NCBI RefSeq assembly: GCF_900101815.1
Contig: NZ_FNAO01000003.1
Coordinates: forward strand, 475,109 to 539,108
DNA from: Pricia antarctica
GTDB taxonomy: Bacteria; Bacteroidota; Bacteroidia; Flavobacteriales; Flavobacteriaceae
Reading direction: 5' to 3'
Length of the DNA stretch: 64,000 nucleotides
Shown: in pieces, positions 1 through 64,000 of the stretch
Numbering within the stretch: the first letter of the stretch is position 1
Layout: every line of letters begins with the position of its first letter
Notes under the pieces: generated by a model
Told to the model about the DNA's origin: nothing
The model's input: the letters and a program-made list of their open reading frames with translations, nothing else
Databases searched by the model: none
Made by a program: the position numbers and the translations under genes

Positions 1-509
1 CTGTTATACTATGCACACGTCTTGAGTTGCTCTTTTACATACGTTTTTCACATTTTTCGTTCTAATTTTGTCTTTCTTTCTCACCGTAGCTTCGCTAAGT
101 GGCCAAAAGACCCTTCATTCGAGCACAAAAGGCGAAAAACTCGGTTCCGAACAACAACTCAAGACGAGTTCAGTACTGCAAGAATATAAATTCTAATAGA
201 ATTGCACCTCATGATTAGCAAATAATTAAGGATGCCTGCTGTTGAACCTTGCAACGTTTTTTCTTCCATCCCACTAATAATTTTTGATTATTTTTGCTAC
301 AAAGAAATGGCAAGTATTGTGTTAAGCCTATGGTGTTGGTCAAGCCGCAGTTAGTTTTTGCCAGGTCAAGGCACAACACATCGAAAGCTGTGGACAAGTC
401 GAATCGAAGGCAAGACATAGCCGTAGCTAGGGAATCATTCTTTAATGCAGAACTAGTTAAAATGAACAAGGCTCGGGCCGTCTAAAACCGTTGTAACACA
501 ACACTAAGG
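1..509. other. Non-coding stretch upstream of pyrH
   Basis: No recognisable gene. In many Flavobacteria rpsB and tsf precede pyrH, but no tsf sequence is visible here. A frame open from about 26 to 196 on the plus strand reads like a hydrophobic signal segment followed by a polar tail but has no start codon. A perfect 12-base inverted repeat (18-29 against 155-166) flanks much of that frame. Short frames at 215-485 on both strands resemble nothing I know. Confidence 0.5.
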
Positions 510-1217
510 ATGCAATACAAAAGGATACTTTTAAAACTCAGCGGCGAAGCTTTGATGGGCGAAAAGCAATACGGAATAGACCCGGAACGACTTGCGGAGT
601 ACGCCGAAGAAATCAAGGAAGTAGCTGATAAAGGTGTGGAAGTCGCCATCGTAATTGGGGGCGGAAATATCTTTAGGGGCCTTACCGGTGCTGCCACCGG
701 TATGGATCGGGTACAAGGCGACCATATGGGGATGCTGGCGACCGTAATCAATGGCCTGGCACTACAAAGTGCGCTGGAAATTACCGGAGTACAGACCCGG
801 TTACAATCGGCCATACAAATCAACGAGGTGGCCGAACCTTTTATCCGAAGACGGGCGATGCGCCATCTTGAAAAAGGTCGGGTGGTCATTTTCGGTGGAG
901 GAACCGGAAATCCGTATTTTACCACGGATTCTGCTGCGGTGCTACGCGCCATTGAAATCGAGGCCGATGTAATCCTGAAAGGAACCCGGGTTGATGGTAT
1001 CTATACTTCCGATCCTGAAAAAGATAAAAACGCCACCAAATTCGATACCATTTCTTTTGCTGATGTGCTTTTAAAGGGATTGAAGGTAATGGATACGACC
1101 GCCTTTACACTAAGTCAAGAAAACGAACTACCAATAGTAGTATTCGACATGAACAAAAGAGGCAATCTCTTGAAGTTGGTCGAAGGCCATAATATAGGTA
1201 CCGTTGTGAATCTTTAA
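510..1217 (+). CDS. pyrH: UMP kinase
   Basis: Phosphorylates UMP to UDP with ATP in the cytoplasm, a step of pyrimidine nucleotide synthesis. The 235-residue length is typical of bacterial PyrH of the amino-acid-kinase fold. Visible landmarks are the N-terminal KLSGEAL phosphate-binding segment (9-15), GGGNIFRG (50-57), the DRVQGDHMG segment near 66 and [10 protein letters not shown] near 131, which binds phosphate and nucleotide. The ATG at 510 gives the conserved N-terminus. It lies 44 bases before frr, the usual pyrH-frr pairing, and the two are probably cotranscribed up to the terminator behind frr. Confidence 0.97.
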
Positions 1218-1261
1218 GTTACCGTTTTAACTTTTTTTAGATTTTATTTTATATTTGAACT

Positions 1262-1816
1262 ATGAACGAAGACGTACAGTTTATATTGGATTCCGCAAAG
1301 GAAGGCATGGTAGACGCCATCAAACATTTGGAAAAAGAATTTATGAAAATCCGTGCCGGCAAGGCCAATCCGGCAATGCTATCTTCCGTTATGGTAGATT
1401 ATTACGGTTCGGATACGCCACTTTCACAAGTAGCCAACATCAACACACCCGACGGCCGTACAATTTCGGTACAACCTTGGGAAAAAAACATGCTACAGCC
1501 CATACAAACGGCTATCACGAACGCAAATCTGGGCTTTAATCCTATGAACAACGGTGATTTCGTTATCATTAACGTGCCACCGTTAACAGAGGAACGTCGT
1601 ATTCAGTTGACCAAACAGGCAAAGGCCGAGGCTGAGGATGCCAAAGTAGGCGTGCGAAATGCCCGCCAAGACGCCAACAAAGAAATTCGGGACCTTGACG
1701 TTTCCGAAGACCTGCAAAAAAACGCTGAAGTCGACGTGCAAGAGCTCACCAATATCTATAGCAAAAAAATAGATGTCTTTTTGGAAGCCAAAGAAGCGGA
1801 GATTATGAAGGTGTAA
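1262..1816 (+). CDS. frr: Ribosome recycling factor
   Basis: Splits the post-termination ribosome together with EF-G so that subunits can be reused. The 184 residues match the family length of about 185. The N-terminal helix, the conserved GKANPAML stretch (about 36-43) and the PPLTEERR segment (about 104-111) are all present, followed by the long C-terminal helices of the three-helix bundle. It is the second gene of the pyrH-frr unit and is followed 26 bases later by a strong intrinsic terminator. Confidence 0.97.
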   Translation: MNEDVQFILDSAKEGMVDAIKHLEKEFMKIRAGKANPAMLSSVMVDYYGSDTPLSQVANINTPDGRTISVQPWEKNMLQPIQTAITNANLGFNPMNNGDFVIINVPPLTEERRIQLTKQAKAEAEDAKVGVRNARQDANKEIRDLDVSEDLQKNAEVDVQELTNIYSKKIDVFLEAKEAEIMKV

Positions 1817-1841
1817 GGTTTTACGGAATTTATAATTTTTG

Positions 1842-1867
1842 AAAAGCGGCCTAAAAGCCGCTTTTTT
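1842..1867 (+). terminator. Intrinsic terminator after frr
   Basis: A 9-base stem (AAAAGCGGC paired with GCCGCTTTT) closes a 6-base loop and runs into a T-tract. It ends the pyrH-frr unit and separates it from the exporter gene that starts about 27 bases later. Confidence 0.9.
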
Positions 1868-1893
1868 CGATTGGTGTATCATTTTATTTGGTA

Positions 1894-4341
1894 ATGCACC
1901 TGAAGACATCCAATCGTTCCCTACCTTTGCTTTTGGCAAAAAACTACAAAATTAACGTGGGGAACTTCACAAAAGGCTTTTGGGAAAAAACGGCGAATAT
2001 CATTCTCCGTAACCGGATTTTAATATTGGTCTTGATTGCCTTGTTTACCATCTTTCTGGGCATGCAGTGGAAGAACATGCGGTTCAGTAACTCGACGGCC
2101 AATCTCTTGCCTGATGACCATCCCGTCAATATCGAGTATCAGCACTTTCTGCAAACCTTCGGCGAAGAAGGCAACGCCATCGTTTTTGGTATTAGGGATT
2201 CGTCGTTATTCACGCCTTCAAAATTGAACCGTTGGAATAAGTTCAGTAAGCAATTGGCCGCTTTTCCCGAAATCGATTATGTACTTTCCCTTGACAATTT
2301 AAAAGAGCTTAAAAGGGATACGACGGATCAAAAATTTGTTCTCAAGCCCCTGATAAGCTCGGAGGTCAGATCACAGTCTCAAATCGACTCGTTAACCGAC
2401 CATCTTTTTAACGACCTGCCCTTTTACGATAATTTACTGTTCAACAAAGAAAGCGGCACCATAAGAACAATCGCCAATCTCGATAAGGAAATCGTAAACA
2501 CCTCGGTCAGGAAAGATTTTATACTGCAGGAGGTCAACGATCTGGTCGCCGATTTTGAATCGGATACCGGTCTGGACGTACACGTGTCCGGCATGCCGTA
2601 CATACGTACCATGAACTCCCAAAGTATTATCGACGAAATAGGAAAGTTCATTGGTGCGGCATTGCTGGTCACTTCGCTGATTTTCTTTTTCTTTTTCAGA
2701 AGTTTTCGGGCTACCCTGATTTCTATGTGTGTTGTTATCATCGGGGTGATGTGGGCCTTTGGTATTTTAGGATTACTGCAATATGAAATCACGGTACTGA
2801 CCGCATTGATTCCACCGCTAATCATCGTTATCGGAATTCCAAACTGCATCTTTTTGATCAACAAGTATCAACAAGAGGTACAAAAGCATGGTAACCAAGC
2901 TCTTTCTTTGCAGCGCGTCATTTCAAAAATTGGCAACGCGACCCTCATGACCAATATGACGACGGCATCCGGTTTTGCGACCTTCATCATCACCGACAGC
3001 AAGCTGTTGACAGAATTTGGAATTGTAGCCTCCTTAAATATTATTGGTATTTTTATTCTTTCCCTACTGATCATCCCTATTGTCTACAGCTATTTGTCCC
3101 TTCCGAAAGACCGGCACTTAAAGCATTTGAACAAAAAATGGATCGACGCTTTTGTCAATAAGATGGAACATCTCGTACGGAACAAAAGAATTGCGGTATA
3201 TATCGTGTCGGTAAGCCTTGTCATCGCCAGTATTATCGGCATGTATCAAATTAAGATTTCAGGAAGCCCGATTGAGGATATGCCCAAAAACGCACAGTTC
3301 TTCAAGGATATCCGGTTTTTTGAGGCGGAGTTCGACGGTATAATGCCCATAGAGATAGTCGTCGACACCAAGCGGCCCAAAGGGGTAATGAACGCGACTA
3401 CTCTGAAGAAGCTAGACCAGCTGGACGAGGTGATTACGGAAATTCCCGAACTATCACAACCGCTTTCCGTGGTGAACCTGGTAAAATATTCGAAACAGGC
3501 CTTTTATAACGGCCTCCCCAAATATTATCAACTACCGACCAAGCAGGAGACGAATTTTATTTTAAGCGTTGCCCAAAAATCAGAAGGGAATGGGAATTTG
3601 CTGAAAAGTTTCGTGGACAGCACAGGCCAAACCGCCCGTATGACGACGTTCATTCAAGACGTCAAGACCGACCGAATGGAGGAAATCATTGACAAGCTCT
3701 CAGAGAACCTTAACAAGTTTTTTCCACCCGAACGCTACGAAACATATATGACGGGTAGTGCCCTGCTATTTTTGCAAGGCACCAAATATCTGGTGAAAAA
3801 CCTGGTATTGTCGCTGGCCTTTGCCATCTTTCTGATTGCCGTTTTTATGGCGTATCTGTTCCGGTCTTTTCGAATGATTGTCATATCGTTAATACCCAAT
3901 CTGCTTCCCTTACTCATCACCGCAGGTATTATGGGCTATATAGGGGTGCCTATCAAACCCTCCACCATTCTTGTATTCAGCATTGCATTTGGTATTTCGG
4001 TAGACGATACTATCCATTTTTTGGCGAAATACCGACAAGAACTTATCGTAAACCATTGGCAAATAAAAAAATCGGTCTATGCGGCCTTGCGGGAAACGGG
4101 GGTCAGTATGTTCTACACCTCTATTGTGCTGTTCTTCGGATTTTCGGTCTTCATCATCTCGGATTTCGGCGGCACGGTGGCCCTAGGTTCCCTCGTATCG
4201 GCTACTTTACTTTTCGCCATGATGTCTAATCTGATTCTGCTTCCCTCGTTATTACTGTCTTTAGAGCGGAACATCGCCAGCAAGGAGTTTCTGAAAGAAC
4301 CCCAAATCGACATTCTCCCTAAGGATGAAGATGTCAAATAG
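1894..4341 (+). CDS. MMPL/RND-superfamily exporter with sterol-sensing-like domain
   Basis: Integral inner-membrane protein of about 815 residues, probably a lipid or hydrophobic-compound exporter driven by the proton gradient; the substrate is unknown. It shows the duplicated RND topology: a first membrane helix near residues 32-52, a large periplasmic loop, a helix cluster at about 245-400, a second lone helix near 430, a second periplasmic loop, and a final cluster at about 620-790. The motif GISVDDTIHF in the last cluster carries the acidic pair typical of MMPL proteins. The frame opens with a TTG at 1888; I prefer the ATG at 1894. A GTG at about 1957, just before the conserved segment preceding helix 1, is another possibility. 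Confidence 0.85.
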   Translation: MHLKTSNRSLPLLLAKNYKINVGNFTKGFWEKTANIILRNRILILVLIALFTIFLGMQWKNMRFSNSTANLLPDDHPVNIEYQHFLQTFGEEGNAIVFGIRDSSLFTPSKLNRWNKFSKQLAAFPEIDYVLSLDNLKELKRDTTDQKFVLKPLISSEVRSQSQIDSLTDHLFNDLPFYDNLLFNKESGTIRTIANLDKEIVNTSVRKDFILQEVNDLVADFESDTGLDVHVSGMPYIRTMNSQSIIDEIGKFIGAALLVTSLIFFFFFRSFRATLISMCVVIIGVMWAFGILGLLQYEITVLTALIPPLIIVIGIPNCIFLINKYQQEVQKHGNQALSLQRVISKIGNATLMTNMTTASGFATFIITDSKLLTEFGIVASLNIIGIFILSLLIIPIVYSYLSLPKDRHLKHLNKKWIDAFVNKMEHLVRNKRIAVYIVSVSLVIASIIGMYQIKISGSPIEDMPKNAQFFKDIRFFEAEFDGIMPIEIVVDTKRPKGVMNATTLKKLDQLDEVITEIPELSQPLSVVNLVKYSKQAFYNGLPKYYQLPTKQETNFILSVAQKSEGNGNLLKSFVDSTGQTARMTTFIQDVKTDRMEEIIDKLSENLNKFFPPERYETYMTGSALLFLQGTKYLVKNLVLSLAFAIFLIAVFMAYLFRSFRMIVISLIPNLLPLLITAGIMGYIGVPIKPSTILVFSIAFGISVDDTIHFLAKYRQELIVNHWQIKKSVYAALRETGVSMFYTSIVLFFGFSVFIISDFGGTVALGSLVSATLLFAMMSNLILLPSLLLSLERNIASKEFLKEPQIDILPKDEDVK

Positions 4342-4377
4342 GCTAAAAATCCTATCTTTGCGCATCAAATTTTAGGC

Positions 4378-5811
4378 ATGACATCGAACAGCGTAAAGGA
4401 ATTACTTTCCAAGAATTTAATAGTACAGGAAGTCGTGGTAAACGGATGGGTCAAATCCTTCCGCAGCAATCGTTTTATTGCCCTGAACGATGGGTCGACC
4501 CTGGCCAACATTCAGTGTGTAGTCGACTTTGAAAAACTCGATGAACACGTATTAAAACAGATTCATACCGGAGCGGCTTTAAAGGTCAGTGGCACTTTGG
4601 TTGAGAGCCAAGGCTCTGGCCAAAGCGTTGAGATACAGGTCAAGGATATTTTTGTGCATGGTGGTGCGAATCCGGATACCTACCCCATTCAACCCAAAAA
4701 ACATTCCCTGGAATTTCTACGGGAAAAGGCTCATTTACGTATACGCACCAATACTTTTGCTGCAATTATGCGCGTGCGATCCGCTTTGTCGTTTGCAATA
4801 CACCAGTATTTCACCGAGAACGGATTTTATTACTTCCACTCCCCTATCATTACAGGATCCGATGCCGAAGGCGCGGGCGAAATGTTCAGGGTAACGACTT
4901 TGGAAGGAAAAAATCCCCCCCTAAATGAAGACGGGTCAATCAACTTTAAGGAAGACTTCTTCGGAAAGGAAACCAACCTGACCGTATCGGGACAACTTGA
5001 GGCGGAAGCCTATGCCATGGCGCTGGGCAAAGTGTATACGTTCGGACCGACGTTCAGGGCAGAAAATTCAAACACGTCAAGACACCTTGCCGAATTTTGG
5101 ATGGTCGAACCCGAAGTGGCCTTTAATGACCTAGATGATAACATGGACCTAGCGGAGGATTTCATCAAAAAGGTCGTACAGTACATCTTGCAACATTGCG
5201 GGGAAGATTTACAGTTTTTGGAAAAGCGCTTGTTGGATGAGGAAAAATCCAAACCCCAGGCCGAACGCAGTGCAATGCCCTTGATCGAAAAATTGAAATT
5301 CGTTGCTGAAAATACCTTTCAAAGGGTTACCTATACCGAGGCTATCGAGATTTTACGAAATAGCAAGCCCAACAAAAAGAAAAAATTCCAATATATCATC
5401 GACGAATGGGGCGCCGATCTGCAAAGCGAACACGAGCGGTATTTGGTCGAAAAACATTTTAAATGTCCCGTTATCCTATTTGACTATCCCGCAAAAATAA
5501 AAGCGTTCTATATGCGTTTAAACGAGGATGGAAAAACGGTACGCGCCATGGATATCCTTTTTCCCGGTATCGGGGAAATTGTCGGTGGTTCACAACGTGA
5601 GGAACGTTTGGAGGTCTTAAAAGAAAAGATGGCCGCCCTGAATATACCCGAAGAAGAGCTGTGGTGGTACCTCGATCTGCGCAAGTTCGGCTCTGCGGTA
5701 CATAGTGGTTTCGGACTCGGTTTTGAGCGTCTTGTGCTATTTGCAACGGGCATGGGCAATATCAGGGATGTAATTCCGTTTCCTAGAACCCCCCAGAATG
5801 CCGAGTTCTGA
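4378..5811 (+). CDS. asnS: Asparaginyl-tRNA synthetase
   Basis: Charges tRNA-Asn with asparagine. Class IIb synthetase of 477 residues: an N-terminal OB-fold anticodon-binding domain (about 15-105) and a class II catalytic core. Motif 2 begins with [16 protein letters not shown] (about 227-242) and motif 3 is [12 protein letters not shown] near the C-terminus. The asparagine-specific form is favoured over AspRS by length and by the continuous catalytic core without the bacterial AspRS insertion. It is followed by rpoN after 38 bases, an arrangement I recall from many Flavobacteria. Confidence 0.96.
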
Positions 5812-5849
5812 TCGGAAATCAGTAACTTTATAAAGTAAGATTTGCCCTG

Positions 5850-7313
5850 ATGCTAAAACAACACCTACAGTTCAAGTTATCCCAGAAGCTGTCACCGCAA
5901 CAGATACAGTTGATGAAACTGATTCAGTTGCCCACGCAGGCCTTTGAACAACGGCTGAAACAGGAGCTTGGGGAAAATCCGGCTCTTGAGAACGGAAAGG
6001 AAGAAAACGATTCGACCGATGACCCTTATGATGAATTGTACGACAATGATGAATCGGGGGACAATGAAACCATAGACACCGAAGATATCAATATCGACGA
6101 ATATCTCAGTGATGACGAAATTCCTGATTACCGGACCAAGGCAAATAATTACAGCGCGGACGACGAAGAGAAAAATGTGCCCTACGCCGCCGGAATATCA
6201 TTCACCCAATATCTGCTCAACCAACTCAATACGGTATATCTCAACGACGAGGAATGGAGCATCGCCGAATTTTTGGTCGGTAGTGTGGACGAAAGCGGCT
6301 ATATACGCAGACCCTTATCCGATATACTTGACGATTTGGCCTTTACCCAAAACATCTACACCGAAGAAAAGACCATTGAAAAGGTACTCAAAATAATTCA
6401 AAATTTAGATCCTCCGGGGGTGGCCGCCCGTTCGCTTAAAGAATGCTTGATCATTCAGCTTGAGAGAAAAAATCCAACCCCAAAAATCGAACTGGCTATT
6501 GCCATTTTGGATAAATCTTTCGATCAATTCACAAAGAAACACTACAAGAAACTACTCCAAAAACATGCTATTTCCGAAGAACAGCTCAAAGATGCCATTT
6601 CGGAAGTCGAAAGGCTGAACCCCAAACCGGGCGGATCGTATTCAGGCAACAATCGCATGGTGGAACACGTGGTTCCTGATTTTTCAATACGTATTGTTGA
6701 TGGAGAACTCGAACTTTCCCTCAATGGCAGAAATGCCCCTGAATTACACGTATCCCGAGAATACAGCAACATGTTGAAAGGCTACAAGGAAGCTAAAAGC
6801 AAAACCAAATCACAAAAAGACACCGTACAGTTCATCAAGCAAAAGCTCGACGCAGCTAAATGGTTCATCGATGCCATCCGCCAGCGACAGCAAACCCTAT
6901 TCGTTACGATGAGTTCCATCATGAACTATCAAAAAGCCTATTTTTTGAGCGGTGACGAGCGAGACCTACGCCCCATGATTCTAAAAGATATTGCGGATGA
7001 AATCGATATGGACGTTTCAACCGTTTCCCGGGTGGCCAACAGTAAATATGTCGACACCCCTTATGGCACCAAGTTAATCAAGGAATACTTTTCCGAATCC
7101 ATGAAGAACGATCAAGGGGAAGATGTTTCCACCAAGGAAATAAAGAAAATACTGGAAACCGTAATCACCGACGAACAGAAAAAAAAACCGCTTACCGACG
7201 ACAAGTTGGCCGCCATACTCAAGGAAAAAGGCTATCCCATTGCCCGGCGGACCGTAGCAAAGTATAGGGAACAACTTGACATTCCCGTGGCACGGTTACG
7301 AAAGAAAATCTAA
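5850..7313 (+). CDS. rpoN: RNA polymerase sigma-54 factor
   Basis: Directs RNA polymerase to -24/-12 promoters that need an enhancer-binding activator. The 487 residues contain the glutamine-rich region I (about 3-50, with KLSQKLSPQQIQLMKLIQLP), a very acidic region II (about 50-115), the core-binding domain, the helix-turn-helix region and, close to the end, the RpoN box seen as ARRTVAKYRE. The stop codon TAA overlaps the ATG of the next gene by one base (TAATG), so the two are translationally coupled. Confidence 0.96.
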   Translation: MLKQHLQFKLSQKLSPQQIQLMKLIQLPTQAFEQRLKQELGENPALENGKEENDSTDDPYDELYDNDESGDNETIDTEDINIDEYLSDDEIPDYRTKANNYSADDEEKNVPYAAGISFTQYLLNQLNTVYLNDEEWSIAEFLVGSVDESGYIRRPLSDILDDLAFTQNIYTEEKTIEKVLKIIQNLDPPGVAARSLKECLIIQLERKNPTPKIELAIAILDKSFDQFTKKHYKKLLQKHAISEEQLKDAISEVERLNPKPGGSYSGNNRMVEHVVPDFSIRIVDGELELSLNGRNAPELHVSREYSNMLKGYKEAKSKTKSQKDTVQFIKQKLDAAKWFIDAIRQRQQTLFVTMSSIMNYQKAYFLSGDERDLRPMILKDIADEIDMDVSTVSRVANSKYVDTPYGTKLIKEYFSESMKNDQGEDVSTKEIKKILETVITDEQKKKPLTDDKLAAILKEKGYPIARRTVAKYREQLDIPVARLRKKI

Positions 7314-7918
7314 TGCGCATTTTCTTTCAGGCCATATCCTATATCTTTCATCCCTTGTTCGTACCCTTGGCCGGTACCTGTGCCTATTTTATGGTCACAC
7401 CGAAATATAGCCCAATCGGGCTTCCGAGCGCCAACATTCTACCTATTTTGATACTTACGGTCATTATTCCTATTATAGCATTCTTTATTTTGAGAAATAT
7501 CGGCCTGATAAAAAGTGTTTTTATACCCGCTATTGAAGCGCGTAAATACCCATTGTACATTCACATAATCTTGTTGCTGATGGTGGTTTACAAAGTAATT
7601 CCCAACGATTACACCCCAGAGCTACATTTTTATTTTTTGGGGCTTATTGCCGCTGCGATGACCGCCCTACTGTTGCTGTTTTTTAAGTTTAAGGTCAGCA
7701 TGCATATGATGGGCATGGGCAACCTGTTCCTATTTTTGGTGTGCCTGAGCATACACTTCGAAATCAATATCACCTTGGCGGTAAGCTTACTCACCTTGGC
7801 AACCGGTCTTGTCGCGACATCGAGGCTTTACCTTAAGGCACATTCGAGACCCGAAATCGTAATCGGTTTTCTGGTCGGGTTGCTCTCGCAGCTGCTATTG
7901 ATAAAATTTTGGTTGTAA
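7313..7918 (+). CDS. Membrane protein resembling PAP2 phosphatases
   Basis: Integral membrane protein of 201 residues with about six hydrophobic segments. Two patches resemble the PAP2 (type 2 phosphatidic acid phosphatase) signature: KVSMHMMG near residue 126 and SRLYLKAHSRPE near 170, in the place of the usual PSGH and SRxxxxxHxxxD motifs. The catalytic residues are not conserved well enough to predict activity. It is coupled to rpoN by a one-base overlap and sits between rpoN and porT. Confidence 0.7.
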   Translation: MRIFFQAISYIFHPLFVPLAGTCAYFMVTPKYSPIGLPSANILPILILTVIIPIIAFFILRNIGLIKSVFIPAIEARKYPLYIHIILLLMVVYKVIPNDYTPELHFYFLGLIAAAMTALLLLFFKFKVSMHMMGMGNLFLFLVCLSIHFEINITLAVSLLTLATGLVATSRLYLKAHSRPEIVIGFLVGLLSQLLLIKFWL

Positions 7919-7922
7919 AAAT

Positions 7923-8618
7923 TCAAAGAATATAGAAAATAAGCCCTATCCGAAGCGGTTTCATCGCGATATCGAGCCCTTCTACCGAAGTGCCATCCTC
8001 AAAAAGATGGTTCAGCGCATAATAGGCGTGTAGATTAAACGTATTGTATCCAAAATTGAAGGTCAGACCATATTGGAATCGACGGATATCTCCGTTGTAG
8101 AAAGACGCACGCTCTTTATCTGTTTTGTTGGAGATATATTTAGAACGCCCTCCGATTACATACCCCAGTTTAACGCCGGCATAGATGCGCCAGAATTTAT
8201 AATCGGTGGCATTGGAGTTCCGCCAACGAAATTCAAATGGCATTTCGAGCATATGGGTCTCGATTTTGCTTCTTTTCAAACTATCGATGTCCGTTATAAC
8301 CGTATATTCAAAGCCGATCGGTGTTTCTTTGGCCCGAAGGTTAGAGTAATAGGAATAGACCCCATAACCCAAACCGACTCCAAAAGCCATTGTACGACTT
8401 CGGTTAATAGGAATATCTTTAATTATACCTGCCTGAAGGCCATAGGAAAGATTACGTTGGTTCACTTTTTCGGGCATGCCCACCAAAAAATTATAGGTAA
8501 GGCCAATATAAAACTGATCTTCGAGGTATTTGTCATCCCGCAAAGTAGAATCGGGATAGACCTGGCTATAGGCCAACAGGGTCAATAAGGAAAATACACC
8601 AAATAAAAAATGTTTCAT
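7923..8618 (-). CDS. porT: PorT/SprT-family protein (type IX secretion, gliding)
   Basis: Probable outer-membrane beta-barrel of 231 residues needed for assembly of the type IX secretion system, the export route for gliding adhesins and C-terminally tagged enzymes in Bacteroidota. There is a signal peptide at 1-18, followed by alternating strands rich in Tyr, Phe and Gly, ending in the hydrophobic/aromatic C-terminus of barrel proteins (RIGLIFYIL). The location beside rpoN and the exbB/exbD cluster agrees with porT loci I recall from Flavobacteria. It is separated from exbD by a terminator and probably has its own promoter. Confidence 0.8.
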   Translation of the reverse strand: MKHFLFGVFSLLTLLAYSQVYPDSTLRDDKYLEDQFYIGLTYNFLVGMPEKVNQRNLSYGLQAGIIKDIPINRSRTMAFGVGLGYGVYSYYSNLRAKETPIGFEYTVITDIDSLKRSKIETHMLEMPFEFRWRNSNATDYKFWRIYAGVKLGYVIGGRSKYISNKTDKERASFYNGDIRRFQYGLTFNFGYNTFNLHAYYALNHLFEDGTSVEGLDIAMKPLRIGLIFYIL

Positions 8619-8635
8619 TAGATAGACGTATTCAA

Positions 8636-8671
8636 ATAAAAAGACGCCTCAAACCTTACGTTTGAAGCGTC
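8636..8671 (-). terminator. Intrinsic terminator downstream of the exb cluster
   Basis: GACGC/GCGTC and CAAAC/GTTTG form an 11-base stem with one mismatch and a 5-base loop; read on the minus strand it is followed by TTTTTATTT. It ends the exbB-exbD transcript before porT. Confidence 0.8.
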
Positions 8672-8697
8672 CTTTCATTAAGTTTTGACGATAATAC

Positions 8698-9180
8698 CTA
8701 TTGCAAATTATTGAACGCGTCACCATCATAGGTTGTGTAGTTGACCTTTAAGGCGTTCACCTTACGCAACTCCTGCTTGATATCGGAAATCAACCCCATG
8801 TTCGCATTCTTGTCCACTTTAAGGGCAATGGTAAGTACGTTCTGAAGGTCTTGAGACTTTTTAGCCCTTTCTTCCAAAATATAGCCCCCAACATCGGAGG
8901 GAGAAGAAAACTTATCGTTCAACTGAATTCGGGCCTCTTTTCCAAACTTACTCGTATACTGCGAAGTAGGCTCACCTACGTAGATATAGATTACTCGATC
9001 TTTCTTTTCCAATTTCTTGGTCTCGCTAGCGTTTGGCAAAGTATTTTCAACCTTCAAGGTATTATCCTTCATAACGGTCACCGTCATAAAAAAGAACAAC
9101 AACATAAAAACGATATCAGGCAGCGAAGCCGTGTTCACCGCTGGCAGACCGGAATCTTTTTTCTTTGCAAACTTTGACAT
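8698..9180 (-). CDS. exbD: ExbD/TolR-family biopolymer transport protein (second copy)
   Basis: Single-pass inner-membrane protein of 160 residues that with ExbB couples the proton gradient to TonB and outer-membrane receptors. The cytoplasmic N-terminus is followed by one helix at about 17-38 (LPDIVFMLLFFFMTVTVM) with the channel aspartate at its start, then a periplasmic domain. It is the last gene of the cluster, 22 bases after another exbD. Two different exbD genes in tandem are common in Bacteroidota and may form a mixed complex. Confidence 0.9.
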   Translation of the reverse strand: MSKFAKKKDSGLPAVNTASLPDIVFMLLFFFMTVTVMKDNTLKVENTLPNASETKKLEKKDRVIYIYVGEPTSQYTSKFGKEARIQLNDKFSSPSDVGGYILEERAKKSQDLQNVLTIALKVDKNANMGLISDIKQELRKVNALKVNYTTYDGDAFNNLQ

Positions 9181-9202
9181 ATCGTATTGATTTAACCTTT
9201 AA

Positions 9203-9829
9203 TTAATTTGATGTATCGGTCTCCGCCTCCGACAATTTCTGTGGAAACAGTTCTTGAATCCGTTTAACCTTTTCCTTCAAGTCATCTTTGACATTCGAGT
9301 CAGTTTCAGGGTCAAGATAATCAGCTTCCATAGTCGTAAAATCCCTGCCGTACAGACGTTGGGCCTCACGGTTTCGAAGATCATTATACGCACCTACCAA
9401 CTCATTCTGGACGGTGATATACGTGCTGTATTTTGTTTCCCTATCGTTTTTCAAAGAAATAATTGCTTTTGCGGGACTATCCGAAGAATCGCCAAGACGT
9501 TTACCCTTGCAATAACTGCAATAATCGGGCGATCCCGAAGGCGCGCCACCATTATCCAAAAAGGCCATAGCCTTTTCCCGCAGTTTCCTAATATCGGTAA
9601 TTTCCTCCTCCACCAGCAATTGTCCGTTGCGGTTTATATTCACCGTAAAGATATTCTTCTCTTTAATAATCGGCGGCTTTTCGGTAGGTGGTTCAATCGG
9701 CGGCAACATACGATCCAGACCTGCATCTGTTTCAATGGTCGTTGTGACCAAGAAAAATATTAACAGTAAGAACGCAATGTCGGCCATTGAGCCGGCATTT
9801 ACCTCTGCTGGTGCTCCTCTTCTAGCCAT
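9203..9829 (-). CDS. exbD: ExbD/TolR-family biopolymer transport protein (first copy)
   Basis: ExbD-like protein of 208 residues, longer than usual. The N-terminal helix (about 17-36) carries the conserved aspartate in NAGSMADIAFLLLIFFLVTT. The periplasmic part contains an insert with a CSYC pair (around 103-106) that could form a disulfide or bind metal; the paralogue downstream lacks it. It starts 5 bases after the small membrane gene and precedes the second exbD, consistent with one operon. Confidence 0.9.
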   Translation of the reverse strand: MARRGAPAEVNAGSMADIAFLLLIFFLVTTTIETDAGLDRMLPPIEPPTEKPPIIKEKNIFTVNINRNGQLLVEEEITDIRKLREKAMAFLDNGGAPSGSPDYCSYCKGKRLGDSSDSPAKAIISLKNDRETKYSTYITVQNELVGAYNDLRNREAQRLYGRDFTTMEADYLDPETDSNVKDDLKEKVKRIQELFPQKLSEAETDTSN

Positions 9830-9834
9830 AGTTT

Positions 9835-10281
9835 CTATTTTTTAATTATTGTTTTTCTCACTCCTCCCCAAATCATCGCACCTACGGCAATGATGGTAAG
9901 AATCCAAAATACGTTGATACCCGTACCGATTTTTTTGATGGTAGATTCCGAAGTTTCGATACCACGATCGGCCATTTCAGGAACACTAACATCGGTTCCA
10001 TCGGCTAATACATAGGCAATTGCCACGACCAAGAGAAATCCAACAACGACGAAAACAGTCTTCTTAATACTCGCCGGATCGGAAAATAAATGAATCAGTG
10101 AAAATGCCAGAGCAACGATTGCTGCTATACCCAAAAGTATGTAGGTAATCCAGAACATGGCATTGAGGGCGGCGTTCTGTGTCGCTTCACCTACGGGAGC
10201 ATCCCTTTCCGGGAGCATAAACCATAATGCGGCTCCGGCCAGACCTACAACTATCAATATAATTTTTACAATTTTATTCAT
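9835..10281 (-). CDS. Small membrane protein of the exb cluster, function unknown
   Basis: A 148-residue protein with four hydrophobic helices (about 5-22, 42-65, 72-92 and 124-143). I do not recognise a characterised family. It lies between exbB and the first exbD with gaps of 25 and 5 bases, so it is very likely cotranscribed and may be an accessory part of the TonB energising complex. Confidence 0.75.
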   Translation of the reverse strand: MNKIVKIILIVVGLAGAALWFMLPERDAPVGEATQNAALNAMFWITYILLGIAAIVALAFSLIHLFSDPASIKKTVFVVVGFLLVVAIAYVLADGTDVSVPEMADRGIETSESTIKKIGTGINVFWILTIIAVGAMIWGGVRKTIIKK

Positions 10282-10306
10282 GGTTCTGTTCTATTTATGG
10301 GTTTGT

Positions 10307-11071
10307 TTACTTTACAACAACATCCTTTCTATGATCGACCAACATATCGATCAAAACAATGGAAGAATCTTCCATATCATTAACGATACTATCGATTTTA
10401 GCAATGATGTAGTTGTAGAAAATTTGAAGTATAATCGCTGTAATCAGACCGAATACCGTAGTCAATAACGCGACCTGAATATCCCCTGCAATCAAGGATG
10501 CACTCAAGTTACCAACCGCGCTAATTTTCTGGAAGGCCTGAATCATACCGATTACCGTACCCATAAATCCGAGCATCGGCGCAACGGCTATAAAAAGGGA
10601 CAGCCAAGAGACATTTTTTTCCAACTGGCCCATCTGAACCCCACCGTAAGCTACTACTGCCTTTTCAGCGTTATCTATGCCTTCGCCAGCTCTATCCAAT
10701 CCTTGATAGTAAATGGAAGCTACGGGGCCTTTCGTATTTCTGCACACTTCTTTCGCCGCCTCAATACCTCCGGACGCCAATGCATCCTCGACCTGCTGCT
10801 TGAGCTTGGCCGTATTGGTTGTGGCCATGTTCAAATAAATGATACGCTCGATGGCCACGGCCAGACCGAGTATTAAACAAAGTAGAACGATACCCATGAA
10901 GCCGGCACCACCTTGAATAAACATTTCCTTTAGTACTTGGGTAAAACCTTTTTCAGCTTCTGCCGGAGCGGCGTCTTGAAGCATAGTTGCAGTAGTTGCC
11001 ATTGCATTTACAGTGTTCGTGCTCAAAACAAACAGACCGCCCGCGGCTAGGATAGAGAATAATTTTTTCAT
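10307..11071 (-). CDS. exbB: ExbB/TolQ/MotA-family proton channel protein
   Basis: Inner-membrane proton channel component of 254 residues that energises TonB-dependent uptake, relevant to the three TonB-linked barrels in this window. A signal-like N-terminus is followed by a membrane helix near 52-75, a cytoplasmic region, and two helices (about 155-180 and 195-225) with the family pattern MLGFMGTVIGMIQAF. It is the first gene of the minus-strand exbB-X-exbD-exbD cluster. Confidence 0.92.
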   Translation of the reverse strand: MKKLFSILAAGGLFVLSTNTVNAMATTATMLQDAAPAEAEKGFTQVLKEMFIQGGAGFMGIVLLCLILGLAVAIERIIYLNMATTNTAKLKQQVEDALASGGIEAAKEVCRNTKGPVASIYYQGLDRAGEGIDNAEKAVVAYGGVQMGQLEKNVSWLSLFIAVAPMLGFMGTVIGMIQAFQKISAVGNLSASLIAGDIQVALLTTVFGLITAIILQIFYNYIIAKIDSIVNDMEDSSIVLIDMLVDHRKDVVVK

Positions 11072-11316
11072 TTTTTCAAACTTAAATTAGTTATTTAATT
11101 GGGTTAAAGATAAAAAAAAATCACAATAAACAAAGTAAAACTTCAATGTCGAAGGAAAGCAGTAGTCCATGTTCCAAAGACGGAGTTAAATAAAAACGAT
11201 ACTATCACTTATTCGTTTTCAAACGGTCATCACCAAGCTTTCGCTCTACATATCGAACTAAACTACGAAGAATTTCAGAATAAACTAATTTCTATCCCAA
11301 ATTCTTTTTGTTTTCG

Positions 11317-11401
11317 CAGAGAGGAAGGGATTCGAACCCTCGAAACGTTGCCGTTTACACGCTTTCCAAGCGTGCGCCTTCGACCACTCGGCCACCTCTC
11401 T
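11317..11401 (-). tRNA. tRNA-Ser (anticodon GGA)
   Basis: An 85-base type II tRNA. The acceptor stem AGAGAGG pairs with CCTCTCT, the anticodon stem CACGC/GCGTG encloses loop TTGGAAA, giving anticodon GGA, a long variable arm follows, and the T-loop TTCGAAT is present. CCA is not encoded. It reads UCC and UCU codons. It sits alone between exbB and ansA. Confidence 0.96.
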
Positions 11402-11480
11402 ATTCATCATCACCAAAGCTACGGCTAAGGGTTGGGCAAATAACAAAAAAAATATCAGTTGATAAAATTTAAACCGGTAT

Positions 11481-12500
11481 TTATTCCATCTCCCCGCGCA
11501 AAGGGGTTTCAAAAACCGTTTTGAATAGTTTTTCGCTTATATCGCTACCCAACAGATACATCAGCTTGGTTATGGCCGCCTCCGTCGTAATATCCTTACC
11601 ATTAATAACTTGTAATTTTTTAAGCTGTTCGCTGGTCTCATATTGACCCATGTGTACGCTACCACCCGAGCATTGGGTCACGTTGACAATATGTATTCCC
11701 GAAGTGATCGCTTTTTTAATTTTTTCGACCAGCCAAGGTTCGTTCGGGGCGTTTCCGGCACCATAGGTTTCCAATATCAATCCCTTAAGTTGCGGAATAT
11801 TCAAGATACTTTCAAGCACGACTGCATCCAAACCGGGAAAAAGTTTAAGTATGGCCACGTTTCTGTCCATTTTTTTATGCACCTTGAATTTTTTCCGTGG
11901 ATGAACTTCCAAAAGATATTCCTTGAAAACCGTAAGATGAACGCCCGACTCTATCAACTGGGGGTAGTTTAAGGATGCAAAAGCTTGAAAATGTTCGGCA
12001 TTGATTTTGGTCGTTCGATTGGCCCGATACAGTTTGTATTCAAAATAGAGGCCCACTTCCCGAACCACAGGTTTCCCCTTAGCTTGGAGGGCGGCGATCT
12101 GTATCGCGGTTATCAAGTTCTCTTTCGCATCAGTGCGCAAATCCCCAATAGGCAACTGACTGCCGGTAAAAATGACCGGCTTGGCCAAATTTTCAAGCAT
12201 AAAACTCAAGGCCGAGGCGGAATAGCTCATCGTATCGCTACCATGTAATACGACAAAACCGTTATGACTTTCGTAATGTTGCTCGATTATAACGGCAATT
12301 TCGACCCAATGTGAGGGATTCATGTTCGATGAATCGATGGGATGTTTGAAGGACACCGAATCGATATGGCAGTCCAATTGATTTAACTCGGGAATGTGCT
12401 TGAGCAGCTTCTTAAAGTTGAACGCCTTTAAAATGCCCGTATCATATTCCTTGACCATGCCAATAGTGCCGCCGGTGTATATTATTAGGATGTTGGTCAT
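11481..12500 (-). CDS. ansA: Type I L-asparaginase
   Basis: Cytoplasmic enzyme that hydrolyses asparagine to aspartate and ammonia. The two threonine motifs are visible: TGGTIGM close to the N-terminus and HGSDTM near residue 86. The frame stays open 39 bases further upstream, but that part is made of GTTCAA repeats and encodes a low-complexity leader, so I start at the ATG whose product begins MTNILIIYTGGTIG, about 339 residues, the usual length. Confidence 0.92.
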   Translation of the reverse strand: MTNILIIYTGGTIGMVKEYDTGILKAFNFKKLLKHIPELNQLDCHIDSVSFKHPIDSSNMNPSHWVEIAVIIEQHYESHNGFVVLHGSDTMSYSASALSFMLENLAKPVIFTGSQLPIGDLRTDAKENLITAIQIAALQAKGKPVVREVGLYFEYKLYRANRTTKINAEHFQAFASLNYPQLIESGVHLTVFKEYLLEVHPRKKFKVHKKMDRNVAILKLFPGLDAVVLESILNIPQLKGLILETYGAGNAPNEPWLVEKIKKAITSGIHIVNVTQCSGGSVHMGQYETSEQLKKLQVINGKDITTEAAITKLMYLLGSDISEKLFKTVFETPLRGEME

Positions 12501-12508
12501 GAAAAAAA

Positions 12509-12539
12509 GTTCAAGTTCAAGTTTCAAGCGCAAGTTCAA
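12509..12539. repeat. Degenerate hexamer repeat before ansA
   Basis: Five head-to-tail units of GTTCAA on the plus strand (two perfect, then GTTTCAA, GCGCAA and GTTCAA) directly upstream of the ansA start. Such short tandem units are variable in copy number; here they lie in the leader of the gene. Confidence 0.7.
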
Positions 12540-12574
12540 ATGTCAACCCGTATCGCCGTCGGAGGATTCATGGT

Positions 12575-13342
12575 TCAAATGCCAAATACGTTCTTTGAAT
12601 TCTCAGTGGTAGTCTGGGCTATTTTTTCTTTGGATATGCCATAGATGTCCGAAAGTTTTTCCAATACCTTAATAAGGTAGGCACTTTCGTTTCGTTTTCC
12701 GCGATACGGTACCGGGGCCAAATAGGGAGAATCGGTTTCTAGAACAATATCTTTTAGAGGGATGTCTTCAAGAAAGGTATCGATTTTACCGTTTTTAAAG
12801 GTTACTACGCCCCCGATTCCCAATTTGAGATTATAGGATATCGCCTTATGGGCCTGTTCCAAGGTACCGGTGAAGCAATGGAAAATTCCGAAAAGATCGT
12901 CTCCCTTTTCGCTTTCGAGTATCTCGAAGATTTCATCGAACGCATCCCGACAATGGATGACGATAGGCAACCTATGTTTTTTTGCGAGTTGAATCTGAAA
13001 ACGGAAGGCTTTCTGTTGCTGCTCTAGAAAAGTTGTATCCCAATACAGATCAATTCCTATTTCTCCGACGGCGTAAAACTTCTGTTCCGAGAGCATTTCT
13101 TCGACGTGCCGTAATTCATCCTTATAATTTTCCTTGACATGGGTCGGATGCAGCCCCATCATCAAAAATATGTTCTTCGGATGCGCATCTCTCAAAGTAA
13201 ACATAGCCTGGGTGTAGGTGGAATCGATAGCGGGAATAAAAAATCGCTCGATTCCTTGGTCCAACGCGGCTTTTATGACGGCCGACCTATCTTTATCAAA
13301 AGCTTCACTGTATAAGTGGGTATGGGTATCTGTTACTATCAT
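12575..13342 (-). CDS. TatD-family metal-dependent hydrolase
   Basis: Cytoplasmic TIM-barrel hydrolase of 255 residues, probably a 3'-5' DNase or exonuclease of the TatD/YcfH group. The metal ligands appear as DTHTHL (5-10), EIGID near residue 94, HCRD near 130, HCFTG near 155 and ETDSPYLAP near 204. It precedes ansA on the same strand, 74 bases away. Confidence 0.93.
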   Translation of the reverse strand: MIVTDTHTHLYSEAFDKDRSAVIKAALDQGIERFFIPAIDSTYTQAMFTLRDAHPKNIFLMMGLHPTHVKENYKDELRHVEEMLSEQKFYAVGEIGIDLYWDTTFLEQQQKAFRFQIQLAKKHRLPIVIHCRDAFDEIFEILESEKGDDLFGIFHCFTGTLEQAHKAISYNLKLGIGGVVTFKNGKIDTFLEDIPLKDIVLETDSPYLAPVPYRGKRNESAYLIKVLEKLSDIYGISKEKIAQTTTENSKNVFGI

Positions 13343-13400
13343 GCTGCAAAAATAGGTTTATCTTTGGTCATTCTTTTTAATCCTAATGAACATCCCCTGA

Positions 13401-13847
13401 ATGATATCCCTTAAAAAGTGTTTGAATAAGAAAAAGTACGTCAAAATCCCTTTGGTGCTGACCGAAACCAACCATTTTGCGATTACTGCCAAAATAAATG
13501 GTGTGAAGGGACGGTTTATTTTAGATACCGGTGCTTCGAACACCTGCGTGAGCTTCGATAAAATCGAGCTTTTCAAATTAACTTCGGAAGCATCTGAAAT
13601 AAAGGCAGCGGGAGCCGGAGCTACCAATATGGAAACCTTGATTTCGACCAAAAACCGCATAAAAATTGGCAAATGGAAGAAAAAAAAATTACAGATTGTA
13701 TTGTTTGACCTAGTGCATGTCAACGAGGCACTCACCTCCCATAAAGCTAAGCCCGTTGACGGTATAATTGGGGCCGATGTGCTGATCAAGGCAAAAGCGG
13801 TCATCGATTACAGCAAAAGTTGCCTGTATTTGAAGTCCTCCAGTTGA
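13401..13847 (+). CDS. Retropepsin-like aspartic protease
   Basis: A 148-residue protein with one retropepsin-type domain. The catalytic motif ILDTGASNT lies at about residue 40, and the second family element GIIGADVL near 124. One such domain must dimerise to form an active site. There is no signal peptide, so it is probably cytoplasmic. The substrate is unknown. It is transcribed divergently from tatD. Confidence 0.85.
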   Translation: MISLKKCLNKKKYVKIPLVLTETNHFAITAKINGVKGRFILDTGASNTCVSFDKIELFKLTSEASEIKAAGAGATNMETLISTKNRIKIGKWKKKKLQIVLFDLVHVNEALTSHKAKPVDGIIGADVLIKAKAVIDYSKSCLYLKSSS

Positions 13848-14003
13848 TCTAAGAGCTGCAAGAGACCCCAGAAGTTACTATTCCTATAGCAAGAAACCTT
13901 TGGGCTCTTCGTGTTTAGCGGTGATGCCTCATGGGGGATCGACCTAAAACGGAACCCAGACTGCGGTGGAGCACACCGTGCTGGTCGATATCGGTAAAGT
14001 CGT

Positions 14004-15311
14004 CTACATCTCCAAGGCCTTCTTTACATCACCATCCATCAGGAGTTCTTCGGGGTTTTCCAAAGCTTCTTTGATGGCGACCAAAAATCCTACGGATTCT
14101 TTACCGTCGATAATGCGGTGGTCATAAGATACCGCCACATACATAATAGGTGCTACGGCTATGGCCCCATCAATGGCAATAGGACGTTCGACAATATTAT
14201 GCATGCCCAGAATGGCACTTTGGGGAGGATTAATAATCGGGGTCGATAACATCGAACCGAAAACTCCTCCATTGGTTATGGTGAAGGTGCCGCCGGTCAT
14301 TTCATCGACCGTTATTTCACCTTCACGGGCGCGAATGGCCAATCGTTTTACCTCGGCCTCAACACCTCTAAAAGTCAGGTTCTCGGCGTTGCGGATTACA
14401 GGAACCATCAAACCTTTCGGCCCTGAAACGGCAATACTGATATCACAGAAATCGTAGGATATCATTTCCTTTCCGTCAATCATGGAGTTTACCGAGGGAA
14501 ATTCTTGTAAGGCCTTAACAACAGCTTTCGTAAAGAACGACATAAAGCCCAAGCCTACACCGTGCTTTTCCTTGAAATCTTCTTTATACTTTTCACGGAG
14601 TTCGAAGATGGCGGACATATTGACTTCGTTGAACGTGGTCAACATGGCGGTTTCGTTCTTGACGGCTACCAAGCGTTCGGCTACTTTTCTGCGGAGCATC
14701 GAAAGTTTTGAACGGGTCTCGCCACGGTTACCCCCAGTTGGTGTACCCATGGAAGGCACGGCGTTTACCGCATCGTCTTTGGTGATTCGGCCGTCTTTGC
14801 CGCTTCCTTTTATGGATGAACCATCCATATTCTTTTCCGCTAATATTTTTTTGGCCGCCGGCGAAGCTACACCGGAGGCATAGGTTTCTTTGCTCTCTTT
14901 GGGTTGGGGCGCTTTTTCCTTATCTTCAGTATCCGTATCGGAAGAGGTTGCTTTCTTGTCTTTATTTTCGGTCTTCTCCACGGCTTTATCATTCGATTTT
15001 TCCTCTGAACCGTCTTTCTCGGAAGCTTTGTCCCCATCTTTTGAATCCCCATCCGAATCTCCACCGGGTTTTTTGCCCTCGGTATCGATCAAACATACCA
15101 CTTCGCCTACGGCAACGGCATCGCCGACCTCGGCCTTTAGCGTAATAATTCCGCTTTCTTCTGCGGGAAGTTCCAAAGTGGCCTTATCGGAATCGACCTC
15201 TGCGATAGCCTGGTCCTTTTCCACATAATCACCGTCTTCTACCAGCCATTCCGCTATCTCTACTTCGGTAATGGATTCGCCCGGGGACGGGACTTTCATT
15301 TCTAAAATCAT
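14004..15311 (-). CDS. odhB: 2-oxoglutarate dehydrogenase E2 (dihydrolipoyl succinyltransferase)
   Basis: Core of the 2-oxoglutarate dehydrogenase complex; transfers the succinyl group from lipoate to CoA in the TCA cycle. The 435 residues comprise an N-terminal lipoyl domain with the modified Lys43 in DSDKATLEL, a highly charged Asp/Lys/Ser/Glu-rich linker (about 80-145), the E3-binding domain near 148-190 and the catalytic domain with His398 and Asp402 in DHRIIDG. It follows sucA after 44 bases, so both form one unit. Confidence 0.96.
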
Positions 15312-15355
15312 GCTATTATTGTTTGCTGTGTTATCTTATTTGTTGACGGATCGTT

Positions 15356-18208
15356 TTATGCATTTCCGACTTCCTCCTTTGGGCGCGGTTTTGGTTTCGA
15401 CATATTGTCCTTATTCTTATCGAATACATAGTCGATGACCTGTTGGTGCCTCATTTTTGAGCGCACCGCACTACCGGCGGCGGGAGAAGCATAGAATCTT
15501 CTCGAGGCGACCCTTAGTTTATGCGCATCGTTGAAGTGCATCATCAAGTGGCTCCAAGCACCCATGTTTCGAGGTTCTTCTTGTGCCCAGACCAGGTCAT
15601 CGGCGTTTTTATATTTTTTTATAATTTCCTTCATCTGCTCGAAGGGCAAGGGGAACAATTGTTCTATCCTGACCAACGCAACATCCGATCTATCGTGCTC
15701 CTCTTTAGCGGCCAACAGGTCGTAATAGAATTTACCGGTGCAAAAAACCAAACTTTTGACCTTTTTCACATCCGCGGAAGCATCATCGATGACCTCTTGA
15801 AACTTGCCGTTAACCAATTCGTCAACCGTAGAGACCGCTTTCGGATGCCGTAAAAGGCTTTTCGGGGTAAAAATTATTAACGGCTTCCTAAAATTGACCT
15901 TCATCTGCCGGCGCAAAATATGGAACATCTGCGCAGGGGTCGTTACATCGGCCATGTACATATTATCGCGTGCGCACAGTTGCAAGTATCGTTCCATACG
16001 GGCGGAAGAATGCTCTGCACCTTGGCCTTCGTAGCCATGCGGCAACAGCATTACCAGACCGTTCTGCAATTTCCATTTATCTTCCGCAGCGGAGATATAT
16101 TGATCGATCATAATCTGGGCCCCGTTGCTAAAATCACCGAACTGCGCTTCCCAAATGGTCAGCGTATTCGGGCTCGCCATGGCGTAACCGTAATCGAAAC
16201 CTACGACTCCATATTCCGACAATAACGAATTGTAGATCTGAAAACGGCCCTGCTTATCGGACAAATGGTTCAACAATACCACCTCTTCCTCGCTCTCCTC
16301 TACTTTCATGACCGCATGGCGGTGCGAGAATGTGCCGCGTTCGACATCTTGTCCGGACATTCGTACCTCGAAGCCTTCTTGCAGCAAGCTACCGTAAGCC
16401 AAAAGTTCGCCCATGGCCCAATCGAGATTATCGGTCTCGAAGAACCGCTTGTTTCGATCCTTGATCAGTTTATCGACTTTTCTTAAAAATTTTTTATCCT
16501 TGGGCGCTTCCGTGATTACCTTGGCAATATGGCTCAGTTCCTCTTTATCGACCGTGGTATCTACAGGGGTCATCATCTCCCATTCACGCGCATTGTCGAA
16601 GCCTTTCCATTCATCGGCCATAAAGGGCGTGATTTCGGTCTTATCCTCTTTCCGGGAATCTTCCAGTTCTTCTTCCAAGGTAGCTTTATACTCCTCTTCC
16701 AACTGTTTCACATAGCCCTCTTCGATTACACCTTCCTCAAGCAATTTTGCGGCATAGATGTCTCTAGGATTGTCGTGTTTTGCGATGGCCTTATACAACT
16801 TAGGTTGTGTGAACCGGGGTTCATCGCCTTCGTTGTGACCATATTTACGATAGCCCAAAAGGTCTAAAAAGATATCGCGCTCGAAGCGCATACGGTATTC
16901 AAGGGCTAAGAGGGAAGCGTGTACTACGGCCTCCGCATCATCGGCGTTAACGTGTAAAACCGGACTCAAAGTAACCTTGCCCACATCGGTACAATAGGTA
17001 GAGCTACGGGCATCGAGGTAGTTGGTGGTAAAACCGATTTGGTTGTTGACCACAATATGAACCGTTCCATTGGTGCGATACCCTTCCAATTTCTCCATTT
17101 GTATAACCTCGTAAACTATTCCCTGACCGGCAATGGCGGCATCGCCGTGCACGATAATCGGTAATACTTTCGAAAAGTCATTGGGAAAATGATCATCCTG
17201 TTTTGCCCTTGTGATGCCCTCTACGACCGCGCCCACCGTTTCCAAATGCGAGGGGTTCGGGGCAATATTCATTTTTATCCGGTTGCCATTATCGGTCTTG
17301 CGTTCGGAAGTCCAACCCAAGTGATATTTTACATCCCCGTCAAAAATCTCCTGTTCGTAATCCTTGCCATCGAACTCGCTGAAAATATCCTTGGCGGCCT
17401 TGCCAAAAATATTGGTCAATACGTTGAGTCTTCCGCGGTGGGCCATTCCCATCACGAACTGTTCCACGCCCATTTCGGCGGCGCGTTCGATCACGGCATC
17501 CAAAGCGGGAATCAATGATTCGTTACCTTCTAAGGAAAAGCGTTTCTGCCCTACGTATTTCGTATGTAAAAAAGTTTCAAAAGATACCGCCTGATTCAGT
17601 TTTTTAAGGATGCGCTTCTTATGTTCCTTGCTAAAATCAGGATGGTTGTCGTTGACATTCAAATAGTTTTGAATCCACTCGATACGCTCTGGCGTTCGAA
17701 TATACATATACTCGACCCCAATGGCATCGCAGTAAATACTTTTCAGATGCTTGAGGATATTGTTTAGGGTGCTGGCGCCGATGCCTATAATCTCGCCCGC
17801 GTTGAAGACCGTATCCAAATCGGTTTTTGAAAGTCCAAAATTCTCAATATCGAGGGTGGGCTCGTACTTTCTGCGGTCGCGTACGGGATTGGTCTTTGTG
17901 AACAAATGGCCCCTACTCCGGTAGCCATCAATAAGCCGAATGACCTGGAATTCTTTCTGTAACGCTTCGGGCATTTCCAACTGCTGGCCATTGCTGATGG
18001 CCGCCGCATTGGTATGCGCCTGGGCGCCATCGGGATGCTGTCCTACGCTTTCGTCACGTTCTTCAAAGGCACTTTCGGTACCGAAGTCGAAACCTTGAAA
18101 AAAAGCGCGCCAACTGGGCTCGACGCTATCGGGGTTCTTAAGATATTTATCGTACAGCTCCTCAAAAAATGAAGCGTGTGCGGTATTTAAAAAGGAATAC
18201 TTATCCAT
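15356..18208 (-). CDS. sucA: 2-oxoglutarate dehydrogenase E1
   Basis: Thiamine diphosphate-dependent decarboxylase of 950 residues that feeds odhB. The N-terminal SFLNTAHASFFEELYDKYL segment binds the complex; further on are VEQFVMGMAHRGRLNVL, the thiamine-binding GDAAIAGQGIVYE region and the transketolase-like half with LLPHGYEGQGAEHSSAR. All are typical of OdhA/SucA. It is the first gene of the sucA-odhB operon. Confidence 0.96.
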   Translation of the reverse strand: MDKYSFLNTAHASFFEELYDKYLKNPDSVEPSWRAFFQGFDFGTESAFEERDESVGQHPDGAQAHTNAAAISNGQQLEMPEALQKEFQVIRLIDGYRSRGHLFTKTNPVRDRRKYEPTLDIENFGLSKTDLDTVFNAGEIIGIGASTLNNILKHLKSIYCDAIGVEYMYIRTPERIEWIQNYLNVNDNHPDFSKEHKKRILKKLNQAVSFETFLHTKYVGQKRFSLEGNESLIPALDAVIERAAEMGVEQFVMGMAHRGRLNVLTNIFGKAAKDIFSEFDGKDYEQEIFDGDVKYHLGWTSERKTDNGNRIKMNIAPNPSHLETVGAVVEGITRAKQDDHFPNDFSKVLPIIVHGDAAIAGQGIVYEVIQMEKLEGYRTNGTVHIVVNNQIGFTTNYLDARSSTYCTDVGKVTLSPVLHVNADDAEAVVHASLLALEYRMRFERDIFLDLLGYRKYGHNEGDEPRFTQPKLYKAIAKHDNPRDIYAAKLLEEGVIEEGYVKQLEEEYKATLEEELEDSRKEDKTEITPFMADEWKGFDNAREWEMMTPVDTTVDKEELSHIAKVITEAPKDKKFLRKVDKLIKDRNKRFFETDNLDWAMGELLAYGSLLQEGFEVRMSGQDVERGTFSHRHAVMKVEESEEEVVLLNHLSDKQGRFQIYNSLLSEYGVVGFDYGYAMASPNTLTIWEAQFGDFSNGAQIMIDQYISAAEDKWKLQNGLVMLLPHGYEGQGAEHSSARMERYLQLCARDNMYMADVTTPAQMFHILRRQMKVNFRKPLIIFTPKSLLRHPKAVSTVDELVNGKFQEVIDDASADVKKVKSLVFCTGKFYYDLLAAKEEHDRSDVALVRIEQLFPLPFEQMKEIIKKYKNADDLVWAQEEPRNMGAWSHLMMHFNDAHKLRVASRRFYASPAAGSAVRSKMRHQQVIDYVFDKNKDNMSKPKPRPKEEVGNA

Positions 18209-18518
18209 ACAAAGGTTCTCTGTCTTGCCATTTATCCAAATGACTACAAAAATACAATATTTACCATTTCTGGATCTATCTTCGCGGCCATTCTTGAAAA
18301 ACGTGAAAGATAACGATTAAAATATATCCTTAGTGCCGTAAACAGATCTTTTTGAGCCTATTCACCTCAGGAATTCTACCTATAGGTTCCGCACAGAATA
18401 TGACCCCAAAATGGGATTTTTAATTCCGTAAAATCACGTAATTAAAAAATATATGAGCGCCATACCATGCTAGCCTATCTGATTAATCGTTTCCTAACCG
18501 GGGTGGCTTCAATTTCCT
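18209..18518. other. Intergenic stretch between sucA and galE
   Basis: About 310 bases without a supported gene, RNA or clear terminator. It should hold the sucA promoter and the 3' end of the galE transcript; I see nothing else in it. Confidence 0.5.
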
Positions 18519-19535
18519 TTACCCCCGTATCTTCTGCTCCCAATCCCAAGCCGATTTCATGGCTTCGTCAAGGCTGAACTGCGCTTTCCAACCCAAAACT
18601 TCGTTGGCCTTCGTGGTATCGGCATAGGCGGAAACGATATCGCCCGGCCTTCTATTCACTATCTTATAATTCAATTTTTTACCCGACACGCGTTCGAAGC
18701 TTTGAATGACCTCCAGGACAGAACTTCCTTTTCCCGTACCCAAATTGTAAACTTCGTAATTCTTTGTATTCTGGCCTTCTAGAAGTCGTTTTAAAGCTTG
18801 CACGTGTGCTTTGGCCAAATCGACCACATGGATATAATCTCGAACGCAGGTGCCGTCTTCGGTGGGATAATCATCACCGAAAACGGACAGCTCTTTGCGA
18901 AGTCCGGCCCCAGTTTGGGTAATAAATGGCACTAAATTCTGGGGGACACCTATGGGCAGTTCCCCAATTTCTGCAGTCGGGTGGGCACCCATGGGGTTGA
19001 AATAGCGAAGGGCGATTGCATTCAGGTTGGGTGTCACCAAGCAGGTATCGCGAATAATTTCCTCACCCATCTGTTTGGTATTTCCGTAGGGCGATTCCGC
19101 AGGTTTTACGGGGGCATCCTCGGTAATAGGCATTTTGTCGGCCTGCCCGTAGACCGTACAGGAGGAACTGAATATAAAGCTGGATTTTTCCTTTTTCGAT
19201 AGTTCTTTAAGGATGTAGACCAGTGTTCCGATATTGTTCTCGTAGTACAGTAAGGGTTTTTCAACGCTCTCTCCCACCGCCTTGGATGCCGCAAAATGGA
19301 TGACTCCCTTTACATCGTCATGCCGTTTGAAGAAATCGGAGACTTTTGATTTATCCTTCAAATCCATTTTTTCGTACAGCGGCATTTTACCGGTGATGGC
19401 GTTGATACCCTCCAACACTTTTTCGGATGCGTTCGAACAGTCGTCAATGATAACCACCTCGAAACCTTCATTTTGCAATTCGACTACCGTATGCGAACCG
19501 ATAAAGCCGAGACCACCTGTTACTAGTATTTTCAT
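18519..19535 (-). CDS. galE: UDP-glucose 4-epimerase
   Basis: NAD-dependent short-chain dehydrogenase of 338 residues that interconverts UDP-glucose and UDP-galactose for surface polysaccharide and galactose metabolism. The Rossmann motif GGLGFIGSHT lies at 7-16, the SSSCTVYG segment carries the catalytic Ser, and the YxxxK motif is YGNTK near 150. Family length is about 338. Its neighbours are a sugar aminotransferase and the Kdo transferase gene, suggesting a role in envelope sugars. Confidence 0.93.
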   Translation of the reverse strand: MKILVTGGLGFIGSHTVVELQNEGFEVVIIDDCSNASEKVLEGINAITGKMPLYEKMDLKDKSKVSDFFKRHDDVKGVIHFAASKAVGESVEKPLLYYENNIGTLVYILKELSKKEKSSFIFSSSCTVYGQADKMPITEDAPVKPAESPYGNTKQMGEEIIRDTCLVTPNLNAIALRYFNPMGAHPTAEIGELPIGVPQNLVPFITQTGAGLRKELSVFGDDYPTEDGTCVRDYIHVVDLAKAHVQALKRLLEGQNTKNYEVYNLGTGKGSSVLEVIQSFERVSGKKLNYKIVNRRPGDIVSAYADTTKANEVLGWKAQFSLDEAMKSAWDWEQKIRG

Positions 19536-19641
19536 TTGGAATATGTGTTTTTTTAGAGTGTATTGTTTGGGGTTGAAAAATTATAGCGAAAACAACGGGT
19601 CGATTATTGGATGCTAGATGCTTAATGTCGACTGGTTAGTT

Positions 19642-20811
19642 TCAGCCATTCACAAAATCAATAACCGCCTTTGTGATAAACCTGATTTGCTCATGGTCAA
19701 GCTCCGTGTGCATGGGCAGGGAAATGACATCTTTCACCAGTTGGTTCGTTACCGGAAAATCGGCTTCGTTGTATCTTTCATCCGCGTACGCTTTTTGCTT
19801 ATGCAAGGGAATGGGATAGTATACACCGGAAGGAATATCCTGTTCACCCAAATGCTTTACGAGGGCATCACGCTTTCCGTTCGTAATGCGTAAAGTATAT
19901 TGGTGAAAGACATGGCAATCGCAGGTATCGCAAATATTTCGGTCGCAACGGCCATCGCAATAATTGACCGTTTTTGGCACAATAATGTTTTCCTGACCCT
20001 TGAACGCCGCGGAATATTTTCGGGCAGCCGCCCTTCTCGCGTCGCAGTAGCCGTCCAGTTTTGGCAATTTGGCGCGTAAGACTGCCGCCTGAATGGAATC
20101 CAATCGAGAATTGACCCCGACTACATCGTGATGGTAACGCTCGTACATGCCGTGGTTCACAATTCCGCGCAACGTGTGGGCCAAATCATCATCGTTGGTG
20201 AAAATTGCGCCACCATCGCCGTAGGCGCCCAAGTTTTTGGAAGGAAAAAACGACGTCGCCCCGACATGGCCGATTGTTCCCGCCTTTTGCTTGCTGCCGT
20301 CCTCAAAGGTATAATCGGCGCCGATGGCCTGAGCATTATCCTCGATAATATATAGGTTGTGCTTTTTCGCTAAGGCCATAAGAGCCTCCATGTTGGCACA
20401 TTGTCCGAACAGATGAACGGGAACGATGGCTTTCGTCTTGGGCGAAATCGCCTTTTCGACGGCCTTAATATCAATATTAAAGGTATCGGGTTCGACATCG
20501 ACCAGAACGGGAGTCAGCTGCAAGAGGGCAATGACCTCTACCGTTGCCGCGAAAGTAAAATCGGCGGTAATGACCTCATCACCGGGCTGCAGCCCCAGCC
20601 CCATCATGGCAATTTGAAGGGCATCGGTACCGTTGGCGCAGGGTATTACGTGCTTGACGCCGAGATAGGCCTCCAAATCCTTTTGAAAGGTCTGTACCTC
20701 CGGCCCGTTGATAAAGGCGGAAGTTTCCATTACCTCTGCAATGGCTAAATTCACCTGCTCTTTTATACCTTCATATTGGCCGCCCAAGTCGACCATCTGG
20801 ATTTTCTTCAT
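19642..20811 (-). CDS. DegT/DnrJ/EryC1/StrS-family sugar aminotransferase
   Basis: PLP-dependent enzyme of 389 residues that aminates nucleotide-linked keto sugars. The PLP lysine lies in SFFPSKNLGAYGDGG and the substrate region has NGTDALQIAM. A four-cysteine segment (CDGRCDRNICDTCDC, around 287-301) is an insert that could bind metal and is seen in some flavobacterial members. It lies upstream of galE on the same strand, about 106 bases away. Confidence 0.9.
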   Translation of the reverse strand: MKKIQMVDLGGQYEGIKEQVNLAIAEVMETSAFINGPEVQTFQKDLEAYLGVKHVIPCANGTDALQIAMMGLGLQPGDEVITADFTFAATVEVIALLQLTPVLVDVEPDTFNIDIKAVEKAISPKTKAIVPVHLFGQCANMEALMALAKKHNLYIIEDNAQAIGADYTFEDGSKQKAGTIGHVGATSFFPSKNLGAYGDGGAIFTNDDDLAHTLRGIVNHGMYERYHHDVVGVNSRLDSIQAAVLRAKLPKLDGYCDARRAAARKYSAAFKGQENIIVPKTVNYCDGRCDRNICDTCDCHVFHQYTLRITNGKRDALVKHLGEQDIPSGVYYPIPLHKQKAYADERYNEADFPVTNQLVKDVISLPMHTELDHEQIRFITKAVIDFVNG

Positions 20812-20968
20812 GTAGAAATAAGTATTGATTATCGCTTATTCGTCGATCCATCCGGCAGGCACAAATAGCCTTAGCATCCGAGTAATCCGACTACCGCAAC
20901 AAAAATACGAAACCAAGATCAAGAAGTCAGGGAAAGAAGCGTAATTTAGCCCCCCAAACCAATCGGCA

Positions 20969-22204
20969 GTGTACGCTATCTACAACCTGATCGTTAAAAT
21001 TTCATGGTTCTTCCTAAAAGTCTTGGCGCCTTTTAAGTCCAAGATCGGACTTTTCGTATCTGGACGAATGGAAACTTTCGGACGGCTTAGCACGGGCATT
21101 TCCAAAGCGGATAAAGTAGTATGGATGCATGTGGCCTCGTTGGGGGAATTTGAACAGGGACTTCCTATCATCGAAAGGTTACGCGCCGAATATCCATCCC
21201 ATAAGATTCTGATTACTTTTTTTTCCCCCTCGGGATACGAGGTCAAAAGGGATACATCGGTCGCCGACGTGGTGGTCTATCTTCCTATGGATACAAAGAG
21301 AAATGCATCCCGTTTTTTGGATACGGTACACCCGGAGTTGGTCATTTTCGTCAAATATGAAATCTGGCCCAATTACTTAAGGGAACTTGAAAAAAGGAAG
21401 ATTCCCGCTATCCTGATCTCCGCAATTTTCAAAAAAGAGCAAATCTATTTTAAGGCCTATGGTGGATTTATGAGGAAGGCCCTCCGCAAGTTCGATCATT
21501 ATTTTGTGCAGGATGCCGCATCCCAAAAACTATTGACATCCCTCCAAATAAAAAATACTACCGTTACCGGGGATACCCGTCTCGATCGTGTTTCGGAAAT
21601 TTTAGACAGCAACAATCAACTCGATTTTATGGAGGCTTTTAAAAAGGATAGGCTCTGTTTTGTCGCCGGAAGCACCTGGCCTGAAGACGAGTCCATTTTA
21701 ATCGATTACATAAATCATGCACCAAGAAACCTCAAGTATATTTTAGCGCCGCATACCATAAAAAAGGATAAAATATTAGGACTTGCCGGAGCGATTACCA
21801 AAAAGAAAGTGCTTTTCTCGAATATCGATTCAACTACCATCGGCAATTGCGAAGTGCTTATCGTAGATACCATCGGACTGTTGACAAAAATTTACAGTTA
21901 TGCCGATATCGCCTACGTGGGGGGTGGTTTCGCAACGGGACTGCACAATACTCTAGAACCGGCCGTATTCGGAATTCCGGTTATTATCGGTCCCGATTAC
22001 GAAGGCTTTAAGGAGGCTGAAGATCTTGTGGCACAAAAGGGTATCCTTCCGATTGCAGACCAATGGACGTTCGGCGAGCTGATGAAAAAAATGCTCGATA
22101 ATCCCGAGTTCCGTAAGAAAACCGGGGCTATAAATGCCACGTACATCGCTAAAAACAAGGGGGCAAGCAACCAGATTATGACTTATATTCGTACATTGCT
22201 ATAA
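20969..22204 (+). CDS. waaA: 3-deoxy-D-manno-octulosonic acid (Kdo) transferase
   Basis: Inner-membrane glycosyltransferase of 411 residues that adds Kdo to lipid A precursor in lipopolysaccharide synthesis. An N-terminal anchor (about 2-18) precedes the two GT-B domains; WMHVASLGEFEQ contains the catalytic Glu of the family and VAGSTWPEDE opens the second domain. The start is GTG at 20969, the only start upstream of the conserved N-terminus. It is divergent from the aminotransferase gene. Confidence 0.93.
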   Translation: MYAIYNLIVKISWFFLKVLAPFKSKIGLFVSGRMETFGRLSTGISKADKVVWMHVASLGEFEQGLPIIERLRAEYPSHKILITFFSPSGYEVKRDTSVADVVVYLPMDTKRNASRFLDTVHPELVIFVKYEIWPNYLRELEKRKIPAILISAIFKKEQIYFKAYGGFMRKALRKFDHYFVQDAASQKLLTSLQIKNTTVTGDTRLDRVSEILDSNNQLDFMEAFKKDRLCFVAGSTWPEDESILIDYINHAPRNLKYILAPHTIKKDKILGLAGAITKKKVLFSNIDSTTIGNCEVLIVDTIGLLTKIYSYADIAYVGGGFATGLHNTLEPAVFGIPVIIGPDYEGFKEAEDLVAQKGILPIADQWTFGELMKKMLDNPEFRKKTGAINATYIAKNKGASNQIMTYIRTLL

Positions 22205-22235
22205 CCAAACATTGCGATAACCGACAAGCCAACCT

Positions 22236-23555
22236 ATGAATTCCAAAATCTTAAGAATTTCCTTAATTGCCGCCTTAGCGGGATTTTTATTCGGTTTCGA
22301 CACCGTAGTTATCTCAGGGGCAGAGAAAAAACTCCAACTTTTATGGGATTCATCGGATGCCTTTCACGGATCGGTCGTTATCGGCATGGCACTTTGGGGT
22401 ACTGTGGTCGGCGCAATTTTCGGGGGAATTCCGACTAATAAGATAGGTAGAAGGAACACCCTGATCTGGATCGGGGTGCTTTATTCGGTATCCGCCATCG
22501 GCTCGGCCTTCGCCAATGACCCTATCACCTTTGCCGCGGCACGCTTTATCGGCGGTCTCGGGGTTGGAGCCTCAACCGTCGCCGCACCGGCCTACATTTC
22601 GGAAATCGCACCCGCAAAAGACCGGGGCCGTTTGGTGGGTTTCTATCAATTTATGCTCGTTTTCGGAATTTTGATGGCCTTTGTTTCCAATGCGTTACTT
22701 AGCAACGTTGGCGAAAACGATTGGCGTTGGATGGTCGGTGTAGAGGCCTTTCCCGCCATTATATATACCTTATTCGTGGTTACGGTACCTAAAAGTCCGC
22801 GATGGCTATTGACCAAAGACCGCACGGAGGAAGCCCGGACAGTACTTGCCTCTATAAATCCTCAACTGACCGTAGAAAAGCTAAAAGCCGATATGAACGA
22901 GGGCATCAACGAACATAGCGCCTCGGAAAATATATTTATGAAAAAGTACCGATTTCCGCTGATGTTGGCATTTTTTATCGCTTTTTTCAATCAGTTTTCG
23001 GGTATCAACGCCTTTTTATATTATGCTCCCCGAATTTTTGAGGCGGCCGGACTCGGTGAAAGTACTGCACTGCTAAGCAGCATCGGTATCGGAATAACCA
23101 ACATCGTCTTTACCTTCGCCGGTATTTTTCTTATTGACAAGTTGGGCAGAAGACAGCTCATGTATATTGGGTCATTCGGCTACATAATCTCTTTATCGTT
23201 GGTCGCGGCGGCGTTTATTCTGGAGTGGGAAGGTATGGCCGTACCCATTTTTCTCTTTCTTTTCATCGCGTCGCACGCTATTGGACAAGGCGCGGTCATC
23301 TGGGTTTTTATTTCGGAGGTATTCCCCAATCATCTCAGGGGATCGGGACAAGCCTTCGGCAGCTCTACACATTGGGTATTGGCGGCCATTATTCCATCTT
23401 CGGTGCCCTTCTTATTTACTGCAATCGGTCCGGGACCGGTGTTCGCATTCTTTGCCTTTATGATGGTCTTGCAATTGCTATTCGTCCGCTTCCTTATGCC
23501 AGAGACCAAAGGGGTATCTCTTGAAGAATTGAGTAAGCAATTTCAGAACAAATAG
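22236..23555 (+). CDS. Sugar porter (MFS, GLUT/XylE type)
   Basis: Twelve-helix inner-membrane sugar:proton symporter or facilitator of 439 residues. Family marks are GFLFGFDTVVISG in helix 1, NKIGRRN after helix 2, PKSPRWLL before the central loop, DKLGRR in the second half and PETKGVSLEEL at the end. It starts 31 bases after waaA. It lies near the Gfo/Idh/MocA-DUF1080-SusCD locus and is a candidate for bringing the released sugar into the cell. Confidence 0.93.
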   Translation: MNSKILRISLIAALAGFLFGFDTVVISGAEKKLQLLWDSSDAFHGSVVIGMALWGTVVGAIFGGIPTNKIGRRNTLIWIGVLYSVSAIGSAFANDPITFAAARFIGGLGVGASTVAAPAYISEIAPAKDRGRLVGFYQFMLVFGILMAFVSNALLSNVGENDWRWMVGVEAFPAIIYTLFVVTVPKSPRWLLTKDRTEEARTVLASINPQLTVEKLKADMNEGINEHSASENIFMKKYRFPLMLAFFIAFFNQFSGINAFLYYAPRIFEAAGLGESTALLSSIGIGITNIVFTFAGIFLIDKLGRRQLMYIGSFGYIISLSLVAAAFILEWEGMAVPIFLFLFIASHAIGQGAVIWVFISEVFPNHLRGSGQAFGSSTHWVLAAIIPSSVPFLFTAIGPGPVFAFFAFMMVLQLLFVRFLMPETKGVSLEELSKQFQNK

Positions 23556-23752
23556 GTTTGAGGCCGCTAAAACTGGGGGTGTGTATCATTCACTCGATAA
23601 ATTATAACCCACAAAAGCGAGCAACGTATCGAAATAATTTCCCGTACAACGGCAAAACATACTAAAAACTAGACAGTTAGTCGAAAAAACTAGCACCTGC
23701 AATAAAGAGCTTTTAATTTTTGCGTATCTTAGTTGAAACAATACTAACGATT

Positions 23753-23881
23753 ATGGAACGAGAACTAAGCCCTGGTGTTAAATTGCTAAATACGTTTTTA
23801 AGAATAATGATTTTCTGTCTGGTACTCATTTTAATTGCGATACCCGTCGCCTTTCTTTTGGACTTGATTGGTATTTTGTAA
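23753..23881 (+). CDS. Small single-pass membrane protein, 42 residues
   Basis: ATG at 23753 opens a 42-codon frame with a charged N-terminus (MERELSPGVKLLNTF) and one strong hydrophobic helix at about residues 17-40. A Bacteroidota-like -7 box (TATCTTAG, one to two changes from TAnnTTTG) lies 26 bases upstream and a terminator follows 80 bases downstream, so it can form a complete transcription unit. No family is recognised. Confidence 0.45.
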   Translation: MERELSPGVKLLNTFLRIMIFCLVLILIAIPVAFLLDLIGIL

Positions 23882-23960
23882 GATTCTTAAGATGTAATTC
23901 TATAAAATCAATGGTTCGTGCTTTTCGAATCGTGAAAATATTTTTTGACTTTACCCTAGG

Positions 23961-23990
23961 AAAAGACCCTTGTAGAAAGGGTCTTTTTCT
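23961..23990. terminator. Bidirectional intrinsic terminator
   Basis: An 11-base perfect stem (AAAAGACCCTT paired with AAGGGTCTTTT) with an 8-base loop. It has T-tracts in both reading directions, so it can serve the small plus-strand gene and the minus-strand Gfo/Idh/MocA gene that ends 63 bases away. Confidence 0.85.
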
Positions 23991-24052
23991 GTTCTATGAT
24001 GAAAATCAATTTCACACTTTTTGAACCTACTTAGAGGGTAATTTCGTGATTC

Positions 24053-25396
24053 TTACACCGAAGGCTCCCAACCCTCGGCATACTCTCTTTTCCACCAGTC
24101 CTTCATCACCTTTTCATTATTCGTCACTTTACCTGTGGCCGGATCTATCTTTAGGGTCTCTCCCGCATCTTGGGCCATGTTGCCCAAATGGCAGAGCATC
24201 GTGGTCACGCTGGCCTCGTTAATATCGGAATTCAAGGATTTATCTTCACGGATGGCCGCAAAAAAATTACCCACATGGTTCACGTCGAGCTGACCCTCGC
24301 CACGGGTATTCGTACCGGCGCTTTGGCCACCGCCCTCTTTTTCCTCTTTGATCAGTTTACCGCCCAGATCGTATAATCGATATCCGTCTCGGCCTAAGGT
24401 AATGATGCCTTTGCTGCCGTAGATGGTGGAACCCCTTCCGGGCTGGTCGGGCATAATGACCCCTCGGCTATGACCCGTCCAGGTGATGAATTTATCGTCG
24501 GGATATTTGAACGTAAGCTGTTGGTTATCGACAAATTCCCAATCGTCGTCATAGGTATATTTTCCGCCGAACGAGGTCACGCTATCGGGCAGGCCAACCC
24601 CTAATGCCCATCTGCAGATATCAATTTCGTGTGTACCGTTGTTGTGCACCTCGCCGGTACCCCAGTTCCGAAACCAGTGCCAATTGTAGGGATGAACATT
24701 GTCGCGATACTCTTCCCGTACCGCAGGACCTTGCCACATTTCCCAATCCAAGGTCGGCGGAACTTCGATTACCTTTCCCGTTCCGATGGAGCCCCTGTTG
24801 TTCGAGTAGTATGCCTCACCTTTGTAAACGTCACCTATAATACCCTCGCCGATTTCTTTGACCGCTAAAATAGAAGTTTTTGCGGAACGTTGCTGGTTGC
24901 CCATCTGAACTTTCTTAGCATACTTATTTTGGGCCTCGACGAGCAATCCGTTTTCATGTGGATTATGGCTACAGGGTTTTTCGACATACACGTGCTTTCC
25001 CGCCTGTAAGGCCATGATGGCCATGGGTGCGTGCCAGTGCTCGGGGGTAGCGATAAAGATGGCGTCGATATCTTTATCCTCCAAAATCTTCCTGAAATCC
25101 TTTTCCACTTTGGGGATATAGCCCATATTCTCTTGACACCAGGCATTGTGTTCTTCCAGAATTTTGTCATCGACATCGCAACTGTAAATTACTTTGGCGT
25201 TTGGGTCTTGCTTGATGGCCTTAAAATGAGCCTTCGCCCGGCTATGGATGCCGATTACCGCACAATTGATATGTTCGTTTGCACCCCATATACGCCGATA
25301 ACTCGGTATTGACATGGCGTTGATACTACCACCAAAAGCGATACCGGCCGCTCCTGCGGATGCTTTTTTAATAAAATTTCTTCTGTTTTCTGACAT
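24053..25396 (-). CDS. Gfo/Idh/MocA-family sugar dehydrogenase with Tat-type signal
   Basis: Exported NAD(P)-dependent oxidoreductase of about 447 residues. The N-terminus SENRRNFIKKASAGAAG is a Tat-like signal with a twin arginine. The Rossmann part (about 45-165) contains VEKPCSHNP with the EKP catalytic lysine; the C-terminal domain has the active-site His in GTHEIDICRW. The family oxidises or reduces sugar carbons; next to two DUF1080 domains it may oxidise the C3 hydroxyl of a glycoside. A second ATG two codons upstream (25402) is possible. It follows the DUF1080 gene in the same direction. Confidence 0.88.
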   Translation of the reverse strand: MSENRRNFIKKASAGAAGIAFGGSINAMSIPSYRRIWGANEHINCAVIGIHSRAKAHFKAIKQDPNAKVIYSCDVDDKILEEHNAWCQENMGYIPKVEKDFRKILEDKDIDAIFIATPEHWHAPMAIMALQAGKHVYVEKPCSHNPHENGLLVEAQNKYAKKVQMGNQQRSAKTSILAVKEIGEGIIGDVYKGEAYYSNNRGSIGTGKVIEVPPTLDWEMWQGPAVREEYRDNVHPYNWHWFRNWGTGEVHNNGTHEIDICRWALGVGLPDSVTSFGGKYTYDDDWEFVDNQQLTFKYPDDKFITWTGHSRGVIMPDQPGRGSTIYGSKGIITLGRDGYRLYDLGGKLIKEEKEGGGQSAGTNTRGEGQLDVNHVGNFFAAIREDKSLNSDINEASVTTMLCHLGNMAQDAGETLKIDPATGKVTNNEKVMKDWWKREYAEGWEPSV

Positions 25397-25487
25397 AATC
25401 ATTTCTATTTTTTCGGCTTTTTGAAAGATTGGATTTACTTAAGCAACCCTTTTCTTGCTGAAAGCCATGTAAGCTTTTCGCCTAAAC

Positions 25488-26885
25488 TTATTTTTCTCCT
25501 TCGGGTAGGGTTCGAATTTTTATATTCCTAAAAGAAACCAGATTACCATGGTCTTGTAAAAGAATGTGCCCTTCATCCGATTCGCCAAAATTCGGCCATT
25601 TGGCGTACTTGCTCTCGGAGACGAGTTTTTTGTATTCGGGACTCTTACGTTCGTATTCCAGCACTTTTACGCCGTTCAGCCAATGTTCAACATGCATGCC
25701 GTCGGAGACGATTCGGGCGGTATTCCATTCCCCGATCGGGTTGATCGGTTTGTCCGGATCGGCGGGAATGAGGTCGTACAACGAAGAAACGGTGCGGTTA
25801 CCATTCTTGCCCAGTTTGGCATCGGGGTGCCGCTCATCGTCCAGCACTTGATATTCAAGGCCAATAGAGGAGCCTTCGCCCTTGTTCATGTCGGTATCTA
25901 CAAAATATTTGATGCCGCTATTGGCGCCTTCGGTAAGCTTAAAGTCGGCCATCAGCTCAAAATTCCCATACAGATCTTTGGTGACGATATCACCTCCCGC
26001 AGCGGATTCTTGCCCGCCTGAGGAAAGTACGCTCAAAACACCATCCTCGATTTTCCAACCTTCTTCGGGGAATTCGTCGAGCTTTGCGCCGCGCCAGCCG
26101 TCAGTGGTTTTTCCGTCCCAAAGCAGCTTCCAGCCGTTATCCTTTTCAGATTGGGTCAATGTATTCTTCGTGGTAATCGGTGGTATCGGCGAGGGTTGGT
26201 TGTATTTGGATAGGCTGTCGGTCAGGATTTTAATGTTTTTCCACATTATTTCGGTACCTGCCTTGTTTTCCTTAGGAATGGCGTGTACTTGCAATGCGAT
26301 AAACCCTTCGGCGGTTTTGTCGTCGATAAGGTTCGCTGCCGGCACGCCGTTGATCCAGGTCTGAATGGTATCGCCAATGGCCTCGATACGATAGTGGTTC
26401 CAGTCGTTCTGTTTGAAAGCTTTTTGCGCATCGGGATTATCGGGCAAAGGATTGAGCCAGCCTCTTCTGCCCTCGTCGTAGATGCCGGCACTCCAGGCCC
26501 TGTCGGAAGGATCGATTTCAACCTGATAGCCATGCACTCTCCCATTTTGATAATAGGGAAAGCTGTTACTACGGATTTGTATTCCGGAATTCATAGTAGA
26601 ATCTACCTTATAATCCAGTTCCAAAATAAAGTCGCCGTACATTTTATCGGTGGCCATAAAAGAATTGGGCGTATCGTGTACCGTACTTCCCACAACCATG
26701 CCATCACGGACCTCGTAATTAGCTTTGCCGCCTTTTTGGGAAAAGCCGTTAAGGGACTTACCGTCAAAGAGATTGACCCAAGGGGTATCGTCTTCGGGGC
26801 CTTGGTTGCAGGCTGATAGAATCATTAAAGTGGTGAATAGGAAAAAGAAATAGGGAGTTTTTGTTTTTGGCATTTTCATTTTCAT
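25488..26885 (-). CDS. Double-domain DUF1080 (3-keto-disaccharide hydrolase) lipoprotein
   Basis: Periplasmic lipoprotein of 465 residues: hydrophobic signal with lipobox MILSAC (Cys at about 26), then two concanavalin-like DUF1080 domains (about 33-220 and 250-460), each with the family pattern starting [13 protein letters not shown] or [13 protein letters not shown]. Members of this family cleave or eliminate 3-keto-glycosides. Tandem domains in one chain are less common than single ones. It lies between the Gfo/Idh/MocA gene and susD on the same strand. Confidence 0.85.
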
Positions 26886-27011
26886 GTTAGGGATTGATTT
26901 GATGTATTGTATCAGGTTCTTTTATATACCATCTCAAGGTACGGATTTAATAGGATTTTTTAAAAGCTATTATATTTTTTCTGACTATTCACCGCCAGAA
27001 ATTTCGAAAAT

Positions 27012-27045
27012 GCTAAAAAGCCAATACAGAAGTACTGGCTTTAGC
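27012..27045. terminator. Intrinsic terminator after susD
   Basis: AAAGCCAATAC and GTACTGGCTTT form an 11-base stem with one G-T wobble and a 4-base loop, extended by GCT/AGC on the outside; read on the minus strand it is followed by a short T run. It lies 20 bases behind the susD stop and would reduce read-through to the DUF1080 gene. Confidence 0.7.
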
Positions 27046-27064
27046 ATAAGAAAACTATGATATA

Positions 27065-28726
27065 TTATTGCGGATATCCGGGGTTTTGCGGATAGCCACC
27101 CTGAGTTCTATCGATCTGTTCTTGGGGAATAGGTCTTAGCGTATGATAATCCTGTATGTTGGCGGCAGCGGGATTGTACAATCTCGTCCGCTCGACCAGT
27201 TTACCGGTACGCACTAAATCCCACCAACGCCAGCCCTCGCCCGCCAGTTCCCGGGCCCTTTCATCCAAAAGGAAGTCAAGGTCTACGTCTGCCGCGGTTA
27301 TTTGAATGGCCACTTCCTGGCCAGCCACGGCGGCCCTGGTCCGTACCACATTGATATCATCGGCGGCACCCGCCGCATCGCCCTGTTGTAGCCTTGCCTC
27401 CGCGCGCAATAGATAGGCATCAGCCAATCGCATCAGAATAAAATCGCGTTGCCCCTGTTCTTTTTGGCGGTCCGGTCTTGTCGGATCGATCCATTTGTTC
27501 AGTGATGGAAACAACCTTTCCGAATATTCATCGTCCGTAACCACGATGTAGGGTTTGGTGTCCTGTCGGGATTGCGGCCATAAATCGTTACGCATGGGAC
27601 CGGGAATGAAGATAGCCGTATCACCAATGGCCAGTGCGGCCCTCGCTGGCTCCCCGGTATCGGGGTTAGCCTCGGTGGCATCCGCACCTGCATTGGAATA
27701 CCAAACATGTTTAAAGGAAGCATCGTACCTAACGTCGTTATCCCTATTCCATAAAGACAACATGAATTCGGTCGGTCGGTGCCTTTTCCATGGCCTGCCA
27801 TTGGCAATATCCCGTGTCATTCCACGACGGACATCGTATTCCTGCAAGAAATAAAGGTGGCCGCGATGGCCATACTCATCAATACCGCTGTCTACCTGCT
27901 CTTTGGAATTAGAAATGACAAAAATCATTTCGCTATTCATCTGATTGGTAATATCAAAAAGACTGGCAAAATTGTCTAACAAGGCGAAATCATAATTGTT
28001 GATCACATTCCCGAACAGGGTTTCTGCCCTAGCGGCGTCGTTGCCTTCGGAGAAATCGGTATAACTTCGGGTCAAAAGTGCCTTGCCCAACAAAAATTCC
28101 GCTGCCGGTTTGGTCGCCCGACCATAATCAGATTGGGAATCGGGCAAATTGGCAATGGCAAACTCCAGATCCGGTACGATGGCCTGACCGTAAATCTCAG
28201 CTTGTGGGGTTTTATTCGCCGCTATCTCAACATCGACAGTCTCCTCAAGACTAAGATGTGCGTCACCATAGGTAGTAACAATCTGAAAATAGTACAGTGC
28301 CCTTAAAAATCGGACTTCTGCAACACGTACGGTTTTCTCAGCCTCATCCATTTCCACGTCGGTAGAACGATTGATGACACCATTCGCTTGGTTGATTCCT
28401 CTATACCAGGTCTGCCAAGCAAGCTCTACGTAGTCTTCCGCCGGATTAAGGTCGGTATCATAAAAATTAAAGGATTTATGACCCCCGTCGGCACCGTTGG
28501 TCCAGATATCGGTTCCGAAGGTGGTCATCGCGAAGCCCGCTTCTTGGCCATAAAAAGGTTTTAAAAGGGCGTAGGTCGCGTTAACCGCATCTTGTAGGCC
28601 TTTTTCCGTCGTGTAGTACGAAGCGGCCGAAACATCGGTGACCAATTCTTCCTCAAGGGCATCACTACACGAATTGATCCAAAGCCCTAGAGCCAAAAAC
28701 CAAATTAAATATATCTTTCTATTCAT
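27065..28726 (-). CDS. susD: SusD/RagB-family glycan-binding lipoprotein
   Basis: Outer-membrane surface lipoprotein of 553 residues that binds a glycan and acts as a lid on the SusC barrel. Signal with lipobox WINSC (Cys at about 20), the alpha-helical TPR-rich body and the C-terminal RPIPQEQIDRTQGGYPQNPGY segment are typical. It follows susC after 29 bases. The glycan cannot be read from the sequence. Confidence 0.93.
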   Translation of the reverse strand: MNRKIYLIWFLALGLWINSCSDALEEELVTDVSAASYYTTEKGLQDAVNATYALLKPFYGQEAGFAMTTFGTDIWTNGADGGHKSFNFYDTDLNPAEDYVELAWQTWYRGINQANGVINRSTDVEMDEAEKTVRVAEVRFLRALYYFQIVTTYGDAHLSLEETVDVEIAANKTPQAEIYGQAIVPDLEFAIANLPDSQSDYGRATKPAAEFLLGKALLTRSYTDFSEGNDAARAETLFGNVINNYDFALLDNFASLFDITNQMNSEMIFVISNSKEQVDSGIDEYGHRGHLYFLQEYDVRRGMTRDIANGRPWKRHRPTEFMLSLWNRDNDVRYDASFKHVWYSNAGADATEANPDTGEPARAALAIGDTAIFIPGPMRNDLWPQSRQDTKPYIVVTDDEYSERLFPSLNKWIDPTRPDRQKEQGQRDFILMRLADAYLLRAEARLQQGDAAGAADDINVVRTRAAVAGQEVAIQITAADVDLDFLLDERARELAGEGWRWWDLVRTGKLVERTRLYNPAAANIQDYHTLRPIPQEQIDRTQGGYPQNPGYPQ

Positions 28727-28755
28727 AATATGACTGTTTTTTAAATCTATTTTTG

Positions 28756-31749
28756 TTAAAATGTAGCGCTTAATGATAAGGAATACATTTTACTACTGGG
28801 CACCACGCCGCTATCCAGAGTACCTTCATCTTCAGAAACTTCGGGGTCAAAAGTTTCATAATCGGTGATAAACCAAAGATTTTGTCCCGAAATCGAAATT
28901 TTTAATTGTTGCATGCCTAATTTTTCGGTTATCGAATTGGGCAGGTTATATCCCAAAGAAATGTTTCTCAATTTTATGAAACTGGCATCAAAATAAGATA
29001 ACGACGATCCGCTTCTAGGAAATTCTTGATTAACGTTCGGTCTTGGGTTCGCATTACTCGGATTGTTTATGGTCCAATAATCCACGTCCAAATTGTTATA
29101 TCGACCCGCCAGCGTATTATTGCCAGCGTTGAAGTCAGATTGCAAAAACTGCCCCTGACGGAAATAGAAGAAAACCCCCAATTCCAGACCTTTATAGGAA
29201 AATCTATTGTTAAAGCCACCATAATAATCCGGGGTGTCGGTACCCAAAATCTTACGGTCATCTGGGGTTATCTGTCCATCTCCATCCAAATCGTTCAAGC
29301 GTATCTCCCCGGGCACTTTTTGCTCTTGCGATAATGCCAATGCGACTTCATCGGCTTGGTATATTCCTATTTTCTCATAGTCAAAAAACACATTGATAGG
29401 CTCCCCAATAAACCATTGATTACCTATATCATCGGTCGGAGTTCCATTTTCGTCGGTTAACGCCAATTCCACGATCTCTTCCCTATAACCGGCTATGTTG
29501 AAATCCATCTTCCAAGAGAATCCCTCCGGGTTATCCAAAATGCCGGCACTAACCGCAAATTCCAATCCTTGGGTTCTTGTGGCGCCGATATTCTGTAATA
29601 TGTTGTCATAGCCCGAGGTAAATGGAAGGCTTCGGTTCAACAGGATGTCGACTGTGTTGGTCCGGAACCAATCTACCGTACCACTGATCCGACCGTTCAG
29701 CACCCCGAAATCAATACCAATGTCCAATGTTTTGGACACCTCCCAGCCTAACGCAGGATTGGGTATTTCCGAAAGGGCGAAACCAAGTGCCGTACTTTCA
29801 CCATAGGCATAGGGCAAGCCCTGTAGCCTACCTGCGGTCTGGTAGGGTTCTACGGAGGTGTTACCCACCTCCCCATAGGATGCCCGAAGCATTAGCTGAG
29901 AAATAGACGTGTCTGTCAAGAACGACTCCTCCGACATCCGCCAACCCGCGGAAACCCCGGGAAAGTAATCCCATTTATTCCCTTCTGCCAATCTCGAGGA
30001 GCCATCGGCCCTTAAGGAGGCTTGAAACAAATACTTCCCATTTATGTCATAGTTCAATCGCCCCATAAAAGAGTTTAAGGTCCATTCCGACAAGAAAGAA
30101 TCGGCAATGCTATTATCGGCCGAGCCCAAGTTGTAAAATTTCTGTGACTCATAGGGTATACCCGTTACCGAAGCGGAAGAACCTTCCGTTCTAGAATGTT
30201 GGGTACTCTGAAGTAAAGTAACCTTTAGATTTTGGTTTTCGGTAATGGCCTTATCAAAAGTCAATAAGTTCTCCAGTGTGTATCCAGAAATATCTAAATG
30301 GTTGATTGAGGCATCGCCCGGGCCACCTCGGTTATCATTGGTCAAACTGCCCCTGAACTGTCCCCGTCTGCCCAATCGAATATCCGGCCCGACGGTGGTT
30401 TTCCATTGCAATCCATCCATGATATTAATATCCAAAAAGATGGGCGCAAAAATATGGGTGAACTTTCTTTCATCGATATAAGCATCTGGCACCAATTCGT
30501 TCAAAGGATTCGTACGAATACCATCATTGGTAGGCAAAAACAAAAGTTCACCCTCATCGTCATAGGGCACGCCCAACGGATTATTGGCCAAAGCTTCACC
30601 GATAGTAGCACTGGAACCCCAATTCTGCACCGAATTGGTAATCAAAAAGGAAGCCCCGATCTTAAAAATATCATTGATACGATGATCGATATTAATCCTA
30701 CCCGAAAACCGTTCATAATCTTGGTTGCTGATAATGCCCTGCTCTTTAAAGTAGCCCAACGATGTGTTGAAAGTCGTTTTCTCGGATCCTCCACTGACAC
30801 CTAATTGATGATTGGTCTGATACCCGTTACCGACGACCAGATCAAGCCAGTCGGTAGAACGGTTCTGGGCTAGGGACTCCGATTCGACCGGATCTAATAG
30901 TACTTGACTATCCGGTGGGATAGTGCCGTCCCAAGAAGATCGTCTGGACTCTCTTTTCAGGTCGGCAAACTGTTCGCCATTCATCATGTCTACCAGTCGC
31001 GTTGCCGAAGTCAGACCAACTTGGCTACTGTATCGAACTTTGGTCTTTCCCACTTTGCCCCGGTTGGTAGAGACCAACAGCACCCCATTGGCGCCCCGAG
31101 AACCATACACCGCCGTGGCAGCGGCATCCTTTAATATTTCTATGGAAGCGATATCCTGTGGGTTGATATCGGACATGGTTTCGGAACCATCGATCAATGG
31201 AATACCATCGACCACATATAACGGGTCGTTGGATGCGGTAATCGAACGTCTTCCCCTAATCCGCACGGTGGACGTTTGGCCCGGTCTACCACCGCTGGAT
31301 TGAATATCTACCCCTGAAATCTGCCCCTTAACGGCATCGATAGTATTTGAGGTCTGGACTATACTTAGTTGTTCGGCATTTACGGAAGCTATGGCCGCTG
31401 TCACTTCACCCTTCTTCTGGGTACCGTAGCCGACCAAGATTACCTCGTCCAATAGGGCGGCATCTTCCTCCAACGAAACGTTTACAGTAGATTGACTGTT
31501 TACGGCAACTTCTTCGGAACTATAACCGATGTAGCCGAAAACCAAAATTCCGTCGGAGGCCACGTCAATGGAATAGTTTCCGTCGAAATCGGTAGTGGTA
31601 CCATTGGTTGTACCCTTTACGACAACACTTGCGCCTGGCAAGGGTATGCCTTCGGGATCGGTAACCGTACCACTTACCTGCCCGAACGCGGCTTGTATCG
31701 ATAGTAGCACAAACACTATCGGAAGAAATAGAAACTTGGTCTTTTGCAT
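28756..31749 (-). CDS. susC: SusC/RagA-family TonB-linked outer-membrane transporter
   Basis: TonB-dependent barrel of 997 residues that imports the oligosaccharide presented by SusD. Signal peptide 1-23; carboxypeptidase-regulatory-like domain about 24-100 with GTVTDPEGIPLPGASV; TonB-box-like DEVILVGYGTQKKGEV near 102-117; plug domain to about 220; a 22-strand barrel to the C-terminal SLSLSATF. No sigma/anti-sigma pair is next to it, so regulation probably lies elsewhere. Confidence 0.95.
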   Translation of the reverse strand: MQKTKFLFLPIVFVLLSIQAAFGQVSGTVTDPEGIPLPGASVVVKGTTNGTTTDFDGNYSIDVASDGILVFGYIGYSSEEVAVNSQSTVNVSLEEDAALLDEVILVGYGTQKKGEVTAAIASVNAEQLSIVQTSNTIDAVKGQISGVDIQSSGGRPGQTSTVRIRGRRSITASNDPLYVVDGIPLIDGSETMSDINPQDIASIEILKDAAATAVYGSRGANGVLLVSTNRGKVGKTKVRYSSQVGLTSATRLVDMMNGEQFADLKRESRRSSWDGTIPPDSQVLLDPVESESLAQNRSTDWLDLVVGNGYQTNHQLGVSGGSEKTTFNTSLGYFKEQGIISNQDYERFSGRINIDHRINDIFKIGASFLITNSVQNWGSSATIGEALANNPLGVPYDDEGELLFLPTNDGIRTNPLNELVPDAYIDERKFTHIFAPIFLDINIMDGLQWKTTVGPDIRLGRRGQFRGSLTNDNRGGPGDASINHLDISGYTLENLLTFDKAITENQNLKVTLLQSTQHSRTEGSSASVTGIPYESQKFYNLGSADNSIADSFLSEWTLNSFMGRLNYDINGKYLFQASLRADGSSRLAEGNKWDYFPGVSAGWRMSEESFLTDTSISQLMLRASYGEVGNTSVEPYQTAGRLQGLPYAYGESTALGFALSEIPNPALGWEVSKTLDIGIDFGVLNGRISGTVDWFRTNTVDILLNRSLPFTSGYDNILQNIGATRTQGLEFAVSAGILDNPEGFSWKMDFNIAGYREEIVELALTDENGTPTDDIGNQWFIGEPINVFFDYEKIGIYQADEVALALSQEQKVPGEIRLNDLDGDGQITPDDRKILGTDTPDYYGGFNNRFSYKGLELGVFFYFRQGQFLQSDFNAGNNTLAGRYNNLDVDYWTINNPSNANPRPNVNQEFPRSGSSLSYFDASFIKLRNISLGYNLPNSITEKLGMQQLKISISGQNLWFITDYETFDPEVSEDEGTLDSGVVPSSKMYSLSLSATF

Positions 31750-32076
31750 ATCAAAATTTTAGTTGATTTATTGGTTGAGAATGTGTTGTTAAGGCAATGT
31801 TAACATTTGCGAATATAAAAATTAATTTAGGATAAAAGATTTTTTCTTCGCATTAGGCGGGAAAAATAGGTAGGGTTTGTAGTAAATTAACATATTCATC
31901 CCGTACAGCATACTTTTGCTTTAAAATAAAACCAACGCTTTTATTTTGAGATGTCTTCCATAAACAGGATTACACTACTTTGACAAGATTTCAATTTCGA
32001 AATTTGGAGGAATACCGGTTATTCAAATAAAAAGTCACCATGAGTTCTTATATTTATGCTTTAAAACCATAGCCCT
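31750..32076. other. Divergent promoter region between susC and the TIM-barrel gene
   Basis: About 330 A+T-rich bases with no supported gene. It must contain the start signals of the minus-strand susCD unit and the plus-strand isomerase-like gene. I see no clear riboswitch or strong operator. Confidence 0.5.
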
Positions 32077-33054
32077 ATGCCAAACAAGATTACCCGAAGA
32101 AAAGCCTTGACCACTAGCGTAAAGGCTTCTATGGCGGCCATGTTCGGTTATGCTTTCGCCCCGATTTCACAACCCACGACCGGCCACAAGACGGATACAA
32201 ACCTAAAACTGCCCTTTCGAATCAGTTTAAATACCTCAACGATATCCGCATATAAACTACCGGTCGATCAGCAGATCGACAAGGTGGCCACGGCCGGTTT
32301 TGACGGAATCGAGCTTTGGATGAGCGATGTCAAGGCGTATTTGGAAAAAGGGGGCACCACGATTGCATTAAAGAAAAAGCTACAAGCGGGAAACCTAATT
32401 TTGGAAGATATGATCGGATTTTCGCCTTGGTGCAGCGATAATCTCGGAGAACGGAAAAAAGCGGTTGCACAGCTTCGCGAAGAGATGCTGCTGACCGCCG
32501 AACTGGGCGGAAAGTACATTGCCGCTCCGATCCTAAGCCTCAAAACCCTCGACCGCACGAAATTCGATGCCTATACCGAACGCTATGCGGCTATTCTTGA
32601 CCTGGCAGCCGATACGTCGGTAACCCCCTTGTTGGAACTTTGGGGCATGGGTGCCTTACACAACCTTGGCGATTGCGCCAAAATCGCTATCGATACAGGG
32701 CATCCCAATGCGGCGATACTCCTCGATTTTTACCACATATACCGGGGTGGCAATGCTTGGGAAACTTTGGACATCCTAAACGGATCTCGCCTGCCGGTCA
32801 TACATATGAACGATTATCCGGCCACCCCGAGCCGCGAAAAACTGACGGATGCCGATAGGGTATTGCCGGGGGAAGGCATTTGTCCGTTCAACGAAATCCT
32901 TCCCAAATTATACGCTTCCGGTTTTAGTGGCGGCCTTTCGGTCGAGCTTTTCAACAAAGGATATTGGGCAAGTATGGACGTTGATACCCTTCTGAAAATG
33001 AGTTATGAATCCACTTTCACTATCGTAAAAGAAATAGTGGATGACCACGGTTGA
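32077..33054 (+). CDS. Sugar phosphate isomerase/epimerase-like TIM-barrel protein
   Basis: A 325-residue protein of the xylose isomerase-like TIM-barrel superfamily (AP endonuclease 2 type). The N-terminus KITRRKALTTSVKASMAAMF resembles a Tat signal, so it is probably exported. The barrel carries conserved acidic and His positions: GFDGIELWM near 77, ELWGMG near 185, LLDFYHIYRGG near 215, HMNDYPATP near 245 and GLSVELFN near 285. Related proteins act as isomerases or hydratases of 3-keto sugars. It is divergent from susC. Confidence 0.82.
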   Translation: MPNKITRRKALTTSVKASMAAMFGYAFAPISQPTTGHKTDTNLKLPFRISLNTSTISAYKLPVDQQIDKVATAGFDGIELWMSDVKAYLEKGGTTIALKKKLQAGNLILEDMIGFSPWCSDNLGERKKAVAQLREEMLLTAELGGKYIAAPILSLKTLDRTKFDAYTERYAAILDLAADTSVTPLLELWGMGALHNLGDCAKIAIDTGHPNAAILLDFYHIYRGGNAWETLDILNGSRLPVIHMNDYPATPSREKLTDADRVLPGEGICPFNEILPKLYASGFSGGLSVELFNKGYWASMDVDTLLKMSYESTFTIVKEIVDDHG

Positions 33055-33228
33055 AAAAGGATGAATTTCGGATTCCATTTGGAATCCTAAAATAAGAAAA
33101 GGGATATCCAATATTTCCCTACCGATGCAGCCGAGGGAACTTTAGTGGTCCTTTAGTCGTGTTGGAAATGTATGGTTTTAAAAAATCGCTCCGCAAGTTG
33201 CTTCTGAGAAAATTAAAAAAAAACGCTC

Positions 33229-33936
33229 ATGAACACTGATAATCCCCATTTTCTAAGGTGCCTTGAGACCCTCAAGGATGCTTTGCTTTTTAGGGATGTC
33301 AGTGTTCCTGCCCTTTCCGATATGCTGGCTTCGATGACCCGGACCCAATGGAAGATCCGCACTTTTAAAAATGGCTCGGAGATAGGGTCAACGCTACATT
33401 TTATCGTATCCGGCCGGCTGAAGGAATATCAGATCAATCCGCATACCGGCAGGGAGCGCACCATTTTCATTCTTTCGAAAGGAGATGTCTTCGACATCTT
33501 AAGTTTGATGGATTCAAAATCCCATGAGGTGTATTGGGAAGCCCTAGATCATTTGGAAATTTTAAACATTGCCCTAGCTGATTTTAGGCAATGGATTAAT
33601 GACTATCCCGCTATGAACAACGCCGTTCTTCGGTATTTAGGCACTCGAATTCGGCAATTGGAAGAAGGTACGACCGATATTACATTACACAACACCCTGA
33701 TCAGGCTTTCGCACCTGCTTTTGAACCATATTAACCTGCAGTCGCAGCAACTCGAACTGATCAACAATCTTCCCCATAGTGAAATTGCCAGTCTTATCGG
33801 CACAACCAGAGCAGTAGTCAACCGCCATATACAGGAACTGAAAAAATGCGGTGCCATTACCGTAAGTCGTAGCCATATCGACATTCAAAATGCCGAATTG
33901 TTACTGGCGATTGCAGAAGAGAAGTTTGTACCTTAA
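33229..33936 (+). CDS. Crp/Fnr-family transcriptional regulator
   Basis: A 235-residue regulator with an N-terminal cyclic-nucleotide-binding-like jelly roll (about 35-130, with HFIVSGRLKEYQI and GDVFDILSL) and a C-terminal winged helix-turn-helix (about 155-225) with LPHSEIASLIGTTRAVVNRH as recognition region. No Fnr-type cysteine cluster is visible, so it does not appear to be an iron-sulfur sensor. It follows the isomerase-like gene and may regulate the polysaccharide locus. Confidence 0.9.
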   Translation: MNTDNPHFLRCLETLKDALLFRDVSVPALSDMLASMTRTQWKIRTFKNGSEIGSTLHFIVSGRLKEYQINPHTGRERTIFILSKGDVFDILSLMDSKSHEVYWEALDHLEILNIALADFRQWINDYPAMNNAVLRYLGTRIRQLEEGTTDITLHNTLIRLSHLLLNHINLQSQQLELINNLPHSEIASLIGTTRAVVNRHIQELKKCGAITVSRSHIDIQNAELLLAIAEEKFVP

Positions 33937-33981
33937 TTCCCATTTGGCAAATCGTGCCAAAAACCGGACGAGTAGGCCGCT

Positions 33982-35937
33982 CTATTTGGAATACGTTGCC
34001 ACAGGCCATATGTCATTCGAAAAGTTGACGTCGGGCACCATTTTATCCGGATCCAGTTCTACGCTTTTGACCGTTTTATCGGTATCCAGCAGATAGTTCC
34101 ACGTATTGCCGCGCTCCCAGATTTCAACAGGTAGTTTTAGGGTTTCCGAAGTTCCATCCCCATAGCCGACCTTCAACGTCACGGACATGGGCATGTCGCC
34201 CTTGTTGGATAGAATGATCACATAGTTGCCTTGATAGGGCACTACATTGTCGATGGCTAGATCGATCTTTCCTGTGCCGTAGAACCATCCTTTCCAGAAC
34301 CAGGCCAGGTTTTCGCCCGCCACATTGTCCATCCTATTGAAAAAATCACGGGGTTGCGGATGTTTGTACGCCCATTCCTTGATATAGGATTTGAAAGCCG
34401 TATCGAACCGTTCTTTCCCTAAGATATATTCCCGCAGTAAAAAGAGTCCGGTAGCGGGCTTTACATAGGCGGTCATGCCCAAATTTCGGATATCGACCAC
34501 ATCGGGATACGTCTCTATGCCCTGGCTATTCGGGTCGAGATACCAATTCACCTTGCTTCGGGTCTGGTCGAGGTCGCCCGAAAATTCCCCTTTGTTGAAC
34601 GTTTCGCTACTGTAGTAGTTGAGAAAGGTGTTGAAGCCCTCATCCATCCAAGGGTAGCGGCGTTCGTTGCTACCGACGACCATGGGAAACCAGTTGTGCC
34701 CGAATTCGTGGTCGGTAACGCCCCATAGGTCTTTGCCCTTGCTCTGCCAGTTACAAAAGCTCACGCCCGGATACTCCATTCCGTTGATTTCCGCGGCCAC
34801 GTTTACCGCCACGGGATAAGGATACTCGAACCACATATTCGAATAGTTCTCGATGGAATTCTTGACGTATTCGGTAGATCTTCCCCAAGCTTCCTTACCT
34901 TGACTTTCTATAGGGTAGACGGACTGGGCCAAGGCCTTTTTACCACTGGGCAGATCGATTTTGGCCGCATCCCAAACAAATGCCTTGGAGGAGGCAAAGG
35001 CCACATCCCGTGAATTTTCCATCTTAAAATGCCAGGTCAGGGTACCCTCTTGCTTGGCTCTAAGGGTGGCGTCGTTCACCTCTTCGGGCTTTACGATAAA
35101 AACGGTAGAATCACTTTTGGCGGCCATCTCCATTCTTTCGCGCATAGTGGCGGACAGTACTTCGTTGGCATTTTGAAGTGCCCCGGACCCTACGACAATA
35201 TAATCGAAAGGCGCGGTAATATAATAGTCGTAATCGCCATAATCGAGGTAGAATTCCCCGGCCCCCAAATAAGGCTCCACGTTCCAGCCTTCGATATCAT
35301 CAAAAACTGCCGCACGCGGATACCATTGGGCCATGGCGTAGATGGTACCGTTTTTGGTGTCTACGCGACCCATACGATCCATCCCTTTTTCCGGGATTTT
35401 GTAGGTAAAGTCCATCGAAATGGTTCCCTTGCCCCCTTTGGCGGGAATGGGCTCGTTAAAAAACACCTGCATACGGGTATCGCTAACGATATGTTTTGAA
35501 GAACTACCGCGTTTGACGCTTGCCTTGAGATTCGATATTTCGTAGCCTCCGTCGATATCGCCGTTGTAGCGGTTACCTCCGATAGGTGTGGTCAGGTTTC
35601 CCCTTGAATTTTTCATGAACCGGTTCTGTTCCATATTCATCCAAATAAAATCAAGGTCTTCGGGACTATTATTGGTATAGGTAAGCGTCAGGGTTCCTGT
35701 AAGACTGTTCTTTTCGTCGTCAAGCGTGGCATGAATCTCGTAATCGGATTCATTTTGCCAATATTCAGGGCCTGGTTTGCCAGAGGCCGTGCGGTATACA
35801 TTGCCATTATGGCCCATAAATTCACCGAACAGAGATTGGTTATCCTTATCGGTATCCTGCGCTTGGGCCAGGTCTGAAACAAAACAGCAAAGCGCCAAAG
35901 CCCATGCTATACTTTTGAAATAGCTCATTGTTTTCAT
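33982..35937 (-). CDS. M1-family zinc metallopeptidase, secreted
   Basis: Exported aminopeptidase-like enzyme of 651 residues. Signal peptide 1-26 ending AQAQ; beta-sandwich N-terminal domain; catalytic domain with HEFGHNW (His410, Glu411, His414) and the third zinc ligand Glu433 in DEGFNTF; a GMEYPG segment (386-391) stands in the place of the substrate-binding GAMEN motif, a substitution typical of this Bacteroidota group. The C-terminal 80 residues form a beta-rich domain. It faces the Crp gene convergently. Confidence 0.93.
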   Translation of the reverse strand: MKTMSYFKSIAWALALCCFVSDLAQAQDTDKDNQSLFGEFMGHNGNVYRTASGKPGPEYWQNESDYEIHATLDDEKNSLTGTLTLTYTNNSPEDLDFIWMNMEQNRFMKNSRGNLTTPIGGNRYNGDIDGGYEISNLKASVKRGSSSKHIVSDTRMQVFFNEPIPAKGGKGTISMDFTYKIPEKGMDRMGRVDTKNGTIYAMAQWYPRAAVFDDIEGWNVEPYLGAGEFYLDYGDYDYYITAPFDYIVVGSGALQNANEVLSATMRERMEMAAKSDSTVFIVKPEEVNDATLRAKQEGTLTWHFKMENSRDVAFASSKAFVWDAAKIDLPSGKKALAQSVYPIESQGKEAWGRSTEYVKNSIENYSNMWFEYPYPVAVNVAAEINGMEYPGVSFCNWQSKGKDLWGVTDHEFGHNWFPMVVGSNERRYPWMDEGFNTFLNYYSSETFNKGEFSGDLDQTRSKVNWYLDPNSQGIETYPDVVDIRNLGMTAYVKPATGLFLLREYILGKERFDTAFKSYIKEWAYKHPQPRDFFNRMDNVAGENLAWFWKGWFYGTGKIDLAIDNVVPYQGNYVIILSNKGDMPMSVTLKVGYGDGTSETLKLPVEIWERGNTWNYLLDTDKTVKSVELDPDKMVPDVNFSNDIWPVATYSK

Positions 35938-36109
35938 AGTCGTTCAAATGATTTAAAATTAAATAGCCACGTTAATCTACAGCGTAAGCGAGTGGCAAAG
36001 ATACAAGTTGAAATACTAATGAAGTGCTACTTAGGTAGCAGTTTCGAATACGGCATTGTCATACCTTTACCTTGTTTTTATAAAAGTCAACAATTTAATA
36101 TTCAAAGTT

Positions 36110-36307
36110 ATGGTACACCGTATTAGCGAACGCGATCAACTTGGCAGATTACACGATCGCCACAAAAGATTGTCCCTCGATGTCTACGACCACTTGAGCG
36201 CGGCCGAGGAGAAAGAAATGGTAGCCGCCAAAAAAGAGCTGCAGGCCATCGAAAAAGAACTTGCAACTTTAAAGCAAAAGTTGCATTCCAAAAATGAACA
36301 GCTATGA
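36110..36307 (+). CDS. DUF465/YdcH-type small coiled-coil protein
   Basis: A 65-residue helical protein beginning MVHRISERDQLGRL, rich in Lys/Glu, matching the short DUF465 family of two antiparallel helices; the function is unknown. The frame is open further upstream to 36056, but that part holds a promoter-like TACCTTTA box, so the ATG at 36110 is chosen. The stop overlaps the next ATG (ATGA), so the two genes are translationally coupled. Confidence 0.75.
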   Translation: MVHRISERDQLGRLHDRHKRLSLDVYDHLSAAEEKEMVAAKKELQAIEKELATLKQKLHSKNEQL

Positions 36308-36903
36308 AAAAACTAGGTATTTATATTGTATGCACATTATTCTTATCGGGCGGCGCCCTGTATGCGCAACAAAAAAGCACTGAAATCGTTCAAAACGAAC
36401 AACAGGAGGCCACACAAGACATGCATCCGTTCTTACAACGAAAGGCTACGGTCAACGATAGCCTTAAAGTGGTACTATTCGGTACCGGGGGAAGGTTCGC
36501 CGAGCACCGCGGGCTTGCAGTAGATCTTGAACCTTTGAAATTTGAAGATACCAACTACTATCTTGATCATGGCGATTTTTACATCTATAATGGTGGCCGA
36601 TACTTGTTGGTGGCCCCGCCGACGGGATTACAAATAGGCAATCTGAAAGAACAAGTGCCCCATTTACAGGAGGTTGGCAATACGGACTACTACGGTAATG
36701 GTGTTTTCTATAGAAAAAGCAACGCCAACGCATTCGAAACCGAAGTGGCCCCAGAAGGTGCGATTATCTATGAACTGCCCATACTGACGGAAACGGTAAC
36801 CATTGACGATGAGGCCTATTATGAATATTTAGGAGTGTTGTACGATAAAGTATTTGTCGACGGCGAACAAGGTTTTAAGGTCGTAGGCGAGTTGATGGAA
36901 TGA
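36304..36903 (+). CDS. Secreted DUF6515-like protein
   Basis: A 199-residue protein with signal peptide 1-21 (ending ALYAQ). The body contains the pattern YYLDHGDFYIYNGGRYLLVA followed by PPTGLQIG and later YYGNGVFYR and AYYEYLGVLYDK, resembling DUF6515 and SH3-like periplasmic proteins of unknown role. It is coupled to the DUF465 gene by a 4-base overlap. Confidence 0.7.
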   Translation: MKKLGIYIVCTLFLSGGALYAQQKSTEIVQNEQQEATQDMHPFLQRKATVNDSLKVVLFGTGGRFAEHRGLAVDLEPLKFEDTNYYLDHGDFYIYNGGRYLLVAPPTGLQIGNLKEQVPHLQEVGNTDYYGNGVFYRKSNANAFETEVAPEGAIIYELPILTETVTIDDEAYYEYLGVLYDKVFVDGEQGFKVVGELME

Positions 36904-36932
36904 TAGCGAGGTATGAATTGAAACCTATTCAG

Positions 36933-37019
36933 ATGAAAAAAGTATGTATTGCGTTGGATTATAGCCTAGCCGCAACGCAAGTAGCGGAAACGGGATATAG
37001 GTATGGATTTCTAACGTAA
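36933..37019 (+). pseudogene. N-terminal remnant of a universal stress protein gene
   Basis: A 28-codon frame starting MKKVCIALDYSLAATQVAE and then TGYRYG reads as the first strand and helix of a UspA-type universal stress protein (family pattern IALDxSxxAxxVAExG). It ends in a stop just where helix 1 should finish, and no USP sequence follows before the next gene, which is on the other strand. I infer a deletion that removed about 80 percent of the gene. Confidence 0.55.
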
Positions 37020-37054
37020 ATTGACACCGTCGGCCATGCGCCGCTCAATCCGTT

Positions 37055-37330
37055 CTATTTTTCAAGCATCGGGAATATTCCTTTTGGGATTACATGCAAA
37101 TCTAGCCCTAACTTCTGTACCGCCGCTTCGATAGTACGAACGGTGACCAATTTTGAGGTGCGGACAATAAATTCCCTTGGGGAAACTTCTTCGATCGGCA
37201 GCACCATTTGTACGCCATCGACTTGTTCAAGCCCCATCTTTATCTTGTTCATCAAGATATCGGTATTGGCATTGGTGGTAAATATCCGGCCGTAATTTCC
37301 GGGAATAACATTTTCGGTCAATAAACTCAT
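37055..37330 (-). CDS. Small ferredoxin-fold protein resembling HMA domains
   Basis: A 91-residue cytoplasmic protein whose pattern of NANTDILMNKIKMGLEQVDG and a following beta-strand matches the heavy-metal-associated ferredoxin-like fold, but the CxxC metal motif is absent (no cysteine at all), so copper binding is unlikely. It follows the APC permease gene by 42 bases on the same strand and may be cotranscribed. Confidence 0.65.
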   Translation of the reverse strand: MSLLTENVIPGNYGRIFTTNANTDILMNKIKMGLEQVDGVQMVLPIEEVSPREFIVRTSKLVTVRTIEAAVQKLGLDLHVIPKGIFPMLEK

Positions 37331-37372
37331 TGGTTCGTATTTAAATTATGTATCGTTCAGTTACAGGGCATT

Positions 37373-39103
37373 TCAAATGATAAGCCGTACCTCACCCAGT
37401 TCCTGTATGGCATACTGGAAGTCCTCGCCAGGGGCACCAATGAACATGAAATTGGTCGGGATTTTCCATCGCCTAGAAAGTTCCTGTATCTTTTCCGGGC
37501 CAAAGACCCCAGGTTCCTCGACAAACTCTATACGGATATCGGGGTAGGCCCTATCCAGCACCTCGATATCACTTTTCAGGTTTGTGGCCACACTATGGCC
37601 ATCATCGAGAACGGCAACAATCTTGATTTTGTGGGTAGGCTCGTTCCGTTTTACGTACTGCATAACCTTGTTCAGGGTCTCTACATTGTCGTGATTGGTG
37701 AAAAATACAAATTGTTGGCCCCTTATTTTAGCCAGTTCCCTTTTGGTCGCTTTGTTGATCTTGGCCCATACTTGGCTTTTGTCCGGGGAAATATAATCAA
37801 TAAGGGAAAGAATACCCCTCAGGATGTAATTGTGATAGAACATAAAGAAAACTACGAACAGGGTAGGAATCAGGTATTCGATGAAAATGGCCAAATACGG
37901 CGGATTCAAAATTACATTTCCAACGATAGCGGCCACGACGGCCGCAATGGCAACAAAAACAGAAATCCAATTTGCCCTTTCGGGACGGGGCAATCGTTTG
38001 CGGTTGATCTTCAGCAGAAGATTACCAATACCGAACAGTGCCATTACCGTTAAAAAAGCGATAGTATACACCCCTGCCAATTTAGCGAGATCACCCCCGG
38101 TAACGAACAATATAGAGGTACACAGTACAAAAAATAAGATATAGATCGGATACGAACTGTTGCTCTTGTTCTTTTTCAATAAAAATCTGGGCAAAATGCG
38201 GTCCAGTGCCATACGCTCCATCAACCCACCTACCCCAACAAAAGAAGTAAGCACGGCCCCACTTAAAACTAGGGCGGCATCGACGCTCACCAAAAAAGAA
38301 AGCCAATTTCCCCCGGAGGTTTCCCCCAAATAGGAAAGTAGTGCATCTTGATTACTGCCTACTAGATCCATAGGAATAATGGCGAGTGCCAAAAAGGCAA
38401 TCAAAGGGTTGAACACGCTTACCACGATCCACATATTGCGGAGGGTCTTTGGAAAGACGCCTTTTTTTTGTTCTTCCACATAGTTGGCGGAACTCTCGAA
38501 ACCACTGATGCCCAACATGGCCGCGGAAAAGCCGAAGAACAGCGCCATACCGATACTACCTTCGATAGGTAGTTCAAAATTGGTCAGCAACACCTCAAAA
38601 CCGTTGTGAAAAAAGAAGTAGATACAAAAGCTGCAAAGTATGGTCAGCGATAGCAAGTGGAACAGAAAAATAAAAATCGCCACTTTTGACGATTCCCCGA
38701 TACCTAAGATAACTAAGCCCATAAACAACAATAAAATACCTATCGTCACCGGTATTATCGGTATGATGGGCCAAATGCTATGGGCGTACTTCACCGCTTC
38801 ACTGGCAGAAATCACCGCCGTAGCCATGTAGGAGAGAACGGTCAATGATGCCGCAATCGATGCCGTTGATTTCTTCGTGGTGTTCAATAAAGCGTTATAG
38901 GCTCCTCCGTTCAATGGCAGTGCCCCTACTACTTCCCCATAAATCCTTCTGAACAAAAAAAGCACCCCTGCTACCATCAAAAGGGAAATCCAAGCGTACT
39001 GCCCGGCGTAAACTATGGCGAGAGCCGATACATATAGGCAAGATGAACTAATGTCGTTTCCGCAAATAGCGGTCGCCTCAAGTTGATTTAGCTTTTTAGG
39101 CAT
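37373..39103 (-). CDS. APC-family amino acid permease with C-terminal cytosolic domain
   Basis: Inner-membrane transporter of 576 residues with twelve helices (about 10-430) of the APC superfamily; the segment GFSAAMLGISGFESSANYVE is characteristic. Residues about 440-576 form a soluble alpha/beta domain (KIRGQQFVFFTNHDNVETLN and further) resembling a universal-stress-like fold and perhaps regulatory. The substrate is not evident. Confidence 0.88.
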   Translation of the reverse strand: MPKKLNQLEATAICGNDISSSCLYVSALAIVYAGQYAWISLLMVAGVLFLFRRIYGEVVGALPLNGGAYNALLNTTKKSTASIAASLTVLSYMATAVISASEAVKYAHSIWPIIPIIPVTIGILLLFMGLVILGIGESSKVAIFIFLFHLLSLTILCSFCIYFFFHNGFEVLLTNFELPIEGSIGMALFFGFSAAMLGISGFESSANYVEEQKKGVFPKTLRNMWIVVSVFNPLIAFLALAIIPMDLVGSNQDALLSYLGETSGGNWLSFLVSVDAALVLSGAVLTSFVGVGGLMERMALDRILPRFLLKKNKSNSSYPIYILFFVLCTSILFVTGGDLAKLAGVYTIAFLTVMALFGIGNLLLKINRKRLPRPERANWISVFVAIAAVVAAIVGNVILNPPYLAIFIEYLIPTLFVVFFMFYHNYILRGILSLIDYISPDKSQVWAKINKATKRELAKIRGQQFVFFTNHDNVETLNKVMQYVKRNEPTHKIKIVAVLDDGHSVATNLKSDIEVLDRAYPDIRIEFVEEPGVFGPEKIQELSRRWKIPTNFMFIGAPGEDFQYAIQELGEVRLII

Positions 39104-39306
39104 AAAAATAGTGTTAGTATCATGGAAGGTAGGTTCAAATTAATCGTTTTCAAAAATAAAATTGATTTTATTGACCCTAAAATTATGGATAAAATCGTGC
39201 GGGCATACGAAACCCGATGGTGTTCTTTCATGATACTATTCAGTGCGGCCGAGCCAATGCACTGATTCGTAGTGTATTTCGGATGTCATTGATACAAGAA
39301 CACATT

Positions 39307-39807
39307 TCATAACTCGTCATCCGCATGCCCTTCATCAGGTACGGCCTCTATCAAGGGCTTCCCTTTTAAAAATTGTTGTCGCAACGTTTCCATTTGTTCA
39401 CGCAGGTCATCGAGGTTCGAAAAATGTTGATCGAAGTTGCCATCCATGAAATTCTTCCCAAAAAATTCTTTGGTAAAAAGGGAATCCCGATTAAAGAAAC
39501 CAGCCAGATCTTGATCCTTCAAATCTCCGAAGCGTTCACCAAAAGCCGCACCAAAATGTTGCATAATACTATCCATTTCCTCATTGGTCAAATTCTGAAG
39601 GCTATTATCGGACGACCACGAGTAAATCGAGTCATACTTTATCATATTCCCGTTTTCATCGAGCTCTTTATCGACCTTCCAAGTTCCTTTTGGTACTTCT
39701 TTCAGCGGTTTATGGTCATTTTGTGCCATCTCAGGTTTATTTTTATCCTGAGCACTGCATCCGGTAGCCAAAAGTGCTGCCATCGAAACTATAGCGTACG
39801 TTTTCAT
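39307..39807 (-). CDS. Hypothetical lipoprotein
   Basis: A 166-residue protein with a lipoprotein signal (lipobox LATGCS, Cys17). The mature part is acidic and polar, with a repeated pattern of Phe and Asp (FGAAFGERFGDLKDQDLAGF). No known family is recognised. It stands alone between the APC permease and the broken MBL-fold gene. Confidence 0.7.
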   Translation of the reverse strand: MKTYAIVSMAALLATGCSAQDKNKPEMAQNDHKPLKEVPKGTWKVDKELDENGNMIKYDSIYSWSSDNSLQNLTNEEMDSIMQHFGAAFGERFGDLKDQDLAGFFNRDSLFTKEFFGKNFMDGNFDQHFSNLDDLREQMETLRQQFLKGKPLIEAVPDEGHADDEL

Positions 39808-39996
39808 TTTGATGAAATTTAAATTTGCTGTTCAGTTCACTTTCTAATTTCAGTTCAATTTTTAAATTTTCAAAAAACCAATATAAAGTTCGAAAACTAA
39901 CAGCAGTTCACCAAAAATGAAGGGGGTTAAAGCGCTCACATTTAAGTAATTTACGGAATATTTAACGGTTGATTTAGAAGGCGGGCTGTGTACAAT

Positions 39997-40481
39997 TCAA
40001 TTTATTTCTTTCCACCACTGTGAGAACAGTTGATCCCCGTCGTCAAGATAGACCACCTCACCAACATATGGCGTTACAATTGCACAGTGAAAATTCTGTT
40101 CGTTTAGCGCAGTAATTCGTTCCAAGGGGCATCCCATGGGTGATTTGCCAACACAAATTTTGAGGAATGTCCGAACCATACTAATACATTACTCTCCGTG
40201 GGAAGTTGTAGCAAATCGGTCTTGATCGAGGGAACGGTATCCGTTCGTCTCCGCCTCGGAATTTTCTTAAAGAGAAAATTATAAGTGACGTTCGCCATAG
40301 AATAACCCTCGGTCAACATAGGGGTAAAGCGTATATTTTGGAATTTCCCATCCTTAAAATTTGGTGATCGTTTTATCCGTTCCAACCGTTTTCCCTTTGG
40401 AACTTTGCCGAATTGAGGGTGTTGCTTAAAAAGGAAGGGTATTGCAATCAGGACTAACAAAATGCTAAAGAATAGTGTCAC
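39997..40481 (-). pseudogene. MBL-fold (NAPE-PLD/UlaG-like) hydrolase with internal deletion and frameshift
   Basis: The N-terminal 125 codons read as a membrane-anchored MBL-fold hydrolase (PKGKRLERIKRSPNFKDG, then VLVWFGHSS). Directly after HSS the sequence continues as KFVLANHPWDAPW, which in the family belongs to the far C-terminal part (a second HSS motif). All metal ligands in between (HxHxDH and so on) are missing, about 200 residues. A single missing G in TGG(G)AACGA then shifts the frame; the C-terminus ERITALNEQ to QWWKEIN continues in another frame to 39997. The product cannot be active. Deletion size is from memory of the family. Confidence 0.75.
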
Positions 40482-40841
40482 GGGGCATTTTTATGACTTT
40501 ATAATAATTAGGTATTTGATACAAAGTATGCACTTCTTACTCTTTAAATGAATACTCACGACAAATCAAATTGGTATTGGTAGTTCGAAAATTTATCAAA
40601 AAAAACGTGAAATTTCAACTATCCGGACTTTCGTCAAAATTGGAATGGCGATAGATTCTAAGGAATATCAGGCGGCAATATGGGTATTTCTACCCATTCT
40701 TAGCAATTGATTATTAATGTCCTAAATTAATCGTTACCTTGTGGAACCTAAGATGTTCATTAGAAAAGGTATTCGGGCACACTGACAACAGGCTCCAATA
40801 CTATTACGAACATCGCATTCTGATAACCAATACAACCATTC
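40482..40841. other. Intergenic stretch before lpxD
   Basis: About 360 A+T-rich bases without a gene. It holds a perfect 7-base palindrome (40680-40697) and, at about 40734, a promoter-like TACCTTGT box. Nothing else is seen. Confidence 0.5.
40680..40697. promoter_or_regulatory. Palindrome, possible operator upstream of lpxD
   Basis: ATGGGTA-TTTC-TACCCAT is a perfect inverted repeat about 40 bases upstream of a promoter-like box for the lpxD-type gene. There is no T-tract, so a protein-binding site is more likely than a terminator. Confidence 0.35.
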
Positions 40842-41849
40842 ATGCCATCGTACTCCATAAGAGAAATCAACACTATTTTAAAAGGTGAGTTAATAGGTGA
40901 CACCACCCAAAAAATCGAAGGTCCCGAAGAAATACAAAAGGCAAGCACCAATCACATCACCTTGATAGGCAGTACCAAGTATTTGAAATATTGGGCCGCC
41001 TCAAAAGCTTGTGCCACGCTGATCGATTTTAATGTGGATATGGAGCCTGGCGATAATCGGGCTCTTATTAAAGTGAAAAACGTCGATTTGGCCATGGCGG
41101 AACTATTGAAGCTTTTTAATCCCGCCACCCCTGTTTTTGATATCGACATCCATCCAACTGCCGTGGTACACGAAACCGCAAAAATAGGTGACGGCTGCAA
41201 AATCGGTGCGAATTGCTATATCGGAAAAGATGTTGCTTTAGGAAAAGGGGTAACGCTATATCCAAATGTTTGTGTGTTCGATGAAACTAGTGTGGGTGAT
41301 AGCACCATCATTTGGTCCGGTACGGTTATTCGTGAACGCTGTATGATTGGCAGTCACTGTATTTTTCATAGCAATGTGAGTATCGGAGCTGACGGTTTCG
41401 GATATCGGCCATGTGATGATGGCAAAGGACTGGTCAAAATACCACAGATAGGCAATGTCATCATAGGTCATGATGTCGAAATCGGCGCCAATTCATGTGT
41501 TGACAGGGGAAAATTCAGTGCCACTATCGTTGGTGACGGTTGTAAAATCGATAATTTGGTACAAATAGCGCACAATAGTATTATGGGCCGTTCTTGTATC
41601 ATGGCGGGGCATAGTGGTCTTGCAGGTTCTGTAACCTTGGGCGATGGTGTTATTATAGGGGGAAGTGCCTCCATAAAAGACCATACCACCATACATTCCG
41701 GTGCTACCGTTTGTGCGGGCTCGGGGGTCATGAACGATGTAGAAGCGGGAAAGACGGTTTTAGGCTATCCGGCACAGGATGCAAGGGATATGTTGAAACA
41801 ATGGGCAGCTGTACGGCAGTTGGTCAAATGTAAAAAAACCGTGTCTTGA
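40842..41849 (+). CDS. lpxD: UDP-3-O-acylglucosamine N-acyltransferase paralogue
   Basis: Left-handed beta-helix acyltransferase of 335 residues; LpxD adds the N-linked acyl chain in lipid A synthesis. The N-terminal uridine-binding domain (about 1-100), the hexapeptide repeats (about 105-300) and the catalytic His in VQIAHN are present. It stands alone rather than with lpxC/fabZ/lpxA, so it is probably a second copy and could act on a different sugar. Other candidates are related sugar N-acyltransferases. Confidence 0.82.
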   Translation: MPSYSIREINTILKGELIGDTTQKIEGPEEIQKASTNHITLIGSTKYLKYWAASKACATLIDFNVDMEPGDNRALIKVKNVDLAMAELLKLFNPATPVFDIDIHPTAVVHETAKIGDGCKIGANCYIGKDVALGKGVTLYPNVCVFDETSVGDSTIIWSGTVIRERCMIGSHCIFHSNVSIGADGFGYRPCDDGKGLVKIPQIGNVIIGHDVEIGANSCVDRGKFSATIVGDGCKIDNLVQIAHNSIMGRSCIMAGHSGLAGSVTLGDGVIIGGSASIKDHTTIHSGATVCAGSGVMNDVEAGKTVLGYPAQDARDMLKQWAAVRQLVKCKKTVS

Positions 41850-41918
41850 AAGCTGATCTTATCACTTCTGTTTTCCATAAATTCGATTTTACCTTAAAGG
41901 GAATATCTCAATTTGCGC

Positions 41919-42536
41919 TTAATCGTAATCCCTTCGATTTTTATCACATCCGTTCAAAATCAATGCCCCATACTCTGCAATGGAGAACGTCAATTTATGG
42001 GGCTGGTTATCATAAGGTTCGCCGCTCGCCATGTGTAATTTTGCCTTAACCAAACTAAAATCCTTTTCATCATAACCGTCACAACTACTGTTGAAGGCGG
42101 TTTCCCATAGACCTCCAATGGGTACGCCTATATCGTAATTTTCAAATGTGGAGTTCGAAAAATTGATGATAACAAGCACAGGACAATGCCCATGCTCATC
42201 ATGGGAGCGGGTGTATGCCAAGATCTTATTGTCATGGTTAAAATGGAGAGTGTTAATGTGCTGCCCCTGTAACCCCCTAAGTTCGTCGCTCAAGTCTCCG
42301 ACCCTTAGCTTTATTAGGTCTCTATACAATTTATGAATCCCCTTGAATTTGGATGCTTTTTTCCAATCCAGGCCCTGGGTATCGTCAAAATATCCGTCCT
42401 CCAAAAATTCCTGACCTTGAAAAATCATAGGAATACCCGGGGCGGTGAACACAAGTAAGGCCCCCAAGACAGATCGTTTTTTAGCAAATGCGCTGTCGGC
42501 CTCTCCCGTTGTAAAAATAGATACCACCCTTATCAT
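41919..42536 (-). pseudogene. Branching-enzyme-like alpha-amylase, C-terminal fragment
   Basis: From GEADSAFAKKRS onward the frame reads as the end of the catalytic barrel (FTAPGIPMIFQGQEFLEDGYF) and the C-terminal beta domain of a GH13 glycogen-branching-type protein, about 195 residues. It has no plausible start of its own; the first residues before GEADS are read across the deletion joint. It is in a different frame from the N-terminal fragment upstream. Confidence 0.75.
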
Positions 42537-43260
42537 TTTCCGACCAACCGTCGAATTGCCACAAATCGGTGTCCGATGGCCCGAAATGATTATAAACTAC
42601 ATCGATTATTACGGCAATACCATGGCCATGGGCCTTGTCTACAAATTCGGCAAAAGCATTCGGACCGCCATAATCCGATTCTATGGCAAAAGGTGCCGCG
42701 GGATTATAACCCCAAGAAATGCCACCCGCAAATTCGGCAACGGGCATCAGTTGAACGGCGTTTATGCCCAAGTTTTTCAAATAACCCAATATTTTTTGGG
42801 CACTTTTAAAGCTTCCTACCTTATCTTTTTTTTCCTCACGATTGAACGTACCGATATGCATTTGATAAATCATCAATTTATCGAGGTCGGCAATCTTGAA
42901 ATCACTCTCTTTAAAAGAAAACTTGCGTTTGGCCACTATAGAATTGCCATCACTATTCGTCATCTGTCTCGTAAAAGGATCGTTTCGCAATTCAGACCTG
43001 TTCTTTGAATGCACGGCAAATTTGTACTCCATCCCCTCCTTTACCTTCGGTATGTCAAGCGTCCAATAGCCATCGCCTTCAGCGTGCATGATGTGATCTT
43101 CTTTCTTCCAAGCATTGAACTCCCCGACTACCGAAACCTTTTCCGCGTTCGGCGCCCAAACCCTAAAGGTCGTTCCCTGACCACTCTTGGGTATAGCACC
43201 CATTCCCGGTTGGGTTTCTATTTTTTTATGTTTCGGTTTCTTTTTTGTCGCTGTTGCCAT
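42481..43260 (-). pseudogene. Branching-enzyme-like alpha-amylase, N-terminal fragment
   Basis: The first 250 codons encode a Lys-rich tail (MATATKKKPKHKK), a CBM48 domain (about 20-105, FRVWAPNAEKVSVVGEFNAW) and the start of the GH13 barrel including region I (DVVYNHFGPSD). After GGIYFYN the sequence jumps to a part normally about 190 residues further on. The nucleophile (GLRMD-like), general acid and region IV are lost, so it cannot be catalytic. The joint also shifts the frame and adds RGRQRIC before a stop. Related enzymes are 600 or more residues long. Confidence 0.78.
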
Positions 43261-43492
43261 ACGTATTTTTTTTCGGGTTAAAGGAACAGGGGAAATTAGA
43301 ATCCTGCGTTTTTGAACGAACGAATTACTATCCCAATAAATTATGGCTATCGATGATTTTGATTGGAAAGAACTGTAGCACTAAAATTTAGCCTCAAAAC
43401 CACCAATTTCACTTTTTTGGGTCAATTTCGGATGGAATAGGTGCAACGCAAGCAAACAAATCCCACTAATTTTAAAGAATATTTAAGAAAAA

Positions 43493-43945
43493 ATGCTTAT
43501 GGAACAGCTTAATTTATATCTCGCCGATGATGATGCCGATGACCGGGAATTTTTTATAGAAGCTTTGGAAGAAATTCCCGTGCGGACCCAGGTGAGCGAA
43601 TTTAGTAATGGGGTGGACTTGATGGATGCCCTTTTTTCAAAAGAATCCCTTCCGGATGCCGTATTTCTAGATTTACACATGCCCCTTATGGACGGTTTCG
43701 AATGTTTGACGGATATCCGTAGCTTTCCACAATTCGCCAAAATAAAGATTATTGTTTATTCTACCTCCTATCATGAAAGGGAAGTGAATCAGCTGAAGGA
43801 CGATGGTGCCGACCATTATTTGCAAAAACCAAATTCTTTTCAAGAACTAAGATCCTTGCTCTTTCAAAGTATCAGAATTCTGGAACATGAACAAAATACC
43901 CCGAATACCCCTGGACAGTTTATTCTTTTGGCGCAACCCTTATGA
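43493..43945 (+). CDS. Single-domain response regulator
   Basis: A 150-residue CheY-like receiver without an output domain. The acidic pocket is ADDDADD (11-17), the phosphoacceptor Asp60 is in FLDLHMPLMDG and the conserved Lys is in LQKPNS. Such proteins relay phosphate or act on a partner; no kinase is adjacent. Overlapping start codons (ATGCTTATGG) leave the exact start open by two codons. Confidence 0.88.
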   Translation: MLMEQLNLYLADDDADDREFFIEALEEIPVRTQVSEFSNGVDLMDALFSKESLPDAVFLDLHMPLMDGFECLTDIRSFPQFAKIKIIVYSTSYHEREVNQLKDDGADHYLQKPNSFQELRSLLFQSIRILEHEQNTPNTPGQFILLAQPL

Positions 43946-44324
43946 TGTTTTATTGAGCCATCGATTCATCTCGGAATGCAAATCTACTTTTACCGTTGAA
44001 TTATTGGTGTACCTGTACGCGGGAGATTGCTATTTCATTTCGGGAACTGCAATCACTGGTGTTTTGCGCTCTACACAAACTATTTTTCCGGCGACATCTA
44101 AGGTAGCGTTTTTGAAGTGCAACAGGTGTAGGCGTTGATGACGATGAATCGGTGTTTTTAATGGAGCGTTTCGAATTTTATCCTTACAACCCATCCGATT
44201 GCCATGGCTGCCTATACGATGTTTGTAACCCGTTACGTGCATCCATTTTTTAAATAAGTGCCATCTTTGCAAAAATGTAGCATTGAAAAGGCATAATCAG
44301 GAAAATAAGAAGAATACGATTTTG
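43946..44324. other. Intergenic stretch before selO
   Basis: About 380 bases. A 31-codon plus-strand frame at 44162-44257 (NFILTTHPIAMAAY and then TMFVTRYVHPFFK) reads like the C-terminus of a membrane protein but has no start; it may be another gene scrap. A promoter-like CATCTTTG box lies at about 44260, shortly before selO. Confidence 0.4.
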
Positions 44325-45890
44325 ATGTCCACCCTAAATATAAAAGACAGGTTCAACATAGAACTTCCAGCAGATCTCATTACTGCAACTAGCAGGAGAC
44401 AGGTGCCCAATGCCTGTTTTTCATTTGTAAAACCCAAGAAAACGGCAAAACCAACGATGCTTCATGTTTCCCCTGAAATGCTGAGCGCATTGGGACTGAC
44501 AACAAAAGATGCGGAAAGTGATGCCTTTCTAAAAGTCTTTACGGGTAACGAGGTCCTGCCCAACACGAATCCCTATGCGATGTGCTATGGCGGTCATCAA
44601 TTTGGAAACTGGGCCGGACAGTTGGGCGATGGCCGTGCCATCAATTTGGCTGAGGTCGAACATAAGGGCAAAACTTGGGCACTTCAACTGAAAGGTGCGG
44701 GCGAGACCCCCTACTCCAGAACAGCGGATGGCCTTGCGGTGCTGCGTTCATCCATACGTGAATATTTATGTAGCGAGGCCATGTACCATCTGGGCGTACC
44801 TACTACAAGGGCTTTGTCATTGGCACTTTCGGGCGATCAAGTACTGCGCGATATCATGTACAACGGCAATCCCGATTTTGAAAAAGGGGCCATTGTCTGT
44901 CGGGTCGCCCCCTCTTTTCTGCGCTTCGGGAGCTATGAAATTTTTGCGGCCCGAAAAGATATGGGTACCTTACGGACCCTGGTGGATTATACCCTCAAGC
45001 AGCACTATCCGCATTTGGGCGAACCATCCAAAGATACCTATCTCCAATTTTTTAAGGAAATAGGGGAGAAAAGTTTGGATATGGTCATGCACTGGCAGCG
45101 CGTAGGCTTTGTCCACGGCGTCATGAACACTGATAATATGTCCATTTTAGGGCTAACGATCGACTATGGTCCGTACGGATGGTTAGAGGGGTATGATCAC
45201 GGATGGACCCCGAATACGACCGATAGCGGACAAAAGCGCTACCGGTACGGCACACAGCCGGAAGTTGTGCTGTGGAACCTTTTCCAATTGGCAAAGGCGC
45301 TTTATCCGCTTATTGAGGAAACCGAAGCTTTAGAATTGATTTTAAAAAATTTCAGGGATAAACTGGGAAAAGCCCGTTTGGTCATGATGAAATCGAAACT
45401 GGGTTTGGTTGAAACGGATAAAAAGGATGCGCAATTGGTCGACGAACTCGAAACCGTATTGCAGCGTTCGGAAACGGACATGACCCTCTTTTTCAGGAAT
45501 TTGGGGAATTTTAAAAAGAAGGAAGCGGCCGACGGTGTATCCGTTATTGCGGACGCTTTCTATAGTCCAAGGGAAATAACGGGTAAACTTGAAGACGCAT
45601 GGAAGGACTGGTTCTTGAAATACCGGGAACGCCTTAAGAAAGAAATTCCAAACGACGATGATCGGAAAATAGCCATGAACACCGTTAACCCTAAATATGT
45701 ACTGCGGAACTATATGGCGCAATTGGCCATTGATGCCGCCGACAAGGGTGATTATTCGGTCATTGAAGAACTGTTCATCCTTTTAAAACAGCCTTATGAG
45801 GAGCAAAAGGATGCCGAAAAATGGTTCGCCAAACGCCCGGAGTGGGCACGAAATAAAGTAGGCTGTTCCATGTTGTCCTGTAGTTCTTGA
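44325..45890 (+). CDS. selO: SelO/YdiU-family protein adenylyltransferase
   Basis: Pseudokinase-fold enzyme that transfers AMP from ATP to Ser, Thr or Tyr of target proteins, linked to redox stress. About 521 residues. Marks are CYGGHQFGNWAGQLGDGRA, LKGAGETPYSR, VHGVMNTDNMSILG and IDYGPYGWLE. The C-terminus CSMLSCSS has a Cys where animal SelO carries selenocysteine before SS. The frame is open to a TTG at 44283, but the ATG at 44325 (MSTLNIKDRF) fits the family start. It is followed by msrA, another redox-repair gene. Confidence 0.92.
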   Translation: MSTLNIKDRFNIELPADLITATSRRQVPNACFSFVKPKKTAKPTMLHVSPEMLSALGLTTKDAESDAFLKVFTGNEVLPNTNPYAMCYGGHQFGNWAGQLGDGRAINLAEVEHKGKTWALQLKGAGETPYSRTADGLAVLRSSIREYLCSEAMYHLGVPTTRALSLALSGDQVLRDIMYNGNPDFEKGAIVCRVAPSFLRFGSYEIFAARKDMGTLRTLVDYTLKQHYPHLGEPSKDTYLQFFKEIGEKSLDMVMHWQRVGFVHGVMNTDNMSILGLTIDYGPYGWLEGYDHGWTPNTTDSGQKRYRYGTQPEVVLWNLFQLAKALYPLIEETEALELILKNFRDKLGKARLVMMKSKLGLVETDKKDAQLVDELETVLQRSETDMTLFFRNLGNFKKKEAADGVSVIADAFYSPREITGKLEDAWKDWFLKYRERLKKEIPNDDDRKIAMNTVNPKYVLRNYMAQLAIDAADKGDYSVIEELFILLKQPYEEQKDAEKWFAKRPEWARNKVGCSMLSCSS

Positions 45891-45963
45891 CAAGGGCATG
45901 AAATTTGCTAAAGTTCTGATAGTTCTAAACGCATTAGAGACATCACATTTAAAATAATAGAAA

Positions 45964-46473
45964 ATGAACGATTACAAAAAAGCATACATAGCGGGAGGCT
46001 GCTTCTGGGGCATGGAAGAACTTTTTAGGGTACGGCCCGGAGTGAGAGATACCGAAGTGGGGTATTTGGGAGGAGATAATGAGAATCCCACATATAGAAA
46101 CCATCCCGGTCATGCCGAGGGCATTGAAATCACCTATGACCCGCGGGAAACATCCTTTAAAAAACTATTGGATTACTTCTTTAGGATTCATAATCCAACC
46201 ACTTTAGACCAACAGGGCAACGATAGGGGATCCAGTTACCGCTCGACCATATTCTTTAAAAATGAGGAAGAAAAAAAGACTTCGGAAGCCGTCATAAAAA
46301 TGGTAAACGATTCCGGAAGATGGAAAGGCGATGCCGTAACCACCTTGGAACCCTTTACGGTGTTTTGGGCCGCCGAACCTGAGCATCAAGATTATCTGAT
46401 AAAACATCCGAACGGATATACCTGCCATTTTGAACGGTTTGACAGTTTTTTGAAAGAGCAGAAACAGGCGTGA
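45964..46473 (+). CDS. msrA: Peptide-methionine (S)-S-oxide reductase
   Basis: Repairs S-sulfoxides of methionine in oxidised proteins. A 169-residue protein with the catalytic Cys13 in GGCFWGMEE and the downstream GHAEGIEI and PTTLDQQGND motifs. No signal peptide, so it is cytoplasmic. The fused MsrB domain is absent. It lies 73 bases after selO and may share its regulation. Confidence 0.95.
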   Translation: MNDYKKAYIAGGCFWGMEELFRVRPGVRDTEVGYLGGDNENPTYRNHPGHAEGIEITYDPRETSFKKLLDYFFRIHNPTTLDQQGNDRGSSYRSTIFFKNEEEKKTSEAVIKMVNDSGRWKGDAVTTLEPFTVFWAAEPEHQDYLIKHPNGYTCHFERFDSFLKEQKQA

Positions 46474-46675
46474 ATAACACTCCCTATTGGGGATGTATCA
46501 TCTATATTCACCACGACAGTTTTAAAAACGGGTATTTGAAGGTCTTGAACGGCACATTTACCCGTCTATAACTTTTCGATCAGGTTTACGCGGTAGTGAT
46601 CTCCACAGGTTTGTTATCTGAAATGGTATGTTCCAATTTGAAAGTAGTGCGCATACGTTCATAATTCGTTAGTTA

Positions 46676-47647
46676 CTACTTCATAAACCATTTCCGAACC
46701 GTCTCCTCCGCCATTTTGTTGTTGGGGGTAAAGGCACTATTCTCCTCGCCCCGATATTCCAAAAAGGAAGGGAATTTCCACCAAAGAATTCCCTCGCACC
46801 AGGGTTCGTTCTCGATACCTTCAAAGACCACTTCATAGCAAAGTTGCTGATGCTCGGCATTAAAACTATCGTCGCCCTCTGCATGCGGATTTTTCCATGG
46901 TGCGTTGATACTCCGAAAGCCGATTTCGGTAAAGACTATTGGTTTTTTAAATTTGGTATAGACCTTGGCAATTTTGGCCTTTACCCTATTAAAATTGGCT
47001 TTCAGCTCTTCTTTGGTCGGTTCCAGATTCTTGCTCAGTGGATAATAACAGTTCAGGCCGATAAAATCAAGTTCGTCCCAAAAACTTACTTGCTCGAATT
47101 CGGTGCCCCAATTAGCAGCATAGGTTAATTTGCCTTGATAAAATCCACGTAAACCCTTAAACATCTTACGCCATTCCTCTTCGTGACTCAAGGTTGCCTT
47201 GGCAAATTCTACACCGACACACAGGGCTTTCATTTCATGTATTTCCGCTAGAAAAGCATAGTGCCGAATCCAGCGGTAATAGTAATCGAAAAAGGCATCC
47301 CAATCGGCTGCGTTCAACATTTCCACTTCACCCGGCCAACTGTCGCCAGCAAATATTTGTGGCTTTAGTACGGATACCATCCCCATTCTTTTTGTCTCGA
47401 ATGCGGAATGCACCAAGCCCTCATCGTTCTCGGAACCTGCATTGTCACTAAATCGAAATGGTGTTGGACTGTTCTTGTCCCGCATAAAACTATAGGGAAC
47501 CAGGGCCATGGCATTGCTTCCCAAAGACTTCATCTTCTCCAAAGCTTGGGTAGCCCTGCCGTCCCTATAGCCATTGTAGATACTATAACCTTCATGGGCA
47601 AAATTGAATCCTTTCAAATAGGGGAGTTTGGAAAACCTTCCTTTCAT
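46676..47647 (-). pseudogene. TIM-barrel glycosidase-like gene, C-terminal fragment
   Basis: A 323-codon frame encoding a (beta/alpha)8 domain of glycoside-hydrolase-113-like type: KGFNFAHEGYSIYNGY at the start, VGVEFAKAT near residue 144 and VFTEIGFRS near 242 supply the likely acidic pair, and GILWWKFPSF ends the barrel. It lacks a signal peptide and overlaps by 56 bases the 3' end of the upstream fragment, which has one. If translated alone it may still fold, so a functional gene is not excluded. Confidence 0.6.
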
Positions 47648-48170
47648 CGTTTCCGCTCAGAAAGCTAATCGGAAGCGTATCGTTCTGGGGATTGGGATAA
47701 AAGCCTACGGAGAGATTCATATCCCGTGCGCCATATTCCTTTGTATTGAAAGTGAACGCCTGCTTATGAAACTTGACCGGGATGGTAAGGGTTAGGTCTT
47801 TTAACAATGGATTGCCTGCTGCCGTACCGACCAAATAAAGAATTTTTTCCTTTACTTCTTTTTCATCAATTTCGGAAGCCTCGGTGAACGAAACGGAAGC
47901 ATTGCGCCAAGAATCCGATTCGGGACTATGGGACAGCTCTTCCAAAAGTGCTCGGTACTTCTCGGCAAGTATTTTATCCGTAGCGCCGTAAACGACCAAA
48001 ATGGCCCTGTTTTCGAAGAAACTCCGTCGCAACTGCCTGCGGTTGGGAACGGAATCATTTTGAACAACGCGTTCCCCTTCATTGGTCTGCATAGGAGACA
48101 TTGTGGCTGCGCCAATGATCAAAACACAAAGGCCGATAAACACCAACCCATATACTCCCTTTGTTGTCAT
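47592..48170 (-). pseudogene. N-terminal fragment of the TIM-barrel glycosidase-like gene
   Basis: A 192-codon frame with a membrane anchor or signal (about 6-24) and an alpha/beta region (FFENRAILVVYGATDK, then LVGTAAGNPLLKDLTLTIP) that ends abruptly after FLSGNDERK. At this point it overlaps the next frame, whose product begins within a TIM-barrel domain. I infer one longer secreted enzyme that lost its central part, with a frameshift at the joint near 47650. Confidence 0.5.
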
Positions 48171-48258
48171 TTTTTTCTTCCCGTTACCTCCAAAGGTAGT
48201 AAAGAATCACCTGCTCCGAGAGAAAAGAGATTTCCGTAACTTATAATGCCATCAGGGT

Positions 48259-50745
48259 CTAGCCCCCATAGCCGCCTTCTTCGTCATCGCCATTCTGACC
48301 TTGTTTTTTATTCGCGCTTTTCTTCTCGTTTATCCGGTAAATGAATCCAAGGGTAATTTGCCGCTCGCGCCATTGAAATTCGCTATCGGATGTAAAGAAT
48401 GCGGTCTGGGTCAACGATTGCCGTTTTCTTGTATTTAACAAATCGCTGACATTAAAAGAGACCGTAGCCTTATCGCCCAAGACATCTTTGCTAAAGGCCA
48501 GATCCAATGAAAAAATACCTTTGTTTTCGGATTGTGCGGTCTGTGAGGGGCCGCGGTAAAAGGCATTGGTCTGCCAATCGATTTTACCCGGCAAGGTCAC
48601 TTTTGCGCTAAAGCGACTGAACCAACTTGTGTTCTTTGTGCCAAAATCCACCTCGTTGAATATACCTTCGGTAACGAATTGGAAGAAATTGAAGCTACCG
48701 TTCAGCCGCAACCATTTGGCCGGATTGTACAACAGACCCAATTCTGCCCCATAACGCTCATTAGTAGATAAGTTAATGGGAATGGAACGTATAATGCGGA
48801 TTCCATCCGAGGTAATCTCGCCCGTTTCCTCTTGGATGACCTCGAAGGAATTGGTTTCCTTTTGATAATAGATGGATGAGGTCAGCGTCAGTTTTTCCCA
48901 GCGTTTCAAATAGCCGAGATCAAAGGCGTTGGCAAAAGCGGGATCCAGGTCAGGATTCCCTTGAAAAACATTGGTACGACTAGACCTGGAAGGGAAAGGG
49001 TTGATAAAAAAGCCCCTCGGCCGGTTGATCCGTCGGTTATAGCCCAACGAAATATTTTCTTCCTCGGCCAATTCGAATATCCAATTTATGGTGGGGAACA
49101 GCCCCAAATAATTCTTGTCGAAATTCAGATCAACGTCGGCACCCAGAATCTCTTGCAAGGCCGTAGCATCAAAATCGGATGCCACTTGGCCCTTTAATTG
49201 GGTATTTTCCAAACGCAATCCTAGCAGAAAGGAGAACTTCCCAAATTTATTGCCGTATTGCGAGTAGAGCGCATTGACATTTTCATCATAGGTGAACTGG
49301 TTGGTCAGATTTTGATCGGTTTCAAACTGCCCATTATTTTGGTTCAGGGTATCCAATTGGTAATCGGTCACCTCTTGCTCGAACTTGCCGCGATACCCCG
49401 CCTCGAACTGGGCATCGCCCATGGGCAGCACATAGTCGGCCTGCAATAGATATTCGTTCTGGGTCTCGGCCTCGTAGACGTTTTCGCGGGCCAATAGGTC
49501 GTTATCGGGAAAAATCCGGTTCTCCTCTATGGGGGTGGTTTTGGTCTCGTCGTCATAGGAATATTGAAAATCTGCGGTCAACTTATGGCCTTCGTCATTA
49601 AAATTATTCATGTAATTCAAGGAAACCTGATAGCTCTTGTCATCCTGGTTTTCGTTTTCACTGCGAAACGTGCGGCTGTCCAAGCTGGTTCCAACAAATC
49701 TGTCACTGAGATTATCGGTGAAGTCCTCTTCATCTGAAAATCGGCCAAAAATGCTTCCCGAAAGCGATGATTTTTCGGTCAGAAAATATTCCATCCCCAA
49801 ATTGGCGTTGAAACCGATGTCCTTTCTATTGATGTCCCGGTCCTCGATGATACGGGCAAATTCCCCATTGGCATAGGTGTTGTTAAAAAAAGCATTCCCG
49901 GGAGGTTCGCGATAGGTATAGCCCAAAGTCGTAAATACATTGAACTTGTCGGTACGAAGGTTCAAATTGGTCGATACCTGACTGGCGACCGGGAATCCTA
50001 TACTGGAATTTATAGAGCCATTGAATCCCAAAGTCTTCTCCTTTTTTAGGATGATATTCAGGATGCCCGCCGTGCCCTCGGCATCATAGCGCGCAGACGG
50101 ACTGGTAATGACCTCTACACTTTCAATGGCATCGGCCGGCAGTTGGCGCAGCGCATCCGTAGAACCGAAACCGGCCATAGCCGACGGTCTGCCGTTAATT
50201 AGGATACGAACGTTGCTATTACCACGTAAGGCAATCGCCCCGTCTACATCAACGGTTACCGAAGGTACGTTGTTCAGGGCATCGCTTACGTTGGCCCCAC
50301 TGGTGGTCAGGTCTTTGCCAATGTTATAGATTTTCTTGTCCAACCGTACCTCGACGGTGGTTTTTTCTCCGGTTACTTCAACACCTTGCAATTGCGCTAC
50401 ATCGACCGTAAGCTTGATGATGCCAAAATCCTTCGAATCGGTCAAGTTTTGTTGGGGCAAAACATAGGGTTTGTAGGATATAAACTCTACACGGACATTA
50501 TAGTTGCCCGGAGCGGTTTCCACACTGAATATTCCGTCGACATCGGTAATACCGCCGGTTACCTTTTCAGGATTATCAACACTTTGTAAAACCAAGGTAG
50601 CATATTCCAAAGGTTCGTTGGTATCATTGTCCATGACCTTTCCCGTTAATGTAATAGGTCCGTTAGGCCCGTTCTGTCCCAAAACTGTAGTGGTGTTGAT
50701 TACCAAACCGCAAAGAAGAAAGAAAAAGAGTAATCCTGATTTCAT
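48259..50745 (-). CDS. TonB-linked outer-membrane barrel, OMP_b-brl_3 type (first)
   Basis: Outer-membrane protein of 828 residues. Signal peptide 1-24; carboxypeptidase-regulatory-like domain (about 30-115); plug domain (about 130-230, with VSDALNNVPSVTVDVDGAI and VRILINGRPSA); then a beta-barrel. The end is a Lys/Gly-rich tail (KKSANKKQGQNGDDEEGGYG) instead of a terminal aromatic strand. Related to the second barrel at 53-56 kb. Substrate unknown, no SusD partner. Confidence 0.88.
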   Translation of the reverse strand: MKSGLLFFFLLCGLVINTTTVLGQNGPNGPITLTGKVMDNDTNEPLEYATLVLQSVDNPEKVTGGITDVDGIFSVETAPGNYNVRVEFISYKPYVLPQQNLTDSKDFGIIKLTVDVAQLQGVEVTGEKTTVEVRLDKKIYNIGKDLTTSGANVSDALNNVPSVTVDVDGAIALRGNSNVRILINGRPSAMAGFGSTDALRQLPADAIESVEVITSPSARYDAEGTAGILNIILKKEKTLGFNGSINSSIGFPVASQVSTNLNLRTDKFNVFTTLGYTYREPPGNAFFNNTYANGEFARIIEDRDINRKDIGFNANLGMEYFLTEKSSLSGSIFGRFSDEEDFTDNLSDRFVGTSLDSRTFRSENENQDDKSYQVSLNYMNNFNDEGHKLTADFQYSYDDETKTTPIEENRIFPDNDLLARENVYEAETQNEYLLQADYVLPMGDAQFEAGYRGKFEQEVTDYQLDTLNQNNGQFETDQNLTNQFTYDENVNALYSQYGNKFGKFSFLLGLRLENTQLKGQVASDFDATALQEILGADVDLNFDKNYLGLFPTINWIFELAEEENISLGYNRRINRPRGFFINPFPSRSSRTNVFQGNPDLDPAFANAFDLGYLKRWEKLTLTSSIYYQKETNSFEVIQEETGEITSDGIRIIRSIPINLSTNERYGAELGLLYNPAKWLRLNGSFNFFQFVTEGIFNEVDFGTKNTSWFSRFSAKVTLPGKIDWQTNAFYRGPSQTAQSENKGIFSLDLAFSKDVLGDKATVSFNVSDLLNTRKRQSLTQTAFFTSDSEFQWRERQITLGFIYRINEKKSANKKQGQNGDDEEGGYGG

Positions 50746-51013
50746 AATTATAGCCCCGTTGAAGTTTAAGACAAAAATCAGTATTACAAAATCGAAGTGG
50801 ATTCTATATTCTTTGAACGACAGAAATGGTTGTGCGAACGACCTTAGATATTTGTTAAAATAGTGCGCATGACCTTCGTTGCGGTGTTTTTGGAGTACAC
50901 AGGAAAAAGGAGTTCTATCCTATTCGTAAATCAAAACTATGCGCTTACTCCACTACATGTCGGGGGATTGATCATCGCTGACTTCAAGATTGGTATGGAT
51001 GGAAAAAGGAAAA

Positions 51014-52645
51014 TTAATTCGAGTAAGCCTTGTCCAAAAATTCATATCGAGCCTCGTTTTTTGCTTTTTGCATCTTGCTTTCGGTATCGATAATCATTAC
51101 CGGAGGTTCGGAATCATTGGAATCGGTTTTAGGCCATTCGGGTAGGTTTTCGCCGTTCGGGTTTCCGGTCTTTACAAAATTGGCGAAGTACGCTTGCATG
51201 GTTTCCGAGGCCTTAAAATCATCGGCCGTCCAGGCATAACCCTTTACCAAATGGAGGTTTCCCATGGCATATTCGATTTCTGCGGCGTGCGGTGCACCGA
51301 CAGGTTCAGGTGCTTTCTTCGTGTCGGAATCTTTAGCAAGGGTTCCTCCCGCCAAACCCGAAGCCAAATTTTGGTCTCTCAACGGCGGGCGAATTTTACT
51401 ATATAAATAACGATAAACGGGTTGGTCGCTGTTTTTGCGATGTAGGTCGAACCACTTCCAAGTACTATAAGCAATAAAACGATCGGAGGCCAAAGCGGTA
51501 GCGGAAAGCTCGATTTCTTTTTCCGACCCATGAGGATATAATTGCTGTACTTCCCTATTATTTTCAGGATAGGCTTCCTTGACTTTTGCCACATAATTTG
51601 CCTCGGTATAAGGTTTTCCTTGCATCAATGCCGTTCCGGGAATCTCGGCGGAATTCCATCCCAATAGAAGAGGGACTTGCGCCTGTTCATTCTTTTCAAA
51701 TAGTTCAGGAAGGGATTTCGGTAAAAAATACCCATCGATTACCATGGGAAAACCGAAGCGCTGGGACTCGTTATATATCTCATATATTTCCCTTGTACTC
51801 AATTTTCGGAAATCGGCCATACTGGTATAGCCCGCGTTTTTCAGAAATTCCTCACCTTGTTTTTCGGCCACGGCCAAAGGTACGGGCGCCATGGTCGGAT
51901 TGATGGCCGCCCCACTCTCCCCTATTGCCCCTGCAATTAGCTTTTTGGAAAGCGGCGATGCCATTTGGGCACTCACCCCGATAGATCCTGCGGATTCACC
52001 CGCGATGGTTACTTTTTTGGGATCACCACCAAAAGCCGCGATATTCTTTTGCACCCATTGTAGGGCCATATTCTGATCCAGCTGACCGTAATTGCCAGAT
52101 GCCTTGTAAGGTGCCTCTGCACTAAGGTCTGGGTGTGCCAGATTTCCGAAAACGTTCAATCGGTAGTTGGTCGTTACGACAACCATGCCTTTTTCGGCCA
52201 TACTTTCTCCGTCGTAACGCGGTTCGGAGGCATCACCAGCCACATTGCCTCCACCGAAGAAATACACTAATACAGGAAGGTCTTTAGTATCGCGCTGCGC
52301 AGGAGTCCAGACATTCAAGTACAGACAATCTTCACTGACCCCGTTGGAACGCGATTTCATATCTCCAAAGACCATCGTTTGCATCGGTCGAGGACCAAAG
52401 GTTTTGGTCTCTTTTACGCCCTTCCAATTATCCAAGGCTTGTGGTGCTTTCCAGCGTAGTTCGCCAACGGGCGGTTTGGCAAAGGGAATCCCAAAATACG
52501 TCTGAATACCGGTATGGGTATTATAGTCGCCTTCAATGCTGCCATTTTCAATTTTGACCTGAACGGGAAAGGCATTAGCGTTCTGGGAGGCAATTTTTTG
52601 ATTAATCAGCAAGACCAATACGGAAAGTATTACTAGTTTTTTCAT
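51014..52645 (-). CDS. Secreted type B carboxylesterase
   Basis: Alpha/beta hydrolase of 543 residues, exported (signal 1-20). Oxyanion region YFFGGGNVAGDAS, nucleophile Ser218 in AGESAGSIG, SEDCLYLNVW motif near 104 and a His in GAPHAAEIEY. It hydrolyses ester bonds; acetylated glycans or small esters are possible substrates. It is flanked by the two TonB-linked barrels. Confidence 0.92.
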   Translation of the reverse strand: MKKLVILSVLVLLINQKIASQNANAFPVQVKIENGSIEGDYNTHTGIQTYFGIPFAKPPVGELRWKAPQALDNWKGVKETKTFGPRPMQTMVFGDMKSRSNGVSEDCLYLNVWTPAQRDTKDLPVLVYFFGGGNVAGDASEPRYDGESMAEKGMVVVTTNYRLNVFGNLAHPDLSAEAPYKASGNYGQLDQNMALQWVQKNIAAFGGDPKKVTIAGESAGSIGVSAQMASPLSKKLIAGAIGESGAAINPTMAPVPLAVAEKQGEEFLKNAGYTSMADFRKLSTREIYEIYNESQRFGFPMVIDGYFLPKSLPELFEKNEQAQVPLLLGWNSAEIPGTALMQGKPYTEANYVAKVKEAYPENNREVQQLYPHGSEKEIELSATALASDRFIAYSTWKWFDLHRKNSDQPVYRYLYSKIRPPLRDQNLASGLAGGTLAKDSDTKKAPEPVGAPHAAEIEYAMGNLHLVKGYAWTADDFKASETMQAYFANFVKTGNPNGENLPEWPKTDSNDSEPPVMIIDTESKMQKAKNEARYEFLDKAYSN

Positions 52646-52837
52646 TTTTTAAAGGATCAAAAATCATTTAATATTCTAATTTTTCAGGATATTGATATTT
52701 CAACTTAGTTAACGGAACGGTGCTAATTTAAATATAATCCGAACAAAACTCCTATGATTTACCTTTGGCTTAAATCGGCTAAACCTGCCCTTCGACATCT
52801 ATCTTGGACATTGGAATTCAACCCTAAATATAAGAAA

Positions 52838-53008
52838 TTATACAAAAAGCAAAACAAGTGTCAACACAATACCTCCCAGGGTAAAATACATACCCTTTTT
52901 AAATACGGATGTTGTGGGTCGGAACATCCAAAAGGCAGATACCGCAAAGAACAAAAGCGAAACCCCGAAGAAAATACCCAGCCAAAACAAGGGATGCCCC
53001 GAATGCAT
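52838..53008 (-). pseudogene. C-terminal scrap of a PepSY-like membrane protein
   Basis: Reads MHSGHPLFWLGIFFGVSLLF then FAVSAFWMF and a second helix ending LTLVLLFV, 56 codons; the same frame runs 15 codons further upstream (VNFRKYKKGISFHK) to a stop. The pattern LHxGH followed by a helix ending S-x-FWM resembles the last helices of PepSY-associated membrane proteins. No start region or preceding domains exist. It could instead be a small two-helix protein. Confidence 0.4.
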
Positions 53009-53112
53009 TTTATGGAAGGAAATTCCTTTTTTATATTTCCGGAAATTGACCCCGCCATACTATGTTCGCGACTATCGCAAAAAATACAGTCACTGGTATT
53101 GGAAACAAAGTT

Positions 53113-53292
53113 TTACAACTGCGCCATTTCAAGATTGATGGTCATGTCGACCTCAACGCCCAAGGTAGGAGTGTCACCACCGGCTCCGAATTCCAATCGG
53201 TTTACGGTTCCGGTCAGTTTTAACCATTCCTTTAATTTTTTACTGGGTGCATCTGTAATAATGCCGTTGAGTTTTCCGCTCTGATTAACCGG
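53113..53292 (-). pseudogene. C-terminal remnant of a YceI-family protein
   Basis: A 59-codon open stretch ends with LTGTVNRLEFGAGGDTPTLG and VEVDMTINLEMAQL, the characteristic C-terminus of YceI lipocalin-like proteins. The upstream frame is closed by a stop and the N-terminal two thirds are missing; the second TonB-linked barrel gene ends 20 bases further upstream. The opposite strand has a long frame through the same place that makes no sense as a protein. Confidence 0.6.
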
Positions 53293-53311
53293 TTAATCTA
53301 TAAATGGACGT

Positions 53312-55687
53312 TCAAAATTGCTTTTGTCCCGAGAACTCCATCGCCTCGCCCTTGCCGAAACCGAAACTGATGCCAAAGGTCACAAAGCGGCCTTGCTGAC
53401 TGAAATCCCTCAAATAGAAATTGGGTTGGCTGGTCACACTTTCGCGAATTCGGGAAGCGAAAACGTCTCGAATGCTCAGGTTCACAATGGCCTTGCCCTT
53501 AAATATTTTCTTACGTGCGCCGAAATCCATAAATAGGCTTTCGGTTACTTCCTGCTGTAAGGTTCTGAAGCCGGATTGGTAGTTTCCAATCAGTTCCAAA
53601 TCGATATCGGCAGGTAATTTAATCTTGCTTGTCAAACGGGTAGACCATTGTTCGCCCTTGAAATCGAACGAGGTTCCATCAAAAGCACCTTTACGCCTAA
53701 AATGACTTAAATTGAAATCATTGGTAAACGACAGCCAATTCGTAGGAATATATTTCGCATTGAACTCGATACCGGTCGTATTGTTGATCCCGATATTTTC
53801 GGGCCGCGAGATGCTCACATTATCCTCGAATTCAACGATCTGCTCCACTACATCTTCGGTATGGCGATAGAACACGGTCAAGTTCATTGAAACCTTGCCT
53901 ATTTTATAAATACTGGTGAGTTCGTAACTATCTGTAAATTCAGGCTGCAGATCGGGGTTTCCAGTACGGATGCTGAAATTGTTGCGGATATTGAAAAATG
54001 GATTCAGATCCCATAGCCGTGGACGGAATATACGTTTGGAATACCCTGCTTGCAACGAAAGATCATCATTCACTTTATAGGAAGTATGTCCGCTCGGGAA
54101 AAAGTTAGAATACTTCTGATCATTGCGCAGGTTGGTATTCTGCAAGAGTGTGCCCACATCAGTATCCTCGAAACGGACGCCTAATTTCAACCCCCATTTA
54201 TCGCTTTCATAGGCTGCCGTGCCATAAACGCCCAATACCTTTTGAACCCACTCGAAGACATTCGTCAAATCGGGGTTTTCAACAAAATCGGTCCCGTCAA
54301 AATCGCTTATGGCAAAATCGTTCTCGACATCACTGATCTGATACTGGGCTCCCGTTTCAATGGTGTACTTTTCAGCCCAGGGATGGGTATAATCTGCTTT
54401 AAAAGTATAATCGGCCTGACTGAAATCGGTTCGCGTTTGCTGTAGCATATCATCGTTATCGCCCGAGGTTACGGTATTGGCAAAGTCGGAGGATTGATCT
54501 TTGGCGAAAAGGTTTCCCGTAGCACTGATCAATAACGATTTATCTTCATTGCCCTCAAAATCTTTTTTGTACTGCAGTTCATAGGAATACTTGGGATTGG
54601 TAGCTGTGGTCAGTTCGCGACGGCGAAAGGCATCGGTCAGGCTATTCCCTGCGTCGAAAGTGCTAAAAACCGCATCGGAGTGTTCCTTTTCCCACTCATA
54701 GGCAAAATTTCCCGAAAGGGTCAGCACATTGTATTCATTGATGTGATAATCCGTACCGAGGATAAGATTGAAAAAAGTCTCGTTTTTGTCGCTTTGGCCA
54801 ATGCTATTAATAAAGGTACTGTCAACAAGATTACGGTTCTCGCTTTCGTTGTCACTGGGGAATGTTCTACGACCAAAACCCAACTGACTGAACAGGTTGA
54901 ATTCTTCGGTCCGGCTGTTTAGGCTGATGCCCAAACTATGGTTATTAGGCACCCCGGTATTCAAGGTAAAGGAACCGTTAAGGCCTTTCTTTTCTTCCTT
55001 TTTAAGTACGATATTGATGATGCCCGAGGTACCTTCCGCATCGTATTTGGCGGACGGGTTCGTAATCACTTCGATACGGTCGATCATATCGGCGGTCAAG
55101 GTGCCCAAAGCATTACCCTGTTGACTGGCGATGACCGATGGTTTCCCGTTAATCAACATTTGTACGCCTTGACTGCCCCGAAGACTTACTTGCCCCTCGA
55201 TGTTTACGTTGACTGAAGGCACATTATTCAACACCTCCAAAGCACTTGCACCCGTACTGCTCAGGTCCGACCCCACATTGAAAACACGTTTATCAAGTTT
55301 AAACTGGGTTTGCGAAATCTCGCCTTCAACAACAACTTCATCCAACTGTTGGGAATCTTCCTCCAGCGTGATGGCACCCAAATCTATGCTACCATTGGCC
55401 GCAATTTTATGCTCCAGTGTCAGGGACTTAAATCCTATAAAACTTACCTCGATAAAAAAATCGGAAGCATCCGTTTCCAAAGTGAAGGATCCATCATCTA
55501 AAGTGGTTGTTCCATCAATTGGTGTTTTGCTAGTTGGGTCGCCCACAAGAACCGTAGCAAATTCAATGGGTTGGCCGCCACTTTCAATAATTTTTCCTGT
55601 GATTGTCGTTGTGCCGCTGCTTTGTGCCGCAAGAAAAAAAGTATTCAGTATGCTTAGTAGAAGAAAAATGCCTGTACTACGCTTCAT
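53312..55687 (-). CDS. TonB-linked outer-membrane barrel, OMP_b-brl_3 type (second)
   Basis: A 791-residue paralogue of the barrel at 48-51 kb. Signal peptide 1-21, carboxypeptidase-regulatory-like domain (about 27-112), plug domain (about 130-235 with ALEVLNNVPSVNVNIEGQVS) and a barrel ending in FGISFGFGKGEAMEFSGQKQF-like strands. It is divergent from the histidine kinase pair with 160 bases between them, so it is a likely target of that system. Confidence 0.88.
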   Translation of the reverse strand: MKRSTGIFLLLSILNTFFLAAQSSGTTTITGKIIESGGQPIEFATVLVGDPTSKTPIDGTTTLDDGSFTLETDASDFFIEVSFIGFKSLTLEHKIAANGSIDLGAITLEEDSQQLDEVVVEGEISQTQFKLDKRVFNVGSDLSSTGASALEVLNNVPSVNVNIEGQVSLRGSQGVQMLINGKPSVIASQQGNALGTLTADMIDRIEVITNPSAKYDAEGTSGIINIVLKKEEKKGLNGSFTLNTGVPNNHSLGISLNSRTEEFNLFSQLGFGRRTFPSDNESENRNLVDSTFINSIGQSDKNETFFNLILGTDYHINEYNVLTLSGNFAYEWEKEHSDAVFSTFDAGNSLTDAFRRRELTTATNPKYSYELQYKKDFEGNEDKSLLISATGNLFAKDQSSDFANTVTSGDNDDMLQQTRTDFSQADYTFKADYTHPWAEKYTIETGAQYQISDVENDFAISDFDGTDFVENPDLTNVFEWVQKVLGVYGTAAYESDKWGLKLGVRFEDTDVGTLLQNTNLRNDQKYSNFFPSGHTSYKVNDDLSLQAGYSKRIFRPRLWDLNPFFNIRNNFSIRTGNPDLQPEFTDSYELTSIYKIGKVSMNLTVFYRHTEDVVEQIVEFEDNVSISRPENIGINNTTGIEFNAKYIPTNWLSFTNDFNLSHFRRKGAFDGTSFDFKGEQWSTRLTSKIKLPADIDLELIGNYQSGFRTLQQEVTESLFMDFGARKKIFKGKAIVNLSIRDVFASRIRESVTSQPNFYLRDFSQQGRFVTFGISFGFGKGEAMEFSGQKQF

Positions 55688-55847
55688 GTTTTAATTGGTA
55701 ACAGAGTTCAAACCCAAAGATTACGTCTAAATCCATAAGATGATGCTTTTTTCTATAAACGACAAAAACTATATCGCAAACGACATGAATTAAAGTATTT
55801 GTCGTTCGCCCCGTGAAATCCGTCGATGGAAGGTTTAACGGAAATCG

Positions 55848-56903
55848 ATGTGTACAAAAACGTATTTTTATACCATGGTCGCGAAACAGTCCTTTTTAAA
55901 AAACACATCAAAGGAGGTTTTCTTTCAGCTTTTGCTGCATATTGTGCTGTTTTTATTCTTTTCGTTCGATAAGAATGAGCCAGAGATCAGCGGATTTAAA
56001 ATAGTCGCATTTATAAACTACGCTCTGGGTGCCTTACTCATAAATTATGTGTTTTTGCCTCGCTTTTTTTATAAAAAGAAATACTTGATTTTCTTTTTGT
56101 CCGTGGTCTTGGTCATTGCAGGTATTATCGCCATTGAGGAACTCGTTTTGGAAAGGATTTATTACCCTGACACTCGAGGCAAGCATTTTCCTGGAGTCAT
56201 CTTCAGTCTTTTGGATGTCATGCCCGTGATTACGATCCTCGCTGGTTTTAAGTTCGCATGGGATGCCTCCAAAAAACAGCACGAAGTAGATCAATTGAAA
56301 TCTTCGGTAAAAGAAAGCGAGTTACAATTCTTGAAATCCCAGATCAATCCGCATTTTCTGTTCAACAATCTGAACAACCTATATTCTTACGCCATAGACA
56401 ATTCGCCTAAAACGCCCTCCATTATATTGGAACTGTCGTCTGTTCTGCGTTACATGCTGTATGATTGTAAAGAAAATTTCGTGCCCTTGACAAAAGAGGT
56501 GGAGCATCTGAAGAACTTTACGCAATTGAACGAACTCCAGATCGAGGAGCGTGGTACCGTTACCTATCAAACCGAAAATATCGGGACAGGCTATCGCATC
56601 GCCCCATTGATTTTAACGGTATTCGTTGAGAACGCCTTTAAGCACAGTACGGCAAGCCAATCCGAAGATATTGTCATAGACATCAGTATCGATGTAACAG
56701 ACAAGGGAACGTTGCAATTTGAGTGTCTCAATTCCTTCAGGCCGACTACCAATACCAATGAGCTATCTCACGGCATAGGATTGGAGAATGTCAAAAAGCG
56801 CTTGGAGATTATCTACCCTAATGCACATGAATTGACCATTTCAGAAACGGACACTTTATATTCGGTGAAACTTGAAATACGATTAAAACAGGAAACGAAA
56901 TGA
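55848..56903 (+). CDS. LytS-type sensor histidine kinase
   Basis: Membrane-bound kinase of 351 residues. Four helices in the first 140 residues, a short coiled coil and the His_kinase domain with His169 in QINPHFLFNNLNNLYS, then an ATPase domain with GIGLENVKKRLEIIY. No extracellular sensor domain is visible, so it may sense membrane or an associated partner. A start at 55875 (MVAKQSF) is also possible. It overlaps the regulator gene by four bases (ATGA). Confidence 0.92.
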   Translation: MCTKTYFYTMVAKQSFLKNTSKEVFFQLLLHIVLFLFFSFDKNEPEISGFKIVAFINYALGALLINYVFLPRFFYKKKYLIFFLSVVLVIAGIIAIEELVLERIYYPDTRGKHFPGVIFSLLDVMPVITILAGFKFAWDASKKQHEVDQLKSSVKESELQFLKSQINPHFLFNNLNNLYSYAIDNSPKTPSIILELSSVLRYMLYDCKENFVPLTKEVEHLKNFTQLNELQIEERGTVTYQTENIGTGYRIAPLILTVFVENAFKHSTASQSEDIVIDISIDVTDKGTLQFECLNSFRPTTNTNELSHGIGLENVKKRLEIIYPNAHELTISETDTLYSVKLEIRLKQETK

Positions 56904-57613
56904 TTCGATGCATCATTATAGAAGACCAGCCACCTGCACAGCGTGTACTGCAAAAGTTCATCGGCGATATGGAAAGTTTGGAACTGAAGGCGACCTTCGC
57001 CGATGCGCTAAAAGCGATGGACTTTCTAAAATCGGAATCCATTGACCTGATTTTTCTTGACATTCACCTACCTAAGATTTCGGGTATCGATTTTTTAAAA
57101 ACAATACCAAATGTCCCGAACGTTATTTTGACTACCGCTTTTTCCGATTATGCCTTGGAAAGCTATGACCTGAACGTAGTGGATTATTTGCTGAAACCCT
57201 TTTCCTTCGAGCGGTTCATAAAGGCGGTCAATAAGGTTCCCGTAGGCCTAGATGCGAGCAAAAAACCATCGGAAGAATCGAACAGGAACAGCAAATCACG
57301 TCCAGATGTGCTCTTCATAAAATCCGGATACGAGCACCTGAAAATACAGGTATCGGAAATTCTCTATATTCAATCGGAAGCGGATTATACTGAAATTTTC
57401 ACATCCGAAAAAAAATTTCTGACCTCACATTCACTACGGCATTGGTTACAAACTTTGGGTGATGTGCTGTTTGTTCAGATACATAAATCGTTTATCGTGA
57501 ATACCACGAACATCACCAAAGTATCGGGCAACCGGATTTATTTTGATACGGATACCCATGTGCCCATAGGAAGGGCTTATAAAGAAGAATTTGTGGAAAG
57601 GTATTTGAAGTAA
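56900..57613 (+). CDS. LytTR-type response regulator
   Basis: Partner of the preceding kinase, 237 residues. Receiver domain with Asp54 in IFLDIHLPKISG and Lys in LLKPFSF; LytTR DNA-binding domain (about 130-237) with FIKSGYEHLKI and HKSFIVNTTNITKV. It probably controls the divergent TonB-linked barrel gene or its own operon. Confidence 0.93.
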   Translation: MIRCIIIEDQPPAQRVLQKFIGDMESLELKATFADALKAMDFLKSESIDLIFLDIHLPKISGIDFLKTIPNVPNVILTTAFSDYALESYDLNVVDYLLKPFSFERFIKAVNKVPVGLDASKKPSEESNRNSKSRPDVLFIKSGYEHLKIQVSEILYIQSEADYTEIFTSEKKFLTSHSLRHWLQTLGDVLFVQIHKSFIVNTTNITKVSGNRIYFDTDTHVPIGRAYKEEFVERYLK

Positions 57614-57664
57614 TAAGGCCGAACGCTATTCTATTTCTACAAAAGATTGAATCCAGAATTATAT

Positions 57665-58003
57665 TTAAGATGAAATAGCTGCCTTTCTATTATGAAATTT
57701 GGAAGCAACAGCACTTAGTACTGCAATCTGTGAGGCATGAAAAAATAGTAATGGTAGTAAGATCAATTTCAGGTCAGCCAGAGTACCCAAGAGAATTTTT
57801 CAAAATACGGCTCCGTGAATCAGTATGATTTTTGGTGCCAAGAAGTGGTCGGTGATACGGTCTTCGATAGTTCAACCGAACAGTTTCGCAAAAAAGCCCA
57901 TGGTTAGAAACACGATAGCGAACAGAGCCAACACCCCGGAAAATAAGTCCGTTAAATGGAAAATAGAAACGCAACCCAACAGCTCTCCTTAAAACACAAG
58001 TAG
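57665..58003 (-). pseudogene. Decayed bile acid:sodium symporter gene, C-terminal half
   Basis: One frame reads LLVF-stop-GELLGCVSIFHLTDLFSGV to FAKLFG-stop-TIEDRITDHFLAPK to IHGAVF-stop-KILLGTLADLKLILLPLLFF and HASQIAVLSAVAS. These are the last three helices of SLC10A7-like symporters (EDRI...K...HGxVFxKxLxG, LLPLxxFHxxQ). Three stops interrupt it at 57989-57991 (TAA), 57872-57874 (TGA) and 57800-57802 (TGA). The N-terminal half is gone; the zinc-ribbon gene ends 41 bases away. Confidence 0.65.
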
Positions 58004-58043
58004 TTAGGCAAAACTGGCACGGAACAACCTCCCTCCCTTAATG

Positions 58044-58418
58044 CTACTCCATATAGGCCTGCCATTGGACGATCAGATATTTGTTCTTTGGATTTCGTTC
58101 CAACGAAAGAAAACCGTAATCATAGCAGAAAAGATAGACATCACCCTTTGTGTTTTTCCAATAGTGCGTGAAATATCTTGGGTCGAAGCCTTCGGCGATC
58201 AGTTCCGATCTGCGTATCGTGGTAAAACCGGACTTGTTGTACCGCTTCAACAGTTTTCTATTAATTTTCAATTGTCTATCCACTCTCAGATAAAACTTTT
58301 CGTCCTTTTGACGGTTTTCATATTGGTTAATGGACTTGCACTTTGTCGAGCAGAATATCTTATCCGTTCTCCCCCGTACAGGAGACCCGCATACCGGACA
58401 TTTTTTGTTTTCGCTCAT
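58044..58418 (-). CDS. Zinc-ribbon protein divergent from the cassette recombinase
   Basis: A 124-residue basic protein with an N-terminal zinc ribbon (CPVCG at 7-11, CSTKC at 23-27), a Lys/Arg-rich helix (about 40-65) and an aromatic C-terminus (GDVYLFCYDYGFLSLE). No characterised family is known to me. I recall similar ribbon proteins in Flavobacteria. It starts 64 bases from the divergent recombinase gene across a shared inverted repeat, suggesting common control and perhaps a joint function in recombination. Confidence 0.75.
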   Translation of the reverse strand: MSENKKCPVCGSPVRGRTDKIFCSTKCKSINQYENRQKDEKFYLRVDRQLKINRKLLKRYNKSGFTTIRRSELIAEGFDPRYFTHYWKNTKGDVYLFCYDYGFLSLERNPKNKYLIVQWQAYME

Positions 58419-58422
58419 CAGT

Positions 58423-58453
58423 AAAAGTATATTATACGGTTAATATACCTTTT
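58423..58453. promoter_or_regulatory. Inverted repeat in the zinc-ribbon/recombinase divergent promoter
   Basis: AAAAGTATATTA and TAATATACCTTTT face each other across 6 bases and differ only by one extra base. The repeat occupies half of the 64-base region between the two divergent starts and would suit an operator acting on both genes. Confidence 0.55.
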
Positions 58454-58482
58454 AATACTGGAAATCTTACTAAAATTGTTCT

Positions 58483-59610
58483 ATGAATTCACTTAAATCA
58501 ATAACGCTATATCACCTGATGATCAAAGATCAAAAGATGATCGGCATCAAGTTTACGCCCGATAAGCTGATACAAGGGCTTATCAAAAGCCTACCGGGCC
58601 CGAAATGGAGCGAGCAATATAATATGGCCTATATCCCTAATACCAAGGGCAATCTGGGTATTATCTTCAACACTTTCAAGGGCCTGGTCTGGATAAACTA
58701 TAACAGGTTCTTCACGAACCGCCCCATCAATACCGGTAACGAAACCGTCGATGTAGAATGGTTCAGGAAAAGAACGCCGGTTCCCGGGCACAGGCCCTGC
58801 CCCGAGGAATACCTTCTTAAACTGGAATTGAGGCGGTATGCCAACAGTACGGTAAAGACCTATGTATCCTTTTTCGAGATGTTCATAAACCACTACAAGG
58901 AAAAAGAGCTGAATACTATCAATGAAAGTGATATCAGGGCGTTTCTTCAAACACTGATCCGTAGAAACGTATCTGACTCCTATCTCAACCAAGCTATCAA
59001 TGCCATTAAATTCTACTACGAAGTCGTATTGGGCATGCCCAACCGGTTCTATGACATCGAAAGGCCGCGTAAGGAGAGCAAACTGCCTACGGTCATCTCA
59101 AAGGAAGAGATACTGGCCATTATCGATAACACCAATAACATAAAGCACAGGTGCATCGTAGAGCTGCTATACGGGTCGGGCCTTCGCCGAAGCGAACTTC
59201 TGAACCTGAAAATTACCGATGTCGACAGTAAGCGGATGCTGATAAGGGTGCAAGGTGGCAAAGGGAGGAAGGACAGACTTACCCTATTGTCGAAATCCGC
59301 CCTGGAAGACCTTCGCGTCTACTATAAGGAATGGAAGCCCGGAAACTATCTGTTCGAGGGACGCAAAGCCTCCCGGTACGGTGCGGAAAGCGTATTGAAT
59401 ATAGTTAAAAAAGCTGCAGCAAGGGCAAAAATACCACAAACGGTCACCCCTCATGTACTACGCCATAGCTTTGCGACCCATCTATTGGAGTCCGGTGTTG
59501 ATCTCAGGCAGATACAGGTACTTTTGGGCCACGGTTCGAGCAAGACGACGGAAATATACACCCATGTGGCGACCAATACTTTTATGGAGATCAAAAATCC
59601 CTTAGATTAG
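58483..59610 (+). CDS. Tyrosine recombinase of the cassette array
   Basis: A 375-residue site-specific recombinase. An N-terminal extension of about 105 residues (SITLYHLMIKDQKMIGIKF and so on) is not part of XerC/XerD; then a SAM-like core-binding domain (about 108-185) and the catalytic domain with Arg235, Lys260, His324, Arg327, His350 and Tyr359 (GLRRSEL, GGKGRK, HVLRHSFATHLL, LLGHGSS, TTEIYTHV). The 15-20-residue insertion that IntI enzymes carry before the HxxR box is absent. I infer that it cuts the attI/attC sites behind it. Confidence 0.9.
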   Translation: MNSLKSITLYHLMIKDQKMIGIKFTPDKLIQGLIKSLPGPKWSEQYNMAYIPNTKGNLGIIFNTFKGLVWINYNRFFTNRPINTGNETVDVEWFRKRTPVPGHRPCPEEYLLKLELRRYANSTVKTYVSFFEMFINHYKEKELNTINESDIRAFLQTLIRRNVSDSYLNQAINAIKFYYEVVLGMPNRFYDIERPRKESKLPTVISKEEILAIIDNTNNIKHRCIVELLYGSGLRRSELLNLKITDVDSKRMLIRVQGGKGRKDRLTLLSKSALEDLRVYYKEWKPGNYLFEGRKASRYGAESVLNIVKKAAARAKIPQTVTPHVLRHSFATHLLESGVDLRQIQVLLGHGSSKTTEIYTHVATNTFMEIKNPLD

Positions 59611-59626
59611 TGTTCCTAAAATAGAA

Positions 59627-59661
59627 ATATAGTAACTTGTTACTATATACAATTGTTAGCA
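59627..59661 (+). other. Candidate attI site
   Basis: A perfect palindrome (ATATAGTAAC-TT-GTTACTATAT, 59627-59648) 17 bases behind the recombinase stop is followed by the core GTTAGCA (59655-59661). Its reverse complement TGCTAAC is exactly the R'' box of the first attC site, as expected if cassette A entered here. Confidence 0.7.
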
Positions 59662-60136
59662 AAAATAGCTCATTAAAAAAAGTCGTTATACTGTTCCAAA
59701 TTTTCCGGAATTAGAAAATAAACGGTAGACCAGAATCCTAATGGACCTGACTCAACGCAACTATTGCGGAGATGGACTTTTTAGCAGGTTTGCGCAAATG
59801 GACATCACTCGAAAACTCTGAATGGATTCTCGTGCCACTTTGCGCAGATGGACTTCACTCATGCGCAATCGTTACGCTGAAGGATTTTACTCGAACTGGG
59901 TTCAGAACGTTCCGATCTGTGCAATCGAAACGCAATCGGTCCGGGATCGTTGCGCAATCGTTATGCAATCTGTGCAAGCGAAACGTGCTCACTCATACGT
60001 GTCGCTACTTTTGCTAACATGACCTATGATCAATTGCTCGGGATTTTCCGATGGAAAATCCTCGCGCATTTACTATTTTAGGTGCGCGATGGGAAATCCT
60101 TCGGATTTCACAACGCAACTGATCATAGCTATGGCG
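59656..60136 (+). other. Cassette A, apparently non-coding
   Basis: About 480 bases between attI and the end of the first attC site. It contains several TGCGCA-centred units (TTTGCGCAAATGGAC, TTTGCGCAGATGGAC, CATGCGCAATCGTTA, GTTGCGCAATCGTTA) in a repeat-like context. Short frames exist but none looks like a protein. It may be a non-coding or RNA-coding cassette. Confidence 0.55.
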
Positions 60137-60142
60137 TTAGCG
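60012..60142 (+). repeat. attC-like site 1
   Basis: 131 bases. R'' TGCTAAC (60012-60018), spacer 5, L'' CTATGATCAATTGC (60024-60037), a 77-base loop, L' GCAACTGATCATAG (60115-60128), spacer 7, R' GTTAGCG (60136-60142). L''/L' pair with one A-C mismatch. The loop itself contains three small hairpins. The predicted cut lies between 60136 and 60137. Confidence 0.85.
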
Positions 60143-60279
60143 GCAAGCTAAAAAAAATCTCGCTTCAATTGAAAATCCAAACGAAAAGCCAGCCGCACAT
60201 TTTAGCACATTTGGTTTTTGCCACTACAAAACGCCAACGCTGAAAAAACCAAAAGAGCTAAAATTTTCCCACCGCAAAA

Positions 60280-60310
60280 TTTGGATATTAATAAAAATGT
60301 TTTAAATTTG
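60280..60310 (+). promoter_or_regulatory. Promoter of the restriction-modification cassette
   Basis: TTTG (60280-60283), 19 bases, then TAAATTTG (60303-60310), an exact match to the Bacteroidota -33/-7 promoter form. Transcription would begin near 60317. The cassette thus carries its own promoter and does not depend on one in the recombinase region. Confidence 0.7.
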
Positions 60311-60324
60311 TCAAAAAATGACAA
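60308..60324. promoter_or_regulatory. Operator (C-box-like) of the controller gene
   Basis: TTGTCA-AAAAA-TGACAA is a perfect inverted repeat overlapping the -7 box and the presumed transcription start. Such a position fits autorepression by the XRE controller encoded just downstream. Confidence 0.6.
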
Positions 60325-60329
60325 GTCTT

Positions 60330-60659
60330 ATGAAAACAACATTTGGCGAATATATTCGACTTTTAAGAACCGAAAAGGAATTGACCTTGACCCAACTTGC
60401 GGCCAAACTGAATTTGGACTCTGCCAATTTGAGCAAAATAGAGAATGGAATTCGAGATTTTGACGAAAAAAGACTTCCAAAATTGGCGAGAATTTTTAAA
60501 CTAAACTTAAAAGATTTACGAGAAGAATATATAACAGACCAACTCGGAAAAAAAATCTACGAAACGAACTGCACAAAACAACTCTTAAAAGTTGCTGAAG
60601 AAAAAGCAGAATATCGCAGAACACTCAATAAAAACCTTCAAACAGAAAAAGCAGTATGA
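60330..60659 (+). CDS. XRE-family controller of the restriction-modification system
   Basis: A 109-residue protein with an N-terminal helix-turn-helix (about 5-58: [20 protein letters not shown]) of the C-protein type and a charged C-terminal helix. Controllers time methyltransferase and nuclease expression when such systems enter a new host. The frame is open from an ATG at 60318, but that codon lies inside the palindromic operator and at the presumed transcription start, so I prefer the ATG at 60330. The end overlaps the methyltransferase start (ATGA). Confidence 0.85.
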
Positions 60660-61705
60660 AAATAGTATCATTTTTTGCAGGAGCAGGCGGACTTGATTTA
60701 GGATTCCAAAAAGCGGGATTCGATGTCATTTGGGCGAACGAATATGACAAAGAAATTTGGGAAACTTATGAAAAAAACCATCCCAAAACGACTTTGGATA
60801 AAAGAAGTATTGTTAACATCAAATCTGATGAAGTTCCTGAATGTGATGGAATTATTGGTGGACCACCTTGCCAAAGTTGGAGCGAAGCAGGTTCATTGCG
60901 TGGAATAAATGACAAACGCGGACAATTATTTTTCGATTTCATAAGAATATTAGAAGCAAAACAACCAAAGTTTTTCCTTGCCGAAAATGTGAGCGGAATG
61001 CTATTGGATAGACATAGCGAAGCTTTAAAAAACATTAAAGAACTTTTTAAAAATGCAGGGATTGGATATGAATTATCATTCCAATTACTAAACGCATCTG
61101 ACTTTGATGTTCCACAAGACAGAAAAAGAGTATTTTTTGTTGGTATTCGCAAAGACTTAAATTTTAAATTTCAATTTCCAAAACCAGTACAAGAAAAAAT
61201 TACGCTCGACCAAGCGATTTCGGATTTAAAAAATAGCGTTGTTCCAGCCAAAGAAGGAAACAAAACAAACAAAGAAATTTGTAAAATCTCAAATCACGAA
61301 TTTATGATTGGCGGATTTTCTTCAATGTTTATGTCGAGAAATCGAGTGAGAACTTGGGACGAACAATCATTTACAATTCAAGCAGGAGGTCGCCACGCAC
61401 CTATTCATCCTCAAGCACCAAAAATGAAATTTATTGAACAAAACGTTCGTGAGTTTGTGAAAGGAAAAGAGGATTTATACAGAAGATTGAGCGTAAGAGA
61501 ATGTGCAAGAATACAAACATTCCCAGATAATTTTACGTTCCATTATCACCACATTGCAGCAGGTTATAAAATGATTGGAAACGCAGTTCCAGTAAATCTT
61601 GCAAAACATATGGCTTTGAGCATTAAAATTCAAATTGAAAACGCAGAAAAACAACCTGCAAAAACAAATAAAAAACAATTGGAATTAGAAAACACATTAT
61701 CTTAA
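60656..61705 (+). CDS. DNA (cytosine-5-)-methyltransferase, HaeIII-like
   Basis: C5-cytosine methyltransferase of 349 residues. Motif [16 protein letters not shown], motif [10 protein letters not shown] with the catalytic Cys72, motif VI AENVSGM, motif [15 protein letters not shown], motif [20 protein letters not shown] and motif [14 protein letters not shown] are in normal order. The sequence follows M.HaeIII closely, so the target GGCC is likely. It is coupled to the controller by 4 bases and followed by the nuclease after 3 bases. The cassette is visibly more A+T-rich than the chromosome, a sign of transfer. Confidence 0.94.
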
Positions 61706-61708
61706 AGT

Positions 61709-62668
61709 ATGGCAAATCAGACAATAAATGGAAAAGCTTTTGAATATGCTTTGCTTTTGGAATTTTATGAACGTTTGAAAATTATAACAAGTGTTTCGAT
61801 TACCGAAAATGAACCTTATCAAAACGCAAAAGGTTGTTTTGAAAGTTTTATTGAAGATGAGCAAGATACTTTCAGAATCACAGCAAGTGCAGCGATTAAT
61901 TTTTTGATTGATATTGAACCAAGATTGTCAAATGGAATTAACAAAAATGACATATTGGTTCTTGAAATCGTGAGCGACCAAGCAGGACAAACAGGCGATG
62001 TTCGTGATGTTTTAGTAATTCGCTCTCTTCAAAAATGGGAAATTGGAATTTCTGCGAAGAACAATCATAGAGCAGTTAAACATTCTCGATTATCATTGAA
62101 CATTGATTTTGGCGAAAAGTGGTTAGGAGTTCCTTGTTCACAAAATTACTTTGCTGAAATTAAGCCAATATTTGATATGTTGGCAAATCTAAAAGCAAAG
62201 GATAAATCCACGAAATGGACTTCGATTGAAAATATGCACGAAGTAGTTTACGTGCCAATTTTAAATGCTTTTAGAAAAGAACTTTTAAGACTTGATAAAG
62301 CAAACCCAAATATTGTAGCCGAGAATCTTGTGCAATATTTGATTGGAAATGAAGATTTCTATAAAGTCATCAAAGGAAACAAAAAAGTTGAAATTCAAGC
62401 ATATAATTTAAAGGGAACTTTGAATTTACCATTTGAATCTGTAAAACCAAAAGCCAAAATTCCTAAACTTAAATTGCCGACAAGATTAATCGAAATTGTT
62501 TATCAGGATAATTCGACTACCACTTTATTGGTTTCTTTAAATGAAGGTTGGCAAATATCCTTTAGAATTCATAATGCAAGTTCCAGAATTGAACCATCAT
62601 TGAAATTTGACATTAATCTTGTGAGTGCACCACATACTTTATTCACAAATCATATTTTTATAGCATAA
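61709..62668 (+). CDS. HaeIII-family restriction endonuclease
   Basis: A 319-residue type II restriction enzyme, close to the length of R.HaeIII. Matching stretches are NGKAFEYALLLEFYERL near the N-terminus, DVRDVLVIRS, WEIGISAKNNHRAVKHSRLS and IDFGEKWLGVPCSQNYF, which hold the likely catalytic acidic and Lys residues. It should cleave GGCC when unmethylated. It starts 3 bases after the methyltransferase, so one transcript supplies both. It is the last gene of cassette B. Confidence 0.88.
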   Translation: MANQTINGKAFEYALLLEFYERLKIITSVSITENEPYQNAKGCFESFIEDEQDTFRITASAAINFLIDIEPRLSNGINKNDILVLEIVSDQAGQTGDVRDVLVIRSLQKWEIGISAKNNHRAVKHSRLSLNIDFGEKWLGVPCSQNYFAEIKPIFDMLANLKAKDKSTKWTSIENMHEVVYVPILNAFRKELLRLDKANPNIVAENLVQYLIGNEDFYKVIKGNKKVEIQAYNLKGTLNLPFESVKPKAKIPKLKLPTRLIEIVYQDNSTTTLLVSLNEGWQISFRIHNASSRIEPSLKFDINLVSAPHTLFTNHIFIA

Positions 62669-62813
62669 TGCCAACGCTAAAAGCCATACACATTTGCAAT
62701 TCGCACCAGCCAAAGCTCAAGCCAAAAATTGCAAAAGAGTATGTCTCGCCAACGCTCAATCCGAACAGAAATAGAAACATCGGAATTGAAAAGCAGAACG
62801 GAACAAAGCCAGC

Positions 62814-62946
62814 CGCTAACACCGTGTATAAGCAATAAGGGCTTTGTGTTTAACCCGAAAGTTATTATCTTTCAGCAATGTTCAGTTAATGACGGAATAT
62901 CATTGCTTATTTTGCCCCTTACTGCTCATACACATCAACGTTGTAA
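62814..62946 (+). repeat. attC-like site 2
   Basis: 133 bases at the end of the restriction-modification cassette. R'' CGCTAAC (62814-62820), spacer 3, L'' GTGTATAAGCAATAAGGGC (62824-62842), loop, L' GCCCCTTACTGCTCATACAC (62914-62933), spacer 6, R' GTTGTAA (62940-62946). R'' and two bases before it (GCCGCTAAC) are the reverse complement of the junction at site 1. Confidence 0.83.
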
Positions 62947-63412
62947 AATATAGCAGAATTCACTCAGATCCATAAAATCCAGAATCTGTAAACTGTCTGG
63001 TCTGAACTATTTCAGAAAACCAACTGTTGCGGAATTTTGAGCAAGTTTGCGGAATTTAAAATCGGATTTTATTTCAAAAACGGTCTATTAACAAAGGATT
63101 TTCTAAAACAAGTTTGCAAAATAAATAACGGAACCTTTGCAGTTTGCGGAATTTCTCAAGATGCGGAATTTAGCCAGATGCGGAATTATGCACGATGCGG
63201 AATTTGAGCAGTTCGCGGATTTGCTTACTCGAGCGCACAACCTAAATGAGTATTTTATCTAAAGTCTGAAATTCACGAAACTACATTTTACAACATCGCG
63301 TATAATTAATTGCTAGGTCTGTACTTCTTCCGAAAACCCTCGTGGATGCCAAAGTTCGTTTTTATTTGCTAAATTAGCGCTTGAGACGCGCAACTAATCA
63401 TACTCAAGGGCG
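62941..63412 (+). other. Cassette C, non-coding, with TGCGGAATT repeats
   Basis: About 470 bases without a convincing gene. The 9-base word TGCGGAATT occurs six times exactly (63028, 63048, 63145, 63162, 63179 and 63196) and once in a changed form at 63213; the last four exact copies are spaced by 17 bases. The frame of the repeats is not constant, so a repeat protein is unlikely. Confidence 0.6.
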
Positions 63413-63418
63413 TTGCAA
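63288..63418 (+). repeat. attC-like site 3
   Basis: 131 bases. R'' TTACAAC (63288-63294), spacer 5, L'' GTATAATTAATTGC (63300-63313), loop, L' GCAACTAATCATAC (63390-63403), spacer 8, R' GTTGCAA (63412-63418). The outer arm ATTTTACAAC is the exact reverse complement of the left junction of cassette C. Nearly identical to site 4. Confidence 0.85.
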
Positions 63419-63899
63419 GTAATACTCGGGCTTTATAGAAAGCCTCAAAATCAGAAATTTAACCAACCGTATTTAAAGATCAAAAAACGGAATTCGAAAC
63501 GGAAGCCAAAAAGCAAGTTGCGGAATTACTCACTCATGCGGAATTAAATGCATCGAAAAAAACTGAATTTCGATAACAGTGTAAATGACCGTTGCGCCAC
63601 CAATCGGAATAAAAAAATTTTTGCTGATGAGAATCAGAACGCTGAAAATCACTCTTGCGGAATTGACCAATCTTACGGAATTAGATCGGTTGCGGAAACT
63701 GAACTCACGAATTCCACGCAGAACGCACTTCTAATCCAAATCGTAACTAAACTAGAAACAGCCGTGATTACTACTTGCAACATCGCGTATAATTAATTGC
63801 TTGACCTGTTCTCCTTCCGAAAATCCTCGTGGATTCGCTAGTTCGTTTTTATTTGCTAAATTAGTGGCTTAAAGACGCAACTAATCATACTCAAGAGCG
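63413..63899 (+). other. Cassette D, with TGCGGAATT repeats
   Basis: About 490 bases. TGCGGAATT occurs three times exactly (63519, 63537 and 63656) with further variants (TTACGGAATT, TTGCGGAAAC). A frame at 63548-63796 runs into the attC site and looks unlike a protein; another short frame reads TEFETEAKKQVAELLTHAEL but lacks a start. I regard it as non-coding, with low certainty. Confidence 0.5.
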
Positions 63900-63905
63900 T
63901 TGCCA
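63775..63905 (+). repeat. attC-like site 4
   Basis: 131 bases. R'' TTGCAAC (63775-63781), spacer 5, L'' GTATAATTAATTGC (63787-63800), loop, L' GCAACTAATCATAC (63877-63890), spacer 8, R' GTTGCCA (63899-63905). The outer arm TACTTGCAAC is the reverse complement of the left junction of cassette D. L'' and L' are identical to those of site 3. Confidence 0.85.
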
Positions 63906-64000
63906 AACATTTTGTTCGGGTATTCAGGTCTGTGCTTAACCTATAACTGAGTACACCGAAACTCGGGCGGAATGTGGACCTGCCGCTCATGCGCAAATGG
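63900..64000 (+). other. Cassette E, truncated by the window end
   Basis: Begins TTGCCA after the fourth site and runs out of the window. It contains CTCATGCGCAAATGG, the same kind of unit as in cassette A. If the rule seen in A-D holds, its own attC site should begin with R'' TGGCAAC. Confidence 0.5.

Follow-up and report, generated by a model that had tools for sequence, protein, structure and literature searches.

Does the right-hand end of this stretch of Pricia antarctica DNA (the window, 64,000 nucleotides) hold an integron, and, if cassettes are moved there, which enzyme might move them and on what form of DNA? The features that bear on this are listed below, with the evidence for each.

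58044..58418, minus strand: partner gene for a four-cysteine zinc-finger-like protein of 124 residues, divergent from the recombinase gene (homologues in named loci)
58483..59610, plus strand: Xer-like tyrosine recombinase of 375 residues without the IntI insertion (Pfam, NCBIfam, catalytic residues, insertion length)
58483..58785, plus strand: first 100 or so residues of the recombinase, forming an extra N-terminal domain (no Pfam match there)
59627..59654, plus strand: attI-like element, with palindrome arms at 59627-59636 and 59639-59648, then a 6-base spacer before GTT (palindrome)
59656..60136, plus strand: cassette A, no convincing gene (junctions, list of open reading frames)
60012..60142, plus strand: attC-like site A, 131 bases, 106.1 bits (junctions, model score)
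60137..62940, plus strand: cassette B, restriction-modification genes (junctions, Pfam)
60318..60659, plus strand: HTH protein in cassette B (HTH_3)
60656..61705, plus strand: C5 DNA methyltransferase in cassette B (DNA_methylase, E 8.4e-98)
61709..62668, plus strand: HaeIII-type endonuclease in cassette B (RE_HaeIII, E 3.5e-105)
62814..62946, plus strand: attC-like site B, 133 bases, 82.7 bits (junctions, model score)
62941..63412, plus strand: cassette C, no convincing gene (junctions)
63288..63418, plus strand: attC-like site C, 131 bases, 108.9 bits (junctions, model score)
63413..63899, plus strand: cassette D, no convincing gene (junctions)
63775..63905, plus strand: attC-like site D, 131 bases, 117.1 bits (junctions, model score)
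63900..64000, plus strand: fifth cassette, start only, ending with the contig (539108 bases)

The system is integron-like and present in many Flavobacteriaceae: a zinc-finger gene lies divergent from that of a Xer-like recombinase, a palindromic attI-like site directly follows the latter, and the cassettes all take one orientation. A sequence-only reading had described four cassettes ending in R''-L''-loop-L'-R' sites of 131-133 bases, with the left end of each cassette complementary to the R'' box at its own right end. Both descriptions were correct: the sites measure 131, 133, 131 and 131 bases, with R'' boxes starting at 60012, 62814, 63288 and 63775 and the GTT of the junctions at 59655, 60136, 62940, 63412 and 63899, and the complementarity runs unbroken for 10, 9, 10 and 10 bases in cassettes A-D. 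Over 14 bases the matches number 13, 12, 13 and 12, as had been stated for cassette A, whose one mismatch lies exactly at a G·T wobble position. Inside the linear sites R' and R'' do match less well (7, 4, 8 and 7 of 14 for sites A-D). Among the 24 possible pairings of left ends with R'' boxes, the true one scored 50/56 and the next best 42/56. The signature of a circular cassette stood; as to the proposed cut after the G of GTT, the exact cut inside GTT is unreadable from the sequence. The integron-like reading was upheld too, but the signature is not special, since classical integrons show the same one. The 13-mer built from the R'' box predicted for the fifth cassette (TGGCAAC) had 0 exact matches in the organism's own assembly and, with one mismatch allowed, occurred at 6 places, compared with 8 for a reversed control.

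The signature extends well beyond the window. In 186 cassettes of up to 8000 bases from the window and its relatives, the left end matched its own R'' box at 7/7 positions in 159, compared with 20 for the linear site and only 6 to 12 for three random pairings. Named genomes gave 84/104 against 10/104 (cassettes drawn from the 150 best of 219 matches to R1, a model of the sites), while 45 cassettes from IntI arrays of other Bacteroidota gave 34 and 5. From one cassette to another, outer bases 4 to 10 are free to differ, yet within each cassette they match.

The expectation that the arrays are not static was borne out in relatives, rather than in sister strains, by 83 full-length duplicate cassette pairs with at least 97% identity, several of them 100% identical between two arrays of the same chromosome separated by about 470 kb. 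Over 30 nt, mean identity at the left junction was 0.98 immediately inside and 0.65 immediately outside, and at the right junction 1.00 and 0.41. Identical cassettes in distant arrays, with homology dropping at the junctions, indicate that cassettes move as exact units. One could suppose instead that cassettes are reshuffled by homologous recombination wherever sites resemble each other, with the recombinase as a bystander; the sites of one array are often alike, and identity outside the left junction (0.65) is above background. However, the duplicates end at GTT and not within the site, the right flanks are unlike in 76/83 pairs, and the recombinase gene adjoins the first cassette in all 49 testable named loci among the best 80 of 379 relatives, i.e., an R1 site lay downstream in 49/49 loci with at least 1.5 kb there. 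We consider this explanation very unlikely. That the sites are passive REP or MITE-like palindromic repeats strewn between genes has next to no probability: they are indeed repeated and intergenic, but they take one orientation with the genes, which point with the array in 128/131 cassettes having an open reading frame of at least 70 residues (cassettes of up to 3500 bases, from 11 of 19 stretches), and they show the left-end complementarity. Passive repeats are, moreover, contradicted by the exact-ended duplication of whole cassettes.

The window's recombinase has the Xer-type tyrosine recombinase fold and the catalytic residues, which were invariant across 13 aligned rows, and the folds closest to it are Xer enzymes acting on duplex DNA. 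Its match to the IntI family TIGR02249 (218.6 bits, in two stretches) falls below the curated cut-off of 265. The IntI-specific insertion of about 42 residues (the I2 region) is absent from it and present in all 29 IntI proteins examined, from 29/30 loci; R265 and P320 are separated by 55-56 residues in 51/51 flavobacterial recombinases, compared with 97 in 29/29 IntI, and in an alignment with IntI4 (2a3v) 24 residues face 66 at the insertion. In a tree built with 15/29 IntI, rows of at least 230 residues and few outgroups, the recombinase clade and IntI formed separate branches (supports 97/94 and 100/99); with so few outgroups, the tree speaks neither for nor against a sister relation of the two. 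The three further Xer-like enzymes from the same genome that were put in the tree fell outside the clade. The idea of a classical integron whose IntI has diverged is thus extremely unlikely and has already failed on the features tested, even though the anatomy and the circular-cassette signature are the same and relatives of the recombinase carry the automatic name "tyrosine recombinase/integron integrase". Besides the sub-threshold score, the missing insertion and the separate branch, 154/184 stems were bulge-free, and R1 had no significant match in 12 IntI loci (best E 0.45).

What form of DNA might the recombinase act on? The stems of the sites covary. With R1, 92.4% of stem cells were paired, compared with 26-54% in slid controls, and a bottom-strand G·T pair stood beside AAC/GTT in 148/149 sites and formed the 12th L-stem pair in 149/149 (150 best of 258 matches); the named set gave 147/148 and 149/149, with no wobble at the 7th L pair in 20/149 (150 best of 219). 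Some of the sites used to seed R1 had been picked by a finder whose scoring favours bottom-strand wobbles; the four sites of the window were not obtained in that way. Anchored counting put a wobble at the 12th L pair in only 107/161 cassettes. At base 11 of the left end, which no finder rule uses, all four window cassettes have a mismatch, with A facing C in the top strand each time, and in the larger set A was found in 186/186, Watson-Crick pairs in 0, bottom-only wobbles in 166 and another mismatch in 20. Across 201 stems, in which some L-stem letters are fixed by the finder, mismatches comprised 549 bottom-strand wobbles against 13.

To compare the two kinds of site, a single finder with symmetric stem scoring, which required AAC[AC], CGTT and at least 4/7 outer matches, was run on 12/19 flavobacterial stretches and 11/12 IntI loci (orientation with more sites, at least 2). 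Flavobacterial sites had 385 bottom-only wobbles against 9 top-only, and IntI loci 7 against 3; 30 of the 184 flavobacterial stems had one bulge and the rest none, whereas bulges occurred in 56/59 IntI-locus stems. The predicted fold of the sites is a hairpin, with G·T mismatches retained on one of the strands. In the circular form modelled in silico, the bottom strand was more stable than the top in 158/167 cassettes (those of the 186 with at least 6/7 matches, 161 of them for the L arm). As whole sites, A and B folded better than shuffles (z -9.33 and -3.36), and C and D gained no stability over them (z 0.84 and -0.23).

The poor folding of sites C and D would suit a different view, in which the recombinase uses duplex L'-R' half sites as Xer does at dif, the hairpin only reflects two half sites in inverted order, and these are told apart by the A/C differences of L'' from L'. 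It would also suit the duplex-acting nature of the closest folds and the lack of the insertion tied to single-strand recombination. Against it, the outer bases that vary between cassettes are matched within them, which fits pairing better than a reading of the sequence, and the fixed mismatches are polarised as bottom-strand wobbles are (549 vs 13; 385 vs 9). On balance we regard duplex half sites as unlikely.

Our preferred reading, which we consider probable, is integron-like capture in which the Xer-like recombinase, lacking the IntI insertion, recombines the folded bottom strand, with G·T wobbles as the strand mark. The enzyme would both insert and excise cassettes by using the attC-like sites as folded bottom strands, and the one-sided wobbles probably mark the strand, a role played by bulged bases in classical attC. 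Free circles, with their 14-base outer arm, might be expected to insert more readily than array sites excise. A bolder version, tentative and leaning slightly towards doubt, is that this is a second integron lineage independent of IntI, with folded single-strand capture without an I2 helix, strand choice by G·T pairs at fixed distances in both arms rather than by bulged bases and, in most members, an N-terminal XPB/MutS-like domain that may read mismatches. That domain was modelled by AlphaFold2 with pLDDT 85, and fold searches gave weak XPB-like matches only. In one genome (G004) a recombinase without it adjoins sites bearing the same wobbles, so the domain need not be what reads them.

Several features of the system had escaped the sequence-only reading, i.e., the non-IntI recombinase, the mostly bulge-free stems, the bottom-strand wobbles, the palindromic attI-like site and the partner gene. 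Within the best 80 of 379 relatives, 76/80 named loci had a homologue of the partner gene, encoded on the opposite strand at 63-215 nt upstream of the recombinase, and C7, C10, C23 and C27 of the partner protein were retained in 95% or more of 78 rows. The attI-like palindrome occurred in 43/77 loci and in 2/700 control windows. Where the first junction could be placed (26/42 loci), it lay 44-53 nt past the recombinase in 19/26 and up to 183 in the others.

R1 sites were found in 51/80 named loci overall (same best 80 of 379), contigs ending within 1 kb of the recombinase downstream in 27/80 and upstream in 0/80. The 150 best of 219 R1 matches included 146 downstream of a recombinase and 150 co-oriented with its gene; among all 219, 2 were on the other strand. 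None of the 201 sites located by the finder was on the opposite strand; they came from 15 of 19 stretches, the other 4 yielding no site. Sites were present in at least 64/196 genomes of the order Flavobacteriales and at least 66/247 sampled across the phylum. Among the matches listed, the 196 genomes comprised 45 with sites and recombinase, 19 with sites only (of 64), 27 with a recombinase at threshold but no site (of 72) and 105 with neither (Fisher p 1.9e-11).

With classical integrons the system shares one-way cassettes, R''-L''-loop-L'-R' sites, GTT junctions, left ends complementary to their own R'' and a recombinase gene adjoining the first cassette. It differs in that the recombinase lacks the IntI insertion and mostly has the extra N-terminal domain, its gene is read towards the array in the subclade to which the window belongs, a palindrome forms the attI-like site, a partner gene is present, the stems are mostly bulge-free with bottom-strand wobbles, and outer complementarity reaches base 14, compared with 10-11. 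From Xer and XerA recombinases the enzyme differs in its link to cassette arrays and an attI-like palindrome, and in its N-terminal domain. Some site clusters lie on contigs without a recombinase (e.g., contig C47 of G000), a likeness to CALINs. CALINs are called with the classical attC model. They are described, in an excerpt of the IntegronFinder 2.0 paper, as attC clusters without an integrase, and the same excerpt names one complete Bacteroidetes integron, that of Salinibacter ruber M1 (PMC9024848).

In the published view, as given in part of one source, integron integrases gained single-strand recombination when they acquired the I2 helix, extrahelical bases serving as landmarks, and direct proof that I2 is the cause is stated there to be unavailable (PMC7790495); an extrahelical base sets strand choice in attC, according to part of another (PMC2727003). 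A widespread natural system that has the cassettes and the strand-polarised stems but no helix and, for the most part, no bulges makes the I2 question directly testable. Xer enzymes have no I2, and a precedent for their use of a folded single strand is CTX phage, which integrates as a single-stranded DNA hairpin via host XerCD (described in part of PMC7790495), although it is a phage using host enzymes at dif, with neither cassette array nor attI. Searches of open-access papers listed no description of a system like the present one. Our results point to a large gene-sharing system that would be expected to escape IntI-based searches, and its cassette genes (147/157 listed open reading frames analysed) include relatives of phage-defence genes.

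Contig C18 of the P. antarctica genome ends where the window ends (475109-539108 of 539108), and the cassette array is cut there. The array is laid out as follows:

58483-59610, tyrosine recombinase gene, upstream of the cassette array
59656-60136, first complete cassette (A)
60137-62940, second complete cassette (B), with an HTH protein, a C5 methyltransferase and a HaeIII-type endonuclease
62941-63412, third complete cassette (C)
63413-63899, fourth complete cassette (D), with the start of a fifth beyond

The site at the end of each complete cassette is 131 or 133 bases long. By ORF inspection, no convincing gene was seen in cassettes A, C and D. The closest named relatives by recombinase, among the best 80 of 379, were Arenibacter (86% identity) and Maribacter (83%).

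The sequence-only reading had claimed that each cassette left end is complementary to its own R'' box, and this was confirmed in the window's four cassettes, with 9-10 unbroken bases and 12-13 of 14 matched. The true pairing of left ends with R'' boxes gave 50/56 matches, against 42/56 for the runner-up permutation. Among 186 cassettes from the window and its relatives (located with a pattern finder leaving the outer bases free; cassettes >8000 bases were left out), the left end matched the reverse complement of its own R'' over seven bases in 159; random partners gave 6-12 such matches, and R' against R'' within one linear site gave 20. Matching was high up to base 14, save base 11, and was 0.10-0.26 from base 15. 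The 24 cassettes with fewer than six matched bases, many of them long, were taken to span sites overlooked by the finder. In named genomes, 104 cassettes derived from the best 150 of 219 matches to R1, a covariance model of flavobacterial attC-like sites, gave 84 own and 10 linear matches.

As a yardstick we used stretches around 12 true genes for IntI, the classical integron integrase, from other Bacteroidota. A single finder with symmetric stem scoring, which gave no bonus for wobbles but required AAC[AC] and CGTT, was run on both kinds; the counts cover 11 of the 12 IntI loci and, on the flavobacterial side, 12 of 19 stretches. Of the 45 cassettes (59 sites) in the classical set, 34 also had the own 7-mer match; the circular-cassette signature is therefore present in the window but nothing special, being a general integron property. 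The new part is the mostly bulge-free, wobble-marked stem. Whereas classical stems had bulged bases in 56/59 sites, with 7 bottom-only and 3 top-only wobbles, the flavobacterial set (184 sites; own 7-mer match in 109 of 160 cassettes) was bulge-free in 154/184, with 385 bottom-only and 9 top-only wobbles. With this finder, matching reached base 10-11 in classical cassettes and base 14 in flavobacterial ones, save base 11 (0.02).

In the best 150 of 258 matches to R1, whose seeds came partly from a finder rewarding bottom-strand wobbles (the pattern finder also fixed some L-stem letters), the inner 16-pair stem was 99.2% paired, and bottom-strand G·T pairs occurred next to AAC/GTT (148/149) and at the 7th (147/149) and 12th (149/149) pairs of the L stem. 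The corresponding values for the best 150 of 219 matches in named genomes were 147/148, 129/149 and 149/149. Cassette base 11, in the outer arm, was in no finder rule, and the window's four sites were given in advance. This base was A in 186/186 cassettes, never in a Watson-Crick pair, and its partner was C in 166; in named genomes it was A in 103/104, with 84 wobbles and no Watson-Crick pair. The earlier count of 13 of 14 for cassette A stands, and its single mismatch is this wobble position. Counted from the central spacer, the outer wobble was found in 148/167 cassettes and that of the 12th L-stem pair in 107/161 (Watson-Crick in 3); the two lie at equal distance from the spacer with equal polarity, an arrangement like that of a pair of inverted half sites. 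Their top-strand counterparts are A·C mismatches. In predicted folds of the circular form, the bottom strand was stabler than the top in 158/167 cassettes, and stabler than its linear form in 157/167. Taken whole, sites A and B folded better than shuffles, and sites C and D no better.

Where at least 1.5 kb was available downstream of the recombinase, all 49 named loci had a site there; overall, 51/80 had one (best 80 of 379 relatives). With limited candidates scored per genome, sites were present in 24/25 genomes of the window's own family among the first 40 relatives, and an order-wide sample gave no R1 sites in the 16 listed genomes of genus g38 of that family. Several g38 genomes have a recombinase relative and no R1 site, and may carry sites of a different type. 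Sites co-occurred with the recombinase in the order-level set of 196 genomes (Fisher p 1.9e-11); at the thresholds used, 19 had sites without recombinase and 27 the reverse. From this linkage, we infer that the recombinase moves the cassettes.

Movement of exact units is reflected in 83 duplicate cassette pairs (in G017 and G002, among other genomes), 75 of them in different arrays or >5 kb apart. At the left junction, identity over 30 nt was 0.98 just inside the cassette and 0.65 just outside it; at the right junction the two values were 1.00 and 0.41. Some likeness beyond the left junction is to be expected, because each cassette is preceded by a site of the same family. The single-contig genome G017 has two arrays about 470 kb apart with 98 pattern-found sites, and some cassettes recur in both with 100% identity, over as many as 1677 bases. 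No cassettes common to different genomes were found in the compared set. Cassette genes include restriction-modification, HigB-type toxin-antitoxin, HamA, PtuA, PD-Lambda-2 and SIR2/HerA relatives.

In 26/42 loci, the left end of the first cassette was located via its own R''; it lay 44-53 nt past the recombinase in 19 of these. Ahead of it, 43/77 loci had a palindrome with 9-13-bp arms, separated from GTT by 3-7 nt, versus 2/700 control windows. Its sequence is variable (26 distinct arms among 43) and its self-complementarity constant (0.988 vs 0.379 across loci). Upstream of and divergent from the recombinase, a four-cysteine protein gene was present in 76/80 named loci (best 80 of 379 relatives) and, in a wider set, in 6/7 loci of the window's subclade and 0/13 others.

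As a probable mechanism, a cassette circle would offer its bottom strand in folded form, with the outer arm paired to base 14; the recombinase would bind this strand and join it to the attI-like site at GTT. With wobbles at set distances, one of the two strands would fold into the better hairpin; the wobbles themselves may also be recognised directly. Insertion would split the outer arm between neighbours, leaving mainly AAC/GTT and the wobbles matched, so that a site within the array is expected to be a poorer substrate than a circle. By analogy with what is published for integrons, resolution would require replication. One passage of the integron literature, citing Messier and Roy (2001), calls the additional IntI domain necessary for integron-mediated recombination (PMC9668308; for integrons see also passages in PMC9024848, PMC8618304, PMC2727003, PMC8371274 and PMC7790495). 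Some close relatives are named "site-specific tyrosine recombinase/integron integrase" by NCBI; the enzyme is thus already labelled, yet in our searches of the open-access literature we found no description of it and no paper on a flavobacterial wobble-marked cassette system.

Within the non-coding cassettes, TGCGGAATT is repeated in C and D (63145-63205 and 63518-63686) and TGCGCAA-type repeats occur in A. The end of cassette A (59840-60034) resembles two places in the G002 array (78% identity), and non-coding cassettes may therefore form families. Contig C47 of the P. antarctica genome (locus L076, 4319 bases) carries five sites of about 195 bases each and is probably a further array piece. 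In a phylum survey, true IntI scored above the curated cut-off in 85/296 Bacteroidota genomes, G075 being the only one of the window's class among those listed. A separate survey of the phylum placed R1-type sites in further classes as well, some of the genomes also having IntI (e.g., G127, G076). As with classical intI, transcription of two recombinase relatives (G004:C13 and G009:C7), one without the N-terminal domain and the other with a shorter one, runs away from their sites. The recombinase copies at L024 (G021) and L178 are broken: one has lost a large internal segment, and in the other a stop codon interrupts the matched stretch. At L210 (Aequorivita viscosa), same-direction sites flank the recombinase gene on both sides, as if the module had been placed inside an array.
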